This document shows, piece after piece, positions 1 through 64,000 of a stretch of DNA of 64,000 nucleotides. Positions within the stretch are counted from its first letter, which is position 1. Every line of letters starts with the position of its first letter. A model generated the notes under the pieces. It saw only the letters and a list, made by a program, of their open reading frames with translations, had not been told where the DNA came from and did no database searches. The DNA is taken from the NCBI RefSeq assembly GCF_014268595.2, contig NZ_CP077091.1, forward strand, positions 1,200,501 through 1,264,500. Reading direction: 5' to 3'. A program made the position numbers and the translations under genes. The stretch comes from Pseudomonas hamedanensis (lineage in GTDB: Bacteria > Pseudomonadota > Gammaproteobacteria > Pseudomonadales > Pseudomonadaceae).

Positions 1-417
1 CACTACACCGACTGGACCATTGGCCACGTTCACGCCGGGGCCTTGGGCTGGGTGGCGATGATCACGTTCGGCGCGACTTATCACATGGTGCCGAAAGTGT
101 TCGGCCGCGAGCAGATGTACAGCACGCCGCTGATCAACCTGCACTTCTGGCTGGCGACCATCGGCACCGTGTTGTACATCGCCTCGATGTGGGTCAACGG
201 CATCACGCAAGGCCTGATGTGGCGAGCAATCAACGAGGACGGCACGCTGACCTATTCGTTTGTCGAAGCGCTGCAAGCCAGTCACCCGGGCTTCGTCGTG
301 CGCTTTGCCGGTGGCGTGTTCTTTCTGACCGGCATGTTGCTGATGGCCTACAACGTCTGGCGCACGGTGCGCGTGGCGGACGTCGCCGTGGCGCAGCGTG
401 AAGCGCAGATTGCCTGA
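1..417 (+). CDS. ccoN: cbb3-type cytochrome c oxidase subunit I (CcoN), C-terminal part, probably the orphan CcoN4 type
   Basis: The gene is cut by the window start; 138 C-terminal residues are visible in frame 1. Subunit I is the catalytic, haem-bearing membrane subunit that reduces oxygen to water. The visible part starts [13 protein letters not shown], which carries the conserved histidines of this family near the haem/Cu region, then two hydrophobic helices (about residues 42-60 and 95-115) and a short basic/acidic tail. A CcoQ-like gene follows 14 bp downstream, and no ccoO or ccoP comes after it. P. aeruginosa has orphan ccoN genes with this layout (ccoN4Q4, from memory), so I read this as an isoform that exchanges into a core CcoO/CcoP complex. 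Family assignment is firm; the isoform assignment is inference from context. Confidence 0.9.
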
Positions 418-431
418 GACGGGAGTCGGTC

Positions 432-653
432 ATGGTTGAGGTTGTGTTCGATGTGCTGGGCGTGGTGTTTTTGTGGCTGGCGGTGGAGTACTGCCTGCGT
501 CGCGAAACCGCGGACAGTCTGGATGAAGCGAGCATGGTGCCCTTTGCCGATGACCCGGAGGTGGCGCGGCGGGTGGAGTTGGCGACGGGGAAAACGGTGA
601 ACGCGGTGGCGCCGGAAGAAGCCAGACCGGGATGGATCAACCTCGATATGTAA
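432..653 (+). CDS. ccoQ: CcoQ-like small subunit of cbb3 oxidase
   Basis: A 73-residue protein with one N-terminal hydrophobic segment (about residues 2-20) followed by a soluble tail. The stretch DEASMVPFADDPE matches the F-D-E-A-A-x-L-P-F-A-D-D motif that follows the membrane helix in CcoQ proteins; this is the basis for the name. CcoQ subunits are small accessory proteins thought to stabilise the oxidase. The gene lies 14 bp after ccoN on the same strand and is followed directly by a REP hairpin, so the pair forms a two-gene unit. The tail is longer than in ordinary CcoQ and ends WINLDM. No ccoO/ccoP follow. Confidence 0.7.
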   Translation: MVEVVFDVLGVVFLWLAVEYCLRRETADSLDEASMVPFADDPEVARRVELATGKTVNAVAPEEARPGWINLDM

Positions 654-671
654 CCTCCCCACAATTGCTGT

Positions 672-759
672 GTAGGAGTGAGCCTGCTCGCGATATCGGT
701 GTGTCAGTCAACATCTTTGGTGCTGACACACCGATATCGCGAGCAGGCTCACTCCTACA
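672..759. repeat. Paired inverted REP element (REPIN) with perfect 36 bp arms
   Basis: Two REP units face each other. The outer arms begin GTAGGAGTGAGCCTGCTCGC and end with its complement, pairing without mismatch over about 36 bp around a 15-16 bp loop. It sits between ccoQ and the convergent hypothetical gene, where it could act as a bidirectional transcription barrier. Such paired REPs are typical of P. fluorescens-group genomes. Confidence 0.92.
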
Positions 760-782
760 GTTTTTTGGGCAACCCTTCAGAT

Positions 783-1274
783 TCAGGTACGGTCTCTAGG
801 GATCAGGCTTTGCAGTTGCTGAGCGAGGAAGTTCGCGTCAAACACAAACGTATCCGGATCCTTGAGGCCATTGGTCTTGCGCCACTGCCATCCGCCATCC
901 GCCAGGCCCACCAGCGAGATACTGCCGTAGCGCGCCGCCGTCAGCCCCATCACCGCCAGCGAAATCTGCCCCGCACTGCCCATCACATCCGGCACGAACT
1001 CCACCGGCTTGCCGGCAATCACAATGCTCAGTTTCTCAGTCTTGAAGGTCGAGGTTTCCACCGGTGTACTCGGCCCGAACGCCACATAGGCTTCACGAGT
1101 CACCTCGAGCAGATGCGGTGCCTGCACGGGCTCCAGCCATTGCTGAATATCGCCGAACAACGCGGCGATACGCGTGGTCCATGTCGCCGATTGCGTCTCG
1201 AACAGTTGCTTCTTGTGCGCTTCGCTCTCGGCATAGTGGCGAAGCATTTCGCCCAGTTGCTGTACGTCGTTCAT
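783..1274 (-). CDS. Conserved hypothetical protein, 163 residues
   Basis: I do not recognise a named family. I chose the ATG at 1274 because AGGGAA lies just upstream on the minus strand; a longer open frame extends upstream but overlaps the racemase gene antisense and is not credible. The protein is soluble, without signal peptide or membrane helix. The N-terminal 60 residues are helical and polar, with a run of ESEAHKKQLFE. The C-terminal part carries hydrophobic beta-like stretches, and GWQWRKTNGLKDPDTFVFD near residue 130-145 suggests a small alpha/beta domain. It is convergent with ccoQ across a REP pair and divergent from the racemase. Function unknown. Confidence 0.7.
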   Translation of the reverse strand: MNDVQQLGEMLRHYAESEAHKKQLFETQSATWTTRIAALFGDIQQWLEPVQAPHLLEVTREAYVAFGPSTPVETSTFKTEKLSIVIAGKPVEFVPDVMGSAGQISLAVMGLTAARYGSISLVGLADGGWQWRKTNGLKDPDTFVFDANFLAQQLQSLIPRDRT

Positions 1275-1409
1275 TGCGGTGTTCCCTGAAGAGTACTGCG
1301 GACACCCAGCATGGCAGATGCGCGAGACCGGCATCGGTAATTTTTCGCTGGATCGCGACACCCTATACAAAGGACACTCACCTCCCTGATCAACCCTGAG
1401 GAGCACAGC

Positions 1410-2102
1410 ATGCGCACCATCGGCCTTATCGGCGGCATGAGCTGGGAGTCCAGCGCCGAGTATTATCGCCTGATCAACCAGCAGGTTCGTGATCGTCTCG
1501 GGCCGTTGCGCTCGGCGCAATTGCTGATGCACAGCGTCGACTTCGGCCCGGTGGAACAGGCCCAGCACGCCGGGCGCTGGGACGACGCGGCGGCGATCCT
1601 GGTCGATGCTGCACGCAGGCTCGAAGCCGGCGGCGCCGAATGCGTGGTGCTGTGTACCAACACAATGCACAAGGTCGCCGAGCAGATTCAGGCGGCGATC
1701 AGTATTCCGTTTCTGCACATTGCCGAACCGGCGGCTCAGGCTGCATTGGCGATCAATGCGCATACGGTCGGCTTGCTAGGCACCGCATTCACCATGGAGC
1801 AAGACTTCCTCAAACAGCGCCTGATCGCCCAGGGTTTGACGGTATTGGTGCCGGAAGAAGCCGAGCGCAAGGACGTGCACCGAATCATTTACGACGAACT
1901 TTGCGTCGGGGTGATCAGCGATCAGTCGCGGCAAATCTATCAGCGGGTGATCGAATCCCTCACCGCACGCGGTGCCCAGGCGATCATTCTCGGCTGCACG
2001 GAAATCGGCCTGCTGATCAAACCCGAACACAGCGCCGTGCCTCTGCTCGACACCACCGAACTGCATGCGCAGTCGGCGGTGGCGTTCGCCTTGGGCGACT
2101 GA
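1410..2102 (+). CDS. Aspartate/glutamate racemase family protein (YgeA-like amino-acid racemase)
   Basis: A cytosolic 230-residue PLP-independent racemase. Two catalytic cysteines are visible: Cys82 in CTNTMHK and Cys196 in GCTEIG, the pair that removes and replaces the alpha proton from opposite faces. The N-terminus MRTIGLIGGMSWESS is the characteristic YgeA/aspartate racemase start, and full length matches the family. RBS-like GAGG lies 10 bp upstream of the ATG. It stands alone, divergent from the hypothetical gene and convergent with the acetyltransferase. Members vary widely in substrate (Asp, Glu, homoserine and others), so the natural amino acid is not assigned. Confidence 0.9.
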   Translation: MRTIGLIGGMSWESSAEYYRLINQQVRDRLGPLRSAQLLMHSVDFGPVEQAQHAGRWDDAAAILVDAARRLEAGGAECVVLCTNTMHKVAEQIQAAISIPFLHIAEPAAQAALAINAHTVGLLGTAFTMEQDFLKQRLIAQGLTVLVPEEAERKDVHRIIYDELCVGVISDQSRQIYQRVIESLTARGAQAIILGCTEIGLLIKPEHSAVPLLDTTELHAQSAVAFALGD

Positions 2103-2103
2103 G

Positions 2104-2622
2104 TCAGGCCTTCGACGAACCGCGCAGACGGGCCATGCTCAGGGTGTCGACCCACTGCCCGTCGCGCACCGCGTAATCGCGAAACAGGCCTTCGGTCTCA
2201 AAGCCGAACTTGCGATAAAGTCCGATAGCCGCCTCGTTATCGGCATACACCGTGAGTTCGACGCGGTGCAGATTCATCCAGTTGTCGGCGACATCCAGCG
2301 CCGCCGCCAACAGCTTCGAACCCACGCCTTTGCCCTGCCACGCCACGGCGACGGCCATGCCGAAACTACCGGCGTGCGCCCGGCGCATCCGCGAGTGCGC
2401 TTCCAGCCCCAGATTACCAATCACCACACCCTGATGCAGCGCCACCAGCTTCACCGAGCGTTCGTTGTCCGCCAGCAGGCGTTGCCGCCAGACTTCAGTG
2501 GACTGGAACGGCATCTGCAACACTTGCCGCGCTACCGCGGGGTCGTTGTACAGCGCGGTAATGCCCTCGAGATGGGATTCGTTGAAACGTTCGAGGTGGA
2601 TGGCGGGGTTCGGGTCTGGCAT
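2104..2622 (-). CDS. GNAT N-acetyltransferase, YhhY/AaaT type
   Basis: A 172-residue GNAT-fold enzyme that transfers acetyl from acetyl-CoA to an amine, most likely of an amino acid. The acetyl-CoA loop is visible as AWQGKGVGSKLL (the Q/R-x-x-G-x-G/A motif) near residue 95-107, followed by WMNLHRVELTVYADNEAAIGLYRKFGF, the beta5-alpha4 block characteristic of YhhY relatives (E. coli AaaT, reported to acetylate phenylalanine and methionine). The start ATG at 2622 gives a family-length product. It ends 1 bp after the convergent racemase stop. Substrate is by analogy only. Confidence 0.85.
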   Translation of the reverse strand: MPDPNPAIHLERFNESHLEGITALYNDPAVARQVLQMPFQSTEVWRQRLLADNERSVKLVALHQGVVIGNLGLEAHSRMRRAHAGSFGMAVAVAWQGKGVGSKLLAAALDVADNWMNLHRVELTVYADNEAAIGLYRKFGFETEGLFRDYAVRDGQWVDTLSMARLRGSSKA

Positions 2623-2795
2623 GAGGATCTATCCGTGATCGGGGTGTGGCCGATCACTCTAAACAGGAGGTATTGAGTCTGGCGAGATTAAAAATGTGGC
2701 TTCTACTGAACCCACATCCAATCCACGAACCGGGTACTGGATAATCCGGAGTTGCCGGGGTGATGTCGGCCGGCTGAATCAGGCGGTGGCCGTGC

Positions 2796-2902
2796 CGGCC
2801 TCTTCGCGAGCAGGCTCGCTCCCACATTTGGTCCTTGACGGACACAAAACCTGTGATCGCTAAAGACCCCCTGTGGGAGCGAGCCTGCTCGCGAAGGGGC
2901 CG
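2796..2902. repeat. Paired inverted REP element
   Basis: Arms CTTCGCGAGCAGGCTCGCTC (from 2802) and its complement (ending 2896) face each other across about 45 bp. It fills the middle of the 426 bp gap between the acetyltransferase and the Ig-like protein; the rest of the gap shows no gene or clear promoter. Confidence 0.9.
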
Positions 2903-3048
2903 GCACTGACTCCGTGTTTCTAACAAGCACAACTCAAAACAAGCGCCACCCGTCGGATTCAAGCCCGCACCTGTCAGATCTGACAGGTGCGCAAGCTCTC
3001 CAATACGCGTTAACTCACTCCGTCACTTTCCCGCACGGAGTCAGCGCC

Positions 3049-6000
3049 ATGTCCAGCCCCAGCGAGCCTCTCGTCCTCGCGGAACTCGATATCCCCGGTC
3101 GCACCGGCCCGGTAGCGGAAACTCCGGTGAAAATCTGGGGCATCAACATCGCGGCCGCGCTGGGCAACTTTCCACTTAATGGTCTGCTGTGCCAGGCGGG
3201 TCCGTGGGCGAACATGGCGGTTGGCGACACATTGACCCTCTATTTGGGCACCGGGCAAAACGTGTGGGTTGAAACCGTCGACAAGACCGAGGTCAACACG
3301 CAGCTCCGTATGTTCGTACCTTCCCGACACATGGTCGATGGCCTGTTCGCGGTGTCCTATACGGTCAAGCCCTTGGGCGGCACGGATCAACCGTCCGAAG
3401 TCATGCAGGTGCAGCTCAAGCTCACTCGCCCGGGCGGGCACGATGACAACGATGACAGCGGGCATTCCAAGCTGATCATGACGATGCCCCAAGAGATTGT
3501 TGACGGCGGTATCGACCAGGACAACGTGGCCGAGGGCGTGCCGATCACCGTCGGCAACAACGATGGCACGCCGCCTTATCCCTTTGCCGCGGCGGGCGAT
3601 GTTATTCGCATCAGCTGGGGTGGCATTTTCGTGTTCAGTGAGGCGCTGACCCAGGAACAGGCTGAAGGCAAAGCGCCGATCATCGTGACCATCACCGAAG
3701 CCGTCATCCGCGAGGCCGGTGATGCGGACTCCCGGCGTGGCCGTGGTGTTCGAGGTATACGACTGCGTGCTCAACCGCTCCGAGGACTGGAGCCCCGAGC
3801 AGCGTGTGCCGGTGGCGGTGGATGCGACTCGGGCGGACGCGCCGTTGCTCAAGGAAACGCTGAACAATGTACTGGACGTCGACAAGCTGGGCGACGCCAA
3901 TGGCACCGTGCAGATTATCGCCATGGATAAGAACAAGTTCGAGGTCGGTGACCTTGTATTCATCAGGATCAAGGGCACGCCCGTCGAAGGGCCGCCGATT
4001 GATTGGGAACCATCAGCAGGCGTGGAACTGGAAAGTGTGCCGAGCGTTATGGAAATCATGGCGCCCAACGCCGTGCTGCGCCAGTTGGCCAAGTCGCAGA
4101 TCACCTTGTCCTACCGCCTGGAAAAAGCCGATGCCTCTGTCGATTTACGCTCCAAAAGCCAGTTCATCCGTGCCATCGGCGAAATCCAGCGGCTGGCCGC
4201 GCCGATCATGCTGGACGAGAACTCCGGGGCGCTGGACCCGACACTGCTGCAAATCAGTCTCGAGATTCCCTTCGACAAATCCTTTGTCGAAGGCCAGGTC
4301 CTCAAACCGGTCATGCTCGGCACTACGCCAGGCCTCAAGCCCTACCTGCCTGACCTGCCAAGGCGCCCCATCACCTACAACGACATCGTCGAGGCGAAAC
4401 CGTTGCAGTACAAGATTGACGGCAAGCATCTGGCCCCGGTCAACGGTGGCACGGCCGAGTTCTATTACCAGCAACTGGTCGCCGCTGCGGTGCTCGCTAC
4501 ACTGGACCCGTTCGAGGCCACCCGGGCCGTTCGCGAGTCGATTCACACCGAGATCCTGCAAGTCGGCAAACCGCGCCTGGAACTGCCTGAACCGGTGGTG
4601 GCCGGCGTGGTGGACGGCGTCCTGCCCCCGACACTGCCGGCACCACCTTGACCGTGCCGTACACCGAAACGGTCGCCGGCGACGAAGTCTTCATGTTCTG
4701 GATTGGTTCGCTCACCGGTGAGTACACCGACTCGATCAAGCTGAACGAGTTCACCGCCGGCAAGGAAGTACCGTTCAACATCGAAGCCAAGCTGATCAAG
4801 GACAATGAAGGCGGAAAGGTGATCGTCCGGTACCAAATCAAGCGCACGGCGGGCGGGACGAGTTATGCCGAGCCGCTGGAGTTCAGTGTTGGGGTAGCGC
4901 TGGATCTCACCGCACCCGGTATCAAGGAAGCGCCGAACGGCACCAGCCTCGACCCGATCAACGCGCAGACCGAACTGACCGCGGTGGTTGCCCCTGGCGG
5001 CCTGCGCCTCCATGACAAAATCACCGTCATTTTCACTGGCGCCGCTGGCACACCCGCCGGCGGCTCGCACACCACCACGCCATGGACGGTGACCGCGCTC
5101 GGACCGCAGCACATACCGCTGCATGTGCCGGTCATCGCCTTCAACCTCGGCAAAACGGTGGAGATAACCTACATCGTGACCCGAGACAGTAAGCCGTCAC
5201 CGCCGTCGCAAGCGCTGACGTTGGTGGTGCTGCCGCTGGATAATCGTTATCTGGACAAACCGCTGATTCTGCAAGCGTCGGACGGCGGCGAAGGACGAGA
5301 GCTGGACGTCAGTCTGTTGACCGCCGCCGCCACCGTGCAAGTGAATAGCTGGCCGCATATTGCGCTGGGGCAGCCTGTCTGGTCGCAGGTGAAAGGCACC
5401 AAGAAGGATGGCGGTGTCTACGACGTAATATTCTGGGAACCGCCCCGCGCACAAACCAACGCGACGTGGATCAGACAAGGCTTTTGGACGTATTCGATTC
5501 CGCTCATTGATCTGCAGAAGCTGCAAGACGGCAGCGAGTTGACGGTGATATTCAAGGCGGGGCTTGGGGGTAGCGCGGTGGAGGGCGAGGCGGTGAGTTT
5601 TCCGCTGCGCACGTACATCGTCAAGACTGTTGAAGATGTGAAACCGGAAATCGGCAAGATCACCGGTTCGACAAACGAGGCCGAAATTCCTCAAGGCGGG
5701 GTCACGGTGGAAACGGCCGTAACCCTGAGCGGCGTTGCGGCCAAGGGACAGAAAGTCGAAGTCTTTGACGGCAATGTCTCCAAAGGTCAGGCAACGGCAC
5801 TTGCCACCACCGGCGTCTGGACGCTGCCCGTCACTGCCCTGGCTGTGGCGGCACACAGCTTTACCGCCAAAGCTTTGTATGGGAGCAATCCGGTGTCGGC
5901 CGCCAGGACGCTGACCGTGACGGCAGTTGTCGTCCCTACCTTGAGCTACGTGCTTGACGACAAAAACGTTGAAGTTCCCGAGGGTCAAACCACCGTCAGC

Positions 6001-6711
6001 ACGACCCTGAACCTCAAAGGCACCGCGAGCCTGGGCCAGAGAGTCGAGATTTTTGATGGAAACGGTCCGAGCGCGGTTTCCAAGGGCGTGGCCACAGCCT
6101 CGGCAACAGGTGAATGGGAGCGTACGATCACTCTCGAAGTGGGCGCACGAAGATTGTATGCAAAATCTCTGTATCACCTCTCTCCGGTGTACTCCGAGAT
6201 CCGCCACCTAACTATTTTGAGCTTGGCTGCAATCGAGATCCATAACTTTGGCCCACGTCTCTTTGAATATGGTCGAATATACGATATAGGCGAAGCCAAT
6301 CTGACATGGATAAATGTTAACGGCACCCAACGAGAGGGGCACGGTGGCGATTCGTTACTCATGTTCAACAGGCACAGCAGGGGAATAGGTGAAGACAAAA
6401 CCTTGTTTGATTTAAAAGACAGAACATTCAAAGCGCTTACTTTATCCTACAACATTAATGGATTACCCGAAAACGGCGGTCCACTCCTCAGGGACAGAGT
6501 GTTAGGACATATCAACTTTATGAATCAGCGCAGTATCGTCCATAAATTCGAGCTTGTTGCCTTTGGAAGCGGCGCCGAACGCGAGACGTTCATTCCAATG
6601 CCGAACAACAGTATGTTTAACAGCATTGAGATACAACTTTATTACCCATACTTGGAGAGATATGCTTATCAACTGTACGTATACTGGATTACTTGTCAGA
6701 ACACCTTATAA
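3049..6711 (+). pseudogene. Ig-like-repeat surface protein, interrupted by two single-base frameshifts
   Basis: A continuous protein of about 1,220 residues can be read only by correcting two frame changes. It starts at ATG 3049 (GGAG 8 bp upstream) and runs in frame 1 to about 3732, where one extra C in TCCCGG moves to frame 2; without it the join reads D-A-D-S-G-V-A-V-V-F-E. Frame 2 runs to a TGA at 4649. One missing C in the C-run at 4624-4628 would restore frame 1 and read V-L-P-P-D-T-A-G-T-T-L. The product is built of roughly 90-110 residue beta-rich modules; two Ig-like units at 5680-5930 and 5970-6215 share the pattern G-Q-[KR]-V-E-[VI]-F-D-G-N. No signal peptide or LPXTG motif. From about 6215 the sequence is markedly AT-rich and unrelated to the repeats. 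Family: Pseudomonas Ig-like-domain repeat proteins of unknown role. Frameshifts could be real or assembly errors. Confidence 0.75.
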
Positions 6712-6973
6712 ACGAGCCGAATTTCTTGTCTGACAAAAAGAAACAAGCTCCAGAGCGCCCGTTTATTAAGGCCCTGCCGCCAAGTGCCCGGTCCACAGCG
6801 TTGCGGTGCATTGGGGTGTCATCGGCCTCCACAGACGAACCACTGAACAAACTTTACGCCGCAACAAAAGCAGACCAGTGGGAGCTAGCCTCCTCGCGAT
6901 GGCGGTGGGCCAGGCAGCGCAGTGTTGGATGTGTCGATGCCTTCAGCAGGTTCATTTCCACAATGGAAACGGG
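6712..6973. other. Intergenic region with a decayed REP unit
   Basis: The 262 bp between the Ig-like protein and the LysR gene hold no credible gene. GTGGGAGCTAGCCTCCTCGC near 6880 is a degenerate REP half-unit with no partner. No terminator with a T-run was found after the AT-rich gene end. Confidence 0.5.
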
Positions 6974-7954
6974 TCAGGGCAGGAACCATTCTTGACGCTC
7001 GGAAAAGGTGTGGTGGATAACGTCGCTGAGCATCCGGGCTTCAGGCAGGTGTTGCGAATCGGCGTTGACGGCAAGCCATGCCTGCAATTGCATCGGTTCT
7101 TCGAACAGCCCCGGCAGCGCGCTCAAGCCACGGTCAAACCGACTCATATACGCCGGCAACAACCCAATGCACGCGCCACACCGAATCATCTCCAGCATAA
7201 ACTCATACGACTGCATCTGCACCACACCCGCCAGACGCTGTTCGACCAATTCATTCCACGGGCGAAAACTATCGATCTGCCGATCATGCTGCCATTGCAC
7301 CAGCATGAAATCGGCAAGGTCGTCGGTGGTTTCGGGGCGGGCGGTGACGCGGGAGTAGCGTTTGGCGATGTGGGGCAGATAGTCGAGACGCGCGAGTTGT
7401 TGAGGTTCGCTGGTGGCGAAGGTCGGGCCGGGTTGTGGGGTTTCGCCGTGAGCCAGCCAGAGGACGACGTCGGCGCTGACGGCGCGTAGCGACAGTTCGC
7501 TGTCCAGCGCGATGATTTCCAGGCGCACGCTGGCGTTGCGGCGCAGCAATGCGATGAGGTCGCGACCGAGGATGTCGTGGAGGATCGATTCGGCGACGGC
7601 CAGGCGAATCAGTGGCTGCTCGACCACTGGCAGTTTGCGTTCGTGGGCCAAGGCGATCAGTTTCGCCTGTAGCTGCTGGCCTTCGCGGGTCAGGCTGAGG
7701 GCGCTGCCCTGGAAGCTGAACAGACTGTGTTGCAGTTGCTGTTCGAGTTGCGCCAGTTGTTTGCGCAGCAGGGTCGAGCGTACGTTGAGGCTGCGCGCCG
7801 CTTGCATGAAGCAGCCGCAGCGGGCGCTGACCAGGAAGTATTGCGCGACTTCGTTGTCGATGGTCGCGGCCCGGGTGAGCCAGGGTTCAGGTTTGTTGGG
7901 CGGCGAGCGGTAATCGCCGGTGTTGGCGCGTCCTGCGGGTTCGGTGAATGACAT
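6974..7954 (-). CDS. LysR-family transcriptional regulator with divergent HTH
   Basis: A 326-residue LysR-type regulator. The HTH region lies at about residues 38-90 (AQYFLVSARCGCFMQAARSL onward, then RKQLAQLEQQL), after an unusual N-terminal extension of about 30 residues. The canonical Q-S-A/T-[VI]-S recognition helix is replaced by VRSTLLRKQL, so DNA binding may differ. The rest is the two-lobed effector-binding domain. The start ATG at 7954 has AGGGAG 7 bp upstream. It follows the TpsB/TonB operon on the same strand after a REP pair; in P. aeruginosa a LysR gene (PA0701, from memory) lies at the same place, so it may control that locus. The effector is unknown. Confidence 0.85.
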   Translation of the reverse strand: MSFTEPAGRANTGDYRSPPNKPEPWLTRAATIDNEVAQYFLVSARCGCFMQAARSLNVRSTLLRKQLAQLEQQLQHSLFSFQGSALSLTREGQQLQAKLIALAHERKLPVVEQPLIRLAVAESILHDILGRDLIALLRRNASVRLEIIALDSELSLRAVSADVVLWLAHGETPQPGPTFATSEPQQLARLDYLPHIAKRYSRVTARPETTDDLADFMLVQWQHDRQIDSFRPWNELVEQRLAGVVQMQSYEFMLEMIRCGACIGLLPAYMSRFDRGLSALPGLFEEPMQLQAWLAVNADSQHLPEARMLSDVIHHTFSERQEWFLP

Positions 7955-8001
7955 CGATGACTCCCTGTCGATCTATGTGGTTGTCTTTACACAATTCCCT
8001 T

Positions 8002-8089
8002 GTAGGAGTGAGCCTGCTCGCGATAGCGGTGTTTCAGTCGACATCACTAAACCTGACACTCTGCTATCGCGAGCAGGCTCACTCCTACA
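8002..8089. repeat. Paired inverted REP element
   Basis: GTAGGAGTGAGCCTGCTCGC at 8002 pairs with the complementary unit ending at 8089. It separates the last gene of the minus-strand operon from the LysR gene and could limit read-through or protect the mRNA 3' end. Confidence 0.9.
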
Positions 8090-8113
8090 GGGGGATTTGT
8101 GTGGGGGCTGGGA

Positions 8114-9061
8114 TCAGGGTTTTTCCTCAAGAATTTTGTTGAGCTCAGCACCATCGATGCTCAGCGTGGCGGTGTTGAGCATGCCGTCGAGGTAGGCCTG
8201 GGCGATCTGCTCCTGACGTTGCGCACGCAAGGCCTGGGTCAGTTGGTCGCGCAGTTCGTCCAGCGTCGCAGTGCGCGCCGGTTGTTGCTCGGTGAGTTTG
8301 ATGATGTGGAATCCGGCAGTGCTTTGTACGGGATCGGAGACGGCGCCAACCTTGAGCCGCGCCACCGCGCCGCGCACTTCTGGCACCAGTTGCTGCAACG
8401 GTTGCAGGCCGGTATCACCACCCCGCTCTGCCGTCACGCGATCCTGCGAATATTGCGTAGCGAGCGCTGCAAATTCGCCCGGTGCTGACTGGGCTTTCTT
8501 GCTCAACTCAAGCGCTTGTTTGCGCACCGTTTCCACATTCGAAGCCTCACTGACGCCGAGGAAAATCTGACTGACCCGGTACAGCGCCGGCGTCTGCCAG
8601 TTGGCCTTGCCGGCGTCATACGCCTGCTGCAACTCGGCCGCACTTGGATACTCCGCCGGCACCTGACTCACCGAGCGCAAATAATCACGAAACACGATCT
8701 GCTCGGTCGCCGCACGGGTCTGCCGGGCGATGTCGGGCCGCTGCGCCCAGCCCTGCGCGTCCGCCTGCTCCAACACGGCTTTCTCGGCCAGACGTGTGCG
8801 AATCCAGCGCTCCAGCGCCTCACGGTTGCCGCGCAGTTGCTCGCGGGTCTGCTGCGGGACCGCAGCAAGCAACGCCTGCAACTCTTCAGGCGAGACCTGT
8901 TGATTGCCCAGTCGTGCCACCGCTGGCCCGCTCGCAATCGCGGCTGCCGACGACGGTTGCTGGGCAGCGACCGGATCACTTCCAGGTCGCAGCACCAGCG
9001 CCACGGCCACCACCAACAGCACCACGGCGGCAGCGCTGACTACCATGGCAGGCTTTTTCAC
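8114..9061 (-). CDS. Membrane-anchored parvulin-type peptidyl-prolyl isomerase (PpiC/SurA-like)
   Basis: A 315-residue periplasmic chaperone/isomerase. Residues 5-25 form a signal anchor (VVSAAAVVLLVVAVALVL). A helical SurA-N-like segment follows (about 50-150), then a parvulin domain (about 160-265) with the family features YRVSQIFLGV, GGDTGLQPLQQLVPEV and STAGFHIIKL. A conserved proline/glycine pocket of parvulins is partly altered (G-L-Q in place of the usual G-W-[FV]). It is the last gene of the operon; its start overlaps the YbjN stop by 4 bp (ATGA), implying translational coupling. It probably helps fold an outer-membrane or secreted client of the operon, such as the TpsB or porin barrel. 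Confidence 0.9.
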   Translation of the reverse strand: MKKPAMVVSAAAVVLLVVAVALVLRPGSDPVAAQQPSSAAAIASGPAVARLGNQQVSPEELQALLAAVPQQTREQLRGNREALERWIRTRLAEKAVLEQADAQGWAQRPDIARQTRAATEQIVFRDYLRSVSQVPAEYPSAAELQQAYDAGKANWQTPALYRVSQIFLGVSEASNVETVRKQALELSKKAQSAPGEFAALATQYSQDRVTAERGGDTGLQPLQQLVPEVRGAVARLKVGAVSDPVQSTAGFHIIKLTEQQPARTATLDELRDQLTQALRAQRQEQIAQAYLDGMLNTATLSIDGAELNKILEEKP

Positions 9062-9528
9062 AGCGCCACTTCCTCTTCTTCAGTAACGACAACTTTCGCC
9101 GCCTGCGCCGCCGGGGCCTGGCTGAAGTCGCGCAGGTAAACGATGAATTCCTGCAACAGGCGATCCCACAACTCCAGATTGCCACGTAGGTGATCGTTGC
9201 TCACACCCGCAGCCACCACCACGTCCATTTCCATGACCAGAAACTCGCCTTGCAACGACAGCCGCGCAAAGCGCCGCGTGGCGTTCCACTGTTCGGCCAC
9301 CCCCTGCGGCAACTCACCTTGCACGCGCAGCGCGCAACTGAACGTGAAATCGACGTAACTGCCCTGCTCCACCGCCGCATTACCGAAACGTACGGCGTAG
9401 CCAATGCCCTGACTGGCGCTGAGCAACTGGACGATGCCGTTCTGCTCACTCGGGTTGACGCGATAACCGGCGGCTTGCAGCACATCGGTCAGCGATTGCG
9501 GTGAAACGTGGGTGATCAATTGAGTCAT
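9058..9528 (-). CDS. YbjN-domain protein
   Basis: A cytosolic protein of 156 residues (from the ATG at 9528) of the YbjN/type III chaperone-like fold. Features: an N-terminal helix with SPQSLTDVLQAAGYRV, a central beta sheet including YVDFTFSCALRV, and the C-terminal helix LWDRLLQEFIVYLRDF, then an acidic tail TEEEEVA. An ATG at 9546 overlaps the upstream stop (TGATG), but GGAAG 6 bp before 9528 makes the shorter form the better choice. YbjN proteins are linked to envelope and stress phenotypes in enterobacteria without known biochemistry. Here it is locked into the operon by overlap with the isomerase gene, suggesting a chaperone-type part. Confidence 0.8.
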   Translation of the reverse strand: MTQLITHVSPQSLTDVLQAAGYRVNPSEQNGIVQLLSASQGIGYAVRFGNAAVEQGSYVDFTFSCALRVQGELPQGVAEQWNATRRFARLSLQGEFLVMEMDVVVAAGVSNDHLRGNLELWDRLLQEFIVYLRDFSQAPAAQAAKVVVTEEEEVAL

Positions 9529-9545
9529 GACTGCTTCCTTGTTCA

Positions 9546-10175
9546 TCAGTGAGCGAGCGCAGCTTGCGGCGCGTCGAATTGCGTCTTGTAAAGCTCGTCG
9601 CCAAAGCCTTGGGCCAGCTCTTCGAATTTGACCCGGGCGCTACCGGCAAAGGGCTGGCGTATTTTCATCACCTCGGCGACATCAATGTTTTCGTAGGCCG
9701 TGAGGATCTGCTTGGCGACGCCGTACATTTGCTGATTCTTGACTGAACATTGCTGCACTTGTGTGTCACGTTCAGCCAGTTGCGCTTGCAGCTTCGAGCG
9801 CTCGGCCTCTTTGGCGCGAGCGAGGACCAGCAATTCGTCATAGGCCTTTTTGAACTTGCCGGTCTGCTCGGCACTGGCCGCGACTTGCGCCTGGGCCTGG
9901 CTGTGCAGGCTCTGTTGTTGCCCGGCCAGTTGCTCGGCGAGGCCTTTGGCTTTAGCCAGCTCGGCCGTCAGTTGTTTGATTTGCGCCTGGGCAGCCTTGG
10001 CCTCGTTTTGCGCCGCCAATTGCGCGGCGCTGGCCTGGGCCTGCTGGCTTTGCAGGGCCTGCAACTGTTGGGCGGTGCTGCGCAATTGCGTGCGCAAGCG
10101 TTCTTCCATGCCTTCGGCGCTCGCCCCGGTGGCGATCAACAGGCCGAGTCCGAGCCCTAACAAGCGGTTTTTCAT
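9546..10175 (-). CDS. Secreted coiled-coil periplasmic protein of unknown function
   Basis: A 209-residue protein with a clear signal peptide (MKNRLLGLGLGLLIATGASA, cleavage after Ala20). Residues 24-145 form a long Ala/Gln-rich coiled coil (repeated QLQALQSQQAQ-type heptads, AKAAQAQIKQL). A globular tail contains one cysteine (CSVKNQQMYGVAKQILTAYEN). GGGAGAGG precedes the ATG. The gene lies between porin and YbjN genes in the operon, with a 15 bp gap from the porin. The periplasm-spanning coiled coil suggests a tether or adaptor between the TonB complex and the outer-membrane porin/TpsB, but this is inference; no named family is recognised. Confidence 0.8.
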   Translation of the reverse strand: MKNRLLGLGLGLLIATGASAEGMEERLRTQLRSTAQQLQALQSQQAQASAAQLAAQNEAKAAQAQIKQLTAELAKAKGLAEQLAGQQQSLHSQAQAQVAASAEQTGKFKKAYDELLVLARAKEAERSKLQAQLAERDTQVQQCSVKNQQMYGVAKQILTAYENIDVAEVMKIRQPFAGSARVKFEELAQGFGDELYKTQFDAPQAALAH

Positions 10176-10190
10176 AACCTCTCCCGGCGC

Positions 10191-11888
10191 TTAAAAGCGC
10201 GTGTTGATCTCAAGCTGCAAGACGTCAATGTCGAACGGCGCGCCATACACCGCCTCGGTACTCATCCAGCGCCCGGTGGCCGAAACGTTTTTCGCCAGGC
10301 CATAGTTGCCGCCCATGAAATAGCCCTTGGCGTTGGTGCCGCCGAGGTGGAATGACGAGTCGTTGAAGCCGTCCGGCAAGGCGTCCGGCTGGATGTACTT
10401 GTAGCCGGCGAACAGGTTCCAGTCGCCCTTGCGTTTGAGGTCCAGCGCGTTGCCGAGGGTGAACTGCACCATCCACGCGTTGGCGCCGCTTTCGATGTCG
10501 CCATTGCTGTCGAGGTTGTTGACGATCTGCCCGGCCGAGCGCTTGCGCATCTCGCCTTCGTCGTAGCTGAGGTTGTGGATGTAGTTGCCCTGGCTGCGCA
10601 GTTTGAAGTCCTGCGGCAGATCGGCATCCCAGACCACGTTGAGATCGAGCAGGTTGAATTCGGACGCGAGGCCAACGAATTGCGGCTGTGGCGTCGTGGT
10701 CGGGTTAAGCGGGTTTGGCGTGATATCGCGCAGCAGGAACACGCTATTGCCCTTCTGCATGAACGCCGCGCGCGTGCCGTCGCTGTCGCAGCCCGGCGCA
10801 CCGGCCCACGGCTCGCAAGGGCTGGAGCGCTGGCCCTGAATGTCGTCGAAGCGGTAGTAAGCCAGCGCACCTTTCAAGCGGTTGTTACTGTTGATCGCCC
10901 ATTTCGCGCCGAGTTGCGCGCCGTACAGCCACTTGTTGTCGCTCTCTTCCTTATCGAAGCCATTGCTGCTGGCGCTGTCGTTGGTGTAATCGACCGGGAA
11001 CGCGCCGACCGTGCCGAACACGCCCCAATCGTGGTTGAGCTTGTGGTCGAAAATCGCTGCCACACCGTCGAAGTTCAAGTCGTTGGAATAGAGCATGTCG
11101 GTGGACATGAACGGGTTGGCGAAGCGCCCGCCCGTCAGCGTCAATTCATCCATCGGCTTCCAGCTCAGATAGCCCTGATCGAGCCAGATGTCTTTCTTGG
11201 CGAAACCGCCGCCGAGGTTTTGCGTGGTCGAAACCGGGTTGTTGTCCGAGCCGGTGCCGATGCGGATACCGGCGGTCCACTCGGGCGATATCACCGCTTT
11301 CATGCCCAGCCGGGCGCGCAGGCGGAACAGGTTTTCGCGGTCTTCGCGGGTATTGAGCAACGGCGGCAGGCTGGTGCTGCTGTTGGGGTTGACGTCGTAC
11401 GGGCCGTTGTTGTTGAGCTTGGCGAAGTCGACGATTTCGTTGCTGTTGTTGCCCGAGTAATAACGCGATTCGTCGCGCAAGCGGATGTCGCCGTCGAAGC
11501 TGATGCGCGCAGCCCATTCCGGGAAGCTGTTGGGCGCCGCCCAGTTTTCCTGTTTGGCGGTGGCCATGACTTCGGCTTTGACCTGATCGCGGATCTGGTC
11601 ACGCACCGCCGCTGGCACATATTGCACGCGTACATCGCCCGGCGCCGCGACCGGCCCGGCCGCCACGGCGGTAGACGCCGCAGCCTGTTTCGCCTGCGCC
11701 GCTTCGTTCTGCGCCTGAGCGATCAGCGCGTCAGCCTTGTCCTGTTTCAGAATGCCCTGCTCGACCAGCAAGCGGATCAGATTGATCGTGGCGTTTTCCG
11801 AGGGCGCAGGCGCTGCCACGGCCTGACCGACCAGGGTCGCAATGACCATGCCGACCGCCAGGGACAATCGATTCACGTTGGAAATCAT
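10191..11888 (-). CDS. Putative outer-membrane porin (Porin_5-like)
   Basis: About 565 residues with a signal peptide (MISNVNRLSLAVGMVIATLVGQAVA). After it comes a helical region (about 30-100) rich in Ala/Gln (AQNEAAQAKQAA) that may be a trimeric coiled coil, then a beta-barrel with alternating aromatic strands ending in the outer-membrane signature F (LQLEINTRF). A motif RISFDGDIRLRDESRYY marks the first barrel strands, typical of this putative porin family. I chose ATG 11888 (AGGAG 10 bp upstream); a GTG at 11894 is possible. As part of the TpsB/ExbBD/TonB operon it may provide the passage energised by TonB, though it carries no obvious TonB box. Substrate unknown. Confidence 0.85.
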   Translation of the reverse strand: MISNVNRLSLAVGMVIATLVGQAVAAPAPSENATINLIRLLVEQGILKQDKADALIAQAQNEAAQAKQAAASTAVAAGPVAAPGDVRVQYVPAAVRDQIRDQVKAEVMATAKQENWAAPNSFPEWAARISFDGDIRLRDESRYYSGNNSNEIVDFAKLNNNGPYDVNPNSSTSLPPLLNTREDRENLFRLRARLGMKAVISPEWTAGIRIGTGSDNNPVSTTQNLGGGFAKKDIWLDQGYLSWKPMDELTLTGGRFANPFMSTDMLYSNDLNFDGVAAIFDHKLNHDWGVFGTVGAFPVDYTNDSASSNGFDKEESDNKWLYGAQLGAKWAINSNNRLKGALAYYRFDDIQGQRSSPCEPWAGAPGCDSDGTRAAFMQKGNSVFLLRDITPNPLNPTTTPQPQFVGLASEFNLLDLNVVWDADLPQDFKLRSQGNYIHNLSYDEGEMRKRSAGQIVNNLDSNGDIESGANAWMVQFTLGNALDLKRKGDWNLFAGYKYIQPDALPDGFNDSSFHLGGTNAKGYFMGGNYGLAKNVSATGRWMSTEAVYGAPFDIDVLQLEINTRF

Positions 11889-11927
11889 CTGCACACAACT
11901 CCTTTTGCCAAAGCTCGAATAAATGAA

Positions 11928-12632
11928 TTAACCCGGACGTCGCCCTTGCAGGGACAAGCGCACAGGCAAAGTAATGGAGGCCGGAGGCCGTTCGCTGAGG
12001 GCCGGCGCGCCGCGTAACGCGGCCAGCACTTGGGTATCGATTTGCGGATTGCCGCTGGACTTGATCAGCTCGACGCGGGTGATCTCGCCGACGCTGCTCA
12101 GCCACACATCCGCTTGCAGCGAAAACGCGAGATTGCGCAGGTCGGGGTTTTCGCGCAGCAAACGCTGAAAGGTGAACGCCAGAAACTGGCTGTACGTGCC
12201 CGTACCCAGACGCCCGCCGCCAGCACCGGCCATGCCGCCGCCCTTGCCCGCGCCGATGTTGAACGCGTCGTTGCCACTTTGCGCATCGCCGTCCATTTGC
12301 ATCGGGTTGGCCAGATCATCCGCCGGCGATGGCGGCGCCTCTTCTTCAGGCTTGACCTCTTGCGGTTCAGGCGTTGGCTCGGGCTCGACGACTTTTTCTT
12401 CCACCGGGGTTTCCGGCTCCGGCGGTTTCTCCGGCGGCGGAGGCGGTGGTGGCGGCAGCGGAATGATCGTCGGCACCTTCGGCGCTTCACGGCGGATACC
12501 GCTCATATCGTTGGCCCACTGCCAGAGGAACCACGCGGCGAGCACACCGATCAGCAATCCGGCGCCCCATTTCACATAGCGCAACGGCGACTTTTTCACG
12601 GGCGGCGGCTCGATCGGGAGTTGTGCAGTCAT
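11928..12632 (-). CDS. tonB: TonB-family energy transducer
   Basis: A 234-residue TonB homologue. It has a short cytosolic N-terminus, one membrane helix (about 21-43, containing the GLLIGVLAAWFLWQW stretch), a proline-rich periplasmic spacer (eight consecutive prolines near residue 60, then E-P/K-P repeats), and a C-terminal TonB domain with FQRLLRENPDL and VELIKSSGNPQIDTQVLAAL. TonB passes energy from ExbB-ExbD to outer-membrane receptors. It follows exbD by 3 bp. The linker contains a Gly-rich patch GAGKGGGMAGAGGG. Being encoded with its own ExbB/ExbD, it is likely dedicated to this locus rather than the housekeeping TonB. Confidence 0.92.
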   Translation of the reverse strand: MTAQLPIEPPPVKKSPLRYVKWGAGLLIGVLAAWFLWQWANDMSGIRREAPKVPTIIPLPPPPPPPPEKPPEPETPVEEKVVEPEPTPEPQEVKPEEEAPPSPADDLANPMQMDGDAQSGNDAFNIGAGKGGGMAGAGGGRLGTGTYSQFLAFTFQRLLRENPDLRNLAFSLQADVWLSSVGEITRVELIKSSGNPQIDTQVLAALRGAPALSERPPASITLPVRLSLQGRRPG

Positions 12633-12635
12633 GGC

Positions 12636-13061
12636 TCAGCCCTGGCTCGGTTTGCCGGTCACGAGACCGACTTGCGACAGTTCGAGCCGGCGCAACAGAT
12701 CCAGCACCTCAATGACTTTCTGGTATTGCACGGTCGCGTCACCGCGCACGATCACAGGAAAATCCGGACTCTGCGCTTTCTCGATGCGCAGGCGTTCTTC
12801 CAGTTCGGCCAAGGTCACCGGATAGGCATCAAGAAACACCTGGCCGCCGTCGTTGACCGAAATCGCCTTGGTCTTGGCTTCCGACAGCGACACCGAGGCG
12901 CTGGCCTTGGGCAGGTTGATCTGAATCCCGGAAACCTGCGCCGTGGCGGTAAGAATGAACATCACCAGCACCACCATCAGCACATCGACCAGCGGGGTGA
13001 TATTGATGCTGTCGACGGCGGCATCTTCTTCATCATCGTGGGAGGCATTTACGGACGCCAT
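12636..13061 (-). CDS. exbD: ExbD-family biopolymer transport protein
   Basis: A 141-residue inner-membrane protein. The single N-terminal helix begins after DSINITPLVDVLMVVLVMFI, the ExbD/TolR signature with the essential membrane aspartate (Asp in PLVDV). The periplasmic part follows with DAYPVTLAELEERLR and FPVIVRGDATVQYQKVIEVLDLL, the usual ExbD fold. ATG at 13061 has GAGGAG 8 bp upstream; the longer open frame overlaps the preceding gene and is not used. Together with the ExbB domain encoded 13 bp upstream it forms the proton-driven motor that energises TonB. Confidence 0.95.
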   Translation of the reverse strand: MASVNASHDDEEDAAVDSINITPLVDVLMVVLVMFILTATAQVSGIQINLPKASASVSLSEAKTKAISVNDGGQVFLDAYPVTLAELEERLRIEKAQSPDFPVIVRGDATVQYQKVIEVLDLLRRLELSQVGLVTGKPSQG

Positions 13062-13074
13062 GTCAGGGTGCTCC

Positions 13075-14874
13075 TCAGGCCGGTACAGAGTGGTTGGCGT
13101 GATGGCCGCGCGCATGCGCCGACTCACTGAGCTGGCTCTCGCCGTGCAACTCCGCCAGGCGAGTGATGAACTCGTCGACGAAGATGCGCATGTCGGCACT
13201 GACTTCCTTGTTGCGGGTGATCAGGCGGTTGTAACCAAACAGCGCGGGGATCGCGACGAACAGACCCATCGCCGTCGCGAGCAGCGCAGCCGCCATGCCC
13301 GGCGCAATGGCGTTGATGTTGACGTCGCCGGCCATCGCCGTGCCGAGGAACACCACCATGATCCCCAGCACCGTGCCGAGCAGGCCGATGTATGGGCCGC
13401 CAGCGATGGCGTTGGACAGGGTCGAGAGTTTCGAACTCAGTTGCTGGTTTTCGCGGGTGCGCACGCCGTCCATGGAACAGCGGATCGCTTCGATGGTGGC
13501 CCCGGAAACCGATGAGGTGTCGGCGCCCTGCTCGCGGCGGGTGCGGATCTCTTTCACCGCCACCAGATACAGGCGCCACAGCGGCGAATACTGCAAGCGC
13601 TGGGCGAGTTGCGCGTCGTCGGCGAACATCTCCAGGCGCGTGCCGACCTTGGCGAATTGCACGCGGAAATCTTCATTGGCGGCGGTGACGCGGCCGAGCG
13701 TACGGTTCTTGCGCAGCATGATGACCCACGACTGGAACATCATCAGCACCAGCACGGCGATGATCACCCAGGCGTCGATTGGAACGGCGTTGAGCAGGAA
13801 GCCGAGGCTGCCGAAACCAAAACCGGACTGTTCTTCATCGACACCGTAAGCCACCAGTTTCGACTCGGCGCCTTGCGAGGTCGCATCGGCCAGTAACAGC
13901 GCGGCTGGGCGGGCGACTTTGGACAGGCGCAGCTCGTCGATGGCGCCCACGAATGGCTGGAACGCACCTTCGTGCAGATCGGCGCCGATGGCCATGACCG
14001 AGTTGAATGCCGGCATTGCTTGGGCCAACACTGCGCTCTCGCGACCGTTGAGGTACAGCGTCACCTTCGAGCCTTGAGCGGTCAGGGCGACGTGTTGCCA
14101 TTGCGCCGGAGTCAGCGCTTGCGTGGCAGCGGCGCGCTGGCCGTCGATCTCCACGAACGGCACGCCCTGGTTGACACCGATCAGCAGACTTTGCGTGCCC
14201 TCGCGACGAGCGAGAATCAATTGTTCGCCATTGGCCTGATCCAGACGCAACCAGGCACTGAACGTAAACGCACTATCGGTGTTGTGTTGCAGCGAGGGAC
14301 TGGCCGGCAGGAGCAATGGCCGACCACTGAGCTGCAATGCGCGCCCTACTACGCCGTCAATTGCCGCGCCGGTCGCGCTTTGTGCGGTGTTGCCGTAGGC
14401 GGTGGTGTCTTTGGCCGGCGTACCGGTGGCGCCGTCGAAGTGATAGAGCGCGGTGTAATTCGGATCGAAGGTCAGTTGGCCGTTGCCGGTGGCCGGCGCC
14501 TTCTGGTTGCCGTAGTACATCCAGATGTCCTGACGCTGACCGCCCTCGACGTTCGGCACATCGACCCAGATCAGCGCCATGCCCATCAGCGCATCGAAAC
14601 TTTCGATCTGGTGGTTGAGTACGGTTTTGTCATCGGCGGCAACAAAGCGCAGATCCGCGCCGTCCTCTTTCACGCCGTCAAAGGTGAAATTGCCGGTGTG
14701 CAGGCGCACCAGCAGCGCGGTTCGGCCCAGAGCTTGATTTATCGCCGCGCCTTGCGGCGTGGTGTCGACGGCGATCTGTTTGCGGTAATGCCAGTCGTCC
14801 TGCCACCAGGCCTGGGCCGTGGCCGGGAGCACGAAGCCCAGGCAGATCAACAACGAAAGGAAGAGGCGTTGCAT
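13075..14874 (-). CDS. exbB: DUF2341-LamG-ExbB fusion: proton-channel subunit with a large periplasmic sensor
   Basis: A 599-residue protein with signal peptide (cleavage near Ala20-Ala22). Residues 23-140 form a DUF2341-like module (WWQDDWHYRKQI start, IWVDVPNV), and residues 145-330 a LamG/concanavalin-like jelly roll (AFTFSAWLRLD, LTPAQWQHVALT, VTLYLNGRE, GAIDELRLSKVARP). A membrane helix follows (about 362-385), then the MotA/TolQ/ExbB domain with YIGLLGTVLGIMVVFLG and the final helix LLATAMGLFVAIPALFGYN. Ordinary ExbB is only about 240 residues, so the N-terminal half is an added periplasmic region that probably binds glycan or a protein partner. It sits between TpsB and ExbD genes. P. 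aeruginosa exbB2 (PA0693) is, from memory, organised the same way. Confidence 0.9.
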   Translation of the reverse strand: MQRLFLSLLICLGFVLPATAQAWWQDDWHYRKQIAVDTTPQGAAINQALGRTALLVRLHTGNFTFDGVKEDGADLRFVAADDKTVLNHQIESFDALMGMALIWVDVPNVEGGQRQDIWMYYGNQKAPATGNGQLTFDPNYTALYHFDGATGTPAKDTTAYGNTAQSATGAAIDGVVGRALQLSGRPLLLPASPSLQHNTDSAFTFSAWLRLDQANGEQLILARREGTQSLLIGVNQGVPFVEIDGQRAAATQALTPAQWQHVALTAQGSKVTLYLNGRESAVLAQAMPAFNSVMAIGADLHEGAFQPFVGAIDELRLSKVARPAALLLADATSQGAESKLVAYGVDEEQSGFGFGSLGFLLNAVPIDAWVIIAVLVLMMFQSWVIMLRKNRTLGRVTAANEDFRVQFAKVGTRLEMFADDAQLAQRLQYSPLWRLYLVAVKEIRTRREQGADTSSVSGATIEAIRCSMDGVRTRENQQLSSKLSTLSNAIAGGPYIGLLGTVLGIMVVFLGTAMAGDVNINAIAPGMAAALLATAMGLFVAIPALFGYNRLITRNKEVSADMRIFVDEFITRLAELHGESQLSESAHARGHHANHSVPA

Positions 14875-14886
14875 GGACGTGCTCCG

Positions 14887-16485
14887 TTAGAAAGTGGCTT
14901 GAAGGTTGAAGTGCAGGCGCGATTCCTGTTTCGAGGTGTTCGGCCCTTCGAGTAGCGGATAGCCCCAGTCGAGGCTGCCGGACAGCCATTTGCTGAGGCT
15001 GGCGCGGGTGCCGAGGCCAACGCTGGCGAGGGCGTAATTGGCGTCCTGATCCGGCAGTTCGTCGCGCAGGTACAGTTGCGCGCCCTCGGCGAAGGCGTAG
15101 AAGCGCCAGTCCTGCATCCAGGTGCCGGCGTACTTCGCCAGCGACGGCGTGCGCAGTTCCTGGCTGAGCAGATAGCCGTCGTCCGCCGTGCGTTCGGCGG
15201 CCAGATAGCCGCGCACCGACGTGGCGCCGCCGGCGGAGAATTGTTCGTTGGAAACCAGTGGACCGGAGGCCAGTTGAAACGCGGCTTTGCTCGCGCTCTG
15301 CCAGTCGTTGTCGAAGGTCCAGGTGTAATTCGTGTCGCCCTTGAGCACGGCGAAACTCGGCTTGGCGCGGTAGCGTTTGTAGTCGAAATCTTCGTCGTCG
15401 CTGCCGTAGCCGAAGACGCTGCGCGTGGCTGCGACCAGGCTCAGGCCAAGGCCGAGCTGGCTCTTTTCACTGTAGCGATAGCCGTTGTAGGCGAAGGTGA
15501 ACGGTGCGTATTGCAGCGGCACCTTGTCGCTTTCGCCGGACAGGCTCAGGCGCTCGTCGAAGTCCTTGAAGTCGATGCCGGCCGACAGCGAGTTCGACCA
15601 GTTGCCGCTTGCGGGCAGCGTGTAGATCGCTGCGACGCCGTAGCTGTGACCCTTGCCGAGGACGTTGCTGCCGCCGATGGTGGCGACGTTGCTGTCGGAC
15701 TGATAACCGGAGAACTGCACACTCCAGCGCTCGCTCAACGGCGCGGTATAAGAACCGGACCAGACCTTGGCGTTGTCGGTTTCCTGCGGCGCGGTGAAGA
15801 ACGTCAGGTTGACGCTGTGCCCCAGTTGCCAGAGGTTGTTGTAACCGAGGCTGGTGACCGTGCGCAGCTTTTCGGTGTCGGCGCTGTAGTCGTTATTGAG
15901 GCCGACGCTGGCGGTCCACGGGTTCTGGTCTTCAACCTGAAGGTCGACATCCATGGTGCCGGGGCGCTGACCTTCGCGCACCAGCGGCATGACTTGGCGG
16001 CCGGGGGTTTTGTTGAGCTGCGCCAGTTCGCCCTGAACCTTGGCGAAGTCCGGCACCTCGCCCTCCTTCAGCGCCGGCACGTTGTCGCGAATGTCCAGTG
16101 GCGAATAGTGTTTGGCGCCGACCACACGCACGCGGCCGACCTTGGTTTCGCTGACTTGCAGGTAGACGATGCCATCGGCCACAGCCTGTTCGGGCAACTC
16201 GACGAACACCGACTGATAGCCGCGTTCCTGATAGGCCTTCTGCAACGCGTCGCGCGCGCCTTCAATGTCGCTCAGGGCTTTTTGCGGGCCGAGGAACGGG
16301 TACACCGCTTCCTCGATGGCCCGCGCATCGAGCACGGTGTTGCCGCGCACGAAGTATTCGTTGACGTCGACCAGACGCGGAGCGGCCGGCGCTTCTGCGC
16401 CCTCCTCGGCCAACGCCGGCTGCGCGCCCGCCGCCACCAGCAACCAGCCCCACAGCGCCAGCCGTGACGTGAAAATCCGTTCCAC
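14887..16485 (-). CDS. TpsB-family outer-membrane transporter (ShlB/FhaC/HecB type), PdtB-like
   Basis: A two-partner-secretion transporter of 532 residues. The GTG at 16485 is preferred: AGGGGG lies 4-5 bp upstream and it gives a proper signal peptide (RIFTSRLALWGWLLVAAGAQ to ALA). Two POTRA domains follow (about 30-190), with VNEYFVRGNTVLDARAIEEA and RVRVVGAKHYSPLDIRDN, then a 16-strand barrel ending LHFNLQATF. The VRGY motif (GGATSVRGYLAAE) that marks the L6 hairpin of Omp85/TpsB proteins is intact. TpsB proteins export one large TpsA partner, but no TpsA gene lies next to it. A longer in-frame TTG start at 16545 overlaps the upstream stop. Confidence 0.92.
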   Translation of the reverse strand: MERIFTSRLALWGWLLVAAGAQPALAEEGAEAPAAPRLVDVNEYFVRGNTVLDARAIEEAVYPFLGPQKALSDIEGARDALQKAYQERGYQSVFVELPEQAVADGIVYLQVSETKVGRVRVVGAKHYSPLDIRDNVPALKEGEVPDFAKVQGELAQLNKTPGRQVMPLVREGQRPGTMDVDLQVEDQNPWTASVGLNNDYSADTEKLRTVTSLGYNNLWQLGHSVNLTFFTAPQETDNAKVWSGSYTAPLSERWSVQFSGYQSDSNVATIGGSNVLGKGHSYGVAAIYTLPASGNWSNSLSAGIDFKDFDERLSLSGESDKVPLQYAPFTFAYNGYRYSEKSQLGLGLSLVAATRSVFGYGSDDEDFDYKRYRAKPSFAVLKGDTNYTWTFDNDWQSASKAAFQLASGPLVSNEQFSAGGATSVRGYLAAERTADDGYLLSQELRTPSLAKYAGTWMQDWRFYAFAEGAQLYLRDELPDQDANYALASVGLGTRASLSKWLSGSLDWGYPLLEGPNTSKQESRLHFNLQATF

Positions 16486-16541
16486 ACTACCCCCTGAAAT
16501 TCGCGATGACCTGTTGGCGTTTGTCGCCCCGGTGTGTTGCG

Positions 16542-17153
16542 TCAATTGCTGATCGTTGTCGCGCAGGCGTGCTTGCCCAGCCAGGTGTGCAAGAGCGCGA
16601 AGTTCAAGGAGAACTCGGGCATTTGCAGCAAGGCACCACAGAACACTTCGCCGATGATTTTCTGAATGAGCAGCACCGCCCGCGGCTCGTTGAGCAGCGT
16701 GGCGATGTCGCGACTGAGGGCGTTGAAGCTCCAGACTTTCTGGTTCAGGCCCAGGCCGACGAACCAGCGAAACAGCAGGTTGTAGTTCAGTTGCTCATAG
16801 AGTTGTTGTTCACTGGGCACCGAATACAGCAGTTGCAGGAGCAGGATGTGCATGACCGTTTGCGCGGGAATGAGCATGCCGGGTTCGGCATTGAGGTCGT
16901 GCAGCAGGTCGCGGTGGGCGTCGAGCAGGTCGTCGATCTGCGGGCGCAACAAGACCAGCGAATGCCCCGGCGGAATGTAGCTCGACACTTCCTTCAAGGC
17001 GCCTTGCCAGTCATCCTGCGAGACGATCCAGACCCACGGCGCGCCGTAGCGATACACCGAAACCGGCTTCTTGCGCGCGGCTTCGACGATCTTCGACAGG
17101 CGTTGATCAAGCTCCTGCATGCCCACTTTCGAGTAGCGTTCCATAGTCCCCAC
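16542..17153 (-). CDS. Hybrid protein: Phd/YefM-like N-terminus and transposase DUF772 domain, PhdA-like
   Basis: A 203-residue protein. Residues 5-55 (SKVGMQELDQRLSKIVEAAR, then PVSVYRYGAPWVWIVSQDDW) resemble Phd/YefM antitoxins. Residues about 75-165 match the N-terminal helical domain of IS5-type transposases (DUF772): MLIPAQTVMHILLLQLLYSV, then QLNYNLLFRWFVGLGLNQKVWSF. No catalytic DDE domain follows and no inverted repeats flank it, so it is not a transposon. It heads the operon, 56 bp before the TpsB start. P. aeruginosa PhdA (PA0691, 'prevent-host-death protein A') stands at this place and was linked to biofilm DNA release (recalled, not checked). Likely a DNA-binding regulator or adaptor. 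GTG 17153 (GGGAG upstream) or ATG 17144 may start it. Confidence 0.75.
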   Translation of the reverse strand: MGTMERYSKVGMQELDQRLSKIVEAARKKPVSVYRYGAPWVWIVSQDDWQGALKEVSSYIPPGHSLVLLRPQIDDLLDAHRDLLHDLNAEPGMLIPAQTVMHILLLQLLYSVPSEQQLYEQLNYNLLFRWFVGLGLNQKVWSFNALSRDIATLLNEPRAVLLIQKIIGEVFCGALLQMPEFSLNFALLHTWLGKHACATTISN

Positions 17154-17296
17154 TGCCTCACTCCCGGCGTCCCGCCTCGGCTTGTGAAAAGCGCCCCGTT
17201 GGGCCCCTCAAGCGCGTTACACAGGCATGACCGGACTGGCTATGTGCTACCGAACTTTTGTCATAAAAGCTTCATTACACGCCACGCAAAAACCCT

Positions 17297-17383
17297 GTGG
17301 GAGTGAGCCTGCTCGCGATGGCGGTGTGTCCGTCAAAAAGGAGTTGGCTGACCTGACGCTATCGCGAGCAGGCTCACTCCTAC
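17297..17383. repeat. Paired inverted REP element in the 5' leader of the TpsB/TonB operon
   Basis: GTGGGAGTGAGCCTGCTCGC at 17297 faces the complementary unit ending at 17383. It lies between the operon's first gene and the PhoB-box-like site, an unusual place because REPs are mostly found at 3' ends of transcripts. In other genomes a TpsA gene occupies this junction. Confidence 0.9.
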
Positions 17384-17426
17384 AGGGGATCGGCGTTGCA
17401 CCTGCCCTTCTGTTCTGCACCTCTGC

Positions 17427-17444
17427 GTGACATTCACATGACAT
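17427..17444 (-). promoter_or_regulatory. PhoB box-like direct repeat
   Basis: Read on the minus strand: ATGTCAT, 4 bp, ATGTCAC. Each half differs by one base from CTGTCAT/C, and the spacing (7+4+7) is exactly that of a PhoB box. Orientation is towards the phdA/tpsB operon, about 275 bp before its first start codon. No good sigma70 -10 follows at the expected distance; in P. aeruginosa the pdtA promoter is reported to need both PhoB and the ECF sigma factor VreI (from memory), which would fit. Confidence 0.55.
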
Positions 17445-17529
17445 TTGCGGGGTTAAATCCGCAGGCATTCAGGCGTATAACCTGTAGAGACTTTTGATCT
17501 ACATGCGCAAATCAACACGGGGTAGCGAC

Positions 17530-19155
17530 ATGACCACAGCAAACATCCTTGGCAACCTGTTCCCTTCAGTCAGCGACATCCCGGAAAAATACCGCCTCGA
17601 TGCGCAGCTCGAGCAACGCGAATACCTTGTCGATGGTGAGTTGCGCCGCTGGGACGGCCCGCTCGCGCAAGTGCGCAGCCCGGTGTATTTGCAAGGCGCC
17701 AACGGCGACGAACAAGTGATTCTCGGCAGCACGCCGCTGCTCGATGCCGACACCGCCCTGACTGCCCTCGACGCCGCCGTCCGCGCCTATGACCGAGGCC
17801 AGGGCTTGTGGCCAACCATGCGCGTCGCCGAGCGCATCCAGCATGTCGAAGCCTTCCTCGCCCGTATGCGCGAACAGCGCGAAGCGGTGGTAAAGCTGCT
17901 GATGTGGGAGATCGGCAAAAATCTCAAGGACTCGGAAAAAGAGTTCGACCGCACCTGCGATTACATCGTCGACACCATTAATGCCCTGAAAGAACTCGAC
18001 CGCCGCTCCAGCCGTTTCGAACTGGAACAGGACACCCTCGGCCAGATCCGCCGCGTGCCGCTCGGCGTCGCCCTGTGCATGGGCCCTTACAACTATCCGC
18101 TGAACGAGACGTTCACCACGCTGATCCCGGCGCTGATCATGGGCAACACCGTGGTGTTCAAACCGGCCAAGCTCGGCGTTTTGCTGATTCGCCCGCTGCT
18201 CGAAGCGTTCCGCGACAGCTTCCCCACCGGCGTGATCAACGTAATCTACGGCAGCGGCCGCGAGACCGTCAGCGCACTGATGGCCAGCGGCAAGATCGAC
18301 ATCTTCGCCTTCATTGGCACCAACAAGGCCGCCAGCGACCTGAAAAAACTTCACCCAAAACCGCACCGTTTGCGCGCCGCCCTGGGTCTGGACGCGAAGA
18401 ACCCTGGCATCGTGCTGCCGGAGGTCGATCTGGATAACGCGGTCAGCGAAGCGGTGACCGGCTCGTTGTCGTTCAACGGCCAGCGCTGCACCGCGCTGAA
18501 AATTCTCTTTGTTCATGAAGACGTGGTCGATCGCTTCATCGAAAAATTCAACGCCCGCCTGGCCACGCTGAAACCGGGCATGCCATGGGACAGCGGTGTG
18601 TCGCTGACGCCGCTGCCGGAATCGGGCAAGGTCGATTACCTGCACGCACTGGTCGCCGACGCGCAAAGCAAGGGCGCGCAGGTGGTCAACCCGAATGGTG
18701 GCGCATCCCGGGCTTCGTTCTTCTACCCGGCAGTGCTCTATCCGGTCACGCCGCAGATGCGTGTCTACCAGGAAGAGCAGTTCGGCCCGGTGGTGCCGAT
18801 CGTGCCGTACCGTCACCTCGATACCGTGATTGATTACGTGCTGGAGTCGGACTTCGGTCAACAGCTGAGTATCTTTGGCACCAACCCGGTGGCCGTCGGC
18901 CGTCTGGTCGACACCTTTGCCAATCAGGTCGGACGAATCAACCTCAACGCGCAGTGCCAGCGCGGCCCCGACACCTACCCGTTCAACGGCCGCAAGAACT
19001 CCGCCGAAGGTACGCTCTCGGTGCACGATGCGTTGCGCGTATTTTCAATCCGTACGCTGGTGGCGACAAAATTCCAGGAGAGCAACAAGGACCTGATCAG
19101 CGAGATCATTCGCGGGCGCGATTCGAGCTTCCTGACCACCGACTACATCTTCTGA
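17530..19155 (+). CDS. gapN: NADP-dependent glyceraldehyde-3-phosphate dehydrogenase (GapN/ALDH11-like)
   Basis: A 541-residue aldehyde dehydrogenase. GapN oxidises glyceraldehyde 3-phosphate directly to 3-phosphoglycerate with NADP+, bypassing ATP formation. Visible: the cofactor region GPYNYPLNETFTTLIPALIMGN and VVFKPAK, IDIFAFIGTNKA in place of the usual F-T-G-S, and the nucleophile Cys320 in SFNGQRCTALKI. The general-base motif E-L-G-G-K is not present; the aligned stretch is LGLDAKNPGIVL. ATG 17530 has GGGGTAG just upstream; in-frame TTG/ATG codons at 17494 and 17503 lack an RBS. It is a single gene. The exact substrate remains an inference from family labels, since the active-site change is shared with a poorly studied branch. 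Confidence 0.8.
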   Translation: MTTANILGNLFPSVSDIPEKYRLDAQLEQREYLVDGELRRWDGPLAQVRSPVYLQGANGDEQVILGSTPLLDADTALTALDAAVRAYDRGQGLWPTMRVAERIQHVEAFLARMREQREAVVKLLMWEIGKNLKDSEKEFDRTCDYIVDTINALKELDRRSSRFELEQDTLGQIRRVPLGVALCMGPYNYPLNETFTTLIPALIMGNTVVFKPAKLGVLLIRPLLEAFRDSFPTGVINVIYGSGRETVSALMASGKIDIFAFIGTNKAASDLKKLHPKPHRLRAALGLDAKNPGIVLPEVDLDNAVSEAVTGSLSFNGQRCTALKILFVHEDVVDRFIEKFNARLATLKPGMPWDSGVSLTPLPESGKVDYLHALVADAQSKGAQVVNPNGGASRASFFYPAVLYPVTPQMRVYQEEQFGPVVPIVPYRHLDTVIDYVLESDFGQQLSIFGTNPVAVGRLVDTFANQVGRINLNAQCQRGPDTYPFNGRKNSAEGTLSVHDALRVFSIRTLVATKFQESNKDLISEIIRGRDSSFLTTDYIF

Positions 19156-19255
19156 CCGGCAAACCGGCAGGATTGAAAATTCCCGCCTGAAACACCCCGC
19201 TCCCGGTAAAACCAGTGTCTACACTGAGGCCAGCACTGCTGGATGCCGGGAGGCG

Positions 19256-19624
19256 ATGATGCTCGACTACTTCGCGTTGGGTTTGTTGGTGTTCGTCGGT
19301 CTCGTGCTGTTTTACGGGATCATCGTATTGCATGACATTCCGTACGAGATCGCCGTTCACCGCAAGCATCCGCACCAGGATGCGATCCATGCCACCGGCT
19401 GGGTCAGTCTGTTCACCTTGCATGCGCTCTGGCCGTTCCTGTGGATCTGGGCGATGGCCTATCGGGAAGATCGCGGCTGGGGCTTTGGCGACGGCAAGTC
19501 GGTTCAAAGTCATGTGCTGCGCCTGGAACAGCAAGTGCTGCAACTGCAAACCCGGCTGGAGCAACTGGAAACCCGCTCTCCCGGAACTGAACCGCCCGCC
19601 CGTCCACACGGCGAGGGGATCTGA
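19256..19624 (+). CDS. yiaW: DUF3302 inner-membrane protein, YiaW-like
   Basis: A 122-residue protein with two membrane helices (about 4-26 and 46-66) separated by the conserved HDIPYEIAVHRKHPHQDAI loop, and a C-terminal coiled coil (HVLRLEQQVLQLQTRLEQLE). This matches E. coli YiaW. GGGAGG precedes two adjacent ATG codons (19256, 19259). It is followed 3 bp later by a YiaV-like HlyD-family gene and then by a FUSC-family gene, so the three probably make one efflux-type unit. Biochemical role is unknown. Confidence 0.88.
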   Translation: MMLDYFALGLLVFVGLVLFYGIIVLHDIPYEIAVHRKHPHQDAIHATGWVSLFTLHALWPFLWIWAMAYREDRGWGFGDGKSVQSHVLRLEQQVLQLQTRLEQLETRSPGTEPPARPHGEGI

Positions 19625-19627
19625 ACC

Positions 19628-20587
19628 ATGGATCTTCTCCTTGTCCTGACCTATGCCGCTTTCTGTGTCGCACTGTTCAAGATTTTTCGCATTCCGCTGA
19701 ACAAATGGACCGTGCCCACGGCGGTGCTCGGTGGCATTGTGCTGGTCGGCGCGCTGATTTTTACGATGAACTACAACCACCCGTACTCTGAGGTGGCGCG
19801 CTCGTATTTCGTCTCGGTGCCGGTGATTCCGATTATCAGCGGCCAGGTCATCGAGGTGCCGGTACAAGGCAACGAACCCCTGGAAAAAGGTGATGTGCTG
19901 TTTCGCATCGACCCGACGCCTTTCGAAAACCGGGTGAAATCGCTCAAGGCACAATTGATCGCGGCCAAAGGCGATCGTTATCGCATCACCGAACTGATTC
20001 GCCGCAACTTCGGCACGCAACGTGAACTGGACGCGGCGATCGCTCGCACCGACGACCTCCAGGCGCAGTTGGCCAACGCCCAGTTCGAACTGGACAACAC
20101 CGTGGTGCGCGCGCCGAGCAAGGGCTTCGTGACCCATGTGTCGCTGCGCCCGGGCATGATGGCGAGCAAGCTGCCGTTGCGCCCCTCGATGGTGTTTATT
20201 CCGCAGGAAGGCCAGTATTTCGCTGCGTGGATGCGCCAGAACAGCCTGTTGCGCCTGACCGTCGGCGATGAAGCCGAGGTCGCGTTCGATGGCATTCCCG
20301 GCAAGGTCTTCGCCGGTCGAGTAAAAAATGTCATTGGGGTGATCGCCGAAGGCCAGGTGCAGCCTTCCGGCACGCTGATCGGTTATACCGGTTCCCCGCC
20401 GGCCGGGCGGGTGCCGGTGATCATCGAAATCACCGACCCCAACTTCGCCCAATACAGCCAACTCATGCCGGGAGGCGCTTACGGGCAGGCGGCGCTGTAC
20501 AGCCAGCACTTTCACCACATCGGCGCGATGCGCAAAATCCTGCTGCGCATGTCGGCATGGATGAATTACATTTTCCCTTTCCATTGA
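19628..20587 (+). CDS. yiaV: HlyD-family periplasmic adaptor, YiaV-like
   Basis: A 319-residue membrane-fusion protein with two N-terminal hydrophobic segments (about 2-22 and 30-49), a biotinyl-lipoyl-like half (VPVIPIISGQVIEVPVQGNEPLEKGDVLFRID), a short helical hairpin, then the second lipoyl half (FELDNTVVRAPSKGFVTHV) and beta-barrel domain (RQNSLLRLTVGDEAEVAF). It closely follows E. coli YiaV (378 residues) but the hairpin is about 60 residues shorter. Such adaptors link an inner-membrane pump to an outer-membrane channel. It is 3 bp after yiaW and about 75 bp before the FUSC gene. Substrate unknown; aromatic acids are typical for AaeAB-like relatives. Confidence 0.9.
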   Translation: MDLLLVLTYAAFCVALFKIFRIPLNKWTVPTAVLGGIVLVGALIFTMNYNHPYSEVARSYFVSVPVIPIISGQVIEVPVQGNEPLEKGDVLFRIDPTPFENRVKSLKAQLIAAKGDRYRITELIRRNFGTQRELDAAIARTDDLQAQLANAQFELDNTVVRAPSKGFVTHVSLRPGMMASKLPLRPSMVFIPQEGQYFAAWMRQNSLLRLTVGDEAEVAFDGIPGKVFAGRVKNVIGVIAEGQVQPSGTLIGYTGSPPAGRVPVIIEITDPNFAQYSQLMPGGAYGQAALYSQHFHHIGAMRKILLRMSAWMNYIFPFH

Positions 20588-20662
20588 TTGCAGGTTTGAA
20601 AAGCGAGGTTCGCACTGAGCACTTTCCGCACCCATCGACTGCCACCGTTTTTACGCCGCGTC

Positions 20663-21688
20663 TTGCGGCCGTTGCTCGATCCGTTTCGGCGTTATCGCCA
20701 CGCCCGTCTGATTCATGCGGTGCGGGTAGCGCTGGGGTTGCTGGCGACGATTCTGTTGACCACCGGCATCAACCTGCCCCACGGCGAATGGGCTTCGGTG
20801 ACGATGCTGGTGGTGATCGGCGGCTTGCAGCATCACGGAAATATCGGCAAAAAAGCCGCCGAGCGAGCCATCGGCACGTTGATCGGTGCCGGAGTCGGGT
20901 TGGCTCTGGTAGCCCAGCACGCGTGGCTCGGCATGCCCTGGCTGACCTATTTCTCGATGGCTGTGGTCTGCGGGTTCTTTTCCTATCACGCCATCGGCAA
21001 GGGCGGCTACACCGCGCTGCTTTCAGCCATTACCGTGTTTATCGTGGCCGGACACGGTGACAACCCGATCACCGATGGTTTGTGGCGCGGCGTCGATATC
21101 CTGATCGGCATCGCCCTCGCCCTCGCCTTCTCGTTTGCCTTGCCGCTGTATGCGGTGTACTCGTGGCGCTACAACCTCGCTGATGCCTTGCGCGACTGCG
21201 CCACGGTGTACGGGCGCATCATCAGCGGCCAACCGGTCAGTGCCGACGAGCACGTGAAGCTGATGAGCCGCCTCGGCGCGGTGATGGTGCAACTGCGCTC
21301 GCTGATGCCGTCAGTGTCCAAGGAAGTGAAAATTTCCATGACCGAACTCGATGCGATCCAGCGCAACCTGCGCATGTGCATCAGCACCCTGGAGATCCTC
21401 GGCAACATCCGCCCGAACGCCAGCGATGCGCACGCCATGGCCCATTTGCAAACCGCGTTGAAGGCCGAGCATCGGCAGATTCGCGTGCAACTGATCGGCA
21501 TGGCCCGCGCCTTGAAAAGCGGCGCGACCCAGCGTCTGGATCGGCCTGTGGAACTGCCGCAGGTCCATTTGGATGCACCGGTTGACAACACGCTGGACGG
21601 TTACCGGTTACTGACCCGCCAATTGGCAGCCAATGTCAGCGAACTGCGCCAGCGCCTGGCCGTGACCGCTCCGCGCTGGAACATCTGA
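20663..21688 (+). CDS. FUSC-family inner-membrane protein (YccS/AaeB-like)
   Basis: At least 341 residues. Five to six membrane helices occupy roughly residues 20-175 (VALGLLATILLTTGI, TMLVVIGGLQHHG, IGTLIGAGVGLALV, YFSMAVVCGFFSYH, LLSAITVFIVAGH, ILIGIALALAFSFALPLY), followed by a soluble helical domain. The GEWASVTMLVV and GGLQHHGNIGKKAAERAIGT blocks mark the fusaric-acid-resistance/AaeB group of proton-driven exporters. The annotated TTG start at 20663 has no RBS; a CTG at 20615 with GAGG 7 bp upstream would add 16 residues (beginning with S-T-F-R) and may be the true start. It likely works with the preceding HlyD-family protein. Confidence 0.88.
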   Translation: MRPLLDPFRRYRHARLIHAVRVALGLLATILLTTGINLPHGEWASVTMLVVIGGLQHHGNIGKKAAERAIGTLIGAGVGLALVAQHAWLGMPWLTYFSMAVVCGFFSYHAIGKGGYTALLSAITVFIVAGHGDNPITDGLWRGVDILIGIALALAFSFALPLYAVYSWRYNLADALRDCATVYGRIISGQPVSADEHVKLMSRLGAVMVQLRSLMPSVSKEVKISMTELDAIQRNLRMCISTLEILGNIRPNASDAHAMAHLQTALKAEHRQIRVQLIGMARALKSGATQRLDRPVELPQVHLDAPVDNTLDGYRLLTRQLAANVSELRQRLAVTAPRWNI

Positions 21689-21691
21689 CCG

Positions 21692-22585
21692 TCATTGCGC
21701 AGCCAGGCGCCGCGTCTTCAGGCCCCAGCCCTGTTGCATACCCGCCGCGGCCAGCAGAATCGCGGCGACGCCGAGCCATTGCAGGGTTTCGAGGCGATGA
21801 CCGAAAGCGAACCAGTCAACAAAGATCGCGGCAATCGGGTAGATGAATGACAGCGCGCCGGTCAACGCGGTCGGCAATTTCTGAATCGCGCCGTAGAGCA
21901 AGACATACATCAGGCCGGTGTGCACGATCCCCAGCGTGATCAGACTGGCCCAGGCACTCGGCGCTTGCGGCAATGCGCTGAAATGCGCAAACGGCGCCAG
22001 CAACAGCACCCCGGTGCATACTTGAATCAGTGCAATCAGATGAGGCGGCGTGCCCGTCAGGCGCTTGATGATCAGCGCCGCAATCGCATAGAGGAGCGCC
22101 GCGCCCAATGCCAGGGCGATACCCGTCAGATAATCGTTGCCGCTCTCACCTTGAGTACCGTGAGCGCTGACAATCGCCAGCATGCCCATGAACGAAATCA
22201 CCAGCCAGAACAGCTTCTGCAAAGTGATTTTTTCCCCCAGAAACAGCGCCGCCAGCCCTACCAGCATAAACGGCTGTACGTTGTAGACCGCCGTGCCGAT
22301 CGCGATAGAGGCTTTGGAGTACGAGGCAAACAACAACACCCAGTTGCCGACAATCGCCATGCCGCTGAGCACCGCCAGCAGAAACGTGGTACGGGTCAGA
22401 ATGCCCGGGCGCAGAAAGCCGAACGCCGCGCAAATCAGCAACAACGTGCCGGCGCCGAACACGCAACGCCAAAACACCACGTCCAGCACCGGTTGCCCGG
22501 AGACCAGCACAAACCAGCCGATCGTCCCGGATATCAGCATGGCAGCGGTCATTTCCAGCGAACCGCGACGGATTGTCTTGTCCAT
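21692..22585 (-). CDS. DMT-superfamily (EamA) transporter
   Basis: A 297-residue integral membrane protein with ten predicted helices and two EamA repeats (about 8-140 and 155-287). The second repeat shows LTGALSFIYPIAAIFVDWFAFGHRL, the usual EamA end block. CAGGAG lies upstream of the ATG at 22585. It ends 3 bp from the convergent FUSC gene and is divergent from the Lrp-family regulator, a common arrangement in which the regulator controls an amino-acid exporter. Export of an amino acid or related metabolite is inferred from that pairing. Confidence 0.9.
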   Translation of the reverse strand: MDKTIRRGSLEMTAAMLISGTIGWFVLVSGQPVLDVVFWRCVFGAGTLLLICAAFGFLRPGILTRTTFLLAVLSGMAIVGNWVLLFASYSKASIAIGTAVYNVQPFMLVGLAALFLGEKITLQKLFWLVISFMGMLAIVSAHGTQGESGNDYLTGIALALGAALLYAIAALIIKRLTGTPPHLIALIQVCTGVLLLAPFAHFSALPQAPSAWASLITLGIVHTGLMYVLLYGAIQKLPTALTGALSFIYPIAAIFVDWFAFGHRLETLQWLGVAAILLAAAGMQQGWGLKTRRLAAQ

Positions 22586-22733
22586 CTTTTATCTCCTGAG
22601 TCTGTGGCGAAAGCATGGCAAAAGTATGCCCGGCGCGCGCCGGGCTTCTCCAGCGCATAAACAAGGCTAAACTTGCGCTTCACCTTTTTTATCGCGGGTG
22701 TTTTTCACCAAACGCCTAATGCCGGAGTTGCTC

Positions 22734-23171
22734 ATGACCGATGACATTGACCAGATCCTGATCAGCGCCCTGATGGAAGACTCGCGGCGCTCGCTCAAGG
22801 CGCTGGCGCAGATAAGCGGTTTGTCTTCGCCCAGCGTTGCAGAACGCTTGCGCCGTCTGGAAGAACGCGGCGTGTTAAAGGGCTATACGGTGGAGGTCGA
22901 TCCAAAGTGCTTCGGCTATCAATTGCAGGCAATCGTCCGCGTGCGGCCACTGCCGGGGCAGTTGCAGGAGGTCGAACGGCAGATCCTGTCGATCCCCGAA
23001 TTTACCGAATGCGACAAGGTCACCGGCGAAGATTGCTTCATCGCGCGCCTGCATGTGCGTTCGATGGAACAGCTCGACACCCTCCTCGACCGCCTCAATA
23101 CCCTGGCGGAAACCAACACCGCGATCGTCAAGAAAACGCCGGTCAAACGTCGCTTGCCGCCGATGGCGTAG
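22734..23171 (+). CDS. Lrp/AsnC-family transcriptional regulator
   Basis: A 145-residue regulator: N-terminal winged HTH (about residues 4-50: ILISALMEDSRRSLKALAQI, then SSPSVAERLRRLEERGVL), a linker, and the RAM ligand-binding domain (about 65-140) with VTGEDCFIARLHVRSMEQLD. ATG 22734 is chosen because GGAG lies 6 bp upstream; an earlier in-frame GTG has none. It is divergent from the DMT transporter gene, which it probably regulates in response to an amino acid. It ends at a strong bidirectional terminator. Confidence 0.92.
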   Translation: MTDDIDQILISALMEDSRRSLKALAQISGLSSPSVAERLRRLEERGVLKGYTVEVDPKCFGYQLQAIVRVRPLPGQLQEVERQILSIPEFTECDKVTGEDCFIARLHVRSMEQLDTLLDRLNTLAETNTAIVKKTPVKRRLPPMA

Positions 23172-23195
23172 CCGGGGCACTTTCTTGCGGACAAG

Positions 23196-23220
23196 AAAAA
23201 ACCCGCCGAAGCGGGTTTTT
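23196..23220. terminator. Bidirectional rho-independent terminator
   Basis: AAAAAACCCGC and GCGGGTTTTT form a GC stem with a 4 bp loop and T-runs on both strands, serving the Lrp-family gene and the convergent yccA. Confidence 0.92.
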
Positions 23221-23240
23221 CCGTTGTTGCGTGGCTGCGA

Positions 23241-23912
23241 TCAGTCGTCGCGGCTCATGATGCCAAACAGTTGCAGCAGGCTGACGAACAGGTTGTAGAT
23301 CGATACATACAGGCTGACGGTCGCCATGATGTAGTTGCGTTCGCCACCGTGAATGATCGCGCTGGTCTGGAACAGAATGCAGACCGACGAGAACAGCACG
23401 AAGCCGGCGCTGATCGCCAGTTGCAGGCCGCTGATCTGGAAGAAGAAGCTTGCGACGACCGCGCCCAGCAACACGAAGAACCCGGCGGTGATGAAGCCGC
23501 TGAGGAAGCTCATGTCCTTGCGGGAGATCAGCACGTAGGCCGACAGACCACCGAATACCAGTGCGGTCATGGCGAACGCCGAGCTGACCACTTCGGCGCC
23601 GCCCTGCATGCCCAGGTAACGGTTGAGGATCGGACCGAGCAGGAAGCCCATGAATCCGGTCAGCGCAAACGCCGACACCAGGCCCCACGCGGAGTCACGG
23701 AGTTTGTTGGTGAGGAAGAACAGCCCGTAGAAGCCGATCAGCACCACGAAGATATTCGGGTAGCCGACACGCATCTGCTGCGCCACAAAAGCCATCACGC
23801 CGCTGAATGCGAGGGTCAGAGCCAGCAGGCCGTAAGTGTTGCGCAGGACGCGGCTAACCTCTAGCTGCTCAGCCTGCACGCTGTTATTAACTGCGTAATC
23901 CTGTTCGCGCAT
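23241..23912 (-). CDS. yccA: Bax inhibitor-1/YccA family membrane protein
   Basis: A 223-residue inner-membrane protein with seven predicted helices and a hydrophilic N-terminus (MREQDYAVNNSVQAEQLEVS). Features typical of Pseudomonas YccA/BI-1 members are GGLSAYVLISRKDMSFL, FQTSAIIHGGERNYI (the conserved Asp is replaced by the H-G-G-E region) and VSLYVSIYNLFVSLLQLFG at the end. E. coli YccA binds and restrains the FtsH protease; the Pseudomonas relative is assumed to act similarly. CAGGAG precedes the ATG. Single-gene unit, with the tRNA-Ser promoter immediately upstream on the other strand. Confidence 0.92.
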   Translation of the reverse strand: MREQDYAVNNSVQAEQLEVSRVLRNTYGLLALTLAFSGVMAFVAQQMRVGYPNIFVVLIGFYGLFFLTNKLRDSAWGLVSAFALTGFMGFLLGPILNRYLGMQGGAEVVSSAFAMTALVFGGLSAYVLISRKDMSFLSGFITAGFFVLLGAVVASFFFQISGLQLAISAGFVLFSSVCILFQTSAIIHGGERNYIMATVSLYVSIYNLFVSLLQLFGIMSRDD

Positions 23913-23989
23913 GGCGACACTCCTGTTGGTTGGAAACGTTCAGATGCAAAGATCATAACAGACGCTCTGTAACAAGCCATGCAGAGAGT

Positions 23990-24017
23990 TTGACAGTGTG
24001 TTTCATTCAGGTATTAT
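23990..24017 (+). promoter_or_regulatory. Sigma70 promoter of tRNA-Ser
   Basis: TTGACA at 23990-23995, 16 bp spacer, TATTAT at 24012-24017, then a GC-rich discriminator before the tRNA. The near-consensus boxes and GC-rich discriminator are typical of growth-rate-controlled stable RNA promoters. Confidence 0.85.
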
Positions 24018-24035
24018 GGCGCCCGCAACGCAAAC

Positions 24036-24123
24036 GGAGGTGTGGCCGAGTGGTTTAAGGCAACGGTCTTGAAAACCGTCGACTGTAACAGGTCCATGAG
24101 TTCGAATCCCATCGCCTCCGCCA
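24036..24123 (+). tRNA. tRNA-Ser (anticodon TGA)
   Basis: An 88 nt class II tRNA with long variable arm. The acceptor stem GGAGGTG pairs with CGCCTCC, discriminator G, and an encoded CCA end. The anticodon loop reads CTTGAAA, giving anticodon TGA (UGA). TTCGAAT marks the T loop. A hairpin that starts 8 bp after CCA serves as terminator and is repeated 8.3 kb downstream. Confidence 0.96.
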
Positions 24124-24167
24124 TCTTATGTACGACAAAGCCCTGATTATTCAGGGCTTTGTCGTTT
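24124..24167 (+). repeat. Left copy of a 43/44 bp direct repeat; also the tRNA-Ser terminator
   Basis: TCTTATGTACGACAAAGCCC opens a segment containing the hairpin ACGACAAAGCCCTGA / TCAGGGCTTTGTCGT plus a T-run. The same segment recurs at 32417-32459 in the same orientation with a single-base deletion in the loop. The identity includes the eight unpaired bases before the stem, so it is more than two similar terminators. Confidence 0.85.
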
Positions 24168-24347
24168 CTGGCATTCAGGAAAACCGGCTCCCTTCACGTA
24201 GATCGCTTCCGCATCTTCTCAGCCATTCCCGCCACCCTGCCCTGCTGACACCGTTACGTTGGCGCTGATCAAATCAGTCCAGGCAAAGCGCATTGGTTGC
24301 ATTAACTCCGGAAAACGCTGATTTCTGAAACTGCCACAGATCTACCT

Positions 24348-24435
24348 GTGGGAGCGGGCTTGCTCGCGAAAGCGGCGTGTCAGTCGATAATTGTCTCGCC
24401 TGACGCACCGCCTTCGCGAGCAAGCCCGCTCCCAC
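24348..24435. repeat. Paired inverted REP element
   Basis: GTGGGAGCGGGCTTGCTCGC at 24348 and the complementary unit ending 24435. It lies in the 490 bp gap after tRNA-Ser; apart from it and a short reading frame at 24571, the gap holds no gene that I can support. Confidence 0.9.
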
Positions 24436-24570
24436 ATTCGATAGGCGCTGGCTTTCAAAAATGGGCAGCTTTCGACCCGAAGCGGACGCCAAGGATTGCC
24501 GGCGGGGAGAGTTTCCTGATGCCTTTGTGCGCCGTATAGTGGCAATACTTTTTCGGTCAAAGGAATGGCT

Positions 24571-24675
24571 ATGAACCCGCTAAGCGGCCTGCCCGTCGGT
24601 GAAATCGGCGACCGTGACACTGTAAATGTCACGTCGCATTGCGCGAAAAGGGGAACGCCATGCGTGCAGGCGTGA
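24571..24675 (+). CDS. Possible 34-residue leader or remnant reading frame
   Basis: ATG at 24571 has a good RBS (AAAGGA, 6 bp upstream) and encodes MNPLSGLPVGEIGDRDTVNV and 14 more residues. It ends inside the downstream hydrolase gene (overlap 16 bp). It could be a translated leader coupled to the hydrolase or the surviving N-terminus of a gene broken when the accessory block arrived. No family recognised; it may not be real. Confidence 0.25.
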   Translation: MNPLSGLPVGEIGDRDTVNVTSHCAKRGTPCVQA

Positions 24676-25559
24676 CTCTTGCCGGGATTGGCACCACTTT
24701 GGCGCTGTTGTCTGCGTCGCCAGCCCAGCCTGCAGCCCTGCCGCCAGTCACTGTCAACCAGGGTGGTATCTCAGTGCTGGTACAAGGCTCGGGAACAGAC
24801 ATCATCTTAATTCCCGGATTTGCGTCGTCCTACGAAGTCTGGGCTGATTTGGCCTCCGGATTACGGCACAGCCACCGTCTCCATCTCGTGCAGGTAGCTG
24901 GCTTTGCCGGCTCGCCTGCCGTATCCAATCCAGACGGGAAAGTCGTCGCGCCGACGGTCGAGGCGATCGCTGAATACATCCGCAGCCAGCGCATCGAGGC
25001 GCCGGTGGTCATCGGTCATTCGTTGGGTGGTGAGGTGGCACTGATGCTGGGTGCGCGTCATCCCGATCAAGTGGGACGCCTGATGATTGTCGATGCGATG
25101 CCCTTCTATACGTTGCTCTTCTACCCCTCCGCGACCAGTGAAACGGCGACCCCGCATGCTGCTGCGATGCGCGATGCAATGTTGGCGGCAACGCCTGAGC
25201 AGGCGCACGCCATGCAGCAGGCGGCCATCGCCCGTCTCGCTAAAACTGAAGCGGTCAGACCAGGCCTGGTCGCAGCGGGGATGAACTCGGACCGAAAGAC
25301 GATGGCCAATGCCATGTATGAACTGATGGTCACCGACCTCCGGCCTGAGCTTGAACGCATCAAGGTGCCTGTCGAGGTCGTCTATGCCTACGACCTGCTT
25401 TACGGCGTAGAGGCATCCCACATTGATGCAATGTTCCATAACGCCTATGCCTCGACCCCAAACATCAGCTTCAGGCGCATTGACGGCAGTTTTCACTTCA
25501 TCATGCTTGATCAGCCAGAACTGTTCGCCAGTGCTGTCATCAAGTTCCTGAACCGGTGA
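24660..25559 (+). CDS. Secreted alpha/beta hydrolase
   Basis: A 299-residue alpha/beta-fold hydrolase with an N-terminal signal-like segment (about 1-26). Catalytic features: nucleophile Ser121 in IGHSLGGEVAL, oxyanion-hole region IPGFASSYEVW (HG replaced by PG), and the terminal histidine in GSFHFIMLDQP. Acid residue is probably the Asp in VVYAYDLLYG. AAGGGG lies 6 bp before the ATG. It is the first gene of the block bracketed by the 43/44 bp repeat and has no operon partner. The substrate cannot be read from the sequence. Confidence 0.85.
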   Translation: MRAGVTLAGIGTTLALLSASPAQPAALPPVTVNQGGISVLVQGSGTDIILIPGFASSYEVWADLASGLRHSHRLHLVQVAGFAGSPAVSNPDGKVVAPTVEAIAEYIRSQRIEAPVVIGHSLGGEVALMLGARHPDQVGRLMIVDAMPFYTLLFYPSATSETATPHAAAMRDAMLAATPEQAHAMQQAAIARLAKTEAVRPGLVAAGMNSDRKTMANAMYELMVTDLRPELERIKVPVEVVYAYDLLYGVEASHIDAMFHNAYASTPNISFRRIDGSFHFIMLDQPELFASAVIKFLNR

Positions 25560-25638
25560 GCAACGGTGGGGTATCTAGAGCGATGAATCAGCGTTAAAGG
25601 GCACAGGATTTGTTGCCGCTCTAAAACAAAAGGGAAAC

Positions 25639-25697
25639 AAAAGGGGACTGATTTATTTCTCAGATTCATTTCTCAGAAAATAAATCACTCCCCTTTT
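25639..25697. repeat. Imperfect inverted repeat carrying an AAAAGGGGACTGATTTATTT-type motif
   Basis: The two arms (about 25639-25665 and 25671-25697) pair imperfectly; a second partial copy of the outer motif (GTCCCCTTTT) follows at 25701. Similar AAAAGGGGAC..ATTTATTT sequences are, from memory, scattered in gamma-proteobacterial genomes next to REP-associated Y1 transposases, so this may be a non-autonomous relic. No transposase gene is nearby. It lies between the convergent hydrolase and AraC genes. Confidence 0.5.
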
Positions 25698-25771
25698 CTA
25701 GTCCCCTTTTCTACACATCGGGGATTACCAGATCGATACAAGTGTCAATGCACACTCCACGTCTTCGTTCT

Positions 25772-26743
25772 TCAGGGTGCCATAGAACGAGCCATTTGCC
25801 GGCTGGCGCCGGGTGGCTGTCCGGTGATGCGCTTGAAGGCGCGGCTGAAGGCTGCCTGAGAGGTGTAGCCCAGGCGCTGCGCCACGGCCTCAATAGGCAG
25901 TCGCTCGAGACTTAGCCATTGATTGGCGAGGCGCATCCGCAGTTCAGTCACATAGCGCAGCGGGGGGATGCCGATAGTGGCCTGGAAGCGTTCCGCGAAG
26001 ACCGAGCGAGAGGTGTTACATTGCGCAGCCAGTCCCGCTACCGTCCAGTCACGCGCCGGCTCCCGATGCAAGGCCAGGAGCGCGCGGGCCAGCCTGGGGT
26101 CTCGTAACGCGGCCACCAGGCCAGAGGCGTTGCCGCAGGCGCATTCAACCCAGCCACGGACGATCATCGCTGCCACTACGTCGGCGAGACGAGCGAGGAT
26201 GCCTGCGAAGCCGATGCGTGCGGAGCGAACTTCGTGCTCCATGGTCGCGAGAATTGGCATAAGCCCAGGGTAACGCTGCCCCCTGGCATCAATCAGCATC
26301 AGATCTGGCATCAACCCGCCGAGGCCTTGCATGCTTCCGAGTTCGAACTCCATGCAGCCGCTAAAGATAAGGGTGCTGGGGCTGACTTCGGCACCAGGAG
26401 AAGCATCCACCGCGCAGACCGCCTCGCTGAGTGGGGCCGCGTCGAAGCTGCCGATGTCATGGGCGGGTACGTCCTGGCTTGAGAGAAGCTGATGGGCTTC
26501 ACCCTGGGCGATGAACACGGCGTTGCCGGCCGACAACTCGTACAAAGAGCCGTTCTGCGCACGCAGGACGGCTGTGCCGACGGCGAGGAAGTGGAAGTAA
26601 GCGTGTCCCGGTTTGGCAGCAAAACCCAGCCCGAAGGAGGGTCCGGCCTGGATGCGATGGTACTCGACGCCCCGCAGGCGCATACCGCGTAATAGTTCGC
26701 TGATGAGATCGGACGATAAGGCGAACTGATTTAGAGGTGTCAT
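25772..26743 (-). CDS. AraC-family regulator with N-terminal cupin
   Basis: About 323 residues from ATG 26743; an upstream ATG at 26788 would add 15 residues and neither has a strong RBS. The N-terminal half is a cupin-type ligand domain (HAYFHFLAVGTAVLRAQNGS, AGNAVFIAQGEAHQLLS). The C-terminal 100 residues form two HTH motifs: WTVAGLAAQCNTSRSVFAERF, then PIEAVAQRLGYTSQAAFSRAFKRITG. This is the Cupin_6 AraC group that usually regulates an adjacent exporter or oxidoreductase. It is divergent from the MFS gene 97 bp away, so mutual control is likely. Confidence 0.9.
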   Translation of the reverse strand: MTPLNQFALSSDLISELLRGMRLRGVEYHRIQAGPSFGLGFAAKPGHAYFHFLAVGTAVLRAQNGSLYELSAGNAVFIAQGEAHQLLSSQDVPAHDIGSFDAAPLSEAVCAVDASPGAEVSPSTLIFSGCMEFELGSMQGLGGLMPDLMLIDARGQRYPGLMPILATMEHEVRSARIGFAGILARLADVVAAMIVRGWVECACGNASGLVAALRDPRLARALLALHREPARDWTVAGLAAQCNTSRSVFAERFQATIGIPPLRYVTELRMRLANQWLSLERLPIEAVAQRLGYTSQAAFSRAFKRITGQPPGASRQMARSMAP

Positions 26744-26839
26744 TTCGGGGTTTCGGTCAAAAACTAAAGACTTTGCATCATAGAACATCCTGGTCTGCGT
26801 CCATAGACTTCTGGTTGAGATAATTTCCAGAGGTATTTA

Positions 26840-28093
26840 ATGATGAGTAATGGGGTGTGTGACGTTGTAGCTGATGCGCGCTTTGGCAATGAGACTGATG
26901 TCGAGCCAGCGATGCCGGCCTGGATGGCGGTATTCTCGCTGGCGATGGGCGTGTTTGGATTGTTGACGGCGGAGTACCTTCCGGCCAGCTTGCTGACGCC
27001 GATGGCCGTTGAATTGGGGGTGTCGGAGGCCTTGGCGGGGCAGGCGGTGACAGTGACGGCGATAGTGGCCCTGTTCTCCGGACTACTGGTGCCAGGCTTG
27101 ACGCGAGGGATCGACCGGCGAGTGGTATTGCTGTGTTTTTCCACGCTGATGATTGCCTCTAACTTGCTGGTGGCATTCTCCTCCAGCCTGATGGTGCTGT
27201 TGATCATGCGGATTTTGCTGGGCATCGCACTGGGCGGCTTCTGGAGCATGGCGGCGGCAGTGGCGATGCGCCTGGTGCCGGCGGCGCTGCTGCCACGAGC
27301 CCTGTCGATTATTTTCAGCGGTATTGCAGTGGGCACTGTGGTGGCGGTGCCGCTCGGCAGCTATTTGGGCGGGCTGTATGGCTGGCGCAGTGCTTTTGTG
27401 GCCGCCGCCGCCGTCGGGGTAGTGACGCTGGTTTTTCAGCTTTTCACGCTGCCGCCTTTGGCACCGCGCAGGACGGCGCGGTTGAGAACGGTGCTTGAAG
27501 TGCTGCTGCGTCCGGGCATTGCCGTGGGCATGCTGGGTTGCGTGCTGGTGCACACAGGGCACTTCGCGTTGTTCACCTACATCCGGCCGTTTCTGGAAAG
27601 CACAACCGGCGTAGGGGCAGAAGGGTTGGCGTTGATGCTGCTGGGTTTCGGCGCGGCTAATTTCGTCGGCACGCTGCTGGCTGGCTGGCTACTTGAACGC
27701 AGCCCGCGCGGGACGATGGTAATGATGCCTGCGCTGGTCGGTGTTGCAGCATTAGCCCTGGTGTTGCTGCCTGCTTCTGTGCCGTGTCAGGCGTTGTTGT
27801 TGGCACTCTGGGGCATGGCTTTCGGCGGTGTACCAGTGGCGTGGTCAAACTGGGTAGCCCGGTCGGTGCCGGATCAGGCGGAAAGTGCGGGAGGAATGGT
27901 AGTGGCCTCGGTGCAGTCTGCGATCGCTGCGGGTGCTGCTGCCGGGGGCGCTATGTTCAGTGTCAGTGGCATCGCCGGCGTATTTGTCGCCGCTGGCATC
28001 CTGATGCTGCTCGCAGCGCTGTTGATTGGGATGCGAGTCAAGGTCGAAGCGCCAAGGCACGGCGCAGGGGGGGCCCCGGTTCTGCATCTTTAA
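26840..28093 (+). CDS. MFS transporter of the arabinose/nucleoside efflux type
   Basis: A 417-residue major facilitator with twelve predicted helices. The N-terminus carries FGLLTAEYLPASLLTPMAVELGVSEA split over the first two helices, the layout of SotB/NepI/AraJ-type drug:H+ antiporters (DHA1). A loop-2 motif G-L-T-R-G-I-D-R-R matches the MFS A-motif region, and the usual 6+6 pseudo-repeat is seen. Upstream AGAGG precedes ATGATG. It is divergent from the AraC regulator. Export of a small molecule such as a drug, sugar or nucleoside is predicted; the exact substrate is unknown. Confidence 0.9.
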   Translation: MMSNGVCDVVADARFGNETDVEPAMPAWMAVFSLAMGVFGLLTAEYLPASLLTPMAVELGVSEALAGQAVTVTAIVALFSGLLVPGLTRGIDRRVVLLCFSTLMIASNLLVAFSSSLMVLLIMRILLGIALGGFWSMAAAVAMRLVPAALLPRALSIIFSGIAVGTVVAVPLGSYLGGLYGWRSAFVAAAAVGVVTLVFQLFTLPPLAPRRTARLRTVLEVLLRPGIAVGMLGCVLVHTGHFALFTYIRPFLESTTGVGAEGLALMLLGFGAANFVGTLLAGWLLERSPRGTMVMMPALVGVAALALVLLPASVPCQALLLALWGMAFGGVPVAWSNWVARSVPDQAESAGGMVVASVQSAIAAGAAAGGAMFSVSGIAGVFVAAGILMLLAALLIGMRVKVEAPRHGAGGAPVLHL

Positions 28094-28206
28094 GATGTAT
28101 GGTGACTTGTTCGGGGTCAGCGAATGGCAGCTTATGGCCGAAAGCGCGCGCAACGATGAAACCCATCGCCCTTGCTTTCACCTCGCCGATTGCTGGCCAG
28201 GTTAAC

Positions 28207-28230
28207 GGTGCCCGCCCTAAAGCGGGCACC
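28207..28230. terminator. Hairpin between convergent MFS and siderophore-receptor genes
   Basis: GGTGCCCGC and GCGGGCACC pair perfectly around a 6 bp loop. Neither side has a strong T-run, so termination strength is uncertain. Confidence 0.5.
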
Positions 28231-28264
28231 GCTTCCTGTATGGGAAAAAGTCCTCGACGCCTGC

Positions 28265-30655
28265 TTACCAGTTGTAACTCACTTTGGCGGTAATCTCGCG
28301 GCCCGGGTTGTAGAAGTTCGCGGTGCCGGAACCGACCACGTGCTGCTCATCCAGCAGGTTGCTGACGTTCACCGCAAGGTCGGTGCCCTTGGCGATCTTG
28401 TAGTTGAAGGCGGCGTCGAACAGCGTGGTGCCATCGCTTTTGCCGGAGTTGGCTGCATCGAAGTAATAAGAACCGACATAGCGCGCGCCCAGGCCAACGC
28501 TGACGTCAGTGCCGGGCACGTCGTAATAACTCCAGAGCGAAGCGGAATGCTTGGGTGCCGTGGAGAACTCATTACCCTTCAGGGAGCTGCCGTCGTACAA
28601 CGAACCGCGCAGTACCTCGGACTCCATATAGGAATAGCCACCGATCAGGCTGAGGTTCTGCGTCACCTGCGCCTTGGCCTCCAGGTCGAGGCCACGCGCC
28701 CGCGACTCGCCCACTGTCTGTTGCTCAATGATGCCGCTCGGCAGCACCACGGCGATGGTAACGTTTTCCTGAGTCAGGTCATAAACGGAGGCGGAGAACA
28801 GGGCGTCCATCCCCATCGGCGCATACTTCACGCCCACTTCGTACTGCCTGCCCGTCTGCGGTGTTACGCCAACCTGCGGCGGCGAAACGGATTCGACCAT
28901 GCTCACATAGGTGGACACCTCATCGTTGACGATATAGGTCAACGCACCTCGGTAGGAGGTTTCGGAGAAGGTGTCTTTCTCAGTGGATTGCAAACCTTTG
29001 CTGGTCAGGTCCATCGAGTCGTTGCGCACACCCCCGGTGACGATGAAGCGCTCGTAGAACGAGAGGTTCTGCTGAAGGAATACGGCCTTGGTGGTCGCGT
29101 CTCGCTTGTTGACCGCATACGGCGTGATTGAGCGTGAAACGCCCGTAAACACGGGGTTTGCAATGTCGATCGGGGCCGTCAGGGCGTAGACCGAGCTTTC
29201 CCTGGTGGTCGAATCGAGGTACTCCACGCCCACCAGGCTGCTGCTGTCGATGTTCTCGAAGCGGGCATCGTATTGCAGCATCAGATTGCCGTTGAACTGG
29301 TCGGCTTCAGTGTCTGTTCCAAACAGGTACCGGTCAACGCTAGTACCGACACGTGCGGCGCTGTCGCTGATATAAACGTAGCCAAAATCATCGGTCAACT
29401 TGCTGTAACGCAGATTGCTGCGCAGTACGAAGCCGTTGTCGAAATCATGGGTGACGTTACCGCTGAGGCTGGTGCGCTCGACATCGTGGAAGTTGTAGCT
29501 GGGCTCGCCATAAAACTTGCTGCGGTCGTACTCTTTATCCAGCGGATAACCGCCGCTGTTGGGCGAACTTTCAGTTTTCAGATAGTCCAGAATCACGGTG
29601 GCGGACGTGTAATCCGTCGGTGCCCAGGTCAGGCCGCCCATGAACAACTGATTGTCGTCCTGTGAGTGATCGTACTCGCGGTCGCTGTTTTGACCTTTGG
29701 CAGTAAAGCGCCCAGCCAGGGTTTTCTCGTCGTTCAGTGCATCCCCCACATCGATGCCTGTCTCGACATGGTCAAACGAACCGTAGGTCACATAGCCTTG
29801 GCCAAACTTCTCGAAGCGCGGCTGTTTGGTCACGAAATTCACCGAACCGCCGGGGTCCGCGGGGCCAAACAGTGTGGAGTTGGCGCCACGCAGAATCTCG
29901 ATGCGCTCATAAGCGAATGGATCTTCGCGTACGCCGCGCATCGAACTCAGGGTCAAGCCGTCACGGTAGGTGGTGGCCTGGAAGCCGCGGATCTGGAAAT
30001 AGTCGTTGCGGTCATCCGTGCCATAGAAGTCACTGACCACGCCCGGCGTGTATTGCAGCGCCTCTTCCGTGGTGCTGACGCTGCGCTGTTGCATTTCCTT
30101 GTTGGTAACGACTGATACCGATGCCGGTGTATTGAGAATGCTGGTTGCCACTTTGCCGCCAACCCAAAGCTCCTTGGCGACCACCGAGTTGGCGTCGTCG
30201 TCGGCGCTGACCCTGACCTTGGCATTGATGATGAGGGGAGCAAGGCGATAGTCCTCGACGGCCGTTGCGTCAAGCTCCAGCGGGCCGGCGGGCTTTGCTT
30301 GGGGGACCAGCAGGTAAGCATTCGGGCCTTGCAGTTCGACCTGCAATTCGCTTCCCTGTAGCAACGATGACAGCGCTGCCGACGTATCGAGCGTGCCATT
30401 CACGCCGGCCGTGGTGCGGTTCATTACACTCGATGCGTCGAAGGAAAGACTGATGCCCGCCTCGCGCGCAAAGCGGTCAAGCGCCGGCGCCAGTGGGCCG
30501 GCTGCGATGTTCCACTGCTTGACTTGATTGCTGTGGTCAGCGCCTGAGGTTTGCGCCAGCGATGGCAATGCGTAGCTGCTCACGATCAAGCCCAGAATCG
30601 CGCCGTGCAAGGCACGATTTAACGGATGGCGCTGTGAAACAGGGGACGAACTCAT
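28265..30655 (-). CDS. TonB-dependent siderophore receptor with signalling domain (FecA/FpvA/PupB class)
   Basis: A 796-residue outer-membrane receptor. Signal peptide (about 1-35), then an STN signalling domain (about 48-120: QWNIAAGPLAPALDRFAREA and the following ISLSFD). A plug follows with a TonB-box-like stretch before NTPASVSVVTNKEM, and TTEEALQYTPGVV, QIRGFQATTYRDGL, ERIEILRGANSTLFG. A 22-strand barrel ends ...ITAKVSYNW. GGAGCGAG precedes the ATG. FecR and FecI genes lie upstream on the same strand, so ligand binding should signal through FecR to the sigma factor and induce this gene. A ferric siderophore, probably a xenosiderophore, is the expected ligand; it cannot be identified here. 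Confidence 0.95.
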   Translation of the reverse strand: MSSSPVSQRHPLNRALHGAILGLIVSSYALPSLAQTSGADHSNQVKQWNIAAGPLAPALDRFAREAGISLSFDASSVMNRTTAGVNGTLDTSAALSSLLQGSELQVELQGPNAYLLVPQAKPAGPLELDATAVEDYRLAPLIINAKVRVSADDDANSVVAKELWVGGKVATSILNTPASVSVVTNKEMQQRSVSTTEEALQYTPGVVSDFYGTDDRNDYFQIRGFQATTYRDGLTLSSMRGVREDPFAYERIEILRGANSTLFGPADPGGSVNFVTKQPRFEKFGQGYVTYGSFDHVETGIDVGDALNDEKTLAGRFTAKGQNSDREYDHSQDDNQLFMGGLTWAPTDYTSATVILDYLKTESSPNSGGYPLDKEYDRSKFYGEPSYNFHDVERTSLSGNVTHDFDNGFVLRSNLRYSKLTDDFGYVYISDSAARVGTSVDRYLFGTDTEADQFNGNLMLQYDARFENIDSSSLVGVEYLDSTTRESSVYALTAPIDIANPVFTGVSRSITPYAVNKRDATTKAVFLQQNLSFYERFIVTGGVRNDSMDLTSKGLQSTEKDTFSETSYRGALTYIVNDEVSTYVSMVESVSPPQVGVTPQTGRQYEVGVKYAPMGMDALFSASVYDLTQENVTIAVVLPSGIIEQQTVGESRARGLDLEAKAQVTQNLSLIGGYSYMESEVLRGSLYDGSSLKGNEFSTAPKHSASLWSYYDVPGTDVSVGLGARYVGSYYFDAANSGKSDGTTLFDAAFNYKIAKGTDLAVNVSNLLDEQHVVGSGTANFYNPGREITAKVSYNW

Positions 30656-30771
30656 TTTCTCGCTCCAAGAAAGGACATCGGCAACTGGCCTGTATTCCGG
30701 CCTTCCTTAGAGGTCGAACGAGAATGAGAAACCACCTCATTATTTTTCAGATTGCACACGCTCTGATGGAT

Positions 30772-31752
30772 TCAGGTGGCAGCGGTTACGCTCACCCAGT
30801 AACGGGTTCGGTAATCAATGTGCAAGCGCAGTGACTGCGCGATCAGTGCCAGGACCTGATCGTTGTCGGCGAGCTGGAAGGTGCCGGAAACACGACGATC
30901 AGCGACCTCTTCGGCGCAGCGCAGTATCCCGGGACGATAACGCGACAACTCCGCGATGAAATCACTGAGGCGCATATTGCGCGCACTGATCACCCCGTCA
31001 CCCCAGCTCCATAGATCAAGGCCGTTGTCCCTGAACATTCGGGCGCCAGTTGATGTGAACAGCAGCTGATTTTCCGCCTGGACGCTGCGGCTCGCAGGCG
31101 TTTGGCTGGAGCCGGGGAACACCGTGACCGATCCTTGCTGAGCCGCGACGAGCGTGCCATCGTCACGCTCGCGGACGAGAAAGCGGGAGCTCTGAGCGCG
31201 TATGATCCCGTCACGTGATTGCACCCAGAACGGTCGCGCTTGAGGCGAGTGTTGATCCGCACCGACATTCACGATGATTTCACCACGTCGCAGGATGATC
31301 AGGCGTCGCTGGGCGTCGAAATCGCTGTCGACGGCGCTATCGCTATTGAGCTGGACAAGGCTGCCATCATCGAGCTGGAAGCGTCGTTGCTCGCCGGTGC
31401 TGCTGCGCTGTTGCGCGAACATGGCGGGTACGGGTGTGTAGTCCCGGCCGAGCCAGGCTGCCGTGCCAACAGTCGCCAATAGGCCCAGTAGCTTCAGGCT
31501 TTCCCGCCGTCGCATTCCTTGATGGGTGCCGTTAAGGGTTTGTCGGGCCAGTTGAGCTGGCACGCCTGCGAGTTCATCCCCAAGCGTTTCCACACGCTGC
31601 CACGCCAACCCATGCTCCGGGTGCTGCTGGAGCCAGTGCTCAAAAGTGCGCTGTGTTTGTTCATCGGCTTGATTGAAGCGAAGGCGCACCAGCCATTGGA
31701 TCGCCTGCTCGACAATCGCCGGATCCGGCGCCTGCGGCTCACGACTCGACAT
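30772..31752 (-). CDS. fecR: FecR-family anti-sigma/sigma regulator
   Basis: A 326-residue inner-membrane regulator. The cytosolic N-terminus (DPAIVEQAIQWLVRLRFNQA, then FEHWLQQHPEHGLAWQRVE) is the DUF4880 sigma-binding part. A membrane helix lies near residues 90-108 (LKLLGLLATVGTAAWLG), followed by the periplasmic FecR domain (FQLDDGSLVQLNSDSAVDSD) and STN-interacting end. ATG 31752 overlaps the end of fecI by 14 bp, indicating coupled translation. It carries the TonB-receptor signal to FecI. Confidence 0.94.
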   Translation of the reverse strand: MSSREPQAPDPAIVEQAIQWLVRLRFNQADEQTQRTFEHWLQQHPEHGLAWQRVETLGDELAGVPAQLARQTLNGTHQGMRRRESLKLLGLLATVGTAAWLGRDYTPVPAMFAQQRSSTGEQRRFQLDDGSLVQLNSDSAVDSDFDAQRRLIILRRGEIIVNVGADQHSPQARPFWVQSRDGIIRAQSSRFLVRERDDGTLVAAQQGSVTVFPGSSQTPASRSVQAENQLLFTSTGARMFRDNGLDLWSWGDGVISARNMRLSDFIAELSRYRPGILRCAEEVADRRVSGTFQLADNDQVLALIAQSLRLHIDYRTRYWVSVTAAT

Positions 31753-32254
31753 AACGCACGCGATAGCAGTGTTGCAGGGCCGTGGCGAGGTCGCGCTCCA
31801 CCGTCGCGCGGGAAACACCCAGCTTTTCGGCTATTTGCGCGCACGTCAGGCCGTCGAGTCGGGCCAATAAAAACGCCTGGCGAACTCTCGGTTTAAGCGA
31901 ACCGAGCATGCGGTCTATGCGCTCGAGCGCATCAAGAATCATCAGCCGGCTCTCTTCCGAGGGAACCTCGTGTTGAGGCAGCAACGTGATGCTTTCCAGG
32001 TAGGCACGTTCGAGTTCGCGACGACGATACTGATCGATCATCAGTCCGCGGGCGATACTGCTCAAATAGGCGCGTGGTTCGCGCAAGGGGCTGGACTGGC
32101 GGGATTTGAGCAGACGCACGAAGGTGTCCTGCGCCAAATCAGCTGCGTTATCGCGACAGCCAATGCGTCGGACCAGCCAGCCGTGTAACCACGAGTGATG
32201 GGTGCGATAGAGCAGCCCTAGATCTGCAGTACCTAGTGTTTCATCGCTGCGCAT
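31739..32254 (-). CDS. fecI: FecI-type ECF sigma factor
   Basis: A 171-residue ECF sigma factor. Region 2 (about 15-80) includes LLYRTHHSWLHGWLVRRIG, DNAADLAQDTFVRLL and REPRAYLSSIARGLMIDQYR; region 4 (about 115-165) includes LKPRVRQAFLLARLDGLTCA and QIAEKLGVSRATVERDL. ATG 32254 with GGGAT upstream is preferred over an earlier in-frame ATG. A Fur-box-like site sits 25 bp upstream. It should direct transcription of the adjacent receptor gene. Confidence 0.94.
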   Translation of the reverse strand: MRSDETLGTADLGLLYRTHHSWLHGWLVRRIGCRDNAADLAQDTFVRLLKSRQSSPLREPRAYLSSIARGLMIDQYRRRELERAYLESITLLPQHEVPSEESRLMILDALERIDRMLGSLKPRVRQAFLLARLDGLTCAQIAEKLGVSRATVERDLATALQHCYRVRYVES

Positions 32255-32278
32255 CGGAATCCCGGAAAGTACATAACT

Positions 32279-32297
32279 GATAATTACTCGCATTCTA
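32279..32297 (-). promoter_or_regulatory. Fur box-like site upstream of fecI
   Basis: GATAATTACTCGCATTCTA (written on the plus strand) agrees with the 19 bp Fur consensus at about 12 of 19 positions, including GATAAT and CATT. It is placed just upstream of the sigma factor gene, as expected for iron repression. Confidence 0.6.
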
Positions 32298-32416
32298 CTC
32301 GCGCGACGGGTCTCAGGTAAATACGCGGAGCTCAGTGTCCGTTTTTGGCCGAACGCTATCGTTCAGCAGAGGCTGCGAGCGAAAGAATGTAATCCTGCGC
32401 TTGGAAGATTTGAGCG

Positions 32417-32459
32417 TCTTATGTACGACAAAGCCCTGATTATCAGGGCTTTGTCGTTT
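32417..32459 (+). repeat. Right copy of the 43/44 bp direct repeat
   Basis: Same orientation and sequence as the segment after tRNA-Ser at 24124, lacking one T in the loop. It also forms a terminator-like hairpin (ACGACAAAGCCCTGA and complement). It marks the right edge of the 8.3 kb block with the hydrolase, AraC/MFS and siderophore receptor genes; the aldehyde dehydrogenase gene ends 31 bp further on. Confidence 0.85.
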
Positions 32460-32490
32460 GTTGCGGTTTAGCTTCCCCGACGCTCTGGCC

Positions 32491-33981
32491 TCAGGATGCA
32501 TCAATCCATATCGTCTTTATTTCAGTGTACTGGTCGTGCGCCCAGATCGATTTGTCGCGGCCGCTAAATCCCGATTCTTTATAGCCGCCGAACGGCGTCG
32601 AAGCGTCACCCTCGCCGAAGCAATTAACCGTGACAATCCCGGCGCGGATGCCACGCGAGAGTTTCAGTGCATGGCGCAGGTTGCCGGTGTACGCAGAGGC
32701 CGCCAGACCATAGGCAGTGTCATTGGCCAGAGCGATGGCTTCGTCTACCGTCCGGAAAGTGGTGACGCTCAAGACCGGGCCGAAGATTTCTTCCTGGAAC
32801 AGGCGACTGTCGCGGCTCACGCCATCGATAATGGTGGGCTCGACGAAAATATCGTTAGTCGTATTGCCGCCCGCCAGTACGCTGAGGTTTTCGTCCCTGG
32901 CCACGTCAAGATAAGACCGTACCTTGTCGAAGTGCGCTTTGCTGATCATCGAACCCAAGCGGTTTTCAGGGTCCAGTGGGTCGCCCATTTTCCAGTCGCC
33001 AAGATGCACCTGCACACGCTGTAACAGCTCGTCCTTGATGTCGGTATGAACGAGCAAGCGGGACGAGGCCGAGCAGTTTTCGCCCATATTCCAGAACGCA
33101 CCGTTGACCACGTGCTGGGCGACCAGGTCGATATCTTCGACATCATTCATCACGACGGCGGGGTTCTTGCCGCCACATTCGAGCACGATGCGCTTGAGGT
33201 TGGATTCGCTGGAATACTTGAGGAACAGCCGCCCGGTGTCGGTCGAACCGGTGAAGCTGACCATCGCCACGTCGGGGTGGCGCCCCAGCGGTTCGCCCGC
33301 CTCTTTGCCGCCGCCAGGCACGACGTTGAAGACACCGGCGGGAATACCTGCCTGATGCGCCAGTTCGGCCACGCGCAAGGTGCTCAGCGTGGTTTCCTTG
33401 GCCGGTTTGACCACAATCGAACAGCCTGCGGCCAGCGAAGGGCCGATTTTCCAGGCGAGCATCAGCAGCGGGAAGTTCCATGGCAACACCAGCCCGACGA
33501 CGCCAATCGGCTCGCGCACAACCATGGTGACGGCCCCGGATCCGACGGGCGCCGTCGCGTCGTAAATCTTGTCGATCAGCTCGGCGTGCCACCGCAATGT
33601 GTGGATGGTCTCCGGCACGTCGATGTTCTGGCATTCGCGAATGGGTTTGCCGCTGTCCAGGCTTTCGAGCACCGCCAGTTCATGGGCGTTGTCCTCCAGC
33701 AACCGGGCAAAACGCAGCAGTACCGATTTACGGGCTGACGGCGCCAATGAGTGCCAGCGGCCGTCTTCGAACGACTCTTTAGCCGCCGCGACGGCCTCAT
33801 CGACGTCATCGGCATTGCACGCGGCAATCTCGGTCAGGACCTGTCCAGTGGCGGGGTTGGTTGTGGTAAAGGTCTGGCCCGACTTTGCGGCGCTAAACCT
33901 GCCATTGATAAACGCTTGATGACGAAACTCAAGCGTCGCCGCCAGCTCACGGTATTGCTCTTTACTCAGCAAGTCTGCCAT
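32491..33981 (-). CDS. NAD(P)+ aldehyde dehydrogenase, PuuC/KauB-like semialdehyde dehydrogenase
   Basis: A 496-residue ALDH. The general base Glu268 (VLECGGKNP) and nucleophile Cys303 (WNMGENCSASSR) are both present, as are PWNFPLLM and FTGSTDTG. The C-terminal KSIWAHDQYTEIKTIWID block is shared with PuuC (gamma-glutamyl-aminobutyraldehyde dehydrogenase). It is the last gene of a minus-strand set; ATG 33981 is 1 bp after the DapA-family stop, with GAGGAGG inside that gene's end. In this setting it most likely oxidises a semialdehyde made by the flavoenzyme/lyase pair, for example 2-oxoglutarate semialdehyde. Class is certain, substrate is inferred. Confidence 0.9.
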   Translation of the reverse strand: MADLLSKEQYRELAATLEFRHQAFINGRFSAAKSGQTFTTTNPATGQVLTEIAACNADDVDEAVAAAKESFEDGRWHSLAPSARKSVLLRFARLLEDNAHELAVLESLDSGKPIRECQNIDVPETIHTLRWHAELIDKIYDATAPVGSGAVTMVVREPIGVVGLVLPWNFPLLMLAWKIGPSLAAGCSIVVKPAKETTLSTLRVAELAHQAGIPAGVFNVVPGGGKEAGEPLGRHPDVAMVSFTGSTDTGRLFLKYSSESNLKRIVLECGGKNPAVVMNDVEDIDLVAQHVVNGAFWNMGENCSASSRLLVHTDIKDELLQRVQVHLGDWKMGDPLDPENRLGSMISKAHFDKVRSYLDVARDENLSVLAGGNTTNDIFVEPTIIDGVSRDSRLFQEEIFGPVLSVTTFRTVDEAIALANDTAYGLAASAYTGNLRHALKLSRGIRAGIVTVNCFGEGDASTPFGGYKESGFSGRDKSIWAHDQYTEIKTIWIDAS

Positions 33982-33982
33982 T

Positions 33983-34885
33983 TCAAGCCTCCTCGACGAT
34001 GCGCGCGACGTTCGACTGCAGGGTTTTGATCACGCTCTTCAGTTCGTCCTTTTCGCAAGGTTCCAGCGGCTGCAGGGGCGCACGAACGCCACCGGCACGC
34101 AGACCGCTGAGTTCGCTGCCATGTTTGATCGATTGGACAAACTTGCCACTTTCAAGGACATCCATCAGCGGCAACATCGCCGACATGATCCGACGGCCCT
34201 TATCGAAGTTCTTCTCGATCACGCAGGCTTCGTAAAGCGCAATGTGTTCACGGGGGATGAAGTTCGAACCGGCGCACACCCAACTGCGCGCTCCCCAGGC
34301 AAAAAACTCCAGCGCCTGATCATCCCAGCCGCAGGAGATCTGGATCTGCGGATGTGCGTGAGCCAGTCGATGCAGACGGCTCATTTCGCCGGAGCTTTCC
34401 TTGATGGCAGCGATGTTCTTGCAACCGGCAATGGCTTGGAAAAATTCATCGCCCATCGCAACGCCCATGCGCGACGGATAGTTGTACAGCATGATCGGCA
34501 GCCCGGCGGCCTTGTCGACAGCAAGCACGTGGGCGGCGATCTCCTTCTGAGTAGGCAAGGCATAGGGCGGCGAGCCGACCAGAATCGCGTCAGCTTCAAG
34601 TGTCTTTGCCTTCTCGGCGAAGTACACCGAGTCTTCAGTGCGGATGCCGCCGGTGCCGACCACCAGTGGCAAGCGCCCGCCAATCACCTCTTTCGCCCGC
34701 TTGGCCACTTCCACGCGTTCCTCAGCGGTATGCGCATAGTACTCGCCGGTCGAACCGCCAATCACGATGCCGTGAACCCTGGACTCGATCAGGTACTCGA
34801 TCACGTCGGAGAAGGCCGAATAGTCGAGCTGGCCATCGGCGGATAACGGGGTAATGGCCGGGGTAAAAATTCCATCAAAGTTCAT
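33983..34885 (-). CDS. DapA-family (class I aldolase-fold) lyase/deaminase
   Basis: A 300-residue TIM-barrel Schiff-base enzyme of the DHDPS/NAL superfamily. Seen: GGSTGEYY (residues 43-50, carboxylate-binding loop), Tyr134 in YNYPSRMG, and the Schiff-base Lys162 in AAIKESSGE. TGGAGA lies 7 bp before the ATG. The cell's true DapA is normally elsewhere; relatives in catabolic clusters work as KDG/keto-deoxy-sugar acid dehydratases or as 1-pyrroline-4-hydroxy-2-carboxylate deaminase. Between a flavin oxidoreductase and a semialdehyde dehydrogenase the deaminase role fits best, but the sequence differs from the LhpC type that I remember. Confidence 0.88.
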   Translation of the reverse strand: MNFDGIFTPAITPLSADGQLDYSAFSDVIEYLIESRVHGIVIGGSTGEYYAHTAEERVEVAKRAKEVIGGRLPLVVGTGGIRTEDSVYFAEKAKTLEADAILVGSPPYALPTQKEIAAHVLAVDKAAGLPIMLYNYPSRMGVAMGDEFFQAIAGCKNIAAIKESSGEMSRLHRLAHAHPQIQISCGWDDQALEFFAWGARSWVCAGSNFIPREHIALYEACVIEKNFDKGRRIMSAMLPLMDVLESGKFVQSIKHGSELSGLRAGGVRAPLQPLEPCEKDELKSVIKTLQSNVARIVEEA

Positions 34886-34935
34886 CGTGTTTTCTCCAGG
34901 GGTTCAATGTAAAAAATACTCGGGCAACAGGAGGT

Positions 34936-36252
34936 TCAGCTCTCTCTCCCGGCGCGGAACTGCCCCCACTTGAGGTTCATGTTCACCCCAAGCGAAAGGA
35001 ACGGTTCTGGCGGGTTGCTGTTGGGCCCCGGGGTTTGCAGCAGAAAATTGATCAGTTCGTCACGCTGCCCTCCCAGCCAGTCGGCCAGCAACTTGCCGGT
35101 GACAGTTCCGCGCGTCACCCCGAGCCCGTTGCAGCCCAGCGCGCCATAGACATTCGGCGCCAGTTCACCGAAGAAGCCGTTGTGATTGCGCGACATGGCC
35201 AGCGCGCCACCCCAGGTGTAGTCGAAGGTCACGTTCGGCAACATCGGAAAGCGCTGATCAAAAGAGGCCTTGTGCCGACGAACGAAACGCTCGTTGTATT
35301 TGCGGTTGCTACGGCCATCGGGGTTGAAGGTGAAACTGTTGCGAATGAGCAAGCGGTTATCCGGCGTGCGGCGCACGGTAGTGCCGAACGGATCTGCCGG
35401 GATCGCGCCCCAGAAAGGTTTGCCGCCCAGGCGCGCCTGTTCTTCATCCGCCAGCGGTCGAGTGATGCTCGCGTAGGTGTAGATCGGCAACATGCGCCCC
35501 TGCAGGAAACCGAAGCGCATGCCGAACGAGTTATTCGCCAGAATCAGTTTGTCGGTGGTGATGCTGCCGTGGGCGTGTTTAAGAAGGGTCTTGGCGCCAT
35601 ATTCCACTTCGAGAATCGGCGTACGTTCATACAGCGTGACGTTCGACGGTAAATGATCGGCCAAACCTTTCACCAGGCCGGACGGCTGCAGCAATACGGC
35701 ACCCGGAGTGAACAATGCCTGGCGGTAAAACCGCGTGCCCAGATGTTCGGGCAATTCCTCGGCATCGATCATTTGAAATGGCTGATCGAGTTTTTCCAGG
35801 CCGCGTCGATAGGCATCAAGTACCGCAACACCGCGATCTTCCACCGCCGCCTGATACTTACCGCACGCTTTCATCTGACAGTCGATATTGAATTGATCGA
35901 CCAGCCCGCGAAGTATCGATTGTCCGGCCAGATTGAGTTTCAGACTGGTCCGGGCAAGTGTGATGTCGCCGATGTAATCATCCGCACCAATATCATGGGG
36001 AAGATCAATCGCAAAACCGGCGTTGCGACCTGAAGGCCCCAGCCCTACTTCCTGAGCTTCCACAAGTACCACTTCGTCGCCGGGGAAATTCAACGCCAGT
36101 TGCCGCGCGCAGGCCAGCCCGGTGAAACCGGCACCGATAATCACCCAGCGCGCCGAACGGTGGCCGCGGTGCGCGGGCCGGGGACTGCGCGGCTTGCTCA
36201 GATGAAACCAGCCACAACTATCATCATCGGCAGGCAATGAACTGACTTTCAT
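34936..36252 (-). CDS. FAD-dependent amine/amino-acid oxidoreductase (DadA/OrdL family)
   Basis: A 438-residue flavoprotein of the DAO fold. The dinucleotide-binding motif is VIIGAGFTGLACARQLA at about residues 37-53, after a 35-residue basic N-terminal extension, and GPSGRNAGFA follows, the OrdL/PuuB signature next to the flavin. The C-terminal FAD-contact region is TWGGALAMSRNHNGFFGEL and GALGCNGLGVTRGT. ATG 36252 is used. This group oxidises secondary amines, D-amino acids or N-methyl amino acids. It is upstream of the DapA-family gene by 50 bp and below the GlxA regulator, suggesting N-demethylation or ring-carbon oxidation of a betaine-derived amino acid. Confidence 0.88.
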   Translation of the reverse strand: MKVSSLPADDDSCGWFHLSKPRSPRPAHRGHRSARWVIIGAGFTGLACARQLALNFPGDEVVLVEAQEVGLGPSGRNAGFAIDLPHDIGADDYIGDITLARTSLKLNLAGQSILRGLVDQFNIDCQMKACGKYQAAVEDRGVAVLDAYRRGLEKLDQPFQMIDAEELPEHLGTRFYRQALFTPGAVLLQPSGLVKGLADHLPSNVTLYERTPILEVEYGAKTLLKHAHGSITTDKLILANNSFGMRFGFLQGRMLPIYTYASITRPLADEEQARLGGKPFWGAIPADPFGTTVRRTPDNRLLIRNSFTFNPDGRSNRKYNERFVRRHKASFDQRFPMLPNVTFDYTWGGALAMSRNHNGFFGELAPNVYGALGCNGLGVTRGTVTGKLLADWLGGQRDELINFLLQTPGPNSNPPEPFLSLGVNMNLKWGQFRAGRES

Positions 36253-36377
36253 AATGTTCAACCGTTATTCGTTGAAGTTGCAAAACGCACGCGGCACACA
36301 GCAAACGCACGCAGTGGCGTTGTTTGGAAAACTTGCAAAACCGGCTTTTCCCCTATCGTCAGGGTTAACCGCTCGAC

Positions 36378-37436
36378 TCAGGAACTGGCAGCCAGGGCGT
36401 GTCCGCGGCTGGCACAATCGCTGGCGTAGTAATAATCCCTGAAGGTCATGGGCGATAAGCCGAACAGATCCTTGAAACGCTTATAGAAGTGCGGATAACT
36501 GATGAATCCGGTGGCCAGCGCTACATCTGTCAGCGACCGGTCACTTTGCACAATAAGTTGTCGAGCCCGAGTCAGCCGCAGCTCCAGGTAGTACCGATTC
36601 GGTGCTGCGTTGAGGTAGCGGGAAAACCGTCTTTCCAGCTGCCGGCGGGACACGCCGGTCTGACTGGCGATCTCATCGATTTCCATCGGCTCCTCAATGT
36701 TGTTTTCCATCAGGTCGAGGGCGATGTTCAGCGGCTTTGGAATCGCTGCCGGACGAACACTCTCGGCAGTTATCGCAGGCTCGCCCTGTCCAGGCTGGTG
36801 AAGCCGTTTGATTTCATCGACCAGGGCAGCATCGCTCCGCGAGCCCAGTTCCTGCATGATCGCCAGGGTCATACCCAGCGCTGCATGAGCACTGGCACAA
36901 GTGGCTCGGCGCTGAGCGCAGATGAAGTCGAGACCGGACGCCTTCAACTGCGGGAAATATTCGCTGATCAAAGCGCGACTGTCGCTGTGACAGGCAAACT
37001 CATGAGTGTCCAGCAAGCCGGCATCGGCCAGATAGAACGCGGCGTTCCAGCATCCGGCAACGATGCCTTTGCTGGCAGTTTTTTTCAGCACTCGGCGCAG
37101 CAGCGGTTGAGACGCAAGCCTGACACGCTGACCGCCGACCACAATCACCGCATCATGAGTTAAGCCTTCCGCGACCAGTCTCTGCGAAGACACCGGCACG
37201 CCGATATCGCTTTCGACCAGCCCGCCCTTGAGCGAACAGGTCGCCACTTGGTAAAGCGTCTCGCCATTGATCAGGTTACCCGTGACCAGCGCATCCATCG
37301 CCGTGGAAAGGGTTGTCAACGAAAAATGGTCGAGCAGAACAAAGGCCACCCGAACGACGCGTTCACGTCCCGGGACCGACGTGGATTGTCGAAACCGGAT
37401 GTTCTGTTGCTTCAACGGACTCTGAAAGGTTTCCAT
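36378..37436 (-). CDS. GlxA-family AraC regulator (DJ-1/PfpI-like sensor, GbdR/CdhR class)
   Basis: A 352-residue regulator. Residues about 25-200 form a class I amidotransferase-like (DJ-1/PfpI) domain (VVRVAFVLLDHFSLTTLSTA, AVIVVGGQRVRL). The C-terminal part carries two HTH motifs: MEIDEIASQTGVSRRQLERRF and SLTDVALATGFISYPHFYKRF. This architecture is that of GbdR, CdhR and ArgR of Pseudomonas, which sense glycine betaine, carnitine or arginine and activate their catabolic genes. It is placed between the ProX gene and the flavoprotein gene, all on the minus strand. It probably activates this cluster in response to the imported betaine or a product. Confidence 0.92.
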   Translation of the reverse strand: METFQSPLKQQNIRFRQSTSVPGRERVVRVAFVLLDHFSLTTLSTAMDALVTGNLINGETLYQVATCSLKGGLVESDIGVPVSSQRLVAEGLTHDAVIVVGGQRVRLASQPLLRRVLKKTASKGIVAGCWNAAFYLADAGLLDTHEFACHSDSRALISEYFPQLKASGLDFICAQRRATCASAHAALGMTLAIMQELGSRSDAALVDEIKRLHQPGQGEPAITAESVRPAAIPKPLNIALDLMENNIEEPMEIDEIASQTGVSRRQLERRFSRYLNAAPNRYYLELRLTRARQLIVQSDRSLTDVALATGFISYPHFYKRFKDLFGLSPMTFRDYYYASDCASRGHALAASS

Positions 37437-37521
37437 CTTTCGTCACTCACTCGCCTGAACGCTTACCCGCGGCGCGAACAGTGGCGACCGGCTGACCCGC
37501 CGCCACGTGCAGTCGAACCGA

Positions 37522-38544
37522 TTACTTTGCCGCCGCACGTGCATCGCTCAACCAGCCGTCGTAGGCCTGCTGGTTGGCCTTGATCCATTCGGCCGCGTGA
37601 CGCTTGATGTCGGCGAGCGATTTTTCACCGTTTTGCATGCGCAGGTTTTGCGCACTCTCAGCGCTGGTGGGAATGCTGACTTCGGAGAGAAACTTGCGTG
37701 CTACCGGATTCTTCTCGGCGAACTCCTTGTTCATCACGGCATTGACGGTGTCCACCGGGAAACCGAGATTTTTACCGTCATGGAAAGTCTCTTTGCTGTC
37801 CTTGCCATCGGGCAGCGCAGTGAACGGTACCGGCAGCCACACCACGTCCCGCCCTTCCACCAGCACGCCGGCAATCCACTGCGGCACCCAGGTGAAAAAC
37901 AGCACCGGCTTGCCCTGCTGATAACGCGCAATGGTGTCGGCCATCAGCGCGAAGTAGGAGCCGCGGTTATCGACCACGGTCGGCCCCAGGCCGTAGGCTT
38001 TCATGTGGTGCTCGATCATGATCTCGCAGCCCCAGCCCGGGTTGCAGCCGGTCAGGTCGGCTTTGCCATCGCCGTTGCTGTCGAACAGTTTGGCGATTTC
38101 AGGTTTCTTCAGGTCAGACAGATCCTTGATCTGGTAGGCCTCGGCGGTTTTTTTGTCGATCATGTAGCCCTGCAGCACGCCTTTCATGATCTGCCCGACC
38201 TTGACCATTACGTCATCGCCGCCGGCCTTCTCGTAAAACGCTTGGTGCAGGTGTTCCCATTCATGCACGGTGAAATCCGCATCGCCGTAAGAGAGCGCGA
38301 GGAACATCGCCGGATAGTCGACCTCTTTCGGCGGCTTGACGTCATAGCCCAGTTCCTTGAGACCGGCGAGCACGACCTCACCCCGGAAGCGCTCTTCGGC
38401 GATGCTCGGGAAAATCGGTGTGATCGACACGCCGGCGCCCGGTTTGTTGGCGTCTGCTGCGTAAACCGCCGAGCCCAACACCGTGCCGAACACCGTAGCC
38501 ACCAGGCTCGCAATCAGGCTTTTCTTCAGATTTGTCAGTTTCAT
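37522..38544 (-). CDS. proX: Betaine-binding periplasmic protein (ProX-like)
   Basis: A 340-residue solute-binding protein with signal peptide (about 1-29, ending VYA). It closely follows E. coli ProX: EVDYPAMFLALSYGDADFTV, the block KLFDSNGDGKADLTGCNPGW, then GCEIMIEHHM and PVLFFTWVPQWIAG. The three tryptophans of the ProX aromatic cage (in HEWEHLH, NPGWGCE and FTWVPQW) are all retained, which argues strongly for a quaternary-ammonium ligand such as glycine betaine or proline betaine. It is 42 bp after the permease gene in a proV-proW-proX order. Confidence 0.94.
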   Translation of the reverse strand: MKLTNLKKSLIASLVATVFGTVLGSAVYAADANKPGAGVSITPIFPSIAEERFRGEVVLAGLKELGYDVKPPKEVDYPAMFLALSYGDADFTVHEWEHLHQAFYEKAGGDDVMVKVGQIMKGVLQGYMIDKKTAEAYQIKDLSDLKKPEIAKLFDSNGDGKADLTGCNPGWGCEIMIEHHMKAYGLGPTVVDNRGSYFALMADTIARYQQGKPVLFFTWVPQWIAGVLVEGRDVVWLPVPFTALPDGKDSKETFHDGKNLGFPVDTVNAVMNKEFAEKNPVARKFLSEVSIPTSAESAQNLRMQNGEKSLADIKRHAAEWIKANQQAYDGWLSDARAAAK

Positions 38545-38586
38545 TTTTCACCACGCTTGGAATGTTTGAGGGGTGAGCAGGCCAAC

Positions 38587-39540
38587 TTAATTCGTCACCG
38601 GACGTGCAACGGTTTTCTTTTTCCTGAGCTTCATCACCAGCCCCAGCGGGCCGGTTTCATACCAGCGCTGACCGGTGGCCAGATCGCTGCTGCGTTCACC
38701 CATGGCCTGGGTCAGCCGGTCAAGGAACACCGCCAGCAGTACCAGCCCGGCGCCGCCAACACTGGCCAGGCCCATGTCGAGACGACCGATGCCGCTCAAC
38801 ACCATCAGGCCCAAACCACCGACCGAGATCATCGAGGCGACCACCACCATCGACAGCGACAACATCAACGTCTGGTTGAGTCCGGCCATCATCGTCGGCG
38901 CCGCCAGCGGCAACTGCACTTTCAGCAACATTTGCGTGGCCGTACAGCCGAACGCTCGTGCAGCCTCGACCTTGTCCGCAGGCACTTGGCGGATGCCGAG
39001 GTTGGTCAGCCGCACCAACGGCGCGACAGAGAAGATGATGGTGACGATCACTCCGGGCACGTTACCGATGCCAAAGAGCATGACCACCGGCACCAGATAA
39101 ACGAACGCCGGCAGCGTCTGCATGGCGTCGAGCACCGGACGGATGATCATTTCGGTGCGATCACTGCGGGCACAGAGGATGCCCAGCGGGATGCCGATGA
39201 CTGCGCAAAACAATAGCGATGTCAGCACCAGGGCCAGCGTGACCATGGCATCGTTCCATACCCCGATCAGGCCAAGGCCGGTGAGCGTCGCGATGCTGAA
39301 GATGGCGATACGCTTGCCGCCGATCTGCCAACTGATCAGTCCGGCAATGATGATAAAGACCGTGGGAGGCACCGAAAGCAGTCCCCACTGCACGCCATCC
39401 AGAACCTGGTCGACCGGCCAGCGAATCGAGCGGAAGACTTCGCGAAAGTGACTGACCAGATATTTGAGTGCGGTTTCGACCCACGAGCCCAAGGGAATAT
39501 TGATGCTCTGGAATGGATCCAGAATATTGAAATCTGACAT
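38587..39540 (-). CDS. proW: Betaine ABC transporter permease (ProW-like)
   Basis: A 317-residue permease with about seven helices. The cytosolic EAA-like loop is EAARAFGCTATQMLLKVQLPLAAPTMMAGLNQT, which docks the ATPase. The N-terminus FNILDPFQSINIPLGSWVETAL is typical of ProW. GAGGTAG precedes the ATG. It lies between the ATPase (52 bp upstream) and ProX genes. The C-terminal tail is basic (RKKKTVARPV). Confidence 0.94.
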   Translation of the reverse strand: MSDFNILDPFQSINIPLGSWVETALKYLVSHFREVFRSIRWPVDQVLDGVQWGLLSVPPTVFIIIAGLISWQIGGKRIAIFSIATLTGLGLIGVWNDAMVTLALVLTSLLFCAVIGIPLGILCARSDRTEMIIRPVLDAMQTLPAFVYLVPVVMLFGIGNVPGVIVTIIFSVAPLVRLTNLGIRQVPADKVEAARAFGCTATQMLLKVQLPLAAPTMMAGLNQTLMLSLSMVVVASMISVGGLGLMVLSGIGRLDMGLASVGGAGLVLLAVFLDRLTQAMGERSSDLATGQRWYETGPLGLVMKLRKKKTVARPVTN

Positions 39541-39592
39541 GGTGCTACCTCGCCCGCAAAAACTGCTTTTATCAATCCTGACTCTTCGGCGT

Positions 39593-40627
39593 TCAGCTGT
39601 TACTTAGGCAACTCAGCAAATGGCCCTGCGAAATCGAACCTTTATAAAGGCCAACTTCGTCGACCACCGGCATCGGTGTTGCCGAGGCAGCGACAATATG
39701 AAAGATGTCGCGCAATGAAGCTTCGGCCCTGATAGTTACTTGATTGCCTGGCAGATAAACAACATTGGAGTCCTGCTGTGCTATATCGCCGGCTTTCAAT
39801 ATTCGACTGGTGTCGAAGCCATTAAAGAAGTCGCGCACATATTTATTCGCCGGACTGCACAGCAATTCACGCGGCGTGCCGATCTGCACCACGCGTCCGC
39901 CTTCCATGATCGCGATCCGATGACCGATGCGAACCGCCTCTTCAATGTCGTGGGAGATGAAAATGATGGTGCGATCCTGCTCGGCCTGAAGCTTGATCAG
40001 CTCGCCCTGCATCTCGCTGCGAATCATCGGATCGAGTGCCGAGAACGCTTCATCCATCAGCAGAATGGCAGGGTCGTTGGCCAGGGCGCGGGCCAGACCG
40101 ACGCGTTGCTGCATACCGCCGGAGAGTTGATGCGGGAAGCTGAACTCCTGGCCTGACAGCCCGACCTGCTCGAGCGCGCCCATCGCGCGGCAGTAGCGCT
40201 CTTTCTCGCTGACGCCGCTGATTTCCAGGCCGAAACTGACATTATCGATGACGCTCATGTGCGGCATCAGCGCGAACGACTGGAAGACCATGCCCATGTC
40301 CTTGCGCCGGACCTGCAGCAAGTCCTTGTCGGCTAGACCGGTGATCTCCTTGCCGTTGAGGAAGATGTGGCCGCAGGTCGGTTCGATCAGCCGGTTGAAC
40401 AATCGGACCATGGTCGATTTGCCGGAGCCGGACAATCCCATGATCACAAAGATTTCACCTCGGCGAACGGAGAAGTTGGCATCGAAAACACCAATTGCCT
40501 GACCGGTCTTTTTGAATACTTCGGCTTTCGAGGCGCCCTCTTCTATCATTTTCATCGCCAGGGCCGGCTGCGTACCAAAGACTTTGAAAACATTCTTTAC
40601 GCAGATGATCTCGTCGGAACTTGTCAT
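39593..40627 (-). CDS. proV: Betaine ABC transporter ATP-binding protein (ProV-like)
   Basis: A 344-residue ATPase starting at ATG 40627 with a perfect AGGAGG 6 bp upstream. Walker A is GLSGSGKST, signature LSGGMQQRV, Walker B ILLMDEAFSALDP, then the H-loop FISHDIEEAVR. The N-terminal AKAMK-like stretch (LAMKMIEEGASKAEVFKKTG) is the ProV/OpuAA signature, and a short CBS-like tail (ASATPMPVVDEVGLYKGSIS) ends the protein; in full-length ProV this region is longer and senses ionic strength. First gene of the minus-strand set, divergent from the LysR gene. Confidence 0.95.
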   Translation of the reverse strand: MTSSDEIICVKNVFKVFGTQPALAMKMIEEGASKAEVFKKTGQAIGVFDANFSVRRGEIFVIMGLSGSGKSTMVRLFNRLIEPTCGHIFLNGKEITGLADKDLLQVRRKDMGMVFQSFALMPHMSVIDNVSFGLEISGVSEKERYCRAMGALEQVGLSGQEFSFPHQLSGGMQQRVGLARALANDPAILLMDEAFSALDPMIRSEMQGELIKLQAEQDRTIIFISHDIEEAVRIGHRIAIMEGGRVVQIGTPRELLCSPANKYVRDFFNGFDTSRILKAGDIAQQDSNVVYLPGNQVTIRAEASLRDIFHIVAASATPMPVVDEVGLYKGSISQGHLLSCLSNS

Positions 40628-40994
40628 ACCTTGCCTCCTTCGCGTCGCGCCTCTTTTGCTTTGCACGACAAGCAAATCAGCGAAACTGTTTTTGAACGGC
40701 AGCGGTAATGAATAAATGTTTTCACGACGGGCTTCCTTTTATTATTTTTGGGGACCCAGGAAAAAGGGATGTTGCAAATCTATTAGCATCGCCCCGCTTA
40801 ATCCAACTACATTTACAGGGACAATTTGATAACGTCGGGTTATCGGTTTGCGAAGCGGCCATGAAGGATCGGCTGCCTCGCATCCTCAGCGACCGGGTCT
40901 ATTCCCAAAACGACGCTGGCGTGGCCGTCCGCGGTCGGTTCCGTTACCCTCCTCGCGCTTCGTTGGGGAGCTGTATCGTTAGGAGAGTGTACGA
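40628..40994. promoter_or_regulatory. Divergent promoter region between the importer and LysR genes
   Basis: The 367 bp gap must hold the promoters for both sides. It is AT-richer near 40700-40830 (TTTTATTATTTTTGG around 40736). A reading frame of 96 codons is present on the plus strand but has no RBS or recognisable homology and I do not accept it. I could not place the LysR T-N11-A site with confidence. Confidence 0.4.
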
Positions 40995-41954
40995 ATGACC
41001 AAGCATGTCGACCCTGACACTATCTTGCTGAAAATGCCTTCCTTGAGGGCTGTAAAGGCATTTGTCGCCGCTGCCAAATACGAAAGCTTCACCCGTGCCG
41101 CCGAGGCTTTATGCGTTTCTCAAGCTGCGATCAGCCGACAGATTCGCGAGCTGGAAAGCTATTTGGGCGCGCAACTGTTTACCCGCGTGGGCCGTGCAGT
41201 TGAATTGACCGCCGCCGGCGCGGTGTTCTTTGATGCCGCGCAGCTCTCGTTTGTTAACATTGCCCAGGCCGCCGAACGCATCCGCAGCAGCCAATCGAGC
41301 AAGAAAGTGCTGACGGTCTGCTGCTCACCGGCCTTTTCCGCACTGTGGCTGTCGAACCACCTGCAGGAATTCTTCGCCCAGTGCCCGGACATCGAACTGA
41401 ACCTGATCACCACGCAGAATTTTCTGACCATGGAACCGGGCGTGCAGCCGGACATTTTCATCACCAAGATTTCACGCATCCGCGAAGGTTATAGAAGCTA
41501 TCCGCTGTGCCACGATGTGATTTATCCAGTGTGCACGCCGCAGTACCTGGAGAAGCACCCGGAGATTTCGACCATTGAAGGTGTACGCGATTCGGCGCTG
41601 CTCAACCTCAGCCCGTACGGCCGCTCGCAAGTCGCCGAACACGTCGACTGGGGGGTGTGGCTGGCGTTTCAGGCCATCGATATCGACGACCGGCCGACGA
41701 ACAGCCCACAGATTTTCAATGCCAACGATTACAACCTGCTGATCAGCATGGTGCTCACCCATCAGGGCATCGCCCTGGGCTGGAATCACCTCGTCACCTC
41801 GCTGGTGCAGCAAGGCCTGCTGGTGCGACCGATCGAGCAACAGGTGCAGTTGCGCAACAGCTGGCATTACCTCAGCTGTCGAGAAAACTCGGACAATGAA
41901 GATGAATTGCGGCGCTTTCGTGAATGGATCCTGACGAAGTTTCCCCGCCGTTGA
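40995..41954 (+). CDS. LysR-family regulator, GcvA type
   Basis: A 319-residue LysR regulator. The HTH (about 14-75) reads SLRAVKAFVAAAKYESFTRA, then AEALCVSQAAISRQIRELE, with the canonical recognition helix. The effector domain begins TVCCSPAFSALWLSNHLQEF, as in GcvA/AmpR relatives. GGAGA lies 9 bp before the ATG. It is divergent from the betaine importer and 140 bp before the MmgE/PrpD gene on the same strand, so it probably regulates one or both arms of the cluster together with the GlxA-type regulator. Confidence 0.92.
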   Translation: MTKHVDPDTILLKMPSLRAVKAFVAAAKYESFTRAAEALCVSQAAISRQIRELESYLGAQLFTRVGRAVELTAAGAVFFDAAQLSFVNIAQAAERIRSSQSSKKVLTVCCSPAFSALWLSNHLQEFFAQCPDIELNLITTQNFLTMEPGVQPDIFITKISRIREGYRSYPLCHDVIYPVCTPQYLEKHPEISTIEGVRDSALLNLSPYGRSQVAEHVDWGVWLAFQAIDIDDRPTNSPQIFNANDYNLLISMVLTHQGIALGWNHLVTSLVQQGLLVRPIEQQVQLRNSWHYLSCRENSDNEDELRRFREWILTKFPRR

Positions 41955-42094
41955 CTCAACCCGCCACTCGTTCGGGCGTTTTGGTTATCAATTGCCCGAC
42001 GAAAATGTCGCTGGAGCGGCGCCCTGCCCTGACTCATTGTTGAGCGCCGCCGGTTCAGACCGGCCCGGCTCAACTCACTGGAAGGGCTTGCTGA

Positions 42095-43456
42095 ATGTCA
42101 CTCTTCGAATTCTGTCGCCACTTTGATTTTCTGGATGCTCCGCGCAACACCCAAGCAATCGTGCAAGACAGTCTGCTGGATATCGTTGGCGTCATGGCCG
42201 GCGCGGCCAGCAATGACACCACTGTCGCGATGCGGCGCTTTGCCCAGCAACATTACCCGACAGGCGTTTATAACAGCCGTATGATCTTCGGCGGGCAGCG
42301 TGTCAACGTGCTCGGCGCAGCCTGGGCCGGCGGGTTCAGTGCCGACAGCCTCGACGCCCATGAAGGCCATTTCAAATCCAAGGGCCACGCCGGCGCCACC
42401 GTGGTGCCTGCCGTGCTGGCGCTTGCCGATGCGCAGCATCATCAAGGCCAGTCAATCACCGGCCGTGAGTTACTGACTGCCTTGTGCATCGGTTACGAAA
42501 CCGCGTTGCGGGCCGGGTCTGCATTGATGGCGACCTCGCCGACGTATCACGCATCCGGGGGGTTCTCGGCGGTCGGAGTTGTCTGCGCCGGAGCACGGTT
42601 GCTGGGTCTGGATGAATCGACGTTTCGCCACGCCTTGGGCATCGCCGAGTACTTCAGCGCGCGTTGTCCGATGATGCGCGTGGTGCAAGCGCCGACGATG
42701 CTGCGCGACGCCCATGGCGCTGGGGCCTTTACCGGTTTGAACGCGCTGTTCATGGCAATGGCAGGCATCACCGGTGCGCCGGCAGAAACGGTGGAAGACG
42801 TCACGGTCGCCGAACATTGGGTCGATGTCGGTGGCCGCTGGGAGATCGACAGTCAGTACTTCAAGCCCTGGCCGGTCTGCCGCTGGGCACAACCGGCGCT
42901 GACTGCGATGCTTGAGCTGCGGCGTGAAAATCCACTGCTCGATGCCGATTCGATTGAAACCCTTCGTGTGGAAACATTCTACGAGTCGATGTGTTTACAG
43001 GGCCATACACCGCGCAATGCCGATCAGGCGCAATACGCCCTTGCCTTTCCACTCGCTGCGCTGCTTGTCAGGGGTAAAGTGGGGCCGGAAGAAGTCACCG
43101 GTGAAGCCATTTTCGCGGCGGATATTCTGGCGTTGAGCCGCCGCATCGAAATTGTTGAAGCCGCTGATATCTCGGCCCGATTCCCTGACGAAATCCTCTC
43201 CCGAGTGAGCGTCACGCTGAAGAACGGCACAGTGCTGGTGAGTCCGCTTACCGCCGCACGTGGTGATCCCGAATCGCCTTTGAGCGCTGAAGAGCTGAAC
43301 GAAAAGTTTGATCTGTTCGCCCGTGGCCTCGGCCATCAACGCAGTGATGCGTTGAAAACCACGATCAGGCACATCGCTCAAGCGAACTGCGCTGTTAGCG
43401 CCCTCGATGCAGTTTTCCAAGCGGTTCAGGCCTTGCCGCTAGCCAATCACTCATAA
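42095..43456 (+). CDS. MmgE/PrpD-family protein
   Basis: A 453-residue member of the MmgE/PrpD fold. The N-terminal all-helical domain carries DAHEGHFKSKGHAGATVVPA near residue 90-108, the region of the family's D-D/T-H motif, and SPTYHASGGFSAVGVVCAGA. The C-terminal domain includes FKPWPVCRWAQPAL and QAQYALAFPLAALL. PrpD dehydrates 2-methylcitrate; relatives also include cis-aconitate decarboxylase and iminodisuccinate epimerase, so the fold alone does not give the reaction. GGAAGG lies 10 bp before ATG. It probably acts as an epimerase or dehydratase on an intermediate of the neighbouring Rieske enzyme's pathway; this is inference. Confidence 0.88.
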   Translation: MSLFEFCRHFDFLDAPRNTQAIVQDSLLDIVGVMAGAASNDTTVAMRRFAQQHYPTGVYNSRMIFGGQRVNVLGAAWAGGFSADSLDAHEGHFKSKGHAGATVVPAVLALADAQHHQGQSITGRELLTALCIGYETALRAGSALMATSPTYHASGGFSAVGVVCAGARLLGLDESTFRHALGIAEYFSARCPMMRVVQAPTMLRDAHGAGAFTGLNALFMAMAGITGAPAETVEDVTVAEHWVDVGGRWEIDSQYFKPWPVCRWAQPALTAMLELRRENPLLDADSIETLRVETFYESMCLQGHTPRNADQAQYALAFPLAALLVRGKVGPEEVTGEAIFAADILALSRRIEIVEAADISARFPDEILSRVSVTLKNGTVLVSPLTAARGDPESPLSAEELNEKFDLFARGLGHQRSDALKTTIRHIAQANCAVSALDAVFQAVQALPLANHS

Positions 43457-43597
43457 CTACACATCATCGATAACCCCTAGCAAATGTCGTTTGTGATGAT
43501 CAGCCCGCGCCCGATAGGCTGAGTTCTATCGATGGCTGATTTTTAAAAGTCACGGTTAAAGGTGACCGCACAAGATTGATGTCCCGGGAGGATAACA

Positions 43598-44833
43598 ATG
43601 AACAACAACGAATCCGTATTCGACCTTATCGCACAGCGCAAACCGTGGCACTCACTGCCGGGCGCGCTTTACAGCAGTGAGAGCGTTTACCGTCAGGACC
43701 TTGAGCAAATCTGGCACAAGGAGTGGATCTTTGCCGGCCACACGTTCGAAATCACCAAGCCGGGGCAGTATTTCACTCTGCAGATCGGTGACTATCCCGT
43801 CGCCGTCGTCCGAGGCAAGGATGGAGAGGTTCGCGCGTTCCATAACGCGTGCCGTCACCGAGGCGCAAAAATCTGCGAAGCCGACCACGGCAAAGTCGCG
43901 AAAATGGTTTGCCCGTACCACAAGTGGACTTATGAGCTGGATGGCAACTTGTTGTTTGCCGGCAACATGGGCCAGGATTTCGACAAGTCGCAATACAACC
44001 TCAAAAGCGTTCACTGCGAGATCGTCGATACCTACATTTACGTCTGCGTCGCCGCCAAAGCCCCTGAGTTCGACGGTTTCCGCAAAGCCGTCAGCCCTTT
44101 CATCGCGCCGCATTATCTTGAAAACTGCAAAGTCGCGTTCGAGTCGAACATCATCGAGAAAGGCAACTGGAAACTGGTCTTCGAAAACAATCGCGAGTGC
44201 TATCACTGCGACGGTTCCCACCCCGAACTCCTGCATTCGTTCGTCGACAATTTTTCGGTGGGTGGCATCAGTGGCGAAGATGACCCCGAGCTGTCGGCCT
44301 ATTGGGCCAAGTGCGAGAAGGCCGGGTTGCCAAGCCGGCTGGTCATGGATATCAACGGCCAGTTCCGCATGACACGCATTCCCCTGTCATCCGGTGCCGT
44401 CAGCTACACCATGGACGGAAAACCTGCCGTGGCCGGTCGCCTGGACAAGACCACCGAAGCGGACATTGGCGCGCTGCTGTATTTCCACTACCCCTCCACC
44501 TGGAATCACTTCCTCGGCGACCACGCGCTGAGTTTCCGCGTTCTGCCAATCAGCGCCACGCAGACGTTGGTCACCACCAAATGGCTGGTGCCCAACACCG
44601 CCGTGGAAGGCATTGACTACGACATCGAACGTCTGACCAAAGTATGGATTGCCACCAATGATCAGGACCGCACGCTGGTCGAGGGCACCCAGCGCGGCGT
44701 GACCTCGCCCTCGTACGAGCCCGGCCCGTATTCGGAAACGGCCGAGACCGGCGTGTGTCAGTTCGATGACTGGTATTGCGCGACGATGCTGGACCGGCTC
44801 AAAGGGCCGATTGCGTTGAAATCTGTTGGCTGA
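43598..44833 (+). CDS. Rieske non-haem iron oxygenase, GbcA-like (betaine demethylase class)
   Basis: A 411-residue ring-hydroxylating-type oxygenase alpha subunit. Rieske ligands are Cys85/His87 (ACRHRG) and Cys105/His108 (CPYHKW). The mononuclear iron ligands are His203 and His208 in RECYHCDGSHPE, with a later Asp (probably in DDWYC). The N-terminus (LIAQRKPWHSLPGALYSSES, then LEQIWHKEWIFAGH) matches GbcA, stachydrine demethylase and related enzymes that remove N-methyl groups as formaldehyde. No flavin/ferredoxin reductase (GbcB-type) is encoded nearby, so it must borrow one. GGGAGG precedes the ATG. With the ProX-like importer this supports degradation of an N-methylated betaine. Confidence 0.9.
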   Translation: MNNNESVFDLIAQRKPWHSLPGALYSSESVYRQDLEQIWHKEWIFAGHTFEITKPGQYFTLQIGDYPVAVVRGKDGEVRAFHNACRHRGAKICEADHGKVAKMVCPYHKWTYELDGNLLFAGNMGQDFDKSQYNLKSVHCEIVDTYIYVCVAAKAPEFDGFRKAVSPFIAPHYLENCKVAFESNIIEKGNWKLVFENNRECYHCDGSHPELLHSFVDNFSVGGISGEDDPELSAYWAKCEKAGLPSRLVMDINGQFRMTRIPLSSGAVSYTMDGKPAVAGRLDKTTEADIGALLYFHYPSTWNHFLGDHALSFRVLPISATQTLVTTKWLVPNTAVEGIDYDIERLTKVWIATNDQDRTLVEGTQRGVTSPSYEPGPYSETAETGVCQFDDWYCATMLDRLKGPIALKSVG

Positions 44834-45189
44834 CCGACGCGCCTCAAGTTGTAGAGGGCTGCCGTAAAGCGCCTGTTCTATTGAATCCCGGGACGTTCAC
44901 CCTCCGCCTCCAGCATCTCAACGGATGGTGGAGGCGGCTGTCGTTGCCGAGTCGCTTGCGCGCACAGTAGCGAACCCGCCGTCACCAGCACCGCGCCCCG
45001 ATGTGAAAATCGGCAAGCTTCACCACGCCAGCTCCGGACAAGGCCATGTCGCGCAACCGATCGAATATCCAGCAAGCCCTGCCGTAGCACAATTGTGCCG
45101 CGCAAGGATGAACATACGTTCATCGCGAGGAGCCTTCGACGCGTCTACCCTGCGGGTTCCGACATAGTGACTACAGGAGTAACCCCACC
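44834..45189. other. Intergenic region with a hairpin
   Basis: No gene can be supported in this 356 bp stretch. CCGCCTCCA (44904) and TGGAGGCGG (ending 44937) form a 9 bp stem that could end the Rieske transcript, but it lacks a T-run. Confidence 0.45.
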
Positions 45190-45354
45190 ATGTTCTCGCA
45201 CGAAAGCCTTCCCCTCATTGTCATTTTCATCATCATGCTGCTGGGCGTGCTGGCGGCCGTTTTACATCCCGTCCATGCCTTGTTCAGCTGGCTTCGTCGG
45301 CGCCGCGAAAGAGCCGCCGTTCAGGCCGCTGGCGCAGAACAAGACAGGGGCTGA
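45190..45354 (+). CDS. Small hypothetical membrane protein, 54 residues
   Basis: ATG at 45190 with AGGAG about 10 bp upstream encodes a 54-residue protein. Residues 7-27 (SLPLIVIFIIMLLGVLAAVL) form one membrane helix, followed by an aromatic/basic stop-transfer region (HALFSWLRRRRERAA) and a short polar tail. Codon choice is ordinary for the genome. It overlaps no other real gene; the next gene is convergent. No family recognised; the positive-inside pattern suggests the C-terminus stays in the cytosol. Confidence 0.5.
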   Translation: MFSHESLPLIVIFIIMLLGVLAAVLHPVHALFSWLRRRRERAAVQAAGAEQDRG

Positions 45355-45387
45355 TCGGCGCGTCTGGCGCGGCACCACCGTGAACCT

Positions 45388-46269
45388 TCACCAATGCCGA
45401 AGCCGATCCACCTGCCCACTCGCCCGCGCCGCTGCGTCACTGCCAGGATGGGTCGCATGCTGCAGTTCCCGCGCATCGTGGCTGCAATAGATCTTCACCG
45501 CCGCACGCTGATCCGCCGCCAATTGGCGCAGGCGCTGCTGGTTGTGCAAGCGTGCGTGGCGGTCGGTGTCCATCATGTATTGGTAGAGCCGCATGCCGGG
45601 TGGGCAGCGGCGTGTGGGCAGGTGCACTTCGTCATGATGAAAATAGGCATCGCCGGCGTGCAGTTGCCAGCCTTCGGCAGTGCGCAAGGCGATGCCGGCG
45701 TGTCCGGCGGTGTGCCCGCTTAGCGGTACCAGCAAAATGTCCTCTTCTTCGGCGCCGAACACTGCGCGCACCGAATCAAAGCCAAACCAGGTATCGCCCT
45801 GTGGGGCATACAGCTCCCAATCCACGACATCGCGCCATTGCGCGGGCACAAAGCGCCGCCGCGCGATCCAGCCACCCGCCCGCGTGGCATGCTGAAGTTC
45901 CTGCTGCATGACATGCACGCGCGCACGTGGAAAATCCTGCAGGGCGCCGGCGTGATCAAAATCCAGGTGGGTCAGCAAGATATGGTGCACATCGTTGGCG
46001 TCGAAGCCCAGCCGGCGGATCTGCTCCAGCGCGGTAAAGCGGTGCTCCAGGCGAATGTTATTAAGCGTTCTGAAAAAACCGCTCAGGCGCTGCGGATGCT
46101 GCACGTCCTGCTGGCCGAAACCGGTGTCCACCAGAATCAAGCCGTTGCTGGCGGTTTCGATCAGCAGGCAGTGACACACCACCGACGCGGTCAGGCCGCG
46201 ACTGTAGCCATCGAACAAAGCGCCACCCAGTGGGCACATACAGCCGCAATTCAAATGATGCACACGCAT
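45388..46269 (-). CDS. Metallo-beta-lactamase-fold hydrolase
   Basis: A 293-residue MBL-fold enzyme. The zinc motif HLDFDH (residues 101-106) is the H-x-D-x-D-H form, with a second histidine in LSGHTAGHAG, a bridging Asp in HAGDAYFH and a final His in IYCSHDARE. The N-terminus has four cysteines within 35 residues (NCGCMCPLGG, VVCHC), which is unusual. GGAAGG precedes the ATG at 46269. AiiA/AttM-type lactonases share this motif order, so a lactonase or related esterase is possible, but substrate is unassigned. It is divergent from a set of small proteins. Confidence 0.88.
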   Translation of the reverse strand: MRVHHLNCGCMCPLGGALFDGYSRGLTASVVCHCLLIETASNGLILVDTGFGQQDVQHPQRLSGFFRTLNNIRLEHRFTALEQIRRLGFDANDVHHILLTHLDFDHAGALQDFPRARVHVMQQELQHATRAGGWIARRRFVPAQWRDVVDWELYAPQGDTWFGFDSVRAVFGAEEEDILLVPLSGHTAGHAGIALRTAEGWQLHAGDAYFHHDEVHLPTRRCPPGMRLYQYMMDTDRHARLHNQQRLRQLAADQRAAVKIYCSHDARELQHATHPGSDAAARASGQVDRLRHW

Positions 46270-46548
46270 GTCAAACCTTCCTCGCGCCGGATGCGCTGTC
46301 GACCTTCGTCTGAGGTTGACCCGGCTCGCACGGACACTGCTCGAACCAATCGACGTGTGGCACCGCGAACCGCTACCGCCCGGCCACAAACGCCGTTCAT
46401 CGTGCGTGCGGTTCAGTCATCGACGTTGCAGCCCATCGCCTCAGTCAATCCAGGGGAACAACCTGCCGCTTGCAGCGTCATCACTAAAAGCGCGAGGAAA
46501 ATTTGTCTGCCTCGCGCGTGCACAAACCCACCAACTGAAGGTGCGCCC

Positions 46549-46737
46549 ATGTCCGCCAGTAACCGCGATACATCGACTGAACACGTCTCCGATCAACCTG
46601 AACGACAACTGCACATTGAAGACCACGGCGACGGCCTGACAGATGATCAGCGGGCGAGTCGCGAACAGTCCGATCGCCAGGACGGGGCCCGCGTCAAGCC
46701 GGGGCCGGCCGATCAGGACAGGCAAGCCAGGCGCTGA
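46549..46737 (+). CDS. Small hydrophilic hypothetical protein, 62 residues
   Basis: ATG 46549 is preceded by GAAGGT. The 62-residue product is extremely polar (Asp, Arg, Gln, Glu-rich; QLHIEDHGDGLTDDQRASRE, ending DRQARR), has no hydrophobic core and is probably intrinsically disordered. A longer open frame to the left overlaps the MBL gene antisense and is not used. It sits 38 bp before another small gene with the same character. Such small polar proteins near trehalose/glycogen genes in Pseudomonas are often stress-induced; here that is only a suggestion. Confidence 0.5.
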   Translation: MSASNRDTSTEHVSDQPERQLHIEDHGDGLTDDQRASREQSDRQDGARVKPGPADQDRQARR

Positions 46738-46775
46738 GCTTTGACCTTTGATGTATCAGAAAAAGGACGGCACTC

Positions 46776-47003
46776 ATGTTTGATAAAAAGCACCGCTACA
46801 TCGTCAGTTTCATCATCGACAACCAGCCGGATAACAGAACGCTGGAACACGACGGCGACACCCTCGATCCCCAACAGGCCGAAGCGCTGCTCAAAACCAC
46901 TTTCACTGAACTCAAGGACGCGCGCCTGAGTGACGTTCAAGTGCAAAAACGCACCAAACCCGATGAAGACGACAACATCCCCGGGCACTACCAGCAGCCC
47001 TGA
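46776..47003 (+). CDS. Small conserved hypothetical protein, 75 residues
   Basis: ATG 46776 with AAAGGA upstream encodes MFDKKHRYIVSFIIDNQPDN and 55 further residues. A beta strand-like start (RYIVSFIID) is followed by a helix (DPQQAEALLKTTFTEL) and a second strand (LSDVQVQKR), so a small alpha/beta domain is likely. The tail is polar (KPDEDDNIPGHYQQP). It lies 57 bp before the first GH13 gene and may be cotranscribed. Function unknown. Confidence 0.6.
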   Translation: MFDKKHRYIVSFIIDNQPDNRTLEHDGDTLDPQQAEALLKTTFTELKDARLSDVQVQKRTKPDEDDNIPGHYQQP

Positions 47004-47059
47004 ACCTGCGCACCCAAGTGCCGCCTGGCACCAGCGGGAGTCAATGCAAGGAGAAGACC

Positions 47060-48607
47060 ATGTCTGTCGAACCGCATTTGACGTGGTGGAAAAACGTGGT
47101 GATTTATCAGGTGTATCCACGGTCATTCGCCGACGGCAACGGCGACGGTGTTGGCGATCTGCCCGGGTTGATCGGCCGGCTCGATTACCTCAAGGCCTTG
47201 GGCGTCAGCGCCTTGTGGTTGTCACCGGTTTACCCGTCGCCCATGTGTGACGCCGGGTATGACATTTGCGATTACACCGGCATCGATCCGCTGTTCGGCA
47301 GCCTCGCCGACCTCGATCAACTGGTTTCGCAGGCACACAATCGCGGCCTCAAGGTGCTGATGGATTTCGTGCCCAATCACACCTCGGATCAGCACCCGTG
47401 GTTTGTCGAATCGCGCGCCAGTCGCGACAATCCCAAGCGCGACTGGTACATCTGGCGCGACCAGCCGAACAACTGGCGCGCCTCGATCGACGGCGGCAGC
47501 GCCTGGACCTGGGATGAAGGCAGTCAGCAGTATTACCTGCACTTCTTTTTGCCGCAGCAGCCTGACCTCAACTGGCATAACCCACAGGTCGTCGAAGCCA
47601 TGCACAACGTGCTGAGGTTCTGGCTGGATCGCGGCGTCGACGGCTTTCGGATCGATGTCGTGCATTGCGTCGGCAAGGACCCGAGTTTCGCCGATGACCC
47701 ACGCTGTCTGGCCGGCGAAACCATGGTGCAGATCAATGATCAGCCCTACAGCCATGAAGTGCTGCGCGGGCTACGGCGCCTGGTCGACCGTTATCCCGGC
47801 GACCGTGTGTTGATCGGCGAAGTGAATATTCGCTCCACCGCGCGGGTTGCGGCGTATTACGGCGCCAGCGATGAGTTGCACATGTCATTCAATTTTCCGC
47901 CGCTCGATGCGCCTTGGGATCCGGTGGTGTTCCGCCTGTGTATCCGTGAGGTCGAGCGTTGCCTGGGCGAGCAGCAAGCGTGGCCGACCTGGGCATTGTC
48001 CAACCACGACAACAGCCGGATTCGCAGCCGCTACGGCGGTTCGCGGGCCAAGGCGCACGCCGCGGCGGTCATGCTGCTGAGCCTGCGCGGTACGCCATTT
48101 ATTTTTCAGGGCGACGAGCTCGCGCTGGAAGACACCCAAGTGACCGCACAAACCCGCGTCGACCCCGGCGGACGCGATGGCAGCCGTGCGCCGCTGCCGT
48201 GGACAGCGCAGCCGCCCCACGGCTGGACCGGCAAAACGCCGTGGCTGCCCTTCCCGCCAGATGCCGCCGCGCTGGCCGTGCAGGCGCAGGAAAACGCCAA
48301 CGACTCGACGCTCAACCTGTACCGGCGCCTGCTGCGCTGCCGCCAGGACAGCCCGGCCTTGCGGGTCGGCGACTGGACGGAGCTGCCCTCGCACCCGCAA
48401 TTGCTGGCGTACCGCCGACACTGCGAGGAGGACGAGCGCATTGTCTGCATCAACTTCGACGAGGCCGAGCACACCTTTGCCCTGGTCGGTGACTGGCTGA
48501 TCGAAGTCGCCAGTGATCGTCACGGTGAGAACCGGCCGTTTGCCGGGATTGTCGGTCCGCTGCAAGCCGTATTATTGCGTCCCACAGGAGTCGCCCATGA
48601 GCGCTGA
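47060..48607 (+). CDS. GH13 alpha-glucosidase-type enzyme (oligo-1,6-glucosidase/maltase family)
   Basis: A 515-residue alpha-amylase-family enzyme without signal peptide, so cytosolic. GH13 landmarks: VYPRSFADGNGDGVGDLPGL, FVPNHTSDQHPWF (region I), nucleophile Asp199 in GFRIDVVH (region II), acid/base Glu254 in LIGEVNI (region III), and stabiliser Asp317 in SNHDNSR (region IV). The QVYPRSF..GDGVGDL start fits subfamilies of maltase/trehalose-6-phosphate hydrolase/sucrase. AAGGAGA precedes the ATG. It overlaps the next GH13 gene by 11 bp. Substrate likely a small alpha-glucoside. Confidence 0.92.
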   Translation: MSVEPHLTWWKNVVIYQVYPRSFADGNGDGVGDLPGLIGRLDYLKALGVSALWLSPVYPSPMCDAGYDICDYTGIDPLFGSLADLDQLVSQAHNRGLKVLMDFVPNHTSDQHPWFVESRASRDNPKRDWYIWRDQPNNWRASIDGGSAWTWDEGSQQYYLHFFLPQQPDLNWHNPQVVEAMHNVLRFWLDRGVDGFRIDVVHCVGKDPSFADDPRCLAGETMVQINDQPYSHEVLRGLRRLVDRYPGDRVLIGEVNIRSTARVAAYYGASDELHMSFNFPPLDAPWDPVVFRLCIREVERCLGEQQAWPTWALSNHDNSRIRSRYGGSRAKAHAAAVMLLSLRGTPFIFQGDELALEDTQVTAQTRVDPGGRDGSRAPLPWTAQPPHGWTGKTPWLPFPPDAAALAVQAQENANDSTLNLYRRLLRCRQDSPALRVGDWTELPSHPQLLAYRRHCEEDERIVCINFDEAEHTFALVGDWLIEVASDRHGENRPFAGIVGPLQAVLLRPTGVAHER

Positions 48608-50249
48608 ATGGCCGCACACCACGGTGATCTACCAGATCGACCCTTCACTGTTTTCCGACCGCAACGACGATGGCTGCGGCGACCTCGCCGGCATCGTCGA
48701 GCGCCTTGATTACTTGCGCTCGCTGGGTGTCGGCGCGCTCTGGCTGCTGCCAATCTTTGGTTCGCCGTTTCGCGACGGCGGCTATGACGTGGACGATCAC
48801 CGGATCGTCGCACCGCGTTTTGGCCGCGAAGACGATTTTCGTCTGTTGATTGACGAGGCGAACAAGCGCGGCATGCGTGTCATCCTCGAATTGGTGTTGC
48901 AACACACCAGCGAGCAACATCCCTGGTTCGAACAGGCACGTCAGGACCGCACCAGTCGTTATCGTGATTACTTCATCTGGGCGGACGAACCGATTGACGA
49001 CGGCAACCAGCCGATCTTTCCCGGCGTCGAGGACAGCATCTGGCAATGGGATGAACAGGCCGGGCAGTTTTATCGGCATCTGTTTTACCGACATGAGCCG
49101 GACCTGAACCTGGCGAATCCTGCGGTGGTTGAGGAGATCGAGCAGATCATCGCCCACTGGCTGCACCTGGGCGTTGCCGGGTTTCGGCTCGATGCGGCGT
49201 CCCATGCGGTCGAACAGGCCGGCGGCGGCAATGAGGAGCACGGCGTGTGGCTGCTGGAGCGGCTGGCGGCGCACGCCCGCTCGATCAATCCCGACTGCCT
49301 GCTGATGGGCGAAGTGGATGTCGAACCGGCGCGCTTCCGCCACTACTTCGGCACGGGCAATCGCTTGCAACTGGCGCTGGATTTCTGGCTCAACAATCAC
49401 GTGTTTCTGGCACTCGCCCGAGCGCGCGCCGAGCCGCTGTGGCGTGCCTTGCAACATCGCCCGGCAGCGCCGGACGGTACCGGTTATGCGCTGTGGCTGC
49501 GAAATCATGACGAGCTGGATCTGGAGCGCCTGACGGAACAGGAGCGCGAGGAAGTCATGCAAGTGTTTGCCCCACAACCGCACATGCGCGCTTACGGTCG
49601 CGGCATTCGTCGGCGCCTGGCGCCCATGCTCGACGGGGATGTCCGGCACCAGGCGCTGGCGCACGCGCTGCTGGCGTCGTTGCCGGGTACGCCGATCATC
49701 CGCTACGGCGAGGAGATCGGCATGGGCGATGATTTGCTGCGGCCCGAGCGCCTGGCGGTGCGCACGCCGATGCAGTGGAACGCTGAACGCAACGGCGGTT
49801 TTTCCCGGGGGACACCGAAAAATTTTCCCGCGCCGCTGATCGACCAGGGACCGTTCGGTTACCCAATGCTGAATGTCGCGATGCAGCAGGAAAAACCCGA
49901 ATCTCTGCTCAGCCGTTGTCAGGCGATTTTCCAGATGCGTGCCGTGCTCACGGAAGTCGGCAGCGGCACGGCGCACTCGCTACCCTGCGAGCACCCGGCT
50001 GTTTTTGCCATTCGCCACGAGGGCGAGGCGACGACGATCATGCTGGCCAATCTCGGGCGCCATCCAGCCGCGCTTGAACAGACAATGATTCAGGCGCTAC
50101 AGGGGTTCGAAGAGATTCTGGCAGATGGCACCTACCCTTCGCCGGCCAGCGCCAACACGGCGCTGACACTGAACGGATTTGGCTACCGCTGGTTTCGCCG
50201 CGGCGGTTCAAAACAGCAACAGCACCGCCGCGCACACCAGCGCCAATAA
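48597..50249 (+). CDS. GH13 family enzyme, trehalose synthase-like subgroup
   Basis: A 550-residue cytosolic GH13 enzyme, translationally coupled to the preceding one (start inside its last codons). Nucleophile Asp199 (GFRLDAAS), acid/base Glu239 (LMGEVDV) and Asp305 (LRNHDELDL) are intact. The region I stretch LELVLQHTSEQHPWF departs from the common N-H in having Q-H. The block IIRYGEEIGMGDDL and RTPMQWNAERNGGFS, followed by a beta-sandwich tail, is typical of trehalose synthase (maltose-trehalose isomerase) and related glucosyl enzymes. Function as isomerase or glucosidase is not settled. Its last 42 bp overlap the convergent short-chain dehydrogenase gene. Confidence 0.9.
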   Translation: MSAEWPHTTVIYQIDPSLFSDRNDDGCGDLAGIVERLDYLRSLGVGALWLLPIFGSPFRDGGYDVDDHRIVAPRFGREDDFRLLIDEANKRGMRVILELVLQHTSEQHPWFEQARQDRTSRYRDYFIWADEPIDDGNQPIFPGVEDSIWQWDEQAGQFYRHLFYRHEPDLNLANPAVVEEIEQIIAHWLHLGVAGFRLDAASHAVEQAGGGNEEHGVWLLERLAAHARSINPDCLLMGEVDVEPARFRHYFGTGNRLQLALDFWLNNHVFLALARARAEPLWRALQHRPAAPDGTGYALWLRNHDELDLERLTEQEREEVMQVFAPQPHMRAYGRGIRRRLAPMLDGDVRHQALAHALLASLPGTPIIRYGEEIGMGDDLLRPERLAVRTPMQWNAERNGGFSRGTPKNFPAPLIDQGPFGYPMLNVAMQQEKPESLLSRCQAIFQMRAVLTEVGSGTAHSLPCEHPAVFAIRHEGEATTIMLANLGRHPAALEQTMIQALQGFEEILADGTYPSPASANTALTLNGFGYRWFRRGGSKQQQHRRAHQRQ

Positions 50250-51194
50250 CGCAGACAATGCCGTGACCTGCGTCGATGTCAGCGCCAGCGCCGAGTCCTT
50301 CGAGCGGCCGACAAACCTTCCGCGTGTGCGGTGCAGGTCAGTGCTCTGCGCCTCGTATAGATTATCGCCACGGTCGGCGTCATCACTTTCGTTGCACATC
50401 TGCCCAGACCAGGCCTGGCGCGCCAGCATGCGGTCGAGCAGGCCCGGCATCAGGCAGGTTCCGACGATTGCTTTGATCGTTGCCATGCCCAGCCACAACT
50501 CTCGGGGTGGACGCCGCACAACACTAAAAATCGCACGGGCAGCGACGTCGGGATCGTGGATAGGCGGCACCGGTTGCGGGCGCTTTTCCAGCTTGTTGCG
50601 TGCCCAGTCGAACTGCGGCGTGTTGACCGCTGGCAGTTGCACCATGCACAGGCGAATCCTGCTGTGGTCATGCAACAGTTCACAGCGCAACGCGTCGGTG
50701 AAACCGCGCACGGCAAACTTCGCGGCGCAATAGGCTGCCTGCAACGGGATCGCCCGATAGGCCAGCGCCGAGCCGACCTGAATGATCAGCCCCTGATTAC
50801 GCGGGCGCATCAAGCGCAAGGCGGCCAGGGTGCCGTGAACAGCGCCCAGATAAGTCACTTCGGTGACTCGGCGAATCTCCTCTGCGGTGAGTGTCGCCAC
50901 GGGTGAAAACACCGTGGTCATGGCGCAATTGATCCAGATCCGCAGCGGCCCCAATTGCGTTTCCAGCTCATCCGCCGCCGCTTGCACGGCTTGCGCATCG
51001 GCCACATCGACACTGATGGCCTTCACCGCGACGCCGTACTGCGCCAGTTCTGCACATGTTTCCGTAAGCGCGGCTTCATCGCGTGCCAGCAGGCCGATGC
51101 GGTAACCGCCGGCGGCGAAGCGCTGGGCCGTGGCACGCCCTACGCCTGCGCTCGCGCCACAAATCACCACCAGATCGTTTTTCTGCTGATCCAT
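50208..51194 (-). CDS. Short-chain dehydrogenase/reductase with C-terminal membrane anchor
   Basis: A 328-residue SDR. The nucleotide motif is GASAGVG (residues 13-19), and the catalytic Tyr/Lys are in AAYCAAK, with Ser in VGSALAYR. A proline-rich segment (RPQPVPPIHDPDVAARAIF) follows the Rossmann domain, and the last 22 residues (STQVTALSALLALVCAAVLL) form a membrane helix, so the enzyme is tail-anchored. The start ATG at 51194 removes an implausible N-terminal extension. It is convergent with, and overlaps, the GH13 gene. Probably modifies a hydrophobic or membrane-bound alcohol/ketone; substrate unknown. Confidence 0.9.
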   Translation of the reverse strand: MDQQKNDLVVICGASAGVGRATAQRFAAGGYRIGLLARDEAALTETCAELAQYGVAVKAISVDVADAQAVQAAADELETQLGPLRIWINCAMTTVFSPVATLTAEEIRRVTEVTYLGAVHGTLAALRLMRPRNQGLIIQVGSALAYRAIPLQAAYCAAKFAVRGFTDALRCELLHDHSRIRLCMVQLPAVNTPQFDWARNKLEKRPQPVPPIHDPDVAARAIFSVVRRPPRELWLGMATIKAIVGTCLMPGLLDRMLARQAWSGQMCNESDDADRGDNLYEAQSTDLHRTRGRFVGRSKDSALALTSTQVTALSALLALVCAAVLLLF

Positions 51195-51479
51195 TGTTCT
51201 GCCCGCCCTTTGTCTGGTTGTTCCTAACAAAATGGACGACAGGTCAACGCCGACAGTTCGATTTTTTGCCTGCGTGGTGAAAGCCAATCCCCGCCTACCG
51301 ACCTGCGACTGAACCAACGCTTCGGGCGGGTGATCGTACGGCGTAGGGTATAGACTGTTTGGCTATTGAGTTTCGAACACGCAGCACAACCTGGCCGGTA
51401 CTGTCCGGCCAACCTGCAACCCCTCAAGGCAACCGTTAAATGGCAGAATTTTCCTGCCCTGATCATTTCGGAGACCACG

Positions 51480-53339
51480 ATGCTTCGCCTGTTTGAACAA
51501 AGGCTTGACCCCTTTCCTCCCGACGAGGCCCCACCACCGCCAGTCGGTCTGTTCCAGTTTCTGTGGGCCTGCACGCGCGGTGCGCGCCGCTACATTCTTG
51601 TCTTCGCCCTGCTCAGCGCCAGCGTGTCCATCTACGAGGCCTGGCTGTTTTCCTTTCTCGGGCAAGTGGTCGATCTGCTGTCGACCTGGCAGACCGGGGG
51701 CGCGGCGAGCGATGAGGAAAGCCGTGTGCTGTGGGGCATCGGCATTGTGCTGGTTGTCAGCATCGGGCTGGTGGCGCTGCGCACGATGGTGCAGCACCAG
51801 ATCCTGGCGATCAATCTGCCGCTGCGCCTGCGCTGGGATTTCCACCGACTGATGCTGCGACAAAGCCTGTCGTTCTTCTCCGATGAGTTTTCCGGCCGGG
51901 TCACGACCAAGGTGATGCAGACAGCGCTGGCCGTGCGCGAAGTGCTGTTCACGCTGATCGAGATCCTGCCCGGCATTGGCGTTTATTTCATTGCGATCAT
52001 CGCGCTGGCCGGCGGCTTCGCCCTCAAGCTCATGCTGCCGTTCCTTGCCTGGATCGTGCTGTTCGGCCTGGCGATGCTGTATTTCGTACCGCGCCTGGGC
52101 CAGGTCGGCCAGGAACAGGCCGATGCGCGCTCGTCGATGACCGGGCGCATTGCCGACGCCTACACCAACATCACCACGGTGAAACTGTTCTCCCACTCCA
52201 AACGTGAAGCGCACTTCGCGCGCGCGGCCATGGAAGATTTCAAGCTCACCGGTTTTCGCCAGATGCGTCTGGTCAGCCAGTTCGAGATCGTCAATCAGGC
52301 CCTGGTGGTCGGGCTGATTCTTGGCGCTGGCGGCTACGCCCTGTGGCTGTGGCACCAGGGCCAGGTCGGCACGGGTGCCGTGGCCGCAATCACGGCGATG
52401 GCGTTGCGCATCAACGGCATGTCGCACTGGATCATGTGGCAGATGACTTCACTGTTCGAGAACATCGGCACCGTGCAGGACGGCATGGACACCTTGACCC
52501 GCGGCCCGAAAGTGCAGGATGCGCCGGACGCCAAGGTATTGGTGCCAGCGGGCGGCGCAGTGACGTTCGATAACGTGAGTTTCAACTACAGCGGTGAACG
52601 CCAGGTGCTCGACGGTTTGAGCCTGAACATTCGTGCCGGGGAAAAAATCGGCCTGGTCGGCCGATCCGGTGCGGGCAAATCGACGCTGATCAATCTGTTG
52701 CTGCGTTTCTATGACGTGAACAGCGGCGAGATCCGCATCGATGGGCAAAACATCGCGCACGTCACGCAAGACAGCCTGCGCAGCGCAATCGGCATGGTCA
52801 CGCAGGACACGTCCCTGCTGCACCGTTCGATACGCGACAACATCGCCTATGGCCGCCCGGATGCAACCGACGAACAAATCCGCCGCGCCGCCGCACATGC
52901 CCAGGCCGACGGTTTCATCAGCCAACTGAGCGACAAACAAGGCCACAACGGTTACGACACCCTGGTGGGTGAGCGCGGCATCAAGCTTTCGGGAGGCCAG
53001 CGCCAACGTATCGCCATCGCCCGGGTGATGCTCAAGAACGCGCCGATTCTGTTACTCGACGAGGCCACCAGCGCGCTGGACTCCGAAGTTGAAGTCGCGA
53101 TTCAGGAAAGTCTCGATGAGATGATGAAGGGCAAGACGGTCATCGCCATCGCCCATCGATTGTCGACGATTGCGGCCATGGATCGCCTGATTGTCATGGA
53201 TGAAGGGCGCATCATCGAGCAAGGCACCCACGCCCAATTGCTGGAAAAGAACGGCACCTATGCGCGGCTCTGGCAGCACCAGAGTGGCGGCTTCCTGGGC
53301 GAGGATCAGGGGCTGACCGAGACGCTGGAACAGGCCTGA
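51480..53339 (+). CDS. ABC exporter, fused permease and ATP-binding protein
   Basis: A 619-residue half-transporter with six helices (about 40-350) and an ATPase domain. Walker A is GRSGAGKST, signature LSGGQRQR, Walker B ILLLDEATSALD, then IAHRLSTIA. ATG 51480 is used (GGAG upstream). An N-terminal proline-rich lead (FPPDEAPPPPVG) precedes the first helix. This is the MsbA/multidrug (type IV) exporter fold that works as a homodimer. A strong terminator follows at 53380. No adjacent gene suggests a substrate; lipid or drug export are the usual roles. Confidence 0.93.
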   Translation: MLRLFEQRLDPFPPDEAPPPPVGLFQFLWACTRGARRYILVFALLSASVSIYEAWLFSFLGQVVDLLSTWQTGGAASDEESRVLWGIGIVLVVSIGLVALRTMVQHQILAINLPLRLRWDFHRLMLRQSLSFFSDEFSGRVTTKVMQTALAVREVLFTLIEILPGIGVYFIAIIALAGGFALKLMLPFLAWIVLFGLAMLYFVPRLGQVGQEQADARSSMTGRIADAYTNITTVKLFSHSKREAHFARAAMEDFKLTGFRQMRLVSQFEIVNQALVVGLILGAGGYALWLWHQGQVGTGAVAAITAMALRINGMSHWIMWQMTSLFENIGTVQDGMDTLTRGPKVQDAPDAKVLVPAGGAVTFDNVSFNYSGERQVLDGLSLNIRAGEKIGLVGRSGAGKSTLINLLLRFYDVNSGEIRIDGQNIAHVTQDSLRSAIGMVTQDTSLLHRSIRDNIAYGRPDATDEQIRRAAAHAQADGFISQLSDKQGHNGYDTLVGERGIKLSGGQRQRIAIARVMLKNAPILLLDEATSALDSEVEVAIQESLDEMMKGKTVIAIAHRLSTIAAMDRLIVMDEGRIIEQGTHAQLLEKNGTYARLWQHQSGGFLGEDQGLTETLEQA

Positions 53340-53379
53340 TCGCCGACGGACCGTAACGGCCTTTGCGGTTCGCCCATAC

Positions 53380-53413
53380 AACAAAGCCCTGACAAGTCAG
53401 GGCTTTGTTTTTT
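53380..53413. terminator. Bidirectional rho-independent terminator
   Basis: AACAAAGCCCTGA and TCAGGGCTTTGTT form a 13 bp stem followed by a T-run. It serves the ABC exporter and the convergent glycine-rich gene. The stem core is the same AAAGCCCTGA found in the tRNA-Ser terminator repeat. Confidence 0.92.
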
Positions 53414-53424
53414 CATGCTGGAAC

Positions 53425-53922
53425 TCAGTGGGACTTCTTCGACACCGAGGAGCCCGCATTGCTCAAGCCTTTTGCGTTGTGATCGCCCGGCGTGGTCGTC
53501 GAGATCGCCCGGGCCTTGCTGATGCCGCGAGTGTCTCGGGAGTTGGCGACTGCTGACGTGGTCGAACCGTGGCCATTGCTGCCCGCATTCTTGTCACCGC
53601 CGTAGTGATTGCCGCTCAGGCCGTGATCGCGAACGGCTTTCCCGGCGGGGTCGCTGCTCATTCCGCCACGATTGCTGCCGGCATCGCCGGAGTGGCTTGA
53701 GCCGCCGCGACCGCCAGCGTTGCCGCCGCCATTGCCACCGCCGTTACCGCCACCGTTGCCACCACCATTACCACCACCGCCGCCGCCACCGTTACCGCCG
53801 CCGCCACCGTCTTTGGCGTATGCCGAACCCATCACGGACAGGTCGGCAGGCAGAAGAGGCGCGGCTGCAAGCATCAGGGCGCAGGACATTACAGCAACGA
53901 GACTCTTGTTCTTTAAAAGCAT
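53425..53922 (-). CDS. Secreted glycine-rich low-complexity protein
   Basis: A 165-residue protein starting at ATG 53922 (GGAAG 5 bp upstream). Residues 1-36 form a signal peptide (MLLKNKSLVAVMSCALMLAA then AP..SAYA). The mature part begins KDGGGGG and carries a run of GGGN/GGGG repeats over about 40 residues, followed by a His/Ser/Asn-rich region (SSHSGDAGSNRGG, DHGLSGNHYGGDKNAGSNGH) and a Ser/Lys tail. No catalytic motif. The composition suggests a disordered surface or periplasmic protein. The matching GGN codons (GGT/GGC/AAC) vary, so slippage in copy number between strains is plausible. Confidence 0.8.
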   Translation of the reverse strand: MLLKNKSLVAVMSCALMLAAAPLLPADLSVMGSAYAKDGGGGGNGGGGGGGNGGGNGGGNGGGNGGGNAGGRGGSSHSGDAGSNRGGMSSDPAGKAVRDHGLSGNHYGGDKNAGSNGHGSTTSAVANSRDTRGISKARAISTTTPGDHNAKGLSNAGSSVSKKSH

Positions 53923-54057
53923 GATTGCTTCCATAAAGGTTGATATCGCGAAATTAAGACGCGACAACGCCGATACAGTTCAAGCGAGGCGACGGGTGGG
54001 GACTGCTCGAGCGGTGCCCGAGCAGCCATTCACAATCCGATCATGCGGCCGCCTGAT

Positions 54058-54471
54058 TCAGGGCTTGAGAATCAGCACCGGTTCGCCCTTTTTGACGACG
54101 TAGGTGGCCAGTTCCGAGGCCGTGTCGCTGCCAACGTTTTTCGCCACATGCGCCACGCCTTGTGGAATCAACAACGACTCACCGGCCTTGAGGATCACCG
54201 GCGCGCGGCCTTCCAGTTGGTATTCGAACGTGCCGCTGAGCACGTGAGCGATTTCCACGCCAGGGTGCGCGTGTCTCGGCGAAGTCACACCCGGTTCGAA
54301 ATCGATCCGCGCCTGGATCACTTCGCTGTCGACCGCGCCCACGTCCTGGCGGACCAGGTCCGTGCGGCTCAGCCCCTTCTGCCAGCTCATGGCCCCGCTG
54401 TCAGCGGCCTGTGCCGTGCCGATCAGACAAGCGAAGACAGCGGCGGTAGCAAGAAACAGTGGACGATTCAT
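54058..54471 (-). CDS. Periplasmic cupin-domain protein
   Basis: A 137-residue protein with a signal peptide ending at Ala22 (TAQA). The single cupin fold shows the metal-site histidines in SPRHAHPGVEIAHVLSG (H-x-H-x4-E) and a second-strand motif LIPQGVAHVAKN. This matches small secreted cupins widespread in Pseudomonas whose function is unknown; a metal ion at the H-H-E-H site is expected. It is divergent from the RidA gene, with a 247 bp gap in which I see no further gene. Confidence 0.88.
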   Translation of the reverse strand: MNRPLFLATAAVFACLIGTAQAADSGAMSWQKGLSRTDLVRQDVGAVDSEVIQARIDFEPGVTSPRHAHPGVEIAHVLSGTFEYQLEGRAPVILKAGESLLIPQGVAHVAKNVGSDTASELATYVVKKGEPVLILKP

Positions 54472-54718
54472 GGTAGTGCCCTCTCAAACGTAGTGGTTGT
54501 GGCCCTACTTTGAGCACGGCATGTACGCAGGATGTGTCCGGAATACCGCGTTGATTATTGCGGTGTATACCCGGGCGGGATTGATACACGCTCATACAAA
54601 TGCTTCGCGGTTTTACTCAAGCGCTGCCAGGCAGGTGTGTTTCGACGCGCGTCAGGCAGGCCATGTCGTCATGGAATCTGTAAACTGGCGCGCTCTCAAC
54701 TCGTTCAAAGGGATCACC

Positions 54719-55099
54719 ATGACCACTCCAGACATCACGTTCACGCCCGATCCGGACGCTGAGTCGATTTCTTCCGACGTCGCCACCTTCGGCGGGATCA
54801 TGGTCTCTACGCAGATCCCGACCCGCGCTGACGGCAGCCTGGAACTGGGCGATATCACCGCGCAAAGCGAATGCACACTGCAAGCATTGAAAGCCGCTCT
54901 GGAGCGCGCCGGCAGTTCGATGGACCGGGTCATGCACCTGACCATCTACCTCACCGACATGGCCGATCGCGCCGCGTTCAACGAGGTCTACCAGCGTTTC
55001 TTCGCCAAACCATGGCCGGTGCGTGCGGCGGTGGGCGTGGCGTCGCTGGCGGTTGAGGGGATGCGTGTGGAAGTGACGGCAATGGCGGCCAAGGCCTGA
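54719..55099 (+). CDS. RidA/YjgF-family protein
   Basis: A 126-residue RidA-fold protein, which hydrolyses reactive enamine/imine intermediates to ketoacids and ammonia in the true RidA clade. The C-terminal block is VRAAVGVASLAVEGMRVEVTAMAAKA with the expected Arg (RAAVGVASL) that binds the carboxylate. The N-terminal half is more divergent (FGGIMVSTQIPTRADGSLEL). AAAGGG lies upstream of ATG 54719. It stands alone before the REP array and may belong to the Rid4-7 side groups rather than housekeeping RidA. Confidence 0.9.
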   Translation: MTTPDITFTPDPDAESISSDVATFGGIMVSTQIPTRADGSLELGDITAQSECTLQALKAALERAGSSMDRVMHLTIYLTDMADRAAFNEVYQRFFAKPWPVRAAVGVASLAVEGMRVEVTAMAAKA

Positions 55100-55135
55100 T
55101 TGTTCAGCCTGTGAGCAGATTTGTCGCCTGACATG

Positions 55136-55830
55136 GCCCCTTCGCGAGCAGGCTCGCTCCCACAGGGACTGTCGCCATCCATAAAACTGGCTGACACCCC
55201 GAAAAACTGTGGGACCGGGCTTGCTCGCGAAAGCGCCGGGTCAGGCAACCGATGCGCCGCCTGACATGACCCCTTCGCGAGCAAGCCCGCTCCCACAGGG
55301 ACTGTCGCCATCCGCAAGACTGCCTGGCACCCCGAAAAAAACTGTGGGAGCGGGCTTGCTCGCGAAAGCGCCGGGTCAGTCAACCGATGCGCCGCCTGAT
55401 ATGACCCCTTCGCGAGCAGGCTCGCTCCCACAGGGACTGAGGACATCCACGAAACTGCCTGACACCCCGAAAAAAACTGTGGGAGCGGGCTTGCTCGCGA
55501 AAGCGCCGGGTCAGTCAACCGATGCGCCGCCTGACATGGCCCCTTCGCGAGCAAGCTCGCTCCCACAGGGACTGTCGCCAGCCACGAAACTGCCTGACAC
55601 CCCGAAAAACTGTGGGAGCGAGCCTGCTCGCGAATGCGCCGGGTCAGTCAACCGATCCGTCGCCTGATATGACCCCTTCGCGAGCAAGCCCGCTCCCACA
55701 GGGACCGGGGCCGTTCCTGAAATCTGCCGACACTATGAAAAACTATGGGAGCGGGTCATCCACGAAACTGGCTGACACCCTGAAAAAACTGTGGGAGCGG
55801 GCTTGCCCGCGAAAGCGCCGGGTCAGGCAG
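55136..55830. repeat. Array of REP pairs in tandem (unit about 133-135 bp)
   Basis: REP pairs follow one another with the unit start GTGGGAGCGGGCTTGCTCGC (or a near variant) at 55209, 55344, 55479 and 55612, giving periods of 135, 135 and 133 bp. A truncated unit precedes (from 55136), and a degenerate plus a partial unit end the array (55745, 55791). Each unit contains a facing REP pair plus a spacer (GGGACTGTCGCCATCC..CTGCCTGACACCCCGAAAAA). It fills most of the 899 bp gap before rlhA; no gene is supported in it. Confidence 0.92.
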
Positions 55831-55998
55831 CACATCTGCCACTGACAGATGGCATTCGTCCGAGCGACGCGGGCCCTTGGCCCATGCCGACCGATGCCAA
55901 CTGAGCATGGCTTTCGCCATCGGGCAGCGCATGCGTGCCCGCCGTGCATTTCGCGAGTAGAATGCGCGCCTGACCGTGACTGCCTGACTAAAAAAACT

Positions 55999-57987
55999 AT
56001 GTCCTTGCCCAAGCATCATCTGGAATTGCTCAGCCCTGCCCGCGACGTGGCCATCGCCCGTGAGGCGATCCTGCATGGCGCCGACGCCGTGTACATCGGC
56101 GGCCCGAGCTTCGGCGCGCGCCACAACGCCTGCAACGAAGTCGGTGAAATTGCCGATCTGGTGGAGTTCGCCCGCCGCTACCATGCGCGGATTTTCACCA
56201 CCATCAACACCATCCTGCACGACAACGAACTGGAGCCGGCGCGCAAGCTGATCCATCAGTTGTACGACGCCGGCGTCGATGCGCTGATCGTCCAGGACCT
56301 GGGCGTGATGGAGCTGGACATTCCGCCCATCGAACTGCACGCCTCGACCCAGACCGACATCCGCACGCTCGAGCGAGCGAAGTTCCTTGATCAGGCCGGC
56401 TTTTCGCAACTGGTACTGGCCCGCGAGCTGAACCTGCAGGAAATCCGTGCCATCGCCGATGAAACCGACGCGGCCATCGAATTCTTCATTCATGGTGCGT
56501 TGTGCGTGGCTTTCTCCGGTCAGTGCAACATTTCCCACGCGCAGACCGGGCGCAGTGCCAACCGTGGCGACTGCTCCCAGGCGTGCCGCTTGCCGTACAC
56601 CCTCAAAGACGAAAAAGGTGGCGTGATCGCCTACGAAAAGCACCTGCTGTCGATGAAGGACAACAACCAGAGCGCGAACATTCGTGCGCTGGTTGAAGCC
56701 GGCGTGCGTTCGTTCAAGATTGAGGGTCGCTACAAGGACATGGGCTATGTGAAGAACATCACTGCCTATTACCGCCAGCGCCTCGACGATGTGCTCGAAG
56801 ATCGCCCGGACCTGGCCCGCGCCTCCAGCGGCCGCACCGTGCATTTCTTCATGCCCGACCCGGAAAAAACCTTCCACCGCGGCAGCACCGATTACTTCGT
56901 CACTGATCGCAAGATCGACATCGGCGCTTTCGACTCGCCAACCTTTACCGGCCTGCCGGTCGGTACGGTGGAAAAAGTCGGCAAGCGTGACATGCAGGTC
57001 GTGACCCACGAACCGCTGTCCAACGGTGACGGCCTGAACGTGCTGGTCAAACGCGAAGTGGTCGGTTTTCGCGCCAACATCGCTGAGGCCAAAGGCGAGT
57101 TCGAAGAAGACGGCGAGAAGCGCTACCGCTATCGCGTCGAGCCGAATGAAATGCCCGAAGGCCTGTTCAAGCTACGGCCGAACCACCCGTTAAATCGCAA
57201 CCTCGATCACAACTGGCAACAGGCGCTGCAAAAGACCTCGTCGGAACGTCGCGTGGCCCTGAGCTGGGTTGCCCGTCTGCGTGAAGATAAGCTGGAAGTG
57301 ACCGCAACCAGCGAGGAAGGCATCAGCGCCAGCGTCAGCCTCAACGGACCGTTCGGCGTCGCCAACAAACCGGAACAGGCGCTGGAGCAACTGCGCGACC
57401 TGCTCGGCCAGCTCGGTACCACCCAGTACCACGCCACCGACGTCAAACTCGATACGCCGCAAGCGTTCTTCATCCCCAACTCGCAGCTCAAGGCCCTGCG
57501 CCGCGAAGTGATCGAAGCGCTGACGGCTGCGCGTGTTGCCGCCCACCCGCGAGGCAGCCGCAAAGCCGAAACCAGCCCGCCGCCGGTGTACCCGGATTCG
57601 CACCTGACCTTCCTCGCCAACGTCTACAACCAGAAGGCGCGCGACTTCTATCACCGCCACGGCGTCAAGCTGATCGACGCGGCCTATGAAGCGCACGAAG
57701 AACCGGGCGAAGTGCCGGTGATGATCACCAAGCACTGCCTGCGTTTCTCCTTCAACCTGTGCCCGAAACAGGCCAAAGGCGTGACCGGCGTGCGTACCAA
57801 GGTCGCCCCGATGCAATTGATCCACGGCGACGAAGTGCTGACGTTGAAATTCGACTGCAAGCCGTGCGAGATGCACATCATCGGCAAGATGAAAGGCCAT
57901 ATCCTCAATCTGCCGCAACCGGGCAGCGTGGTCGGCCACATCAGCCCCGAAGACTTGATGAAAACCATCCCGCGCGCACCGCACTGA
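55999..57987 (+). CDS. rlhA: 23S rRNA C2501 hydroxylation protein, peptidase U32 family (RlhA-like)
   Basis: A 662-residue protein. It follows E. coli RlhA (YdcP) almost throughout: ELLSPARDVAIAREAILHGA, DAVYIGGPSFGARHN, the U32 signature region GQCNISHAQTGRSANRGDCS and QACRLPYTL, then SFKIEGRYKDMGYVKNITAYY. RlhA is needed to hydroxylate C2501 of 23S rRNA, with prephenate as a required metabolite in E. coli. The cysteines of the C-terminal half (KHCLRFSFNLCPKQ, FDCKPCEMH) that bind an iron-sulfur cluster are present. ATG 55999 is used although no strong RBS is visible. Single gene after the REP array. Confidence 0.95.
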   Translation: MSLPKHHLELLSPARDVAIAREAILHGADAVYIGGPSFGARHNACNEVGEIADLVEFARRYHARIFTTINTILHDNELEPARKLIHQLYDAGVDALIVQDLGVMELDIPPIELHASTQTDIRTLERAKFLDQAGFSQLVLARELNLQEIRAIADETDAAIEFFIHGALCVAFSGQCNISHAQTGRSANRGDCSQACRLPYTLKDEKGGVIAYEKHLLSMKDNNQSANIRALVEAGVRSFKIEGRYKDMGYVKNITAYYRQRLDDVLEDRPDLARASSGRTVHFFMPDPEKTFHRGSTDYFVTDRKIDIGAFDSPTFTGLPVGTVEKVGKRDMQVVTHEPLSNGDGLNVLVKREVVGFRANIAEAKGEFEEDGEKRYRYRVEPNEMPEGLFKLRPNHPLNRNLDHNWQQALQKTSSERRVALSWVARLREDKLEVTATSEEGISASVSLNGPFGVANKPEQALEQLRDLLGQLGTTQYHATDVKLDTPQAFFIPNSQLKALRREVIEALTAARVAAHPRGSRKAETSPPPVYPDSHLTFLANVYNQKARDFYHRHGVKLIDAAYEAHEEPGEVPVMITKHCLRFSFNLCPKQAKGVTGVRTKVAPMQLIHGDEVLTLKFDCKPCEMHIIGKMKGHILNLPQPGSVVGHISPEDLMKTIPRAPH

Positions 57988-58057
57988 GTGACGGGCGTGC
58001 GCGGTGCTTCGGCATCGCGCACGCCTGCCCCGCTCTGCCTGAGCGAATCGCAGGCAT

Positions 58058-58095
58058 AAAAAAACGCCAACTTCTTGCGAAGTTGGCGTTTTTTA
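58058..58095. terminator. Bidirectional rho-independent terminator
   Basis: AAAAAACGCCAACTTC and GAAGTTGGCGTTTTTT form a long stem with A/T runs on both sides. It ends rlhA on the plus strand and tRNA-Gln on the minus strand. Confidence 0.94.
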
Positions 58096-58100
58096 ATAGA

Positions 58101-58175
58101 TGGCAGGGGCGGCTGGATTCGAACCAACGCATGGCAGGATCAAAACCTGCTGCCTTACCGCTTGGCGACGCCCCT
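58101..58175 (-). tRNA. tRNA-Gln (anticodon TTG)
   Basis: A 75 nt tRNA read on the minus strand: acceptor AGGGGCG pairs with CGCCCCT, discriminator G, encoded CCA. The anticodon loop TTTTGAT gives TTG; the D arm (GCCAAGCGGTAAGGC) and T arm (GTTCGAATC) are typical of tRNA-Gln. The following 317 bp to the hydrolase hold its promoter region and no gene. Confidence 0.95.
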
Positions 58176-58492
58176 GTAGCTCTGTCCAGCGACTCCGAGA
58201 AGATCGCTGTGAGAACGGGGCGCAATTTATCAACATTCATTTCGTTTGGGAAGCCCGCAATGAAATATTTTTTGTTTTAAAACAGCGACTTATTATTTTT
58301 GCCGAAAACCGGGCAGCGGCCATGCCCTCTTCGCCTCGTGTATCACACTGTGTACGCGCCCCTCTACCGTACAACGCGTTGCAAAATGGCCGTCCCTCGA
58401 CACATGGCAGATACGTCTGCGCGCTCCAATGCAGCCAAGGTTTCAAGGGTCTCGTCCAGCCCCCTGACCCAACAATGGCAGGAGACGTCATC

Positions 58493-59521
58493 ATGAAAAA
58501 GGCTCAACCCTTGCGTAAAACCGCTGTCGGTTTATCGATGCTGGCCTTGTCGCTGTTCGGCTCAATCAGCGCCGTCCAGGCGCAAACCGTCGAACCGGCG
58601 ACCGTCAGCTACACCACCCCCTCGCCGTTCGGCCCGCTGAAACACGTGAAGGCCGGCGTGCTTGAGGTGGCGTACGCCGAAACCGGCCCCGCCGATGGCC
58701 CGGTGGTCATCCTGCTGCACGGATGGCCGTACGATATTCACAGCTACGACGACGTCGCGCCGTTACTCGCAGCCAAGGGGTATCGGGTGTTGATGCCGTA
58801 TGCGCGCGGTTATGGCGATACGCACTTTCTCTCCAAAGACACCCTGCGCAACAGTCAACCGGCCGCGCTGGCCAGCGACGTCATCGACTTCATGGATGCG
58901 CTGAAGATCAAGCAAGCGGTGCTCGGCGGTTATGACTGGGGCGCCCGTTCGGCCGACATCGTCGCGGCGCTCTGGCCGGAACGGGTGAAGGCGCTGGTGG
59001 CGGTCAGCGGTTATCTGATCGGCAATCAGGCTGCCGGGCAGAACCCGTTGCCGCCCGCAGCGGAACTGCAATGGTGGTATCAGTTCTACTTCGCCACCGA
59101 CCGGGGCCGCGCCGGCTACGAGAATAACACCCATGACTTCGCCAAATTGATCTGGCAACTCGCTTCGCCACAGTGGAAGTTCGATGACGCGACCTTCGAC
59201 CGCAGCGCCAAGGCCTTGCAGAACCCCGATCACGTCGACATCACCGTGTTCAACTATCGCTGGCGGCTCGGTCTGGTTCAGGGCGAGGCGAAATACGCAG
59301 CGCTGGAACAGAAACTCGCCACCGCGCCGTCAATCAGCGTGCCGACCATCACCCTTGAAGGCGACGCCAACGGTGCGCCGCACCCCAGGCCCGAGGACTA
59401 TGCCAAGCGTTTTACCGGCAAATATCAGTTCCGGTTGATCGAGGGTGGGGTTGGGCATAATTTGCCTCAAGAGGCTCCGAAAGCGTTCGCCCGGGCTGTG
59501 GTGGATGCCGATCACCTCTGA
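58493..59521 (+). CDS. Secreted alpha/beta hydrolase, epoxide hydrolase/dehalogenase-like
   Basis: A 342-residue hydrolase with a signal peptide ending VQA (residue 30). The nucleophile is Asp148 in GGYDWGARSA, the elbow seen in soluble epoxide hydrolases and haloalkane dehalogenases, not Ser. The oxyanion-hole HGWP motif is at 76-79, and the catalytic His is in GGVGHNLPQE. Cap-domain tyrosines that activate the epoxide cannot be fixed by eye; QWWYQFYFA is a candidate. GGAG lies 8 bp upstream of the ATG. Convergent with a GlxA-type regulator that may respond to the same substrate. Confidence 0.9.
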   Translation: MKKAQPLRKTAVGLSMLALSLFGSISAVQAQTVEPATVSYTTPSPFGPLKHVKAGVLEVAYAETGPADGPVVILLHGWPYDIHSYDDVAPLLAAKGYRVLMPYARGYGDTHFLSKDTLRNSQPAALASDVIDFMDALKIKQAVLGGYDWGARSADIVAALWPERVKALVAVSGYLIGNQAAGQNPLPPAAELQWWYQFYFATDRGRAGYENNTHDFAKLIWQLASPQWKFDDATFDRSAKALQNPDHVDITVFNYRWRLGLVQGEAKYAALEQKLATAPSISVPTITLEGDANGAPHPRPEDYAKRFTGKYQFRLIEGGVGHNLPQEAPKAFARAVVDADHL

Positions 59522-59554
59522 AGAAAAACCCCTCGAGGGCAAAAACGGCGGGGT

Positions 59555-60580
59555 CTATTTGACCAGCCGTTTTTCTTTCGATGGGCGATAACCGAAGTAT
59601 GAGCTGTAGCATTTGCTGAAATGGCTCGGCGAGACGAATCCGCAGGCCACCAGCACTTCCACCTGTGACAGTTCAGTGTGTTGCAGCAGGCGCCGCGCTT
59701 CGGTGATACGCAGCTCCAGGTAATAGCGCTGCGGCGTGGTGCCCAGTTGTTCCTTGAACAGGCGCTCCAACTGACGCCGCGAGCGCCCGGCGTAGACCGC
59801 CAGTTGTTCCAGTTCCAGCGGCTCTTCGAGGTTGGCATCCATCAGCTTGATCACTTCACGCAACGGCGCGCTGACGCAGATGTTTTCGTCCGGTTTGATC
59901 CGCCGGTAGCGCGACTCCTCGAAGGCCAGAATGTCTTCAATGCCCTCGACCAACGCTTTGCCATGCAAGCCCTTGATCCAGTCGAGCGCCATGTGGAACG
60001 CCCCGGACGGGCTGGAGGCGGTGAGGCGGTCGCGATCAATGACGTAGGGTTCGCTGCTGACGTGGGTGCTCTTGGCGATCTCGGTGAGCGCCGGGCGATG
60101 TTCCGGGTGGATTGCGCAGCGATAGCCGTCGAGCAGACCGGCGCGGCCGAGAAACCACGAACCGTTCCACAAACCGGCGAGGCTCACGCCCCGCTCCGCC
60201 GCCGCTTTGAGCAGTCCGATGAACTCGTCACTGGCGCGCAGTTCGGTGCGATAACCTCCACATACAACTAAAAGGTCCAGCGCTTGCAGCGCCGCTGGAT
60301 TCAGCCGTGCATCAGGGCGGATGACCAGACCCAGGTCACTGATCACCTCGCCATCGCCCAACCCGAAAGTGCGCGACGAGAAAAGCCCCGGACGCAACAG
60401 GTTGGTGGTGACCACCGTGTCCAGTGCCTGGGTGAAGGCCGGTAGCGAAAAATGTTCGAGGAGCAAAAAACCGGTGCGGGTCACACCGCTGCTGGCGGTG
60501 TCCTGCTCATTCAGATAGCGGAGGTTCTTGCCCTTCATGCCTCCGCTGAATTGACGTCGTTCGATCAAGGTCGGGTCCAT
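59555..60580 (-). CDS. GlxA-family AraC regulator
   Basis: A 341-residue regulator with an N-terminal DJ-1/PfpI-like domain (TGFLLLEHFSLPAFTQALDT, LDLLVVCGGYRTEL) and C-terminal AraC HTHs: LELEQLAVYAGRSRRQLERL, then SQVEVLVACGFVSPSHFSKCY. The GGYRTEL nucleophile-elbow region lacks a catalytic Cys, as in sensory members. A shorter start at an internal ATG (MKGKNL) is possible. The hydrolase gene is convergent 33 bp away, and a LysR gene lies upstream. It belongs to the same class as the regulator at 36378 but is not a close copy. Confidence 0.9.
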   Translation of the reverse strand: MDPTLIERRQFSGGMKGKNLRYLNEQDTASSGVTRTGFLLLEHFSLPAFTQALDTVVTTNLLRPGLFSSRTFGLGDGEVISDLGLVIRPDARLNPAALQALDLLVVCGGYRTELRASDEFIGLLKAAAERGVSLAGLWNGSWFLGRAGLLDGYRCAIHPEHRPALTEIAKSTHVSSEPYVIDRDRLTASSPSGAFHMALDWIKGLHGKALVEGIEDILAFEESRYRRIKPDENICVSAPLREVIKLMDANLEEPLELEQLAVYAGRSRRQLERLFKEQLGTTPQRYYLELRITEARRLLQHTELSQVEVLVACGFVSPSHFSKCYSSYFGYRPSKEKRLVK

Positions 60581-60628
60581 CGGTGATTATTATGGGGCGA
60601 TAGTTGGCCTGATCTGCGCCGGAGTCAA

Positions 60629-61558
60629 TCATGCCAGTGACTGGCGCGTCACAACCGGCACTCGCAGCGCCATCAACTCCACCACCCAATCAATAAACAC
60701 CCGCAACTTGAGGCTGACATGCCGGTTCGGCGGGTAGGCGATGTAAAGGGGCATCGGTTCAAGCTGCCAGTCTTCGAACAGCGGCACCAATTCTCCGTTT
60801 GCCACAGGCGCGTCAGACATGTACGTGGGCAACCACAGCACGCCCAACCCGGCGAGGCCCGCCGCGAGGTAGGCGTTGCCGTCGTCGACCGCGAGCACGT
60901 GGCGGCCTTTGATTTGCAACTGCTCAGCACCGTTGTGCAAGGCATAAGGCACGGGTTTGCCCGTGCGCGCCCAAAGAAAAGCGACGACGCGGTGATGGGA
61001 GTCTTCCAGTTCCAGCGGATGCGCCGGCGTGCCCTCGCGAGCCAGATACACTGGCGCGGCAAACACGCCCAATGGCAGATCAGCGACCTTGCGCGCCATC
61101 AGCGATTGATCGAGCAGTTCGCCACCGCGCACCACGCAATCGACGTTCTCATCGATGATGTCGACAATGCGGTCGCTGACGCCCATGTCGATCTGGATAT
61201 CCGGGTAGCGCGCATGAAACGCTGGCAAGGCCGGCACCAGAATCAGCCGCGCGAACGGGCTCGGCACGTCGATGCGCAAGCGCCCGCGTGGCCGTGCGGC
61301 GGCGCCGGGCAGGCTGGTTTCGGCGTCGTCCAGATCGGCCAGCAGCTTGATCACCCGCTCGTAATACGCCGCACCATCGGCGGTGACGTTGACTTTGCGC
61401 GTGGTGCGATTAAGCAACCGCACCCGCAAGCGCGCCTCCAGTTGCTGCACCAGTTGGGTGACAGTGGTCTTGCTCATGTGCAAGGTCTCGGCGGCTTTGG
61501 TGAAACTGCCCGCCTCGACCACCCGGGCAAAGGCCTGCATCGCATCGAACCGGTCCAT
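60629..61558 (-). CDS. LysR-family transcriptional regulator
   Basis: A 309-residue LysR regulator of the CrgA/DsdC-like group. HTH: AFARVVEAGSFTKAAETLHM, then SKTTVTQLVQQLEARL and LLNRTTRKVNVTADG. The effector domain includes RGRLRIDVPSPFARLILVPAL and VRGGELLDQSLMARKVADLP. ATG 61558 has GAGG 6 bp upstream. It is divergent from the RidA-like gene 111 bp away, which it probably controls. The inducer is unknown. Confidence 0.92.
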   Translation of the reverse strand: MDRFDAMQAFARVVEAGSFTKAAETLHMSKTTVTQLVQQLEARLRVRLLNRTTRKVNVTADGAAYYERVIKLLADLDDAETSLPGAAARPRGRLRIDVPSPFARLILVPALPAFHARYPDIQIDMGVSDRIVDIIDENVDCVVRGGELLDQSLMARKVADLPLGVFAAPVYLAREGTPAHPLELEDSHHRVVAFLWARTGKPVPYALHNGAEQLQIKGRHVLAVDDGNAYLAAGLAGLGVLWLPTYMSDAPVANGELVPLFEDWQLEPMPLYIAYPPNRHVSLKLRVFIDWVVELMALRVPVVTRQSLA

Positions 61559-61669
61559 TGGCGCCTCGATTGTTTGGCAATTACAAACAGTGAACGCCAA
61601 GCTTGCGCGTTTATCGCCCGCCTGCAAATACCTACAGTCGGCCCATCAACCCAATGATGGAGTCATCCA

Positions 61670-62068
61670 ATGAACAAGCGCGACGTTGTATTCCCACCTG
61701 CCCGCCATGCTCTTTACGAGCGTCACCGCTATTCGCCGGCGATTCGTTCCAACGGCTTTCTGTTTGTCTCGGGACAAGTCGGCAGCCGGGAGGACGGTTC
61801 ACCCGAGGCAGATCTGCGTGATCAGGTGCGCACGGCTTTTAATAACCTCAATGCAATTCTCGCTGAGGCTGGTTGCAGCTTCGATGATGCAGTGGATGTC
61901 ACGGTGTTCATGGTCGATCCGCATTCGACGTTCGAAACGATCTGGAGTGTGGTGCCGGAGTTTTGGGGCGAAGCACCGTTCCCGACTGTCACCGCTGTCG
62001 GCGTGACCTGGCTGGCGGGTTTCGATTTTGAAATCAAGGTGATTGCGAAACTGCCCGAAGCGGCCTGA
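61670..62068 (+). CDS. RidA/YjgF-family protein (divergent from LysR)
   Basis: A 132-residue RidA-fold protein. The pattern SNGFLFVSGQVGSREDGSPEA and VTVFMVDPHSTFETI..WSVVPEFWGEAPFPTVTAVGV replaces the R-x-x-V-x-V-x-x-L Arg of RidA by T-V-T-A-V-G-V, so the canonical substrate-binding Arg is missing and this is likely a non-RidA subfamily. TGGAG lies 8 bp upstream of ATG. It is paired divergently with a LysR gene, an arrangement seen for detoxification or catabolic RidA relatives. Confidence 0.9.
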   Translation: MNKRDVVFPPARHALYERHRYSPAIRSNGFLFVSGQVGSREDGSPEADLRDQVRTAFNNLNAILAEAGCSFDDAVDVTVFMVDPHSTFETIWSVVPEFWGEAPFPTVTAVGVTWLAGFDFEIKVIAKLPEAA

Positions 62069-62225
62069 CCGGTACAGCACATAAACAGACACAACGCGCC
62101 GGCACGGAGGCTGGCCAATCTCCTCGCGAATGCGTATAACCTCGCCGTTTCGTCTACCCTGACGTGGCGCGCCGTTAACTACCGGTGGCCCTTCGAATGT
62201 TGACGCTTACGAAACGGAGAATTCC

Positions 62226-63089
62226 ATGCTCAAACGAACCCTGGCCCTGACCGCCGGCCTGGCCCTGTCTCTTTCTGCATTGATGACGCAAGCCGCCGAG
62301 GTCTTGCGTGTCAGCGCGATTCCCGATGAAGCCCCGACCGAGCTGCTGCGCAAATTCGAGCCACTGGGGGCTTATCTGGAACAGCAACTGGGCATGAAAG
62401 TGCAGTTCGTGCCGGTGGCCGACTATCCGGCCGTGGTCGAAGCGCTCGCCACTGATCGCCTCGACATGGCCTGGCTCGGGGGATTCACCTTTGTCCAGGC
62501 GCGTTTGAAAACCGACGCGACCACCCCGGTAATCCCGTTGGTGCAGCGCGAACAGGATGCGCAGTTCACCAGCAAGTTCATCACCGCCGACCCGAACGTG
62601 AAAAGCCTCGCTGATCTGAAGGGCAAGACCTTCGCTTTCGGTTCCGTCTCTTCCACGTCCGGCAGCCTGATGCCGCGTTACTTCATGCTCAAGAATGACG
62701 GCATCAAGCCGGAAGCCTATTTCAGTCGCGTCGCCTACTCCGGCGCGCATGACGCCACCGTTGCCTGGGTACAGGCCGGCAAGGTCGATGCCGGTGTGTT
62801 GAACGCCAGCGTCTGGCAGAAGCTGGTCGATGCCGGCAAGGTCGACACCAACAAGGTCAAGGTCTTCGCCACCACGCCAACCTACTTCGATTACAACTGG
62901 ACCGTGCGCGGCACCCTTGATCCGAAGCTGGCGGCGAAAATCAAGAAAGCCTTCCTCGACCTCGACCCGGCCAATCCTGAGCAGAAGAAGATTCTTGATC
63001 TGCAGGCGGCCAGTCGCTTCATCGACACCAAGCCTGAAAACTACAAGGGCATCGAGGAAGCCGCCCGCGCCGCCGAACTGCTGAAATGA
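62226..63089 (+). CDS. PhnD-like oxyanion-binding periplasmic protein (putative selenate importer)
   Basis: A 287-residue solute-binding protein with signal peptide (ends QAA, residue 24). Fold landmarks: IPDEAPTELLRKFEPLGAYL, VPVADYPAVVEALATDRLDM, and the ligand loop GKTFAFGSVSSTSGSLMPRYF. It belongs to the PhnD/SsuA-like group; Pseudomonas members of this branch are labelled putative selenate-binding (from memory), while classic PhnD binds phosphonates. ACGGAG lies 5 bp before the ATG. Its stop overlaps the ATPase start (ATGA), and a permease gene follows, so it is the first gene of an importer operon. Confidence 0.88.
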   Translation: MLKRTLALTAGLALSLSALMTQAAEVLRVSAIPDEAPTELLRKFEPLGAYLEQQLGMKVQFVPVADYPAVVEALATDRLDMAWLGGFTFVQARLKTDATTPVIPLVQREQDAQFTSKFITADPNVKSLADLKGKTFAFGSVSSTSGSLMPRYFMLKNDGIKPEAYFSRVAYSGAHDATVAWVQAGKVDAGVLNASVWQKLVDAGKVDTNKVKVFATTPTYFDYNWTVRGTLDPKLAAKIKKAFLDLDPANPEQKKILDLQAASRFIDTKPENYKGIEEAARAAELLK

Positions 63090-63883
63090 CCCTACGCCTT
63101 CACCAGGGCAGCCTGCGCCACGCCAACGGCGTCGAAGCCCTTCGCGGTGTCGACGTGCAGATTGGCGTCGGCGAACAGGTCGCGATCATCGGCCCGTCCG
63201 GTGCCGGCAAGTCGAGTTTGCTCAACCTGCTGGCAACCGCGCTGAAGCCCAGCAGCGGCGAGATCGAGGTACTTGGCGAACGTGCCTGGCACGTGTCGTC
63301 CCCACAACGCCAGCGCCTGCGGGCGCGCATCGGTCTGGTGCATCAGGCGCCGCCGATTCCGCCGCGTCAACGGGTCATCACCGCGGTGCTGGCCGGCAAG
63401 CTCGGTCAGTGGAGTCTGGGCAAAAGTCTGTTGAATCTGCTGCATCCGCTGGATGTGGCCGGTGCGCGCGCCGCACTGGCGCAACTGGATCTGGGCGAAA
63501 AATTGTTCGCCCATTGCCAGCAATTGTCCGGTGGGCAATTGCAGCGCGTCGGTATTGCCCGGGTGTTGTATCAGGCGCCGGAAATTCTGCTGGCCGACGA
63601 GCCGGTCTCGGCGATGGACCCGGTGCTGGCCGGGCATACGCTGTCGATCCTGGCGCGCCATGCCCGCGAGCATAACGTGACGCTGGTGGCGAGCCTGCAC
63701 GCGGTGGAACTGGCGCTGGCGCACTTCCCACGGGTCATCGGTTTGCGCGACGGCCAAGTTCTTTTCGACTGCCCTTCTGATGAAGTCAGCCGAGACAAGC
63801 TCGATGCGCTGTACGCCAACGAACAACTGCAATCGCCAACCGCTGCGGTGGCGCCGTTGATTGTGCAGATCCCGCGATGCTGA
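63086..63883 (+). CDS. PhnC-like ABC transporter ATP-binding protein
   Basis: A 265-residue ATPase. Walker A is GPSGAGKSS, signature LSGGQLQRV, Walker B ILLADEPVSAMDP, followed by the H-loop ASLHAVELA. Spacing and VHQAPPIPPRQRVITAVLAG match the PhnC group. It starts 4 bp before the binding-protein stop and ends 7 bp after the permease start, so the three genes are tightly coupled. Substrate as for the binding protein (phosphonate- or selenate-like oxyanion). Confidence 0.92.
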   Translation: MTLRLHQGSLRHANGVEALRGVDVQIGVGEQVAIIGPSGAGKSSLLNLLATALKPSSGEIEVLGERAWHVSSPQRQRLRARIGLVHQAPPIPPRQRVITAVLAGKLGQWSLGKSLLNLLHPLDVAGARAALAQLDLGEKLFAHCQQLSGGQLQRVGIARVLYQAPEILLADEPVSAMDPVLAGHTLSILARHAREHNVTLVASLHAVELALAHFPRVIGLRDGQVLFDCPSDEVSRDKLDALYANEQLQSPTAAVAPLIVQIPRC

Positions 63884-64000
63884 AAACGGACACACGCGAC
63901 CCTGCGGCGTGGCCGCGATTACTGCTCACCGTCCTGGCGATTGCCCTGCTGTGGCCGGGCATCCTCCTCAGTGAACTTGATCTGGGTGTGCTGTTTCAAG
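63877..64000 (+). CDS. PhnE-like permease, N-terminal part (cut by window end)
   Basis: Forty-one residues are visible: MLKTDTRDPAAWPRLLLTVL and onward, with a first membrane helix (RLLLTVLAIALLWPGILL) after a short polar N-terminus. The ATG overlaps the ATPase gene end. Given the operon order it should be the PhnE-type permease of the importer. Confidence 0.8.
   Translation, partial: MLKTDTRDPAAWPRLLLTVLAIALLWPGILLSELDLGVLFQ

Follow-up and report, generated by a model that had tools for sequence, protein, structure and literature searches.

The probable transport half of a dispersed Pdt-type two-partner secretion system in Pseudomonas hamedanensis and its private TonB motor

A ten-gene operon in the 64,000-nucleotide stretch of the Pseudomonas hamedanensis chromosome analysed here (the window) very probably encodes the transport half of a Pdt two-partner secretion (TPS) system whose genes are dispersed and which carries the marks of phosphate and VreI control. 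The original prediction described a transporter and motor without their TpsA partner, and a genome search overturned this. An intact, full-length open reading frame for a TpsA of 4166 residues lies on the same strand 52.0 kb upstream of phdA, outside the window (C1:1269623–1282123, minus strand), and is the sole TPS-domain protein of the genome, with the one PF05860 match. We found that the transporter PdtB and TpsAs with a DUF3739 domain occur together whatever their distance. Separation of tpsA from the tpsB cluster had been described in part in 2009; what is new lies at the class level, in the association of DUF3739 TpsAs with a fusion motor.

The operon and its distant TpsA

Open reading frames and Pfam calls give one minus-strand run from 6974 to 17153, in the order phdA, pdtB, exbB (a fusion), exbD, tonB, porin, coiled coil, ybjN, ppiC and lysR. 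It had been predicted as a nine-gene operon; the single run stands, but the count is ten, with the PA0691-like phdA first (16542–17153; DUF772 and a sub-cut-off Phd_YefM match at the N-terminus). The TpsB transporter gene pdtB (14887–16545) encodes POTRA domains (POTRA_2), a ShlB barrel and the VRGY loop, which is invariant in an alignment of eight PdtB homologues; the transporter is intact, as proposed. FhaC carries an N-terminal plug helix, H1; in PdtB roughly 13 residues, counted only by eye, separate the likely signal cleavage site from POTRA1. Sequence relatives of PdtB in the PDB are CdiB (6wim) and FhaC (4qky). The predicted private TonB motor is likewise present in the Pfam calls. It comprises the exbB fusion (13075–14874; a signal peptide by eye, DUF2341, LamG and MotA/TolQ/ExbB), exbD (12636–13061; we place its start at 13061, on the ATG of MASVN, and the mechanical frame extends to 13199) and a tonB4-like tonB (11928–12632; TonB_2 C-terminal domain). 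The remaining content also agrees with the prediction: an outer-membrane porin (10191–11894; Porin_5), a PA0697-like coiled-coil protein that matches no Pfam family (9546–10175), and Pfam-supported YbjN-family (9058–9546), PpiC-type peptidyl-prolyl isomerase (8114–9061) and LysR-type (6974–7954) genes, all on the minus strand.

The place where pdtA was expected had been said to hold only a REP pair. The REP pair is there and no TpsA adjoins phdA, but the interval 17154–17493 also contains a promoter motif, and nothing else. The REP pair (17303–17377, without strand assignment) lies upstream of the phdA promoter, on the side where tpsA sits in adjacent-type genomes; its 16-base cores, at 17303 and 17362, form an inverted pair. 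Further REP pairs lie in the window at 678/737 and 8008/8067, and beyond the pair near phdA a divergent frame begins at 17494 that looks aldehyde-dehydrogenase-like by eye.

The distant TpsA is of the pdtA type, with a TPS domain near its N-terminus and DUF3739 near its C-terminus, and its gene, like that of PAO1, neighbours type II secretion genes. A distant TpsA was one of three options originally offered for the transporter, and it is the one that the genome search bore out; the option of a different, unnamed client loses its footing with a DUF3739 TpsA under the same promoter motif in the genome. The genome encodes two TpsBs only, and we set aside the second (C1:3286k) as exporter of this TpsA because it directly follows a collagen-like gene.

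The identification of the pdt locus was correct. Names and order match those given for PA0690–PA0701 in the portion of PMC7035377 available to us (phdA-pdtB-exbB2-exbD2-tonB4-PA0696-0699-lysR), and in the P. aeruginosa PA7 locus tpsA is followed by the genes phdA through ppiC in the same order, the stretch covered ending before LysR. As far as the accessible parts of PMC2729926, PMC4971064 and PMC7035377 describe it, the P. aeruginosa Pdt/VreI (PUMA3) system, PA0674–PA0701, shares the operon gene content and order, a tpsA next to type II secretion and PstS-like genes, vreAIR and two pho-box promoters. It differs in that here tpsA is 52 kb from phdA–pdtB, and a stretch with a CAP12-type TIR gene separates vreAIR from the type II secretion genes. 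Rhodopseudomonas palustris and Janthinobacterium also have tpsA genes apart from a tpsB-exbBD-PA0696 cluster, all tied to PUMA3 loci in the available text of PMC2729926; here there are one TpsA and one motor.

Co-inheritance and the twin promoter

PdtB (at least 70% identity) and a DUF3739 TpsA were found in the same 39 of 119 Pseudomonas genomes and neither in the other 80 (Fisher p 2.6e-32; all Fisher p-values here ignore shared ancestry). The two genes are far apart in 27 (perhaps 28) of the 39, and the separation arose repeatedly: a quickly built tree shows at least 8 changes of label. Synteny is kept beyond chance: the window and all 38 relatives share one operon gene order and strand, the coiled-coil gene is found in 39/39, and the operons are complete except for one genome (G107) in which phdA is missing. 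Because pdtA is not within reach of phdA in 41 of 72 determinable named loci, we did not treat a tpsA directly upstream of phdA as defining a Pdt locus.

A composite promoter element precedes phdA (17249–17275, minus strand), consisting of a pho box and a −35-like TTCGGT. With up to two mismatches allowed, the pattern ATGAANNTTNNNTGACANNNNTTCGGT has just two hits in the 6.05 Mb genome, one ahead of phdA and one ahead of tpsA. Both are free of mismatches, and the reversed-pattern control gave no hit; the pattern was derived from these very two sites. Among relatives, the motif before phdA has 0–1 mismatches in 38/38 genomes examined and that before tpsA at most two in 37/37, two of the 39 genomes having no anchor, and 1500 shuffles never came below five mismatches. 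A −10 element CCG[TC]C lies 15 bases from TTCGGT in 14/38 phdA and 21/37 tpsA upstream regions and is unmatched in the remainder, which makes it suggestive only. Local alignment of the phdA and tpsA upstream regions scored higher than all 50 shuffles in 8 of the 11 genomes shown, the exceptions being G061, G044 and G004.

Homologues of vreA-vreI-vreR are present at C1:1305895–1308154. By sequence, both units carry a pho box and a VreI-type −35 upstream, in agreement with the low-phosphate link originally proposed. A TpsA gene elsewhere with matching expression had been named as evidence against an unpartnered transporter, and one was found whose match lies in its promoter sequence. According to the accessible part of PMC4971064, PAO1 carries two promoters of this kind; mutations were used to dissect that of pdtA, and gel shifts showed PhoB binding to both. 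Our match to PAO1 rests on the layout described there and on the PA7 motif before phdA. The idea that VreA is a signal-reading activator is weakened because, in the part of PMC7035377 available, deletion of vreA in PAO1 affected neither VreI activation nor virulence.

A fusion motor found with one TpsA class

In a wider survey, DUF3739 TpsAs and the DUF2341-LamG-ExbB motor occurred in the same 11 of 349 Pseudomonadota genomes (p 5e-21), in a motor search that scored at most three candidates per genome at E 1e-25 and could miss diverged fusions. The motor was found in 0 of 108 genomes with other TpsAs (p 9.5e-16). Among the 11 motor loci outside Pseudomonas, a porin is present in ten (not found in L198), TonB was not found in L200, and a PdtB homologue was not found in L198, L201 and L203. 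The contig of L203 begins inside ExbB, and the ExbB of G399 is cut by that contig end, its fusion part unseen. A strict rule that the motor must adjoin pdtB fails in L198 and L201 and was dropped. One genome, G315, has three DUF3739 TpsAs and one motor. A search of the available literature for DUF3739 found no paper, the titles and abstract openings among the matches listed for TPS with TonB or ExbB describe no motor requirement, and the available part of PMC2729926 makes no statement that the motor occurs only with this TpsA class and the class only with the motor. The co-occurrence surveys strengthen the earlier suggestion that TonB may power a function so far undescribed in TPS systems; a possible mechanism is set out below.

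The motor shares with TonB–ExbB–ExbD and Tol–Pal systems the ExbB/ExbD proton-channel residues and a TonB-type C-terminal domain. The Asp and Thr positions, which we take to have their usual channel roles, were read from the sequence, and the membrane Asp of ExbD is kept in ITPLVDV. It differs in the DUF2341-LamG part of ExbB, in an operon partner that is a TPS system rather than a TonB-dependent receptor, and in a TonB membrane helix with no conserved His, where E. coli TonB has H20. ExbB and ExbD reach the general Pfam MotA_ExbB and ExbD cut-offs but none of the curated cut-offs of the ExbB, ExbD, TolQ or TolR NCBIfam models; they score best against TolQ and TolR, so a Tol-like role may apply. 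TonB has a proline-rich spacer, and the closest genomic paralogue of its C-terminal domain is that of VreA. At the TpsA end, 37 of the 38 Pseudomonas TpsAs that could be read carry a tail motif V-x-[VI]-L-G, as do 12 of 14 distant DUF3739 TpsAs; it is found in 0 of 18 control TpsAs, a weak control of Pseudomonadaceae proteins of untyped, perhaps polymorphic-toxin kinds. The conserved tail is probably unstructured, which a low-confidence model of the C-terminal 350 residues supports weakly (mean pLDDT 53.6; below 50 for residues 242–350). By eye, the V-x-V-L-G motifs look strand-like and TonB-box-like.

Proposed mechanism and alternatives

From knowledge of the TPS family, PhoB and VreI would switch on both units together under low phosphate, Sec would export TpsA, and PdtB would thread it across the outer membrane, aided by PpiC and perhaps by the coiled-coil protein. 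A proton-motor-coupled TPS subclass is plausible, and how its motor acts is what we infer. We give roughly even weight to the ExbB fusion, ExbD and TonB being a dedicated proton-motive-force motor that acts on the C-terminal end of the TpsA (DUF3739 and tail), either completing or releasing export or keeping the protein at the surface. A fuller version is tentative and on balance doubtful: DUF3739 TpsAs would form a motor-coupled type Vb subclass in which the private TonB grips the conserved tail and, driven by the proton motive force, completes, releases or tethers it; VreA would bind the same tail, coupling secretion state to the VreI regulon or buffering the motor; and in some genomes one motor would serve several scattered TpsAs, the tail being their shared tag.

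The FhaC/FhaB and CdiB/CdiA systems resemble this one in TpsB sequence and in their TPS-domain client, and motor genes are not known to belong to them. FhaC needs neither energy nor cofactors to secrete in vitro (available part of PMC9355242), which counts against the need for a motor. It fits instead with a motor that powers the Porin_5 neighbour or another nutrient-uptake step when phosphate is scarce and shares no more than its regulation with the TPS pair, a reading we judge unlikely but serious. TonB systems classically serve outer-membrane uptake, and the porin gene directly follows tonB and recurs in nearly all the outside loci; yet the porin has no TonB-dependent-receptor match in the Pfam search, and the fusion motor is confined to the DUF3739 genomes of the survey. 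That confinement to one TpsA class also speaks against a Tol-Pal-like tether that stabilises the outer membrane or cell wall round the export site rather than pulling TpsA. The TolQ/TolR scores, the large LamG-bearing N-terminal part of ExbB and the missing His favour such a tether, but the third component of the motor has a TonB_2 C-terminal domain and a proline-rich spacer, and we consider it rather improbable. In PAO1 overexpressing VreI, transposon insertions in tpsA, tpsB, the tonB homologue and PA0696 left virulence in zebrafish at the wild-type level (accessible text of PMC2729926), so the motor has no phenotype in that assay.

An orphaned transporter serving another client, as first read, fits the lack of a TpsA in the interval beside phdA but hardly an intact TpsA under the same promoter motif or the joint presence of both partners in every PdtB genome, and we hold it to be very improbable. 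Least probable of all is a split locus that is decaying or silent. The TpsA frame around DUF3739 is shorter in two relatives (631 residues in G034, 3430 in G108), but all ten operon frames and tpsA are open in P. hamedanensis, and promoter motifs and operons are kept across the relatives. We rejected an orphan or decaying transporter on the genome search and the co-occurrence with DUF3739 TpsAs.

The driving force of two-partner secretion across the outer membrane was called unclear in a 2021 review (PMC8151025, available part). The joint occurrence of cargo and motor genes in the surveyed relatives suggests that export of this kind may draw on an energy source absent from the textbook version. 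A TpsA subclass never found without its own proton motor in the surveyed genomes offers a direct experimental handle on TPS energetics, and the conserved tail, together with the paired domains of VreA and TonB, allows a specific test of binding. More broadly, two partner proteins can keep matching promoters and be inherited together despite repeated chromosomal separation.

The operon and its remote client

The transport operon lies at window 6974–17153 on the minus strand, where ORF and domain calls give ten ORFs in the order phdA, pdtB, exbB fused to DUF2341-LamG, exbD, tonB, a Porin_5 porin gene, a coiled-coil gene, ybjN, ppiC and lysR. By tblastn with the ten proteins, gene order and strand are identical at 38 of 38 relatives' loci, phdA being absent from one relative (G107), and in P. 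aeruginosa PA7 the genes phdA to ppiC follow directly after tpsA in the same order, with lysR beyond the stretch covered. The original prediction, which named the PA0691–PA0701 locus, was therefore right on this point. The gene names come from PMC7035377, which terms exbB2-exbD2-tonB4 a putative and still uncharacterised TonB system. Three REP pairs share a 16-base core (window 678–737, 8008–8067 and 17303–17362). One separates ppiC from lysR and another sits immediately upstream of the phdA promoter; they are possible recombination sites.

The same prediction saw a machine without a TpsA partner, and a search of the whole genome (one contig, C1, of 6,045,338 bases, in which the window spans C1:1200501–1264500) did not bear this out. 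The single PF05860 match (C1:1280891–1281646, minus strand) falls in an intact tpsA ORF of 4166 residues (C1:1269623–1282123, minus strand), whose product has an NPXG adhesin N-terminal domain, a TPS domain at residues 161–410 and DUF3739 at 3955–4065. The genes tpsA and phdA share a strand, 52.0 kb separating the stop codon of the former from the start of the latter. Upstream of tpsA are a PstS-like gene and type II secretion genes for GspF, GspE and a secretin, just as pdtA of PAO1 lies beside hxc. Operon and remote client are both intact, and we infer that this PdtB exports this TpsA.

The genome encodes two TpsBs. The second (L009:3731–7164, corresponding to C1:3284730–3288163) immediately follows a gene for PF15984 'bacterial collagen' and, because the sole PF05860 match lies elsewhere, its client may be a protein that lacks any recognised TPS domain. 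In one relative (G034, locus L129) the TpsA frame is interrupted, with 631 residues open around DUF3739, and pdtB and the motor operon are complete; the interruption may be genuine or may reflect an error in sequencing.

Joint occurrence of DUF3739 clients and the motor

An even draw from a larger group gave 119 Pseudomonas genomes, of which 41 contain a TpsB match reaching E 1e-60 or better, at 70% identity or above in 39 and at 32% in two. DUF3739 is confined to the 39, once per genome, and absent from the 80 others. PdtB and the DUF3739 TpsA thus occur jointly, at varying distance: by coordinates read by eye, tpsA and the operon adjoin in 10 of the 39, are 7.7 kb apart in one, at least 36 kb apart on one contig in 18, and on different contigs in 10, nine of which are separate by their flanks and one (G083, contig ends) in neither class. 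A scan with a TpsA C-terminal profile gave 80 named loci among the matches listed, 31 with pdtB within 10 kb, 41 without it across at least 4 kb downstream and 8 fitting neither class. On an 82-row quick tree the adjacent/separate label changes at least eight times, seven of these forced by starred branches. Separation in a few genomes is already published: according to PMC2729926, P. fluorescens has a tpsA-like gene next to genes resembling hxc, and in R. palustris and Janthinobacterium tpsA and tpsB-exbBD form clusters of their own.

Across 349 Pseudomonadota genomes, PF05860 TpsAs occur in 119, including the 11 that have DUF3739. Searches with the fusion ExbB (E 1e-25, at most three candidates scored per genome) matched over its DUF2341-LamG part in 10 of these 11, and in the eleventh (G399) the match, at 52% identity, is cut by the contig start. 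Under the same limits (best three candidates) no such match was found in the 338 genomes without DUF3739, 65 of which gave matches starting only at residue 337 or later. Of the motor loci outside Pseudomonas, ten belong to genomes of this survey and one to a Klebsiella plasmid; ExbB and ExbD are found in all 11, TonB in 10, the porin in 10 and PdtB in 8. The DUF3739 client and the motor are linked at the level of the class; the ratio of TpsAs to motors is three to one in G315, two to one in G399 and two to two in G271.

On the conjugative Klebsiella quasipneumoniae plasmid (L004, NZ_CP084804.1), a single block near arsenic resistance genes combines the transport operon with tpsA and vreAIR-like genes, so the system is able to travel. 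At a G315 locus (L202:528–986 and 1214–2065), a small ORF resembling, by eye, a free-standing TonB C-terminal domain adjoins a VreA-type STN-TonB_2 protein, and ECF-sigma-like and FecR-like ORFs, also recognised by eye, stand immediately ahead of pdtB.

A twin promoter motif and the vreAIR genes

According to PMC4971064, pdtA and phdA of PAO1 each have a promoter of their own, made up of a pho box, −35 and −10; the pdtA promoter was dissected by mutation, and gel shifts showed PhoB binding to both. Here, local alignment of the phdA and tpsA upstream regions yielded a common ATGAAG-TT-x-TGACA-xxx-GTTCGGT, with a score (15) barely above the top of 50 shuffles (14); in 3 of 11 genomes shown the alignment did not exceed the best shuffle. 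The motif lies at window 17249–17275 before phdA and at C1:1282184–1282210, 61 bases ahead of the tpsA ORF. A genome scan allowing up to two mismatches returned these two sites alone, both with 0 mismatches, and none for the reversed pattern; this count is not blind, as the pattern was built from the sites themselves, and the relatives are the better test. There the best match has 0–1 mismatches before phdA in 38 of 38 genomes (this one counted) and 0–2 before tpsA in all 37 examined, leaving out G107 (without phdA) and G108 and G025 (without a tpsA anchor), and 1500 shuffles never came below five. Both units carry the twin motif and would presumably be co-expressed at low phosphate.

Homologues of vreA, vreI and vreR (42, 54 and 47% identity to the Klebsiella plasmid genes) lie at C1:1305895–1308154, about 24 kb upstream of tpsA and on its strand. 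VreA combines STN and TonB_2 domains, the latter present in 13 of 14 VreAs. A profile of the operon TonB C-terminal domain, searched against the genome, scored itself at 1.4e-34, VreA at 6.3e-13 and the rest at 1.5e-4 or worse, and profile–profile comparison with VreA gave a probability of 99.0 (E 7.1e-18). PMC2729926 (2009) noted that the C-terminus of VreA, 9.3% identical to TolA, has a TolA/TonB-like fold. A sensing role for VreA is disfavoured, because in PAO1, according to PMC7035377, VreI activation and virulence were both unaffected by deletion of vreA. The region that separates the type II secretion genes from vreAIR holds a gene for a CAP12/Pycsar-type TIR protein and an ORF resembling a deaminase (L010:17257–19428, corresponding to C1:1298756–1300927), a possible defence insert. 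Window 30772–32203, weakly similar to VreR and VreI (24% and 27%), is probably an ordinary FecI/FecR-type surface-signalling pair.

The TpsA tail and the energy question

Behind DUF3739, TpsA continues with an Ala/Gln-rich stretch, a [VI]-x-V-x-V-L-[GS]-like element and a variable linker, and in many the extreme end reads SPVQVLGAG...LTEEERxxL. Of the 38 readable TpsAs from Pseudomonas (G034 was left out), 37 carry V-x-[VI]-L-G within the last 130 residues, the miss being G107, and all 38 have LTxEER. Counted by eye, 12 of 14 distant ends (13 from survey loci plus Klebsiella) have V-x-[VI]-L-G, the exceptions being a variant (L155) and one end without it (L157). Twenty other Pseudomonadaceae TpsAs were fetched as controls, and the motif is in none of the 18 usable ends, which are untyped and may be polymorphic-toxin TpsAs. 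AlphaFold modelled the last 350 residues of a near-identical relative (L261, 33-row alignment) poorly, with a mean pLDDT of 53.6 and values under 50 at residues 242–350, in keeping with an unstructured tail. To the eye, the tail element resembles a TonB box, and we propose that the motor may act on this end of the client.

The energy source of two-partner secretion is discussed as open in PMC8151025, and FhaC is reported as energy-independent in vitro in PMC9355242. The no-partner headline fails; the TonB-energised alternative offered with it is worth testing, and the set of genomes with motor-linked DUF3739 TpsAs makes the energy question of two-partner secretion testable.
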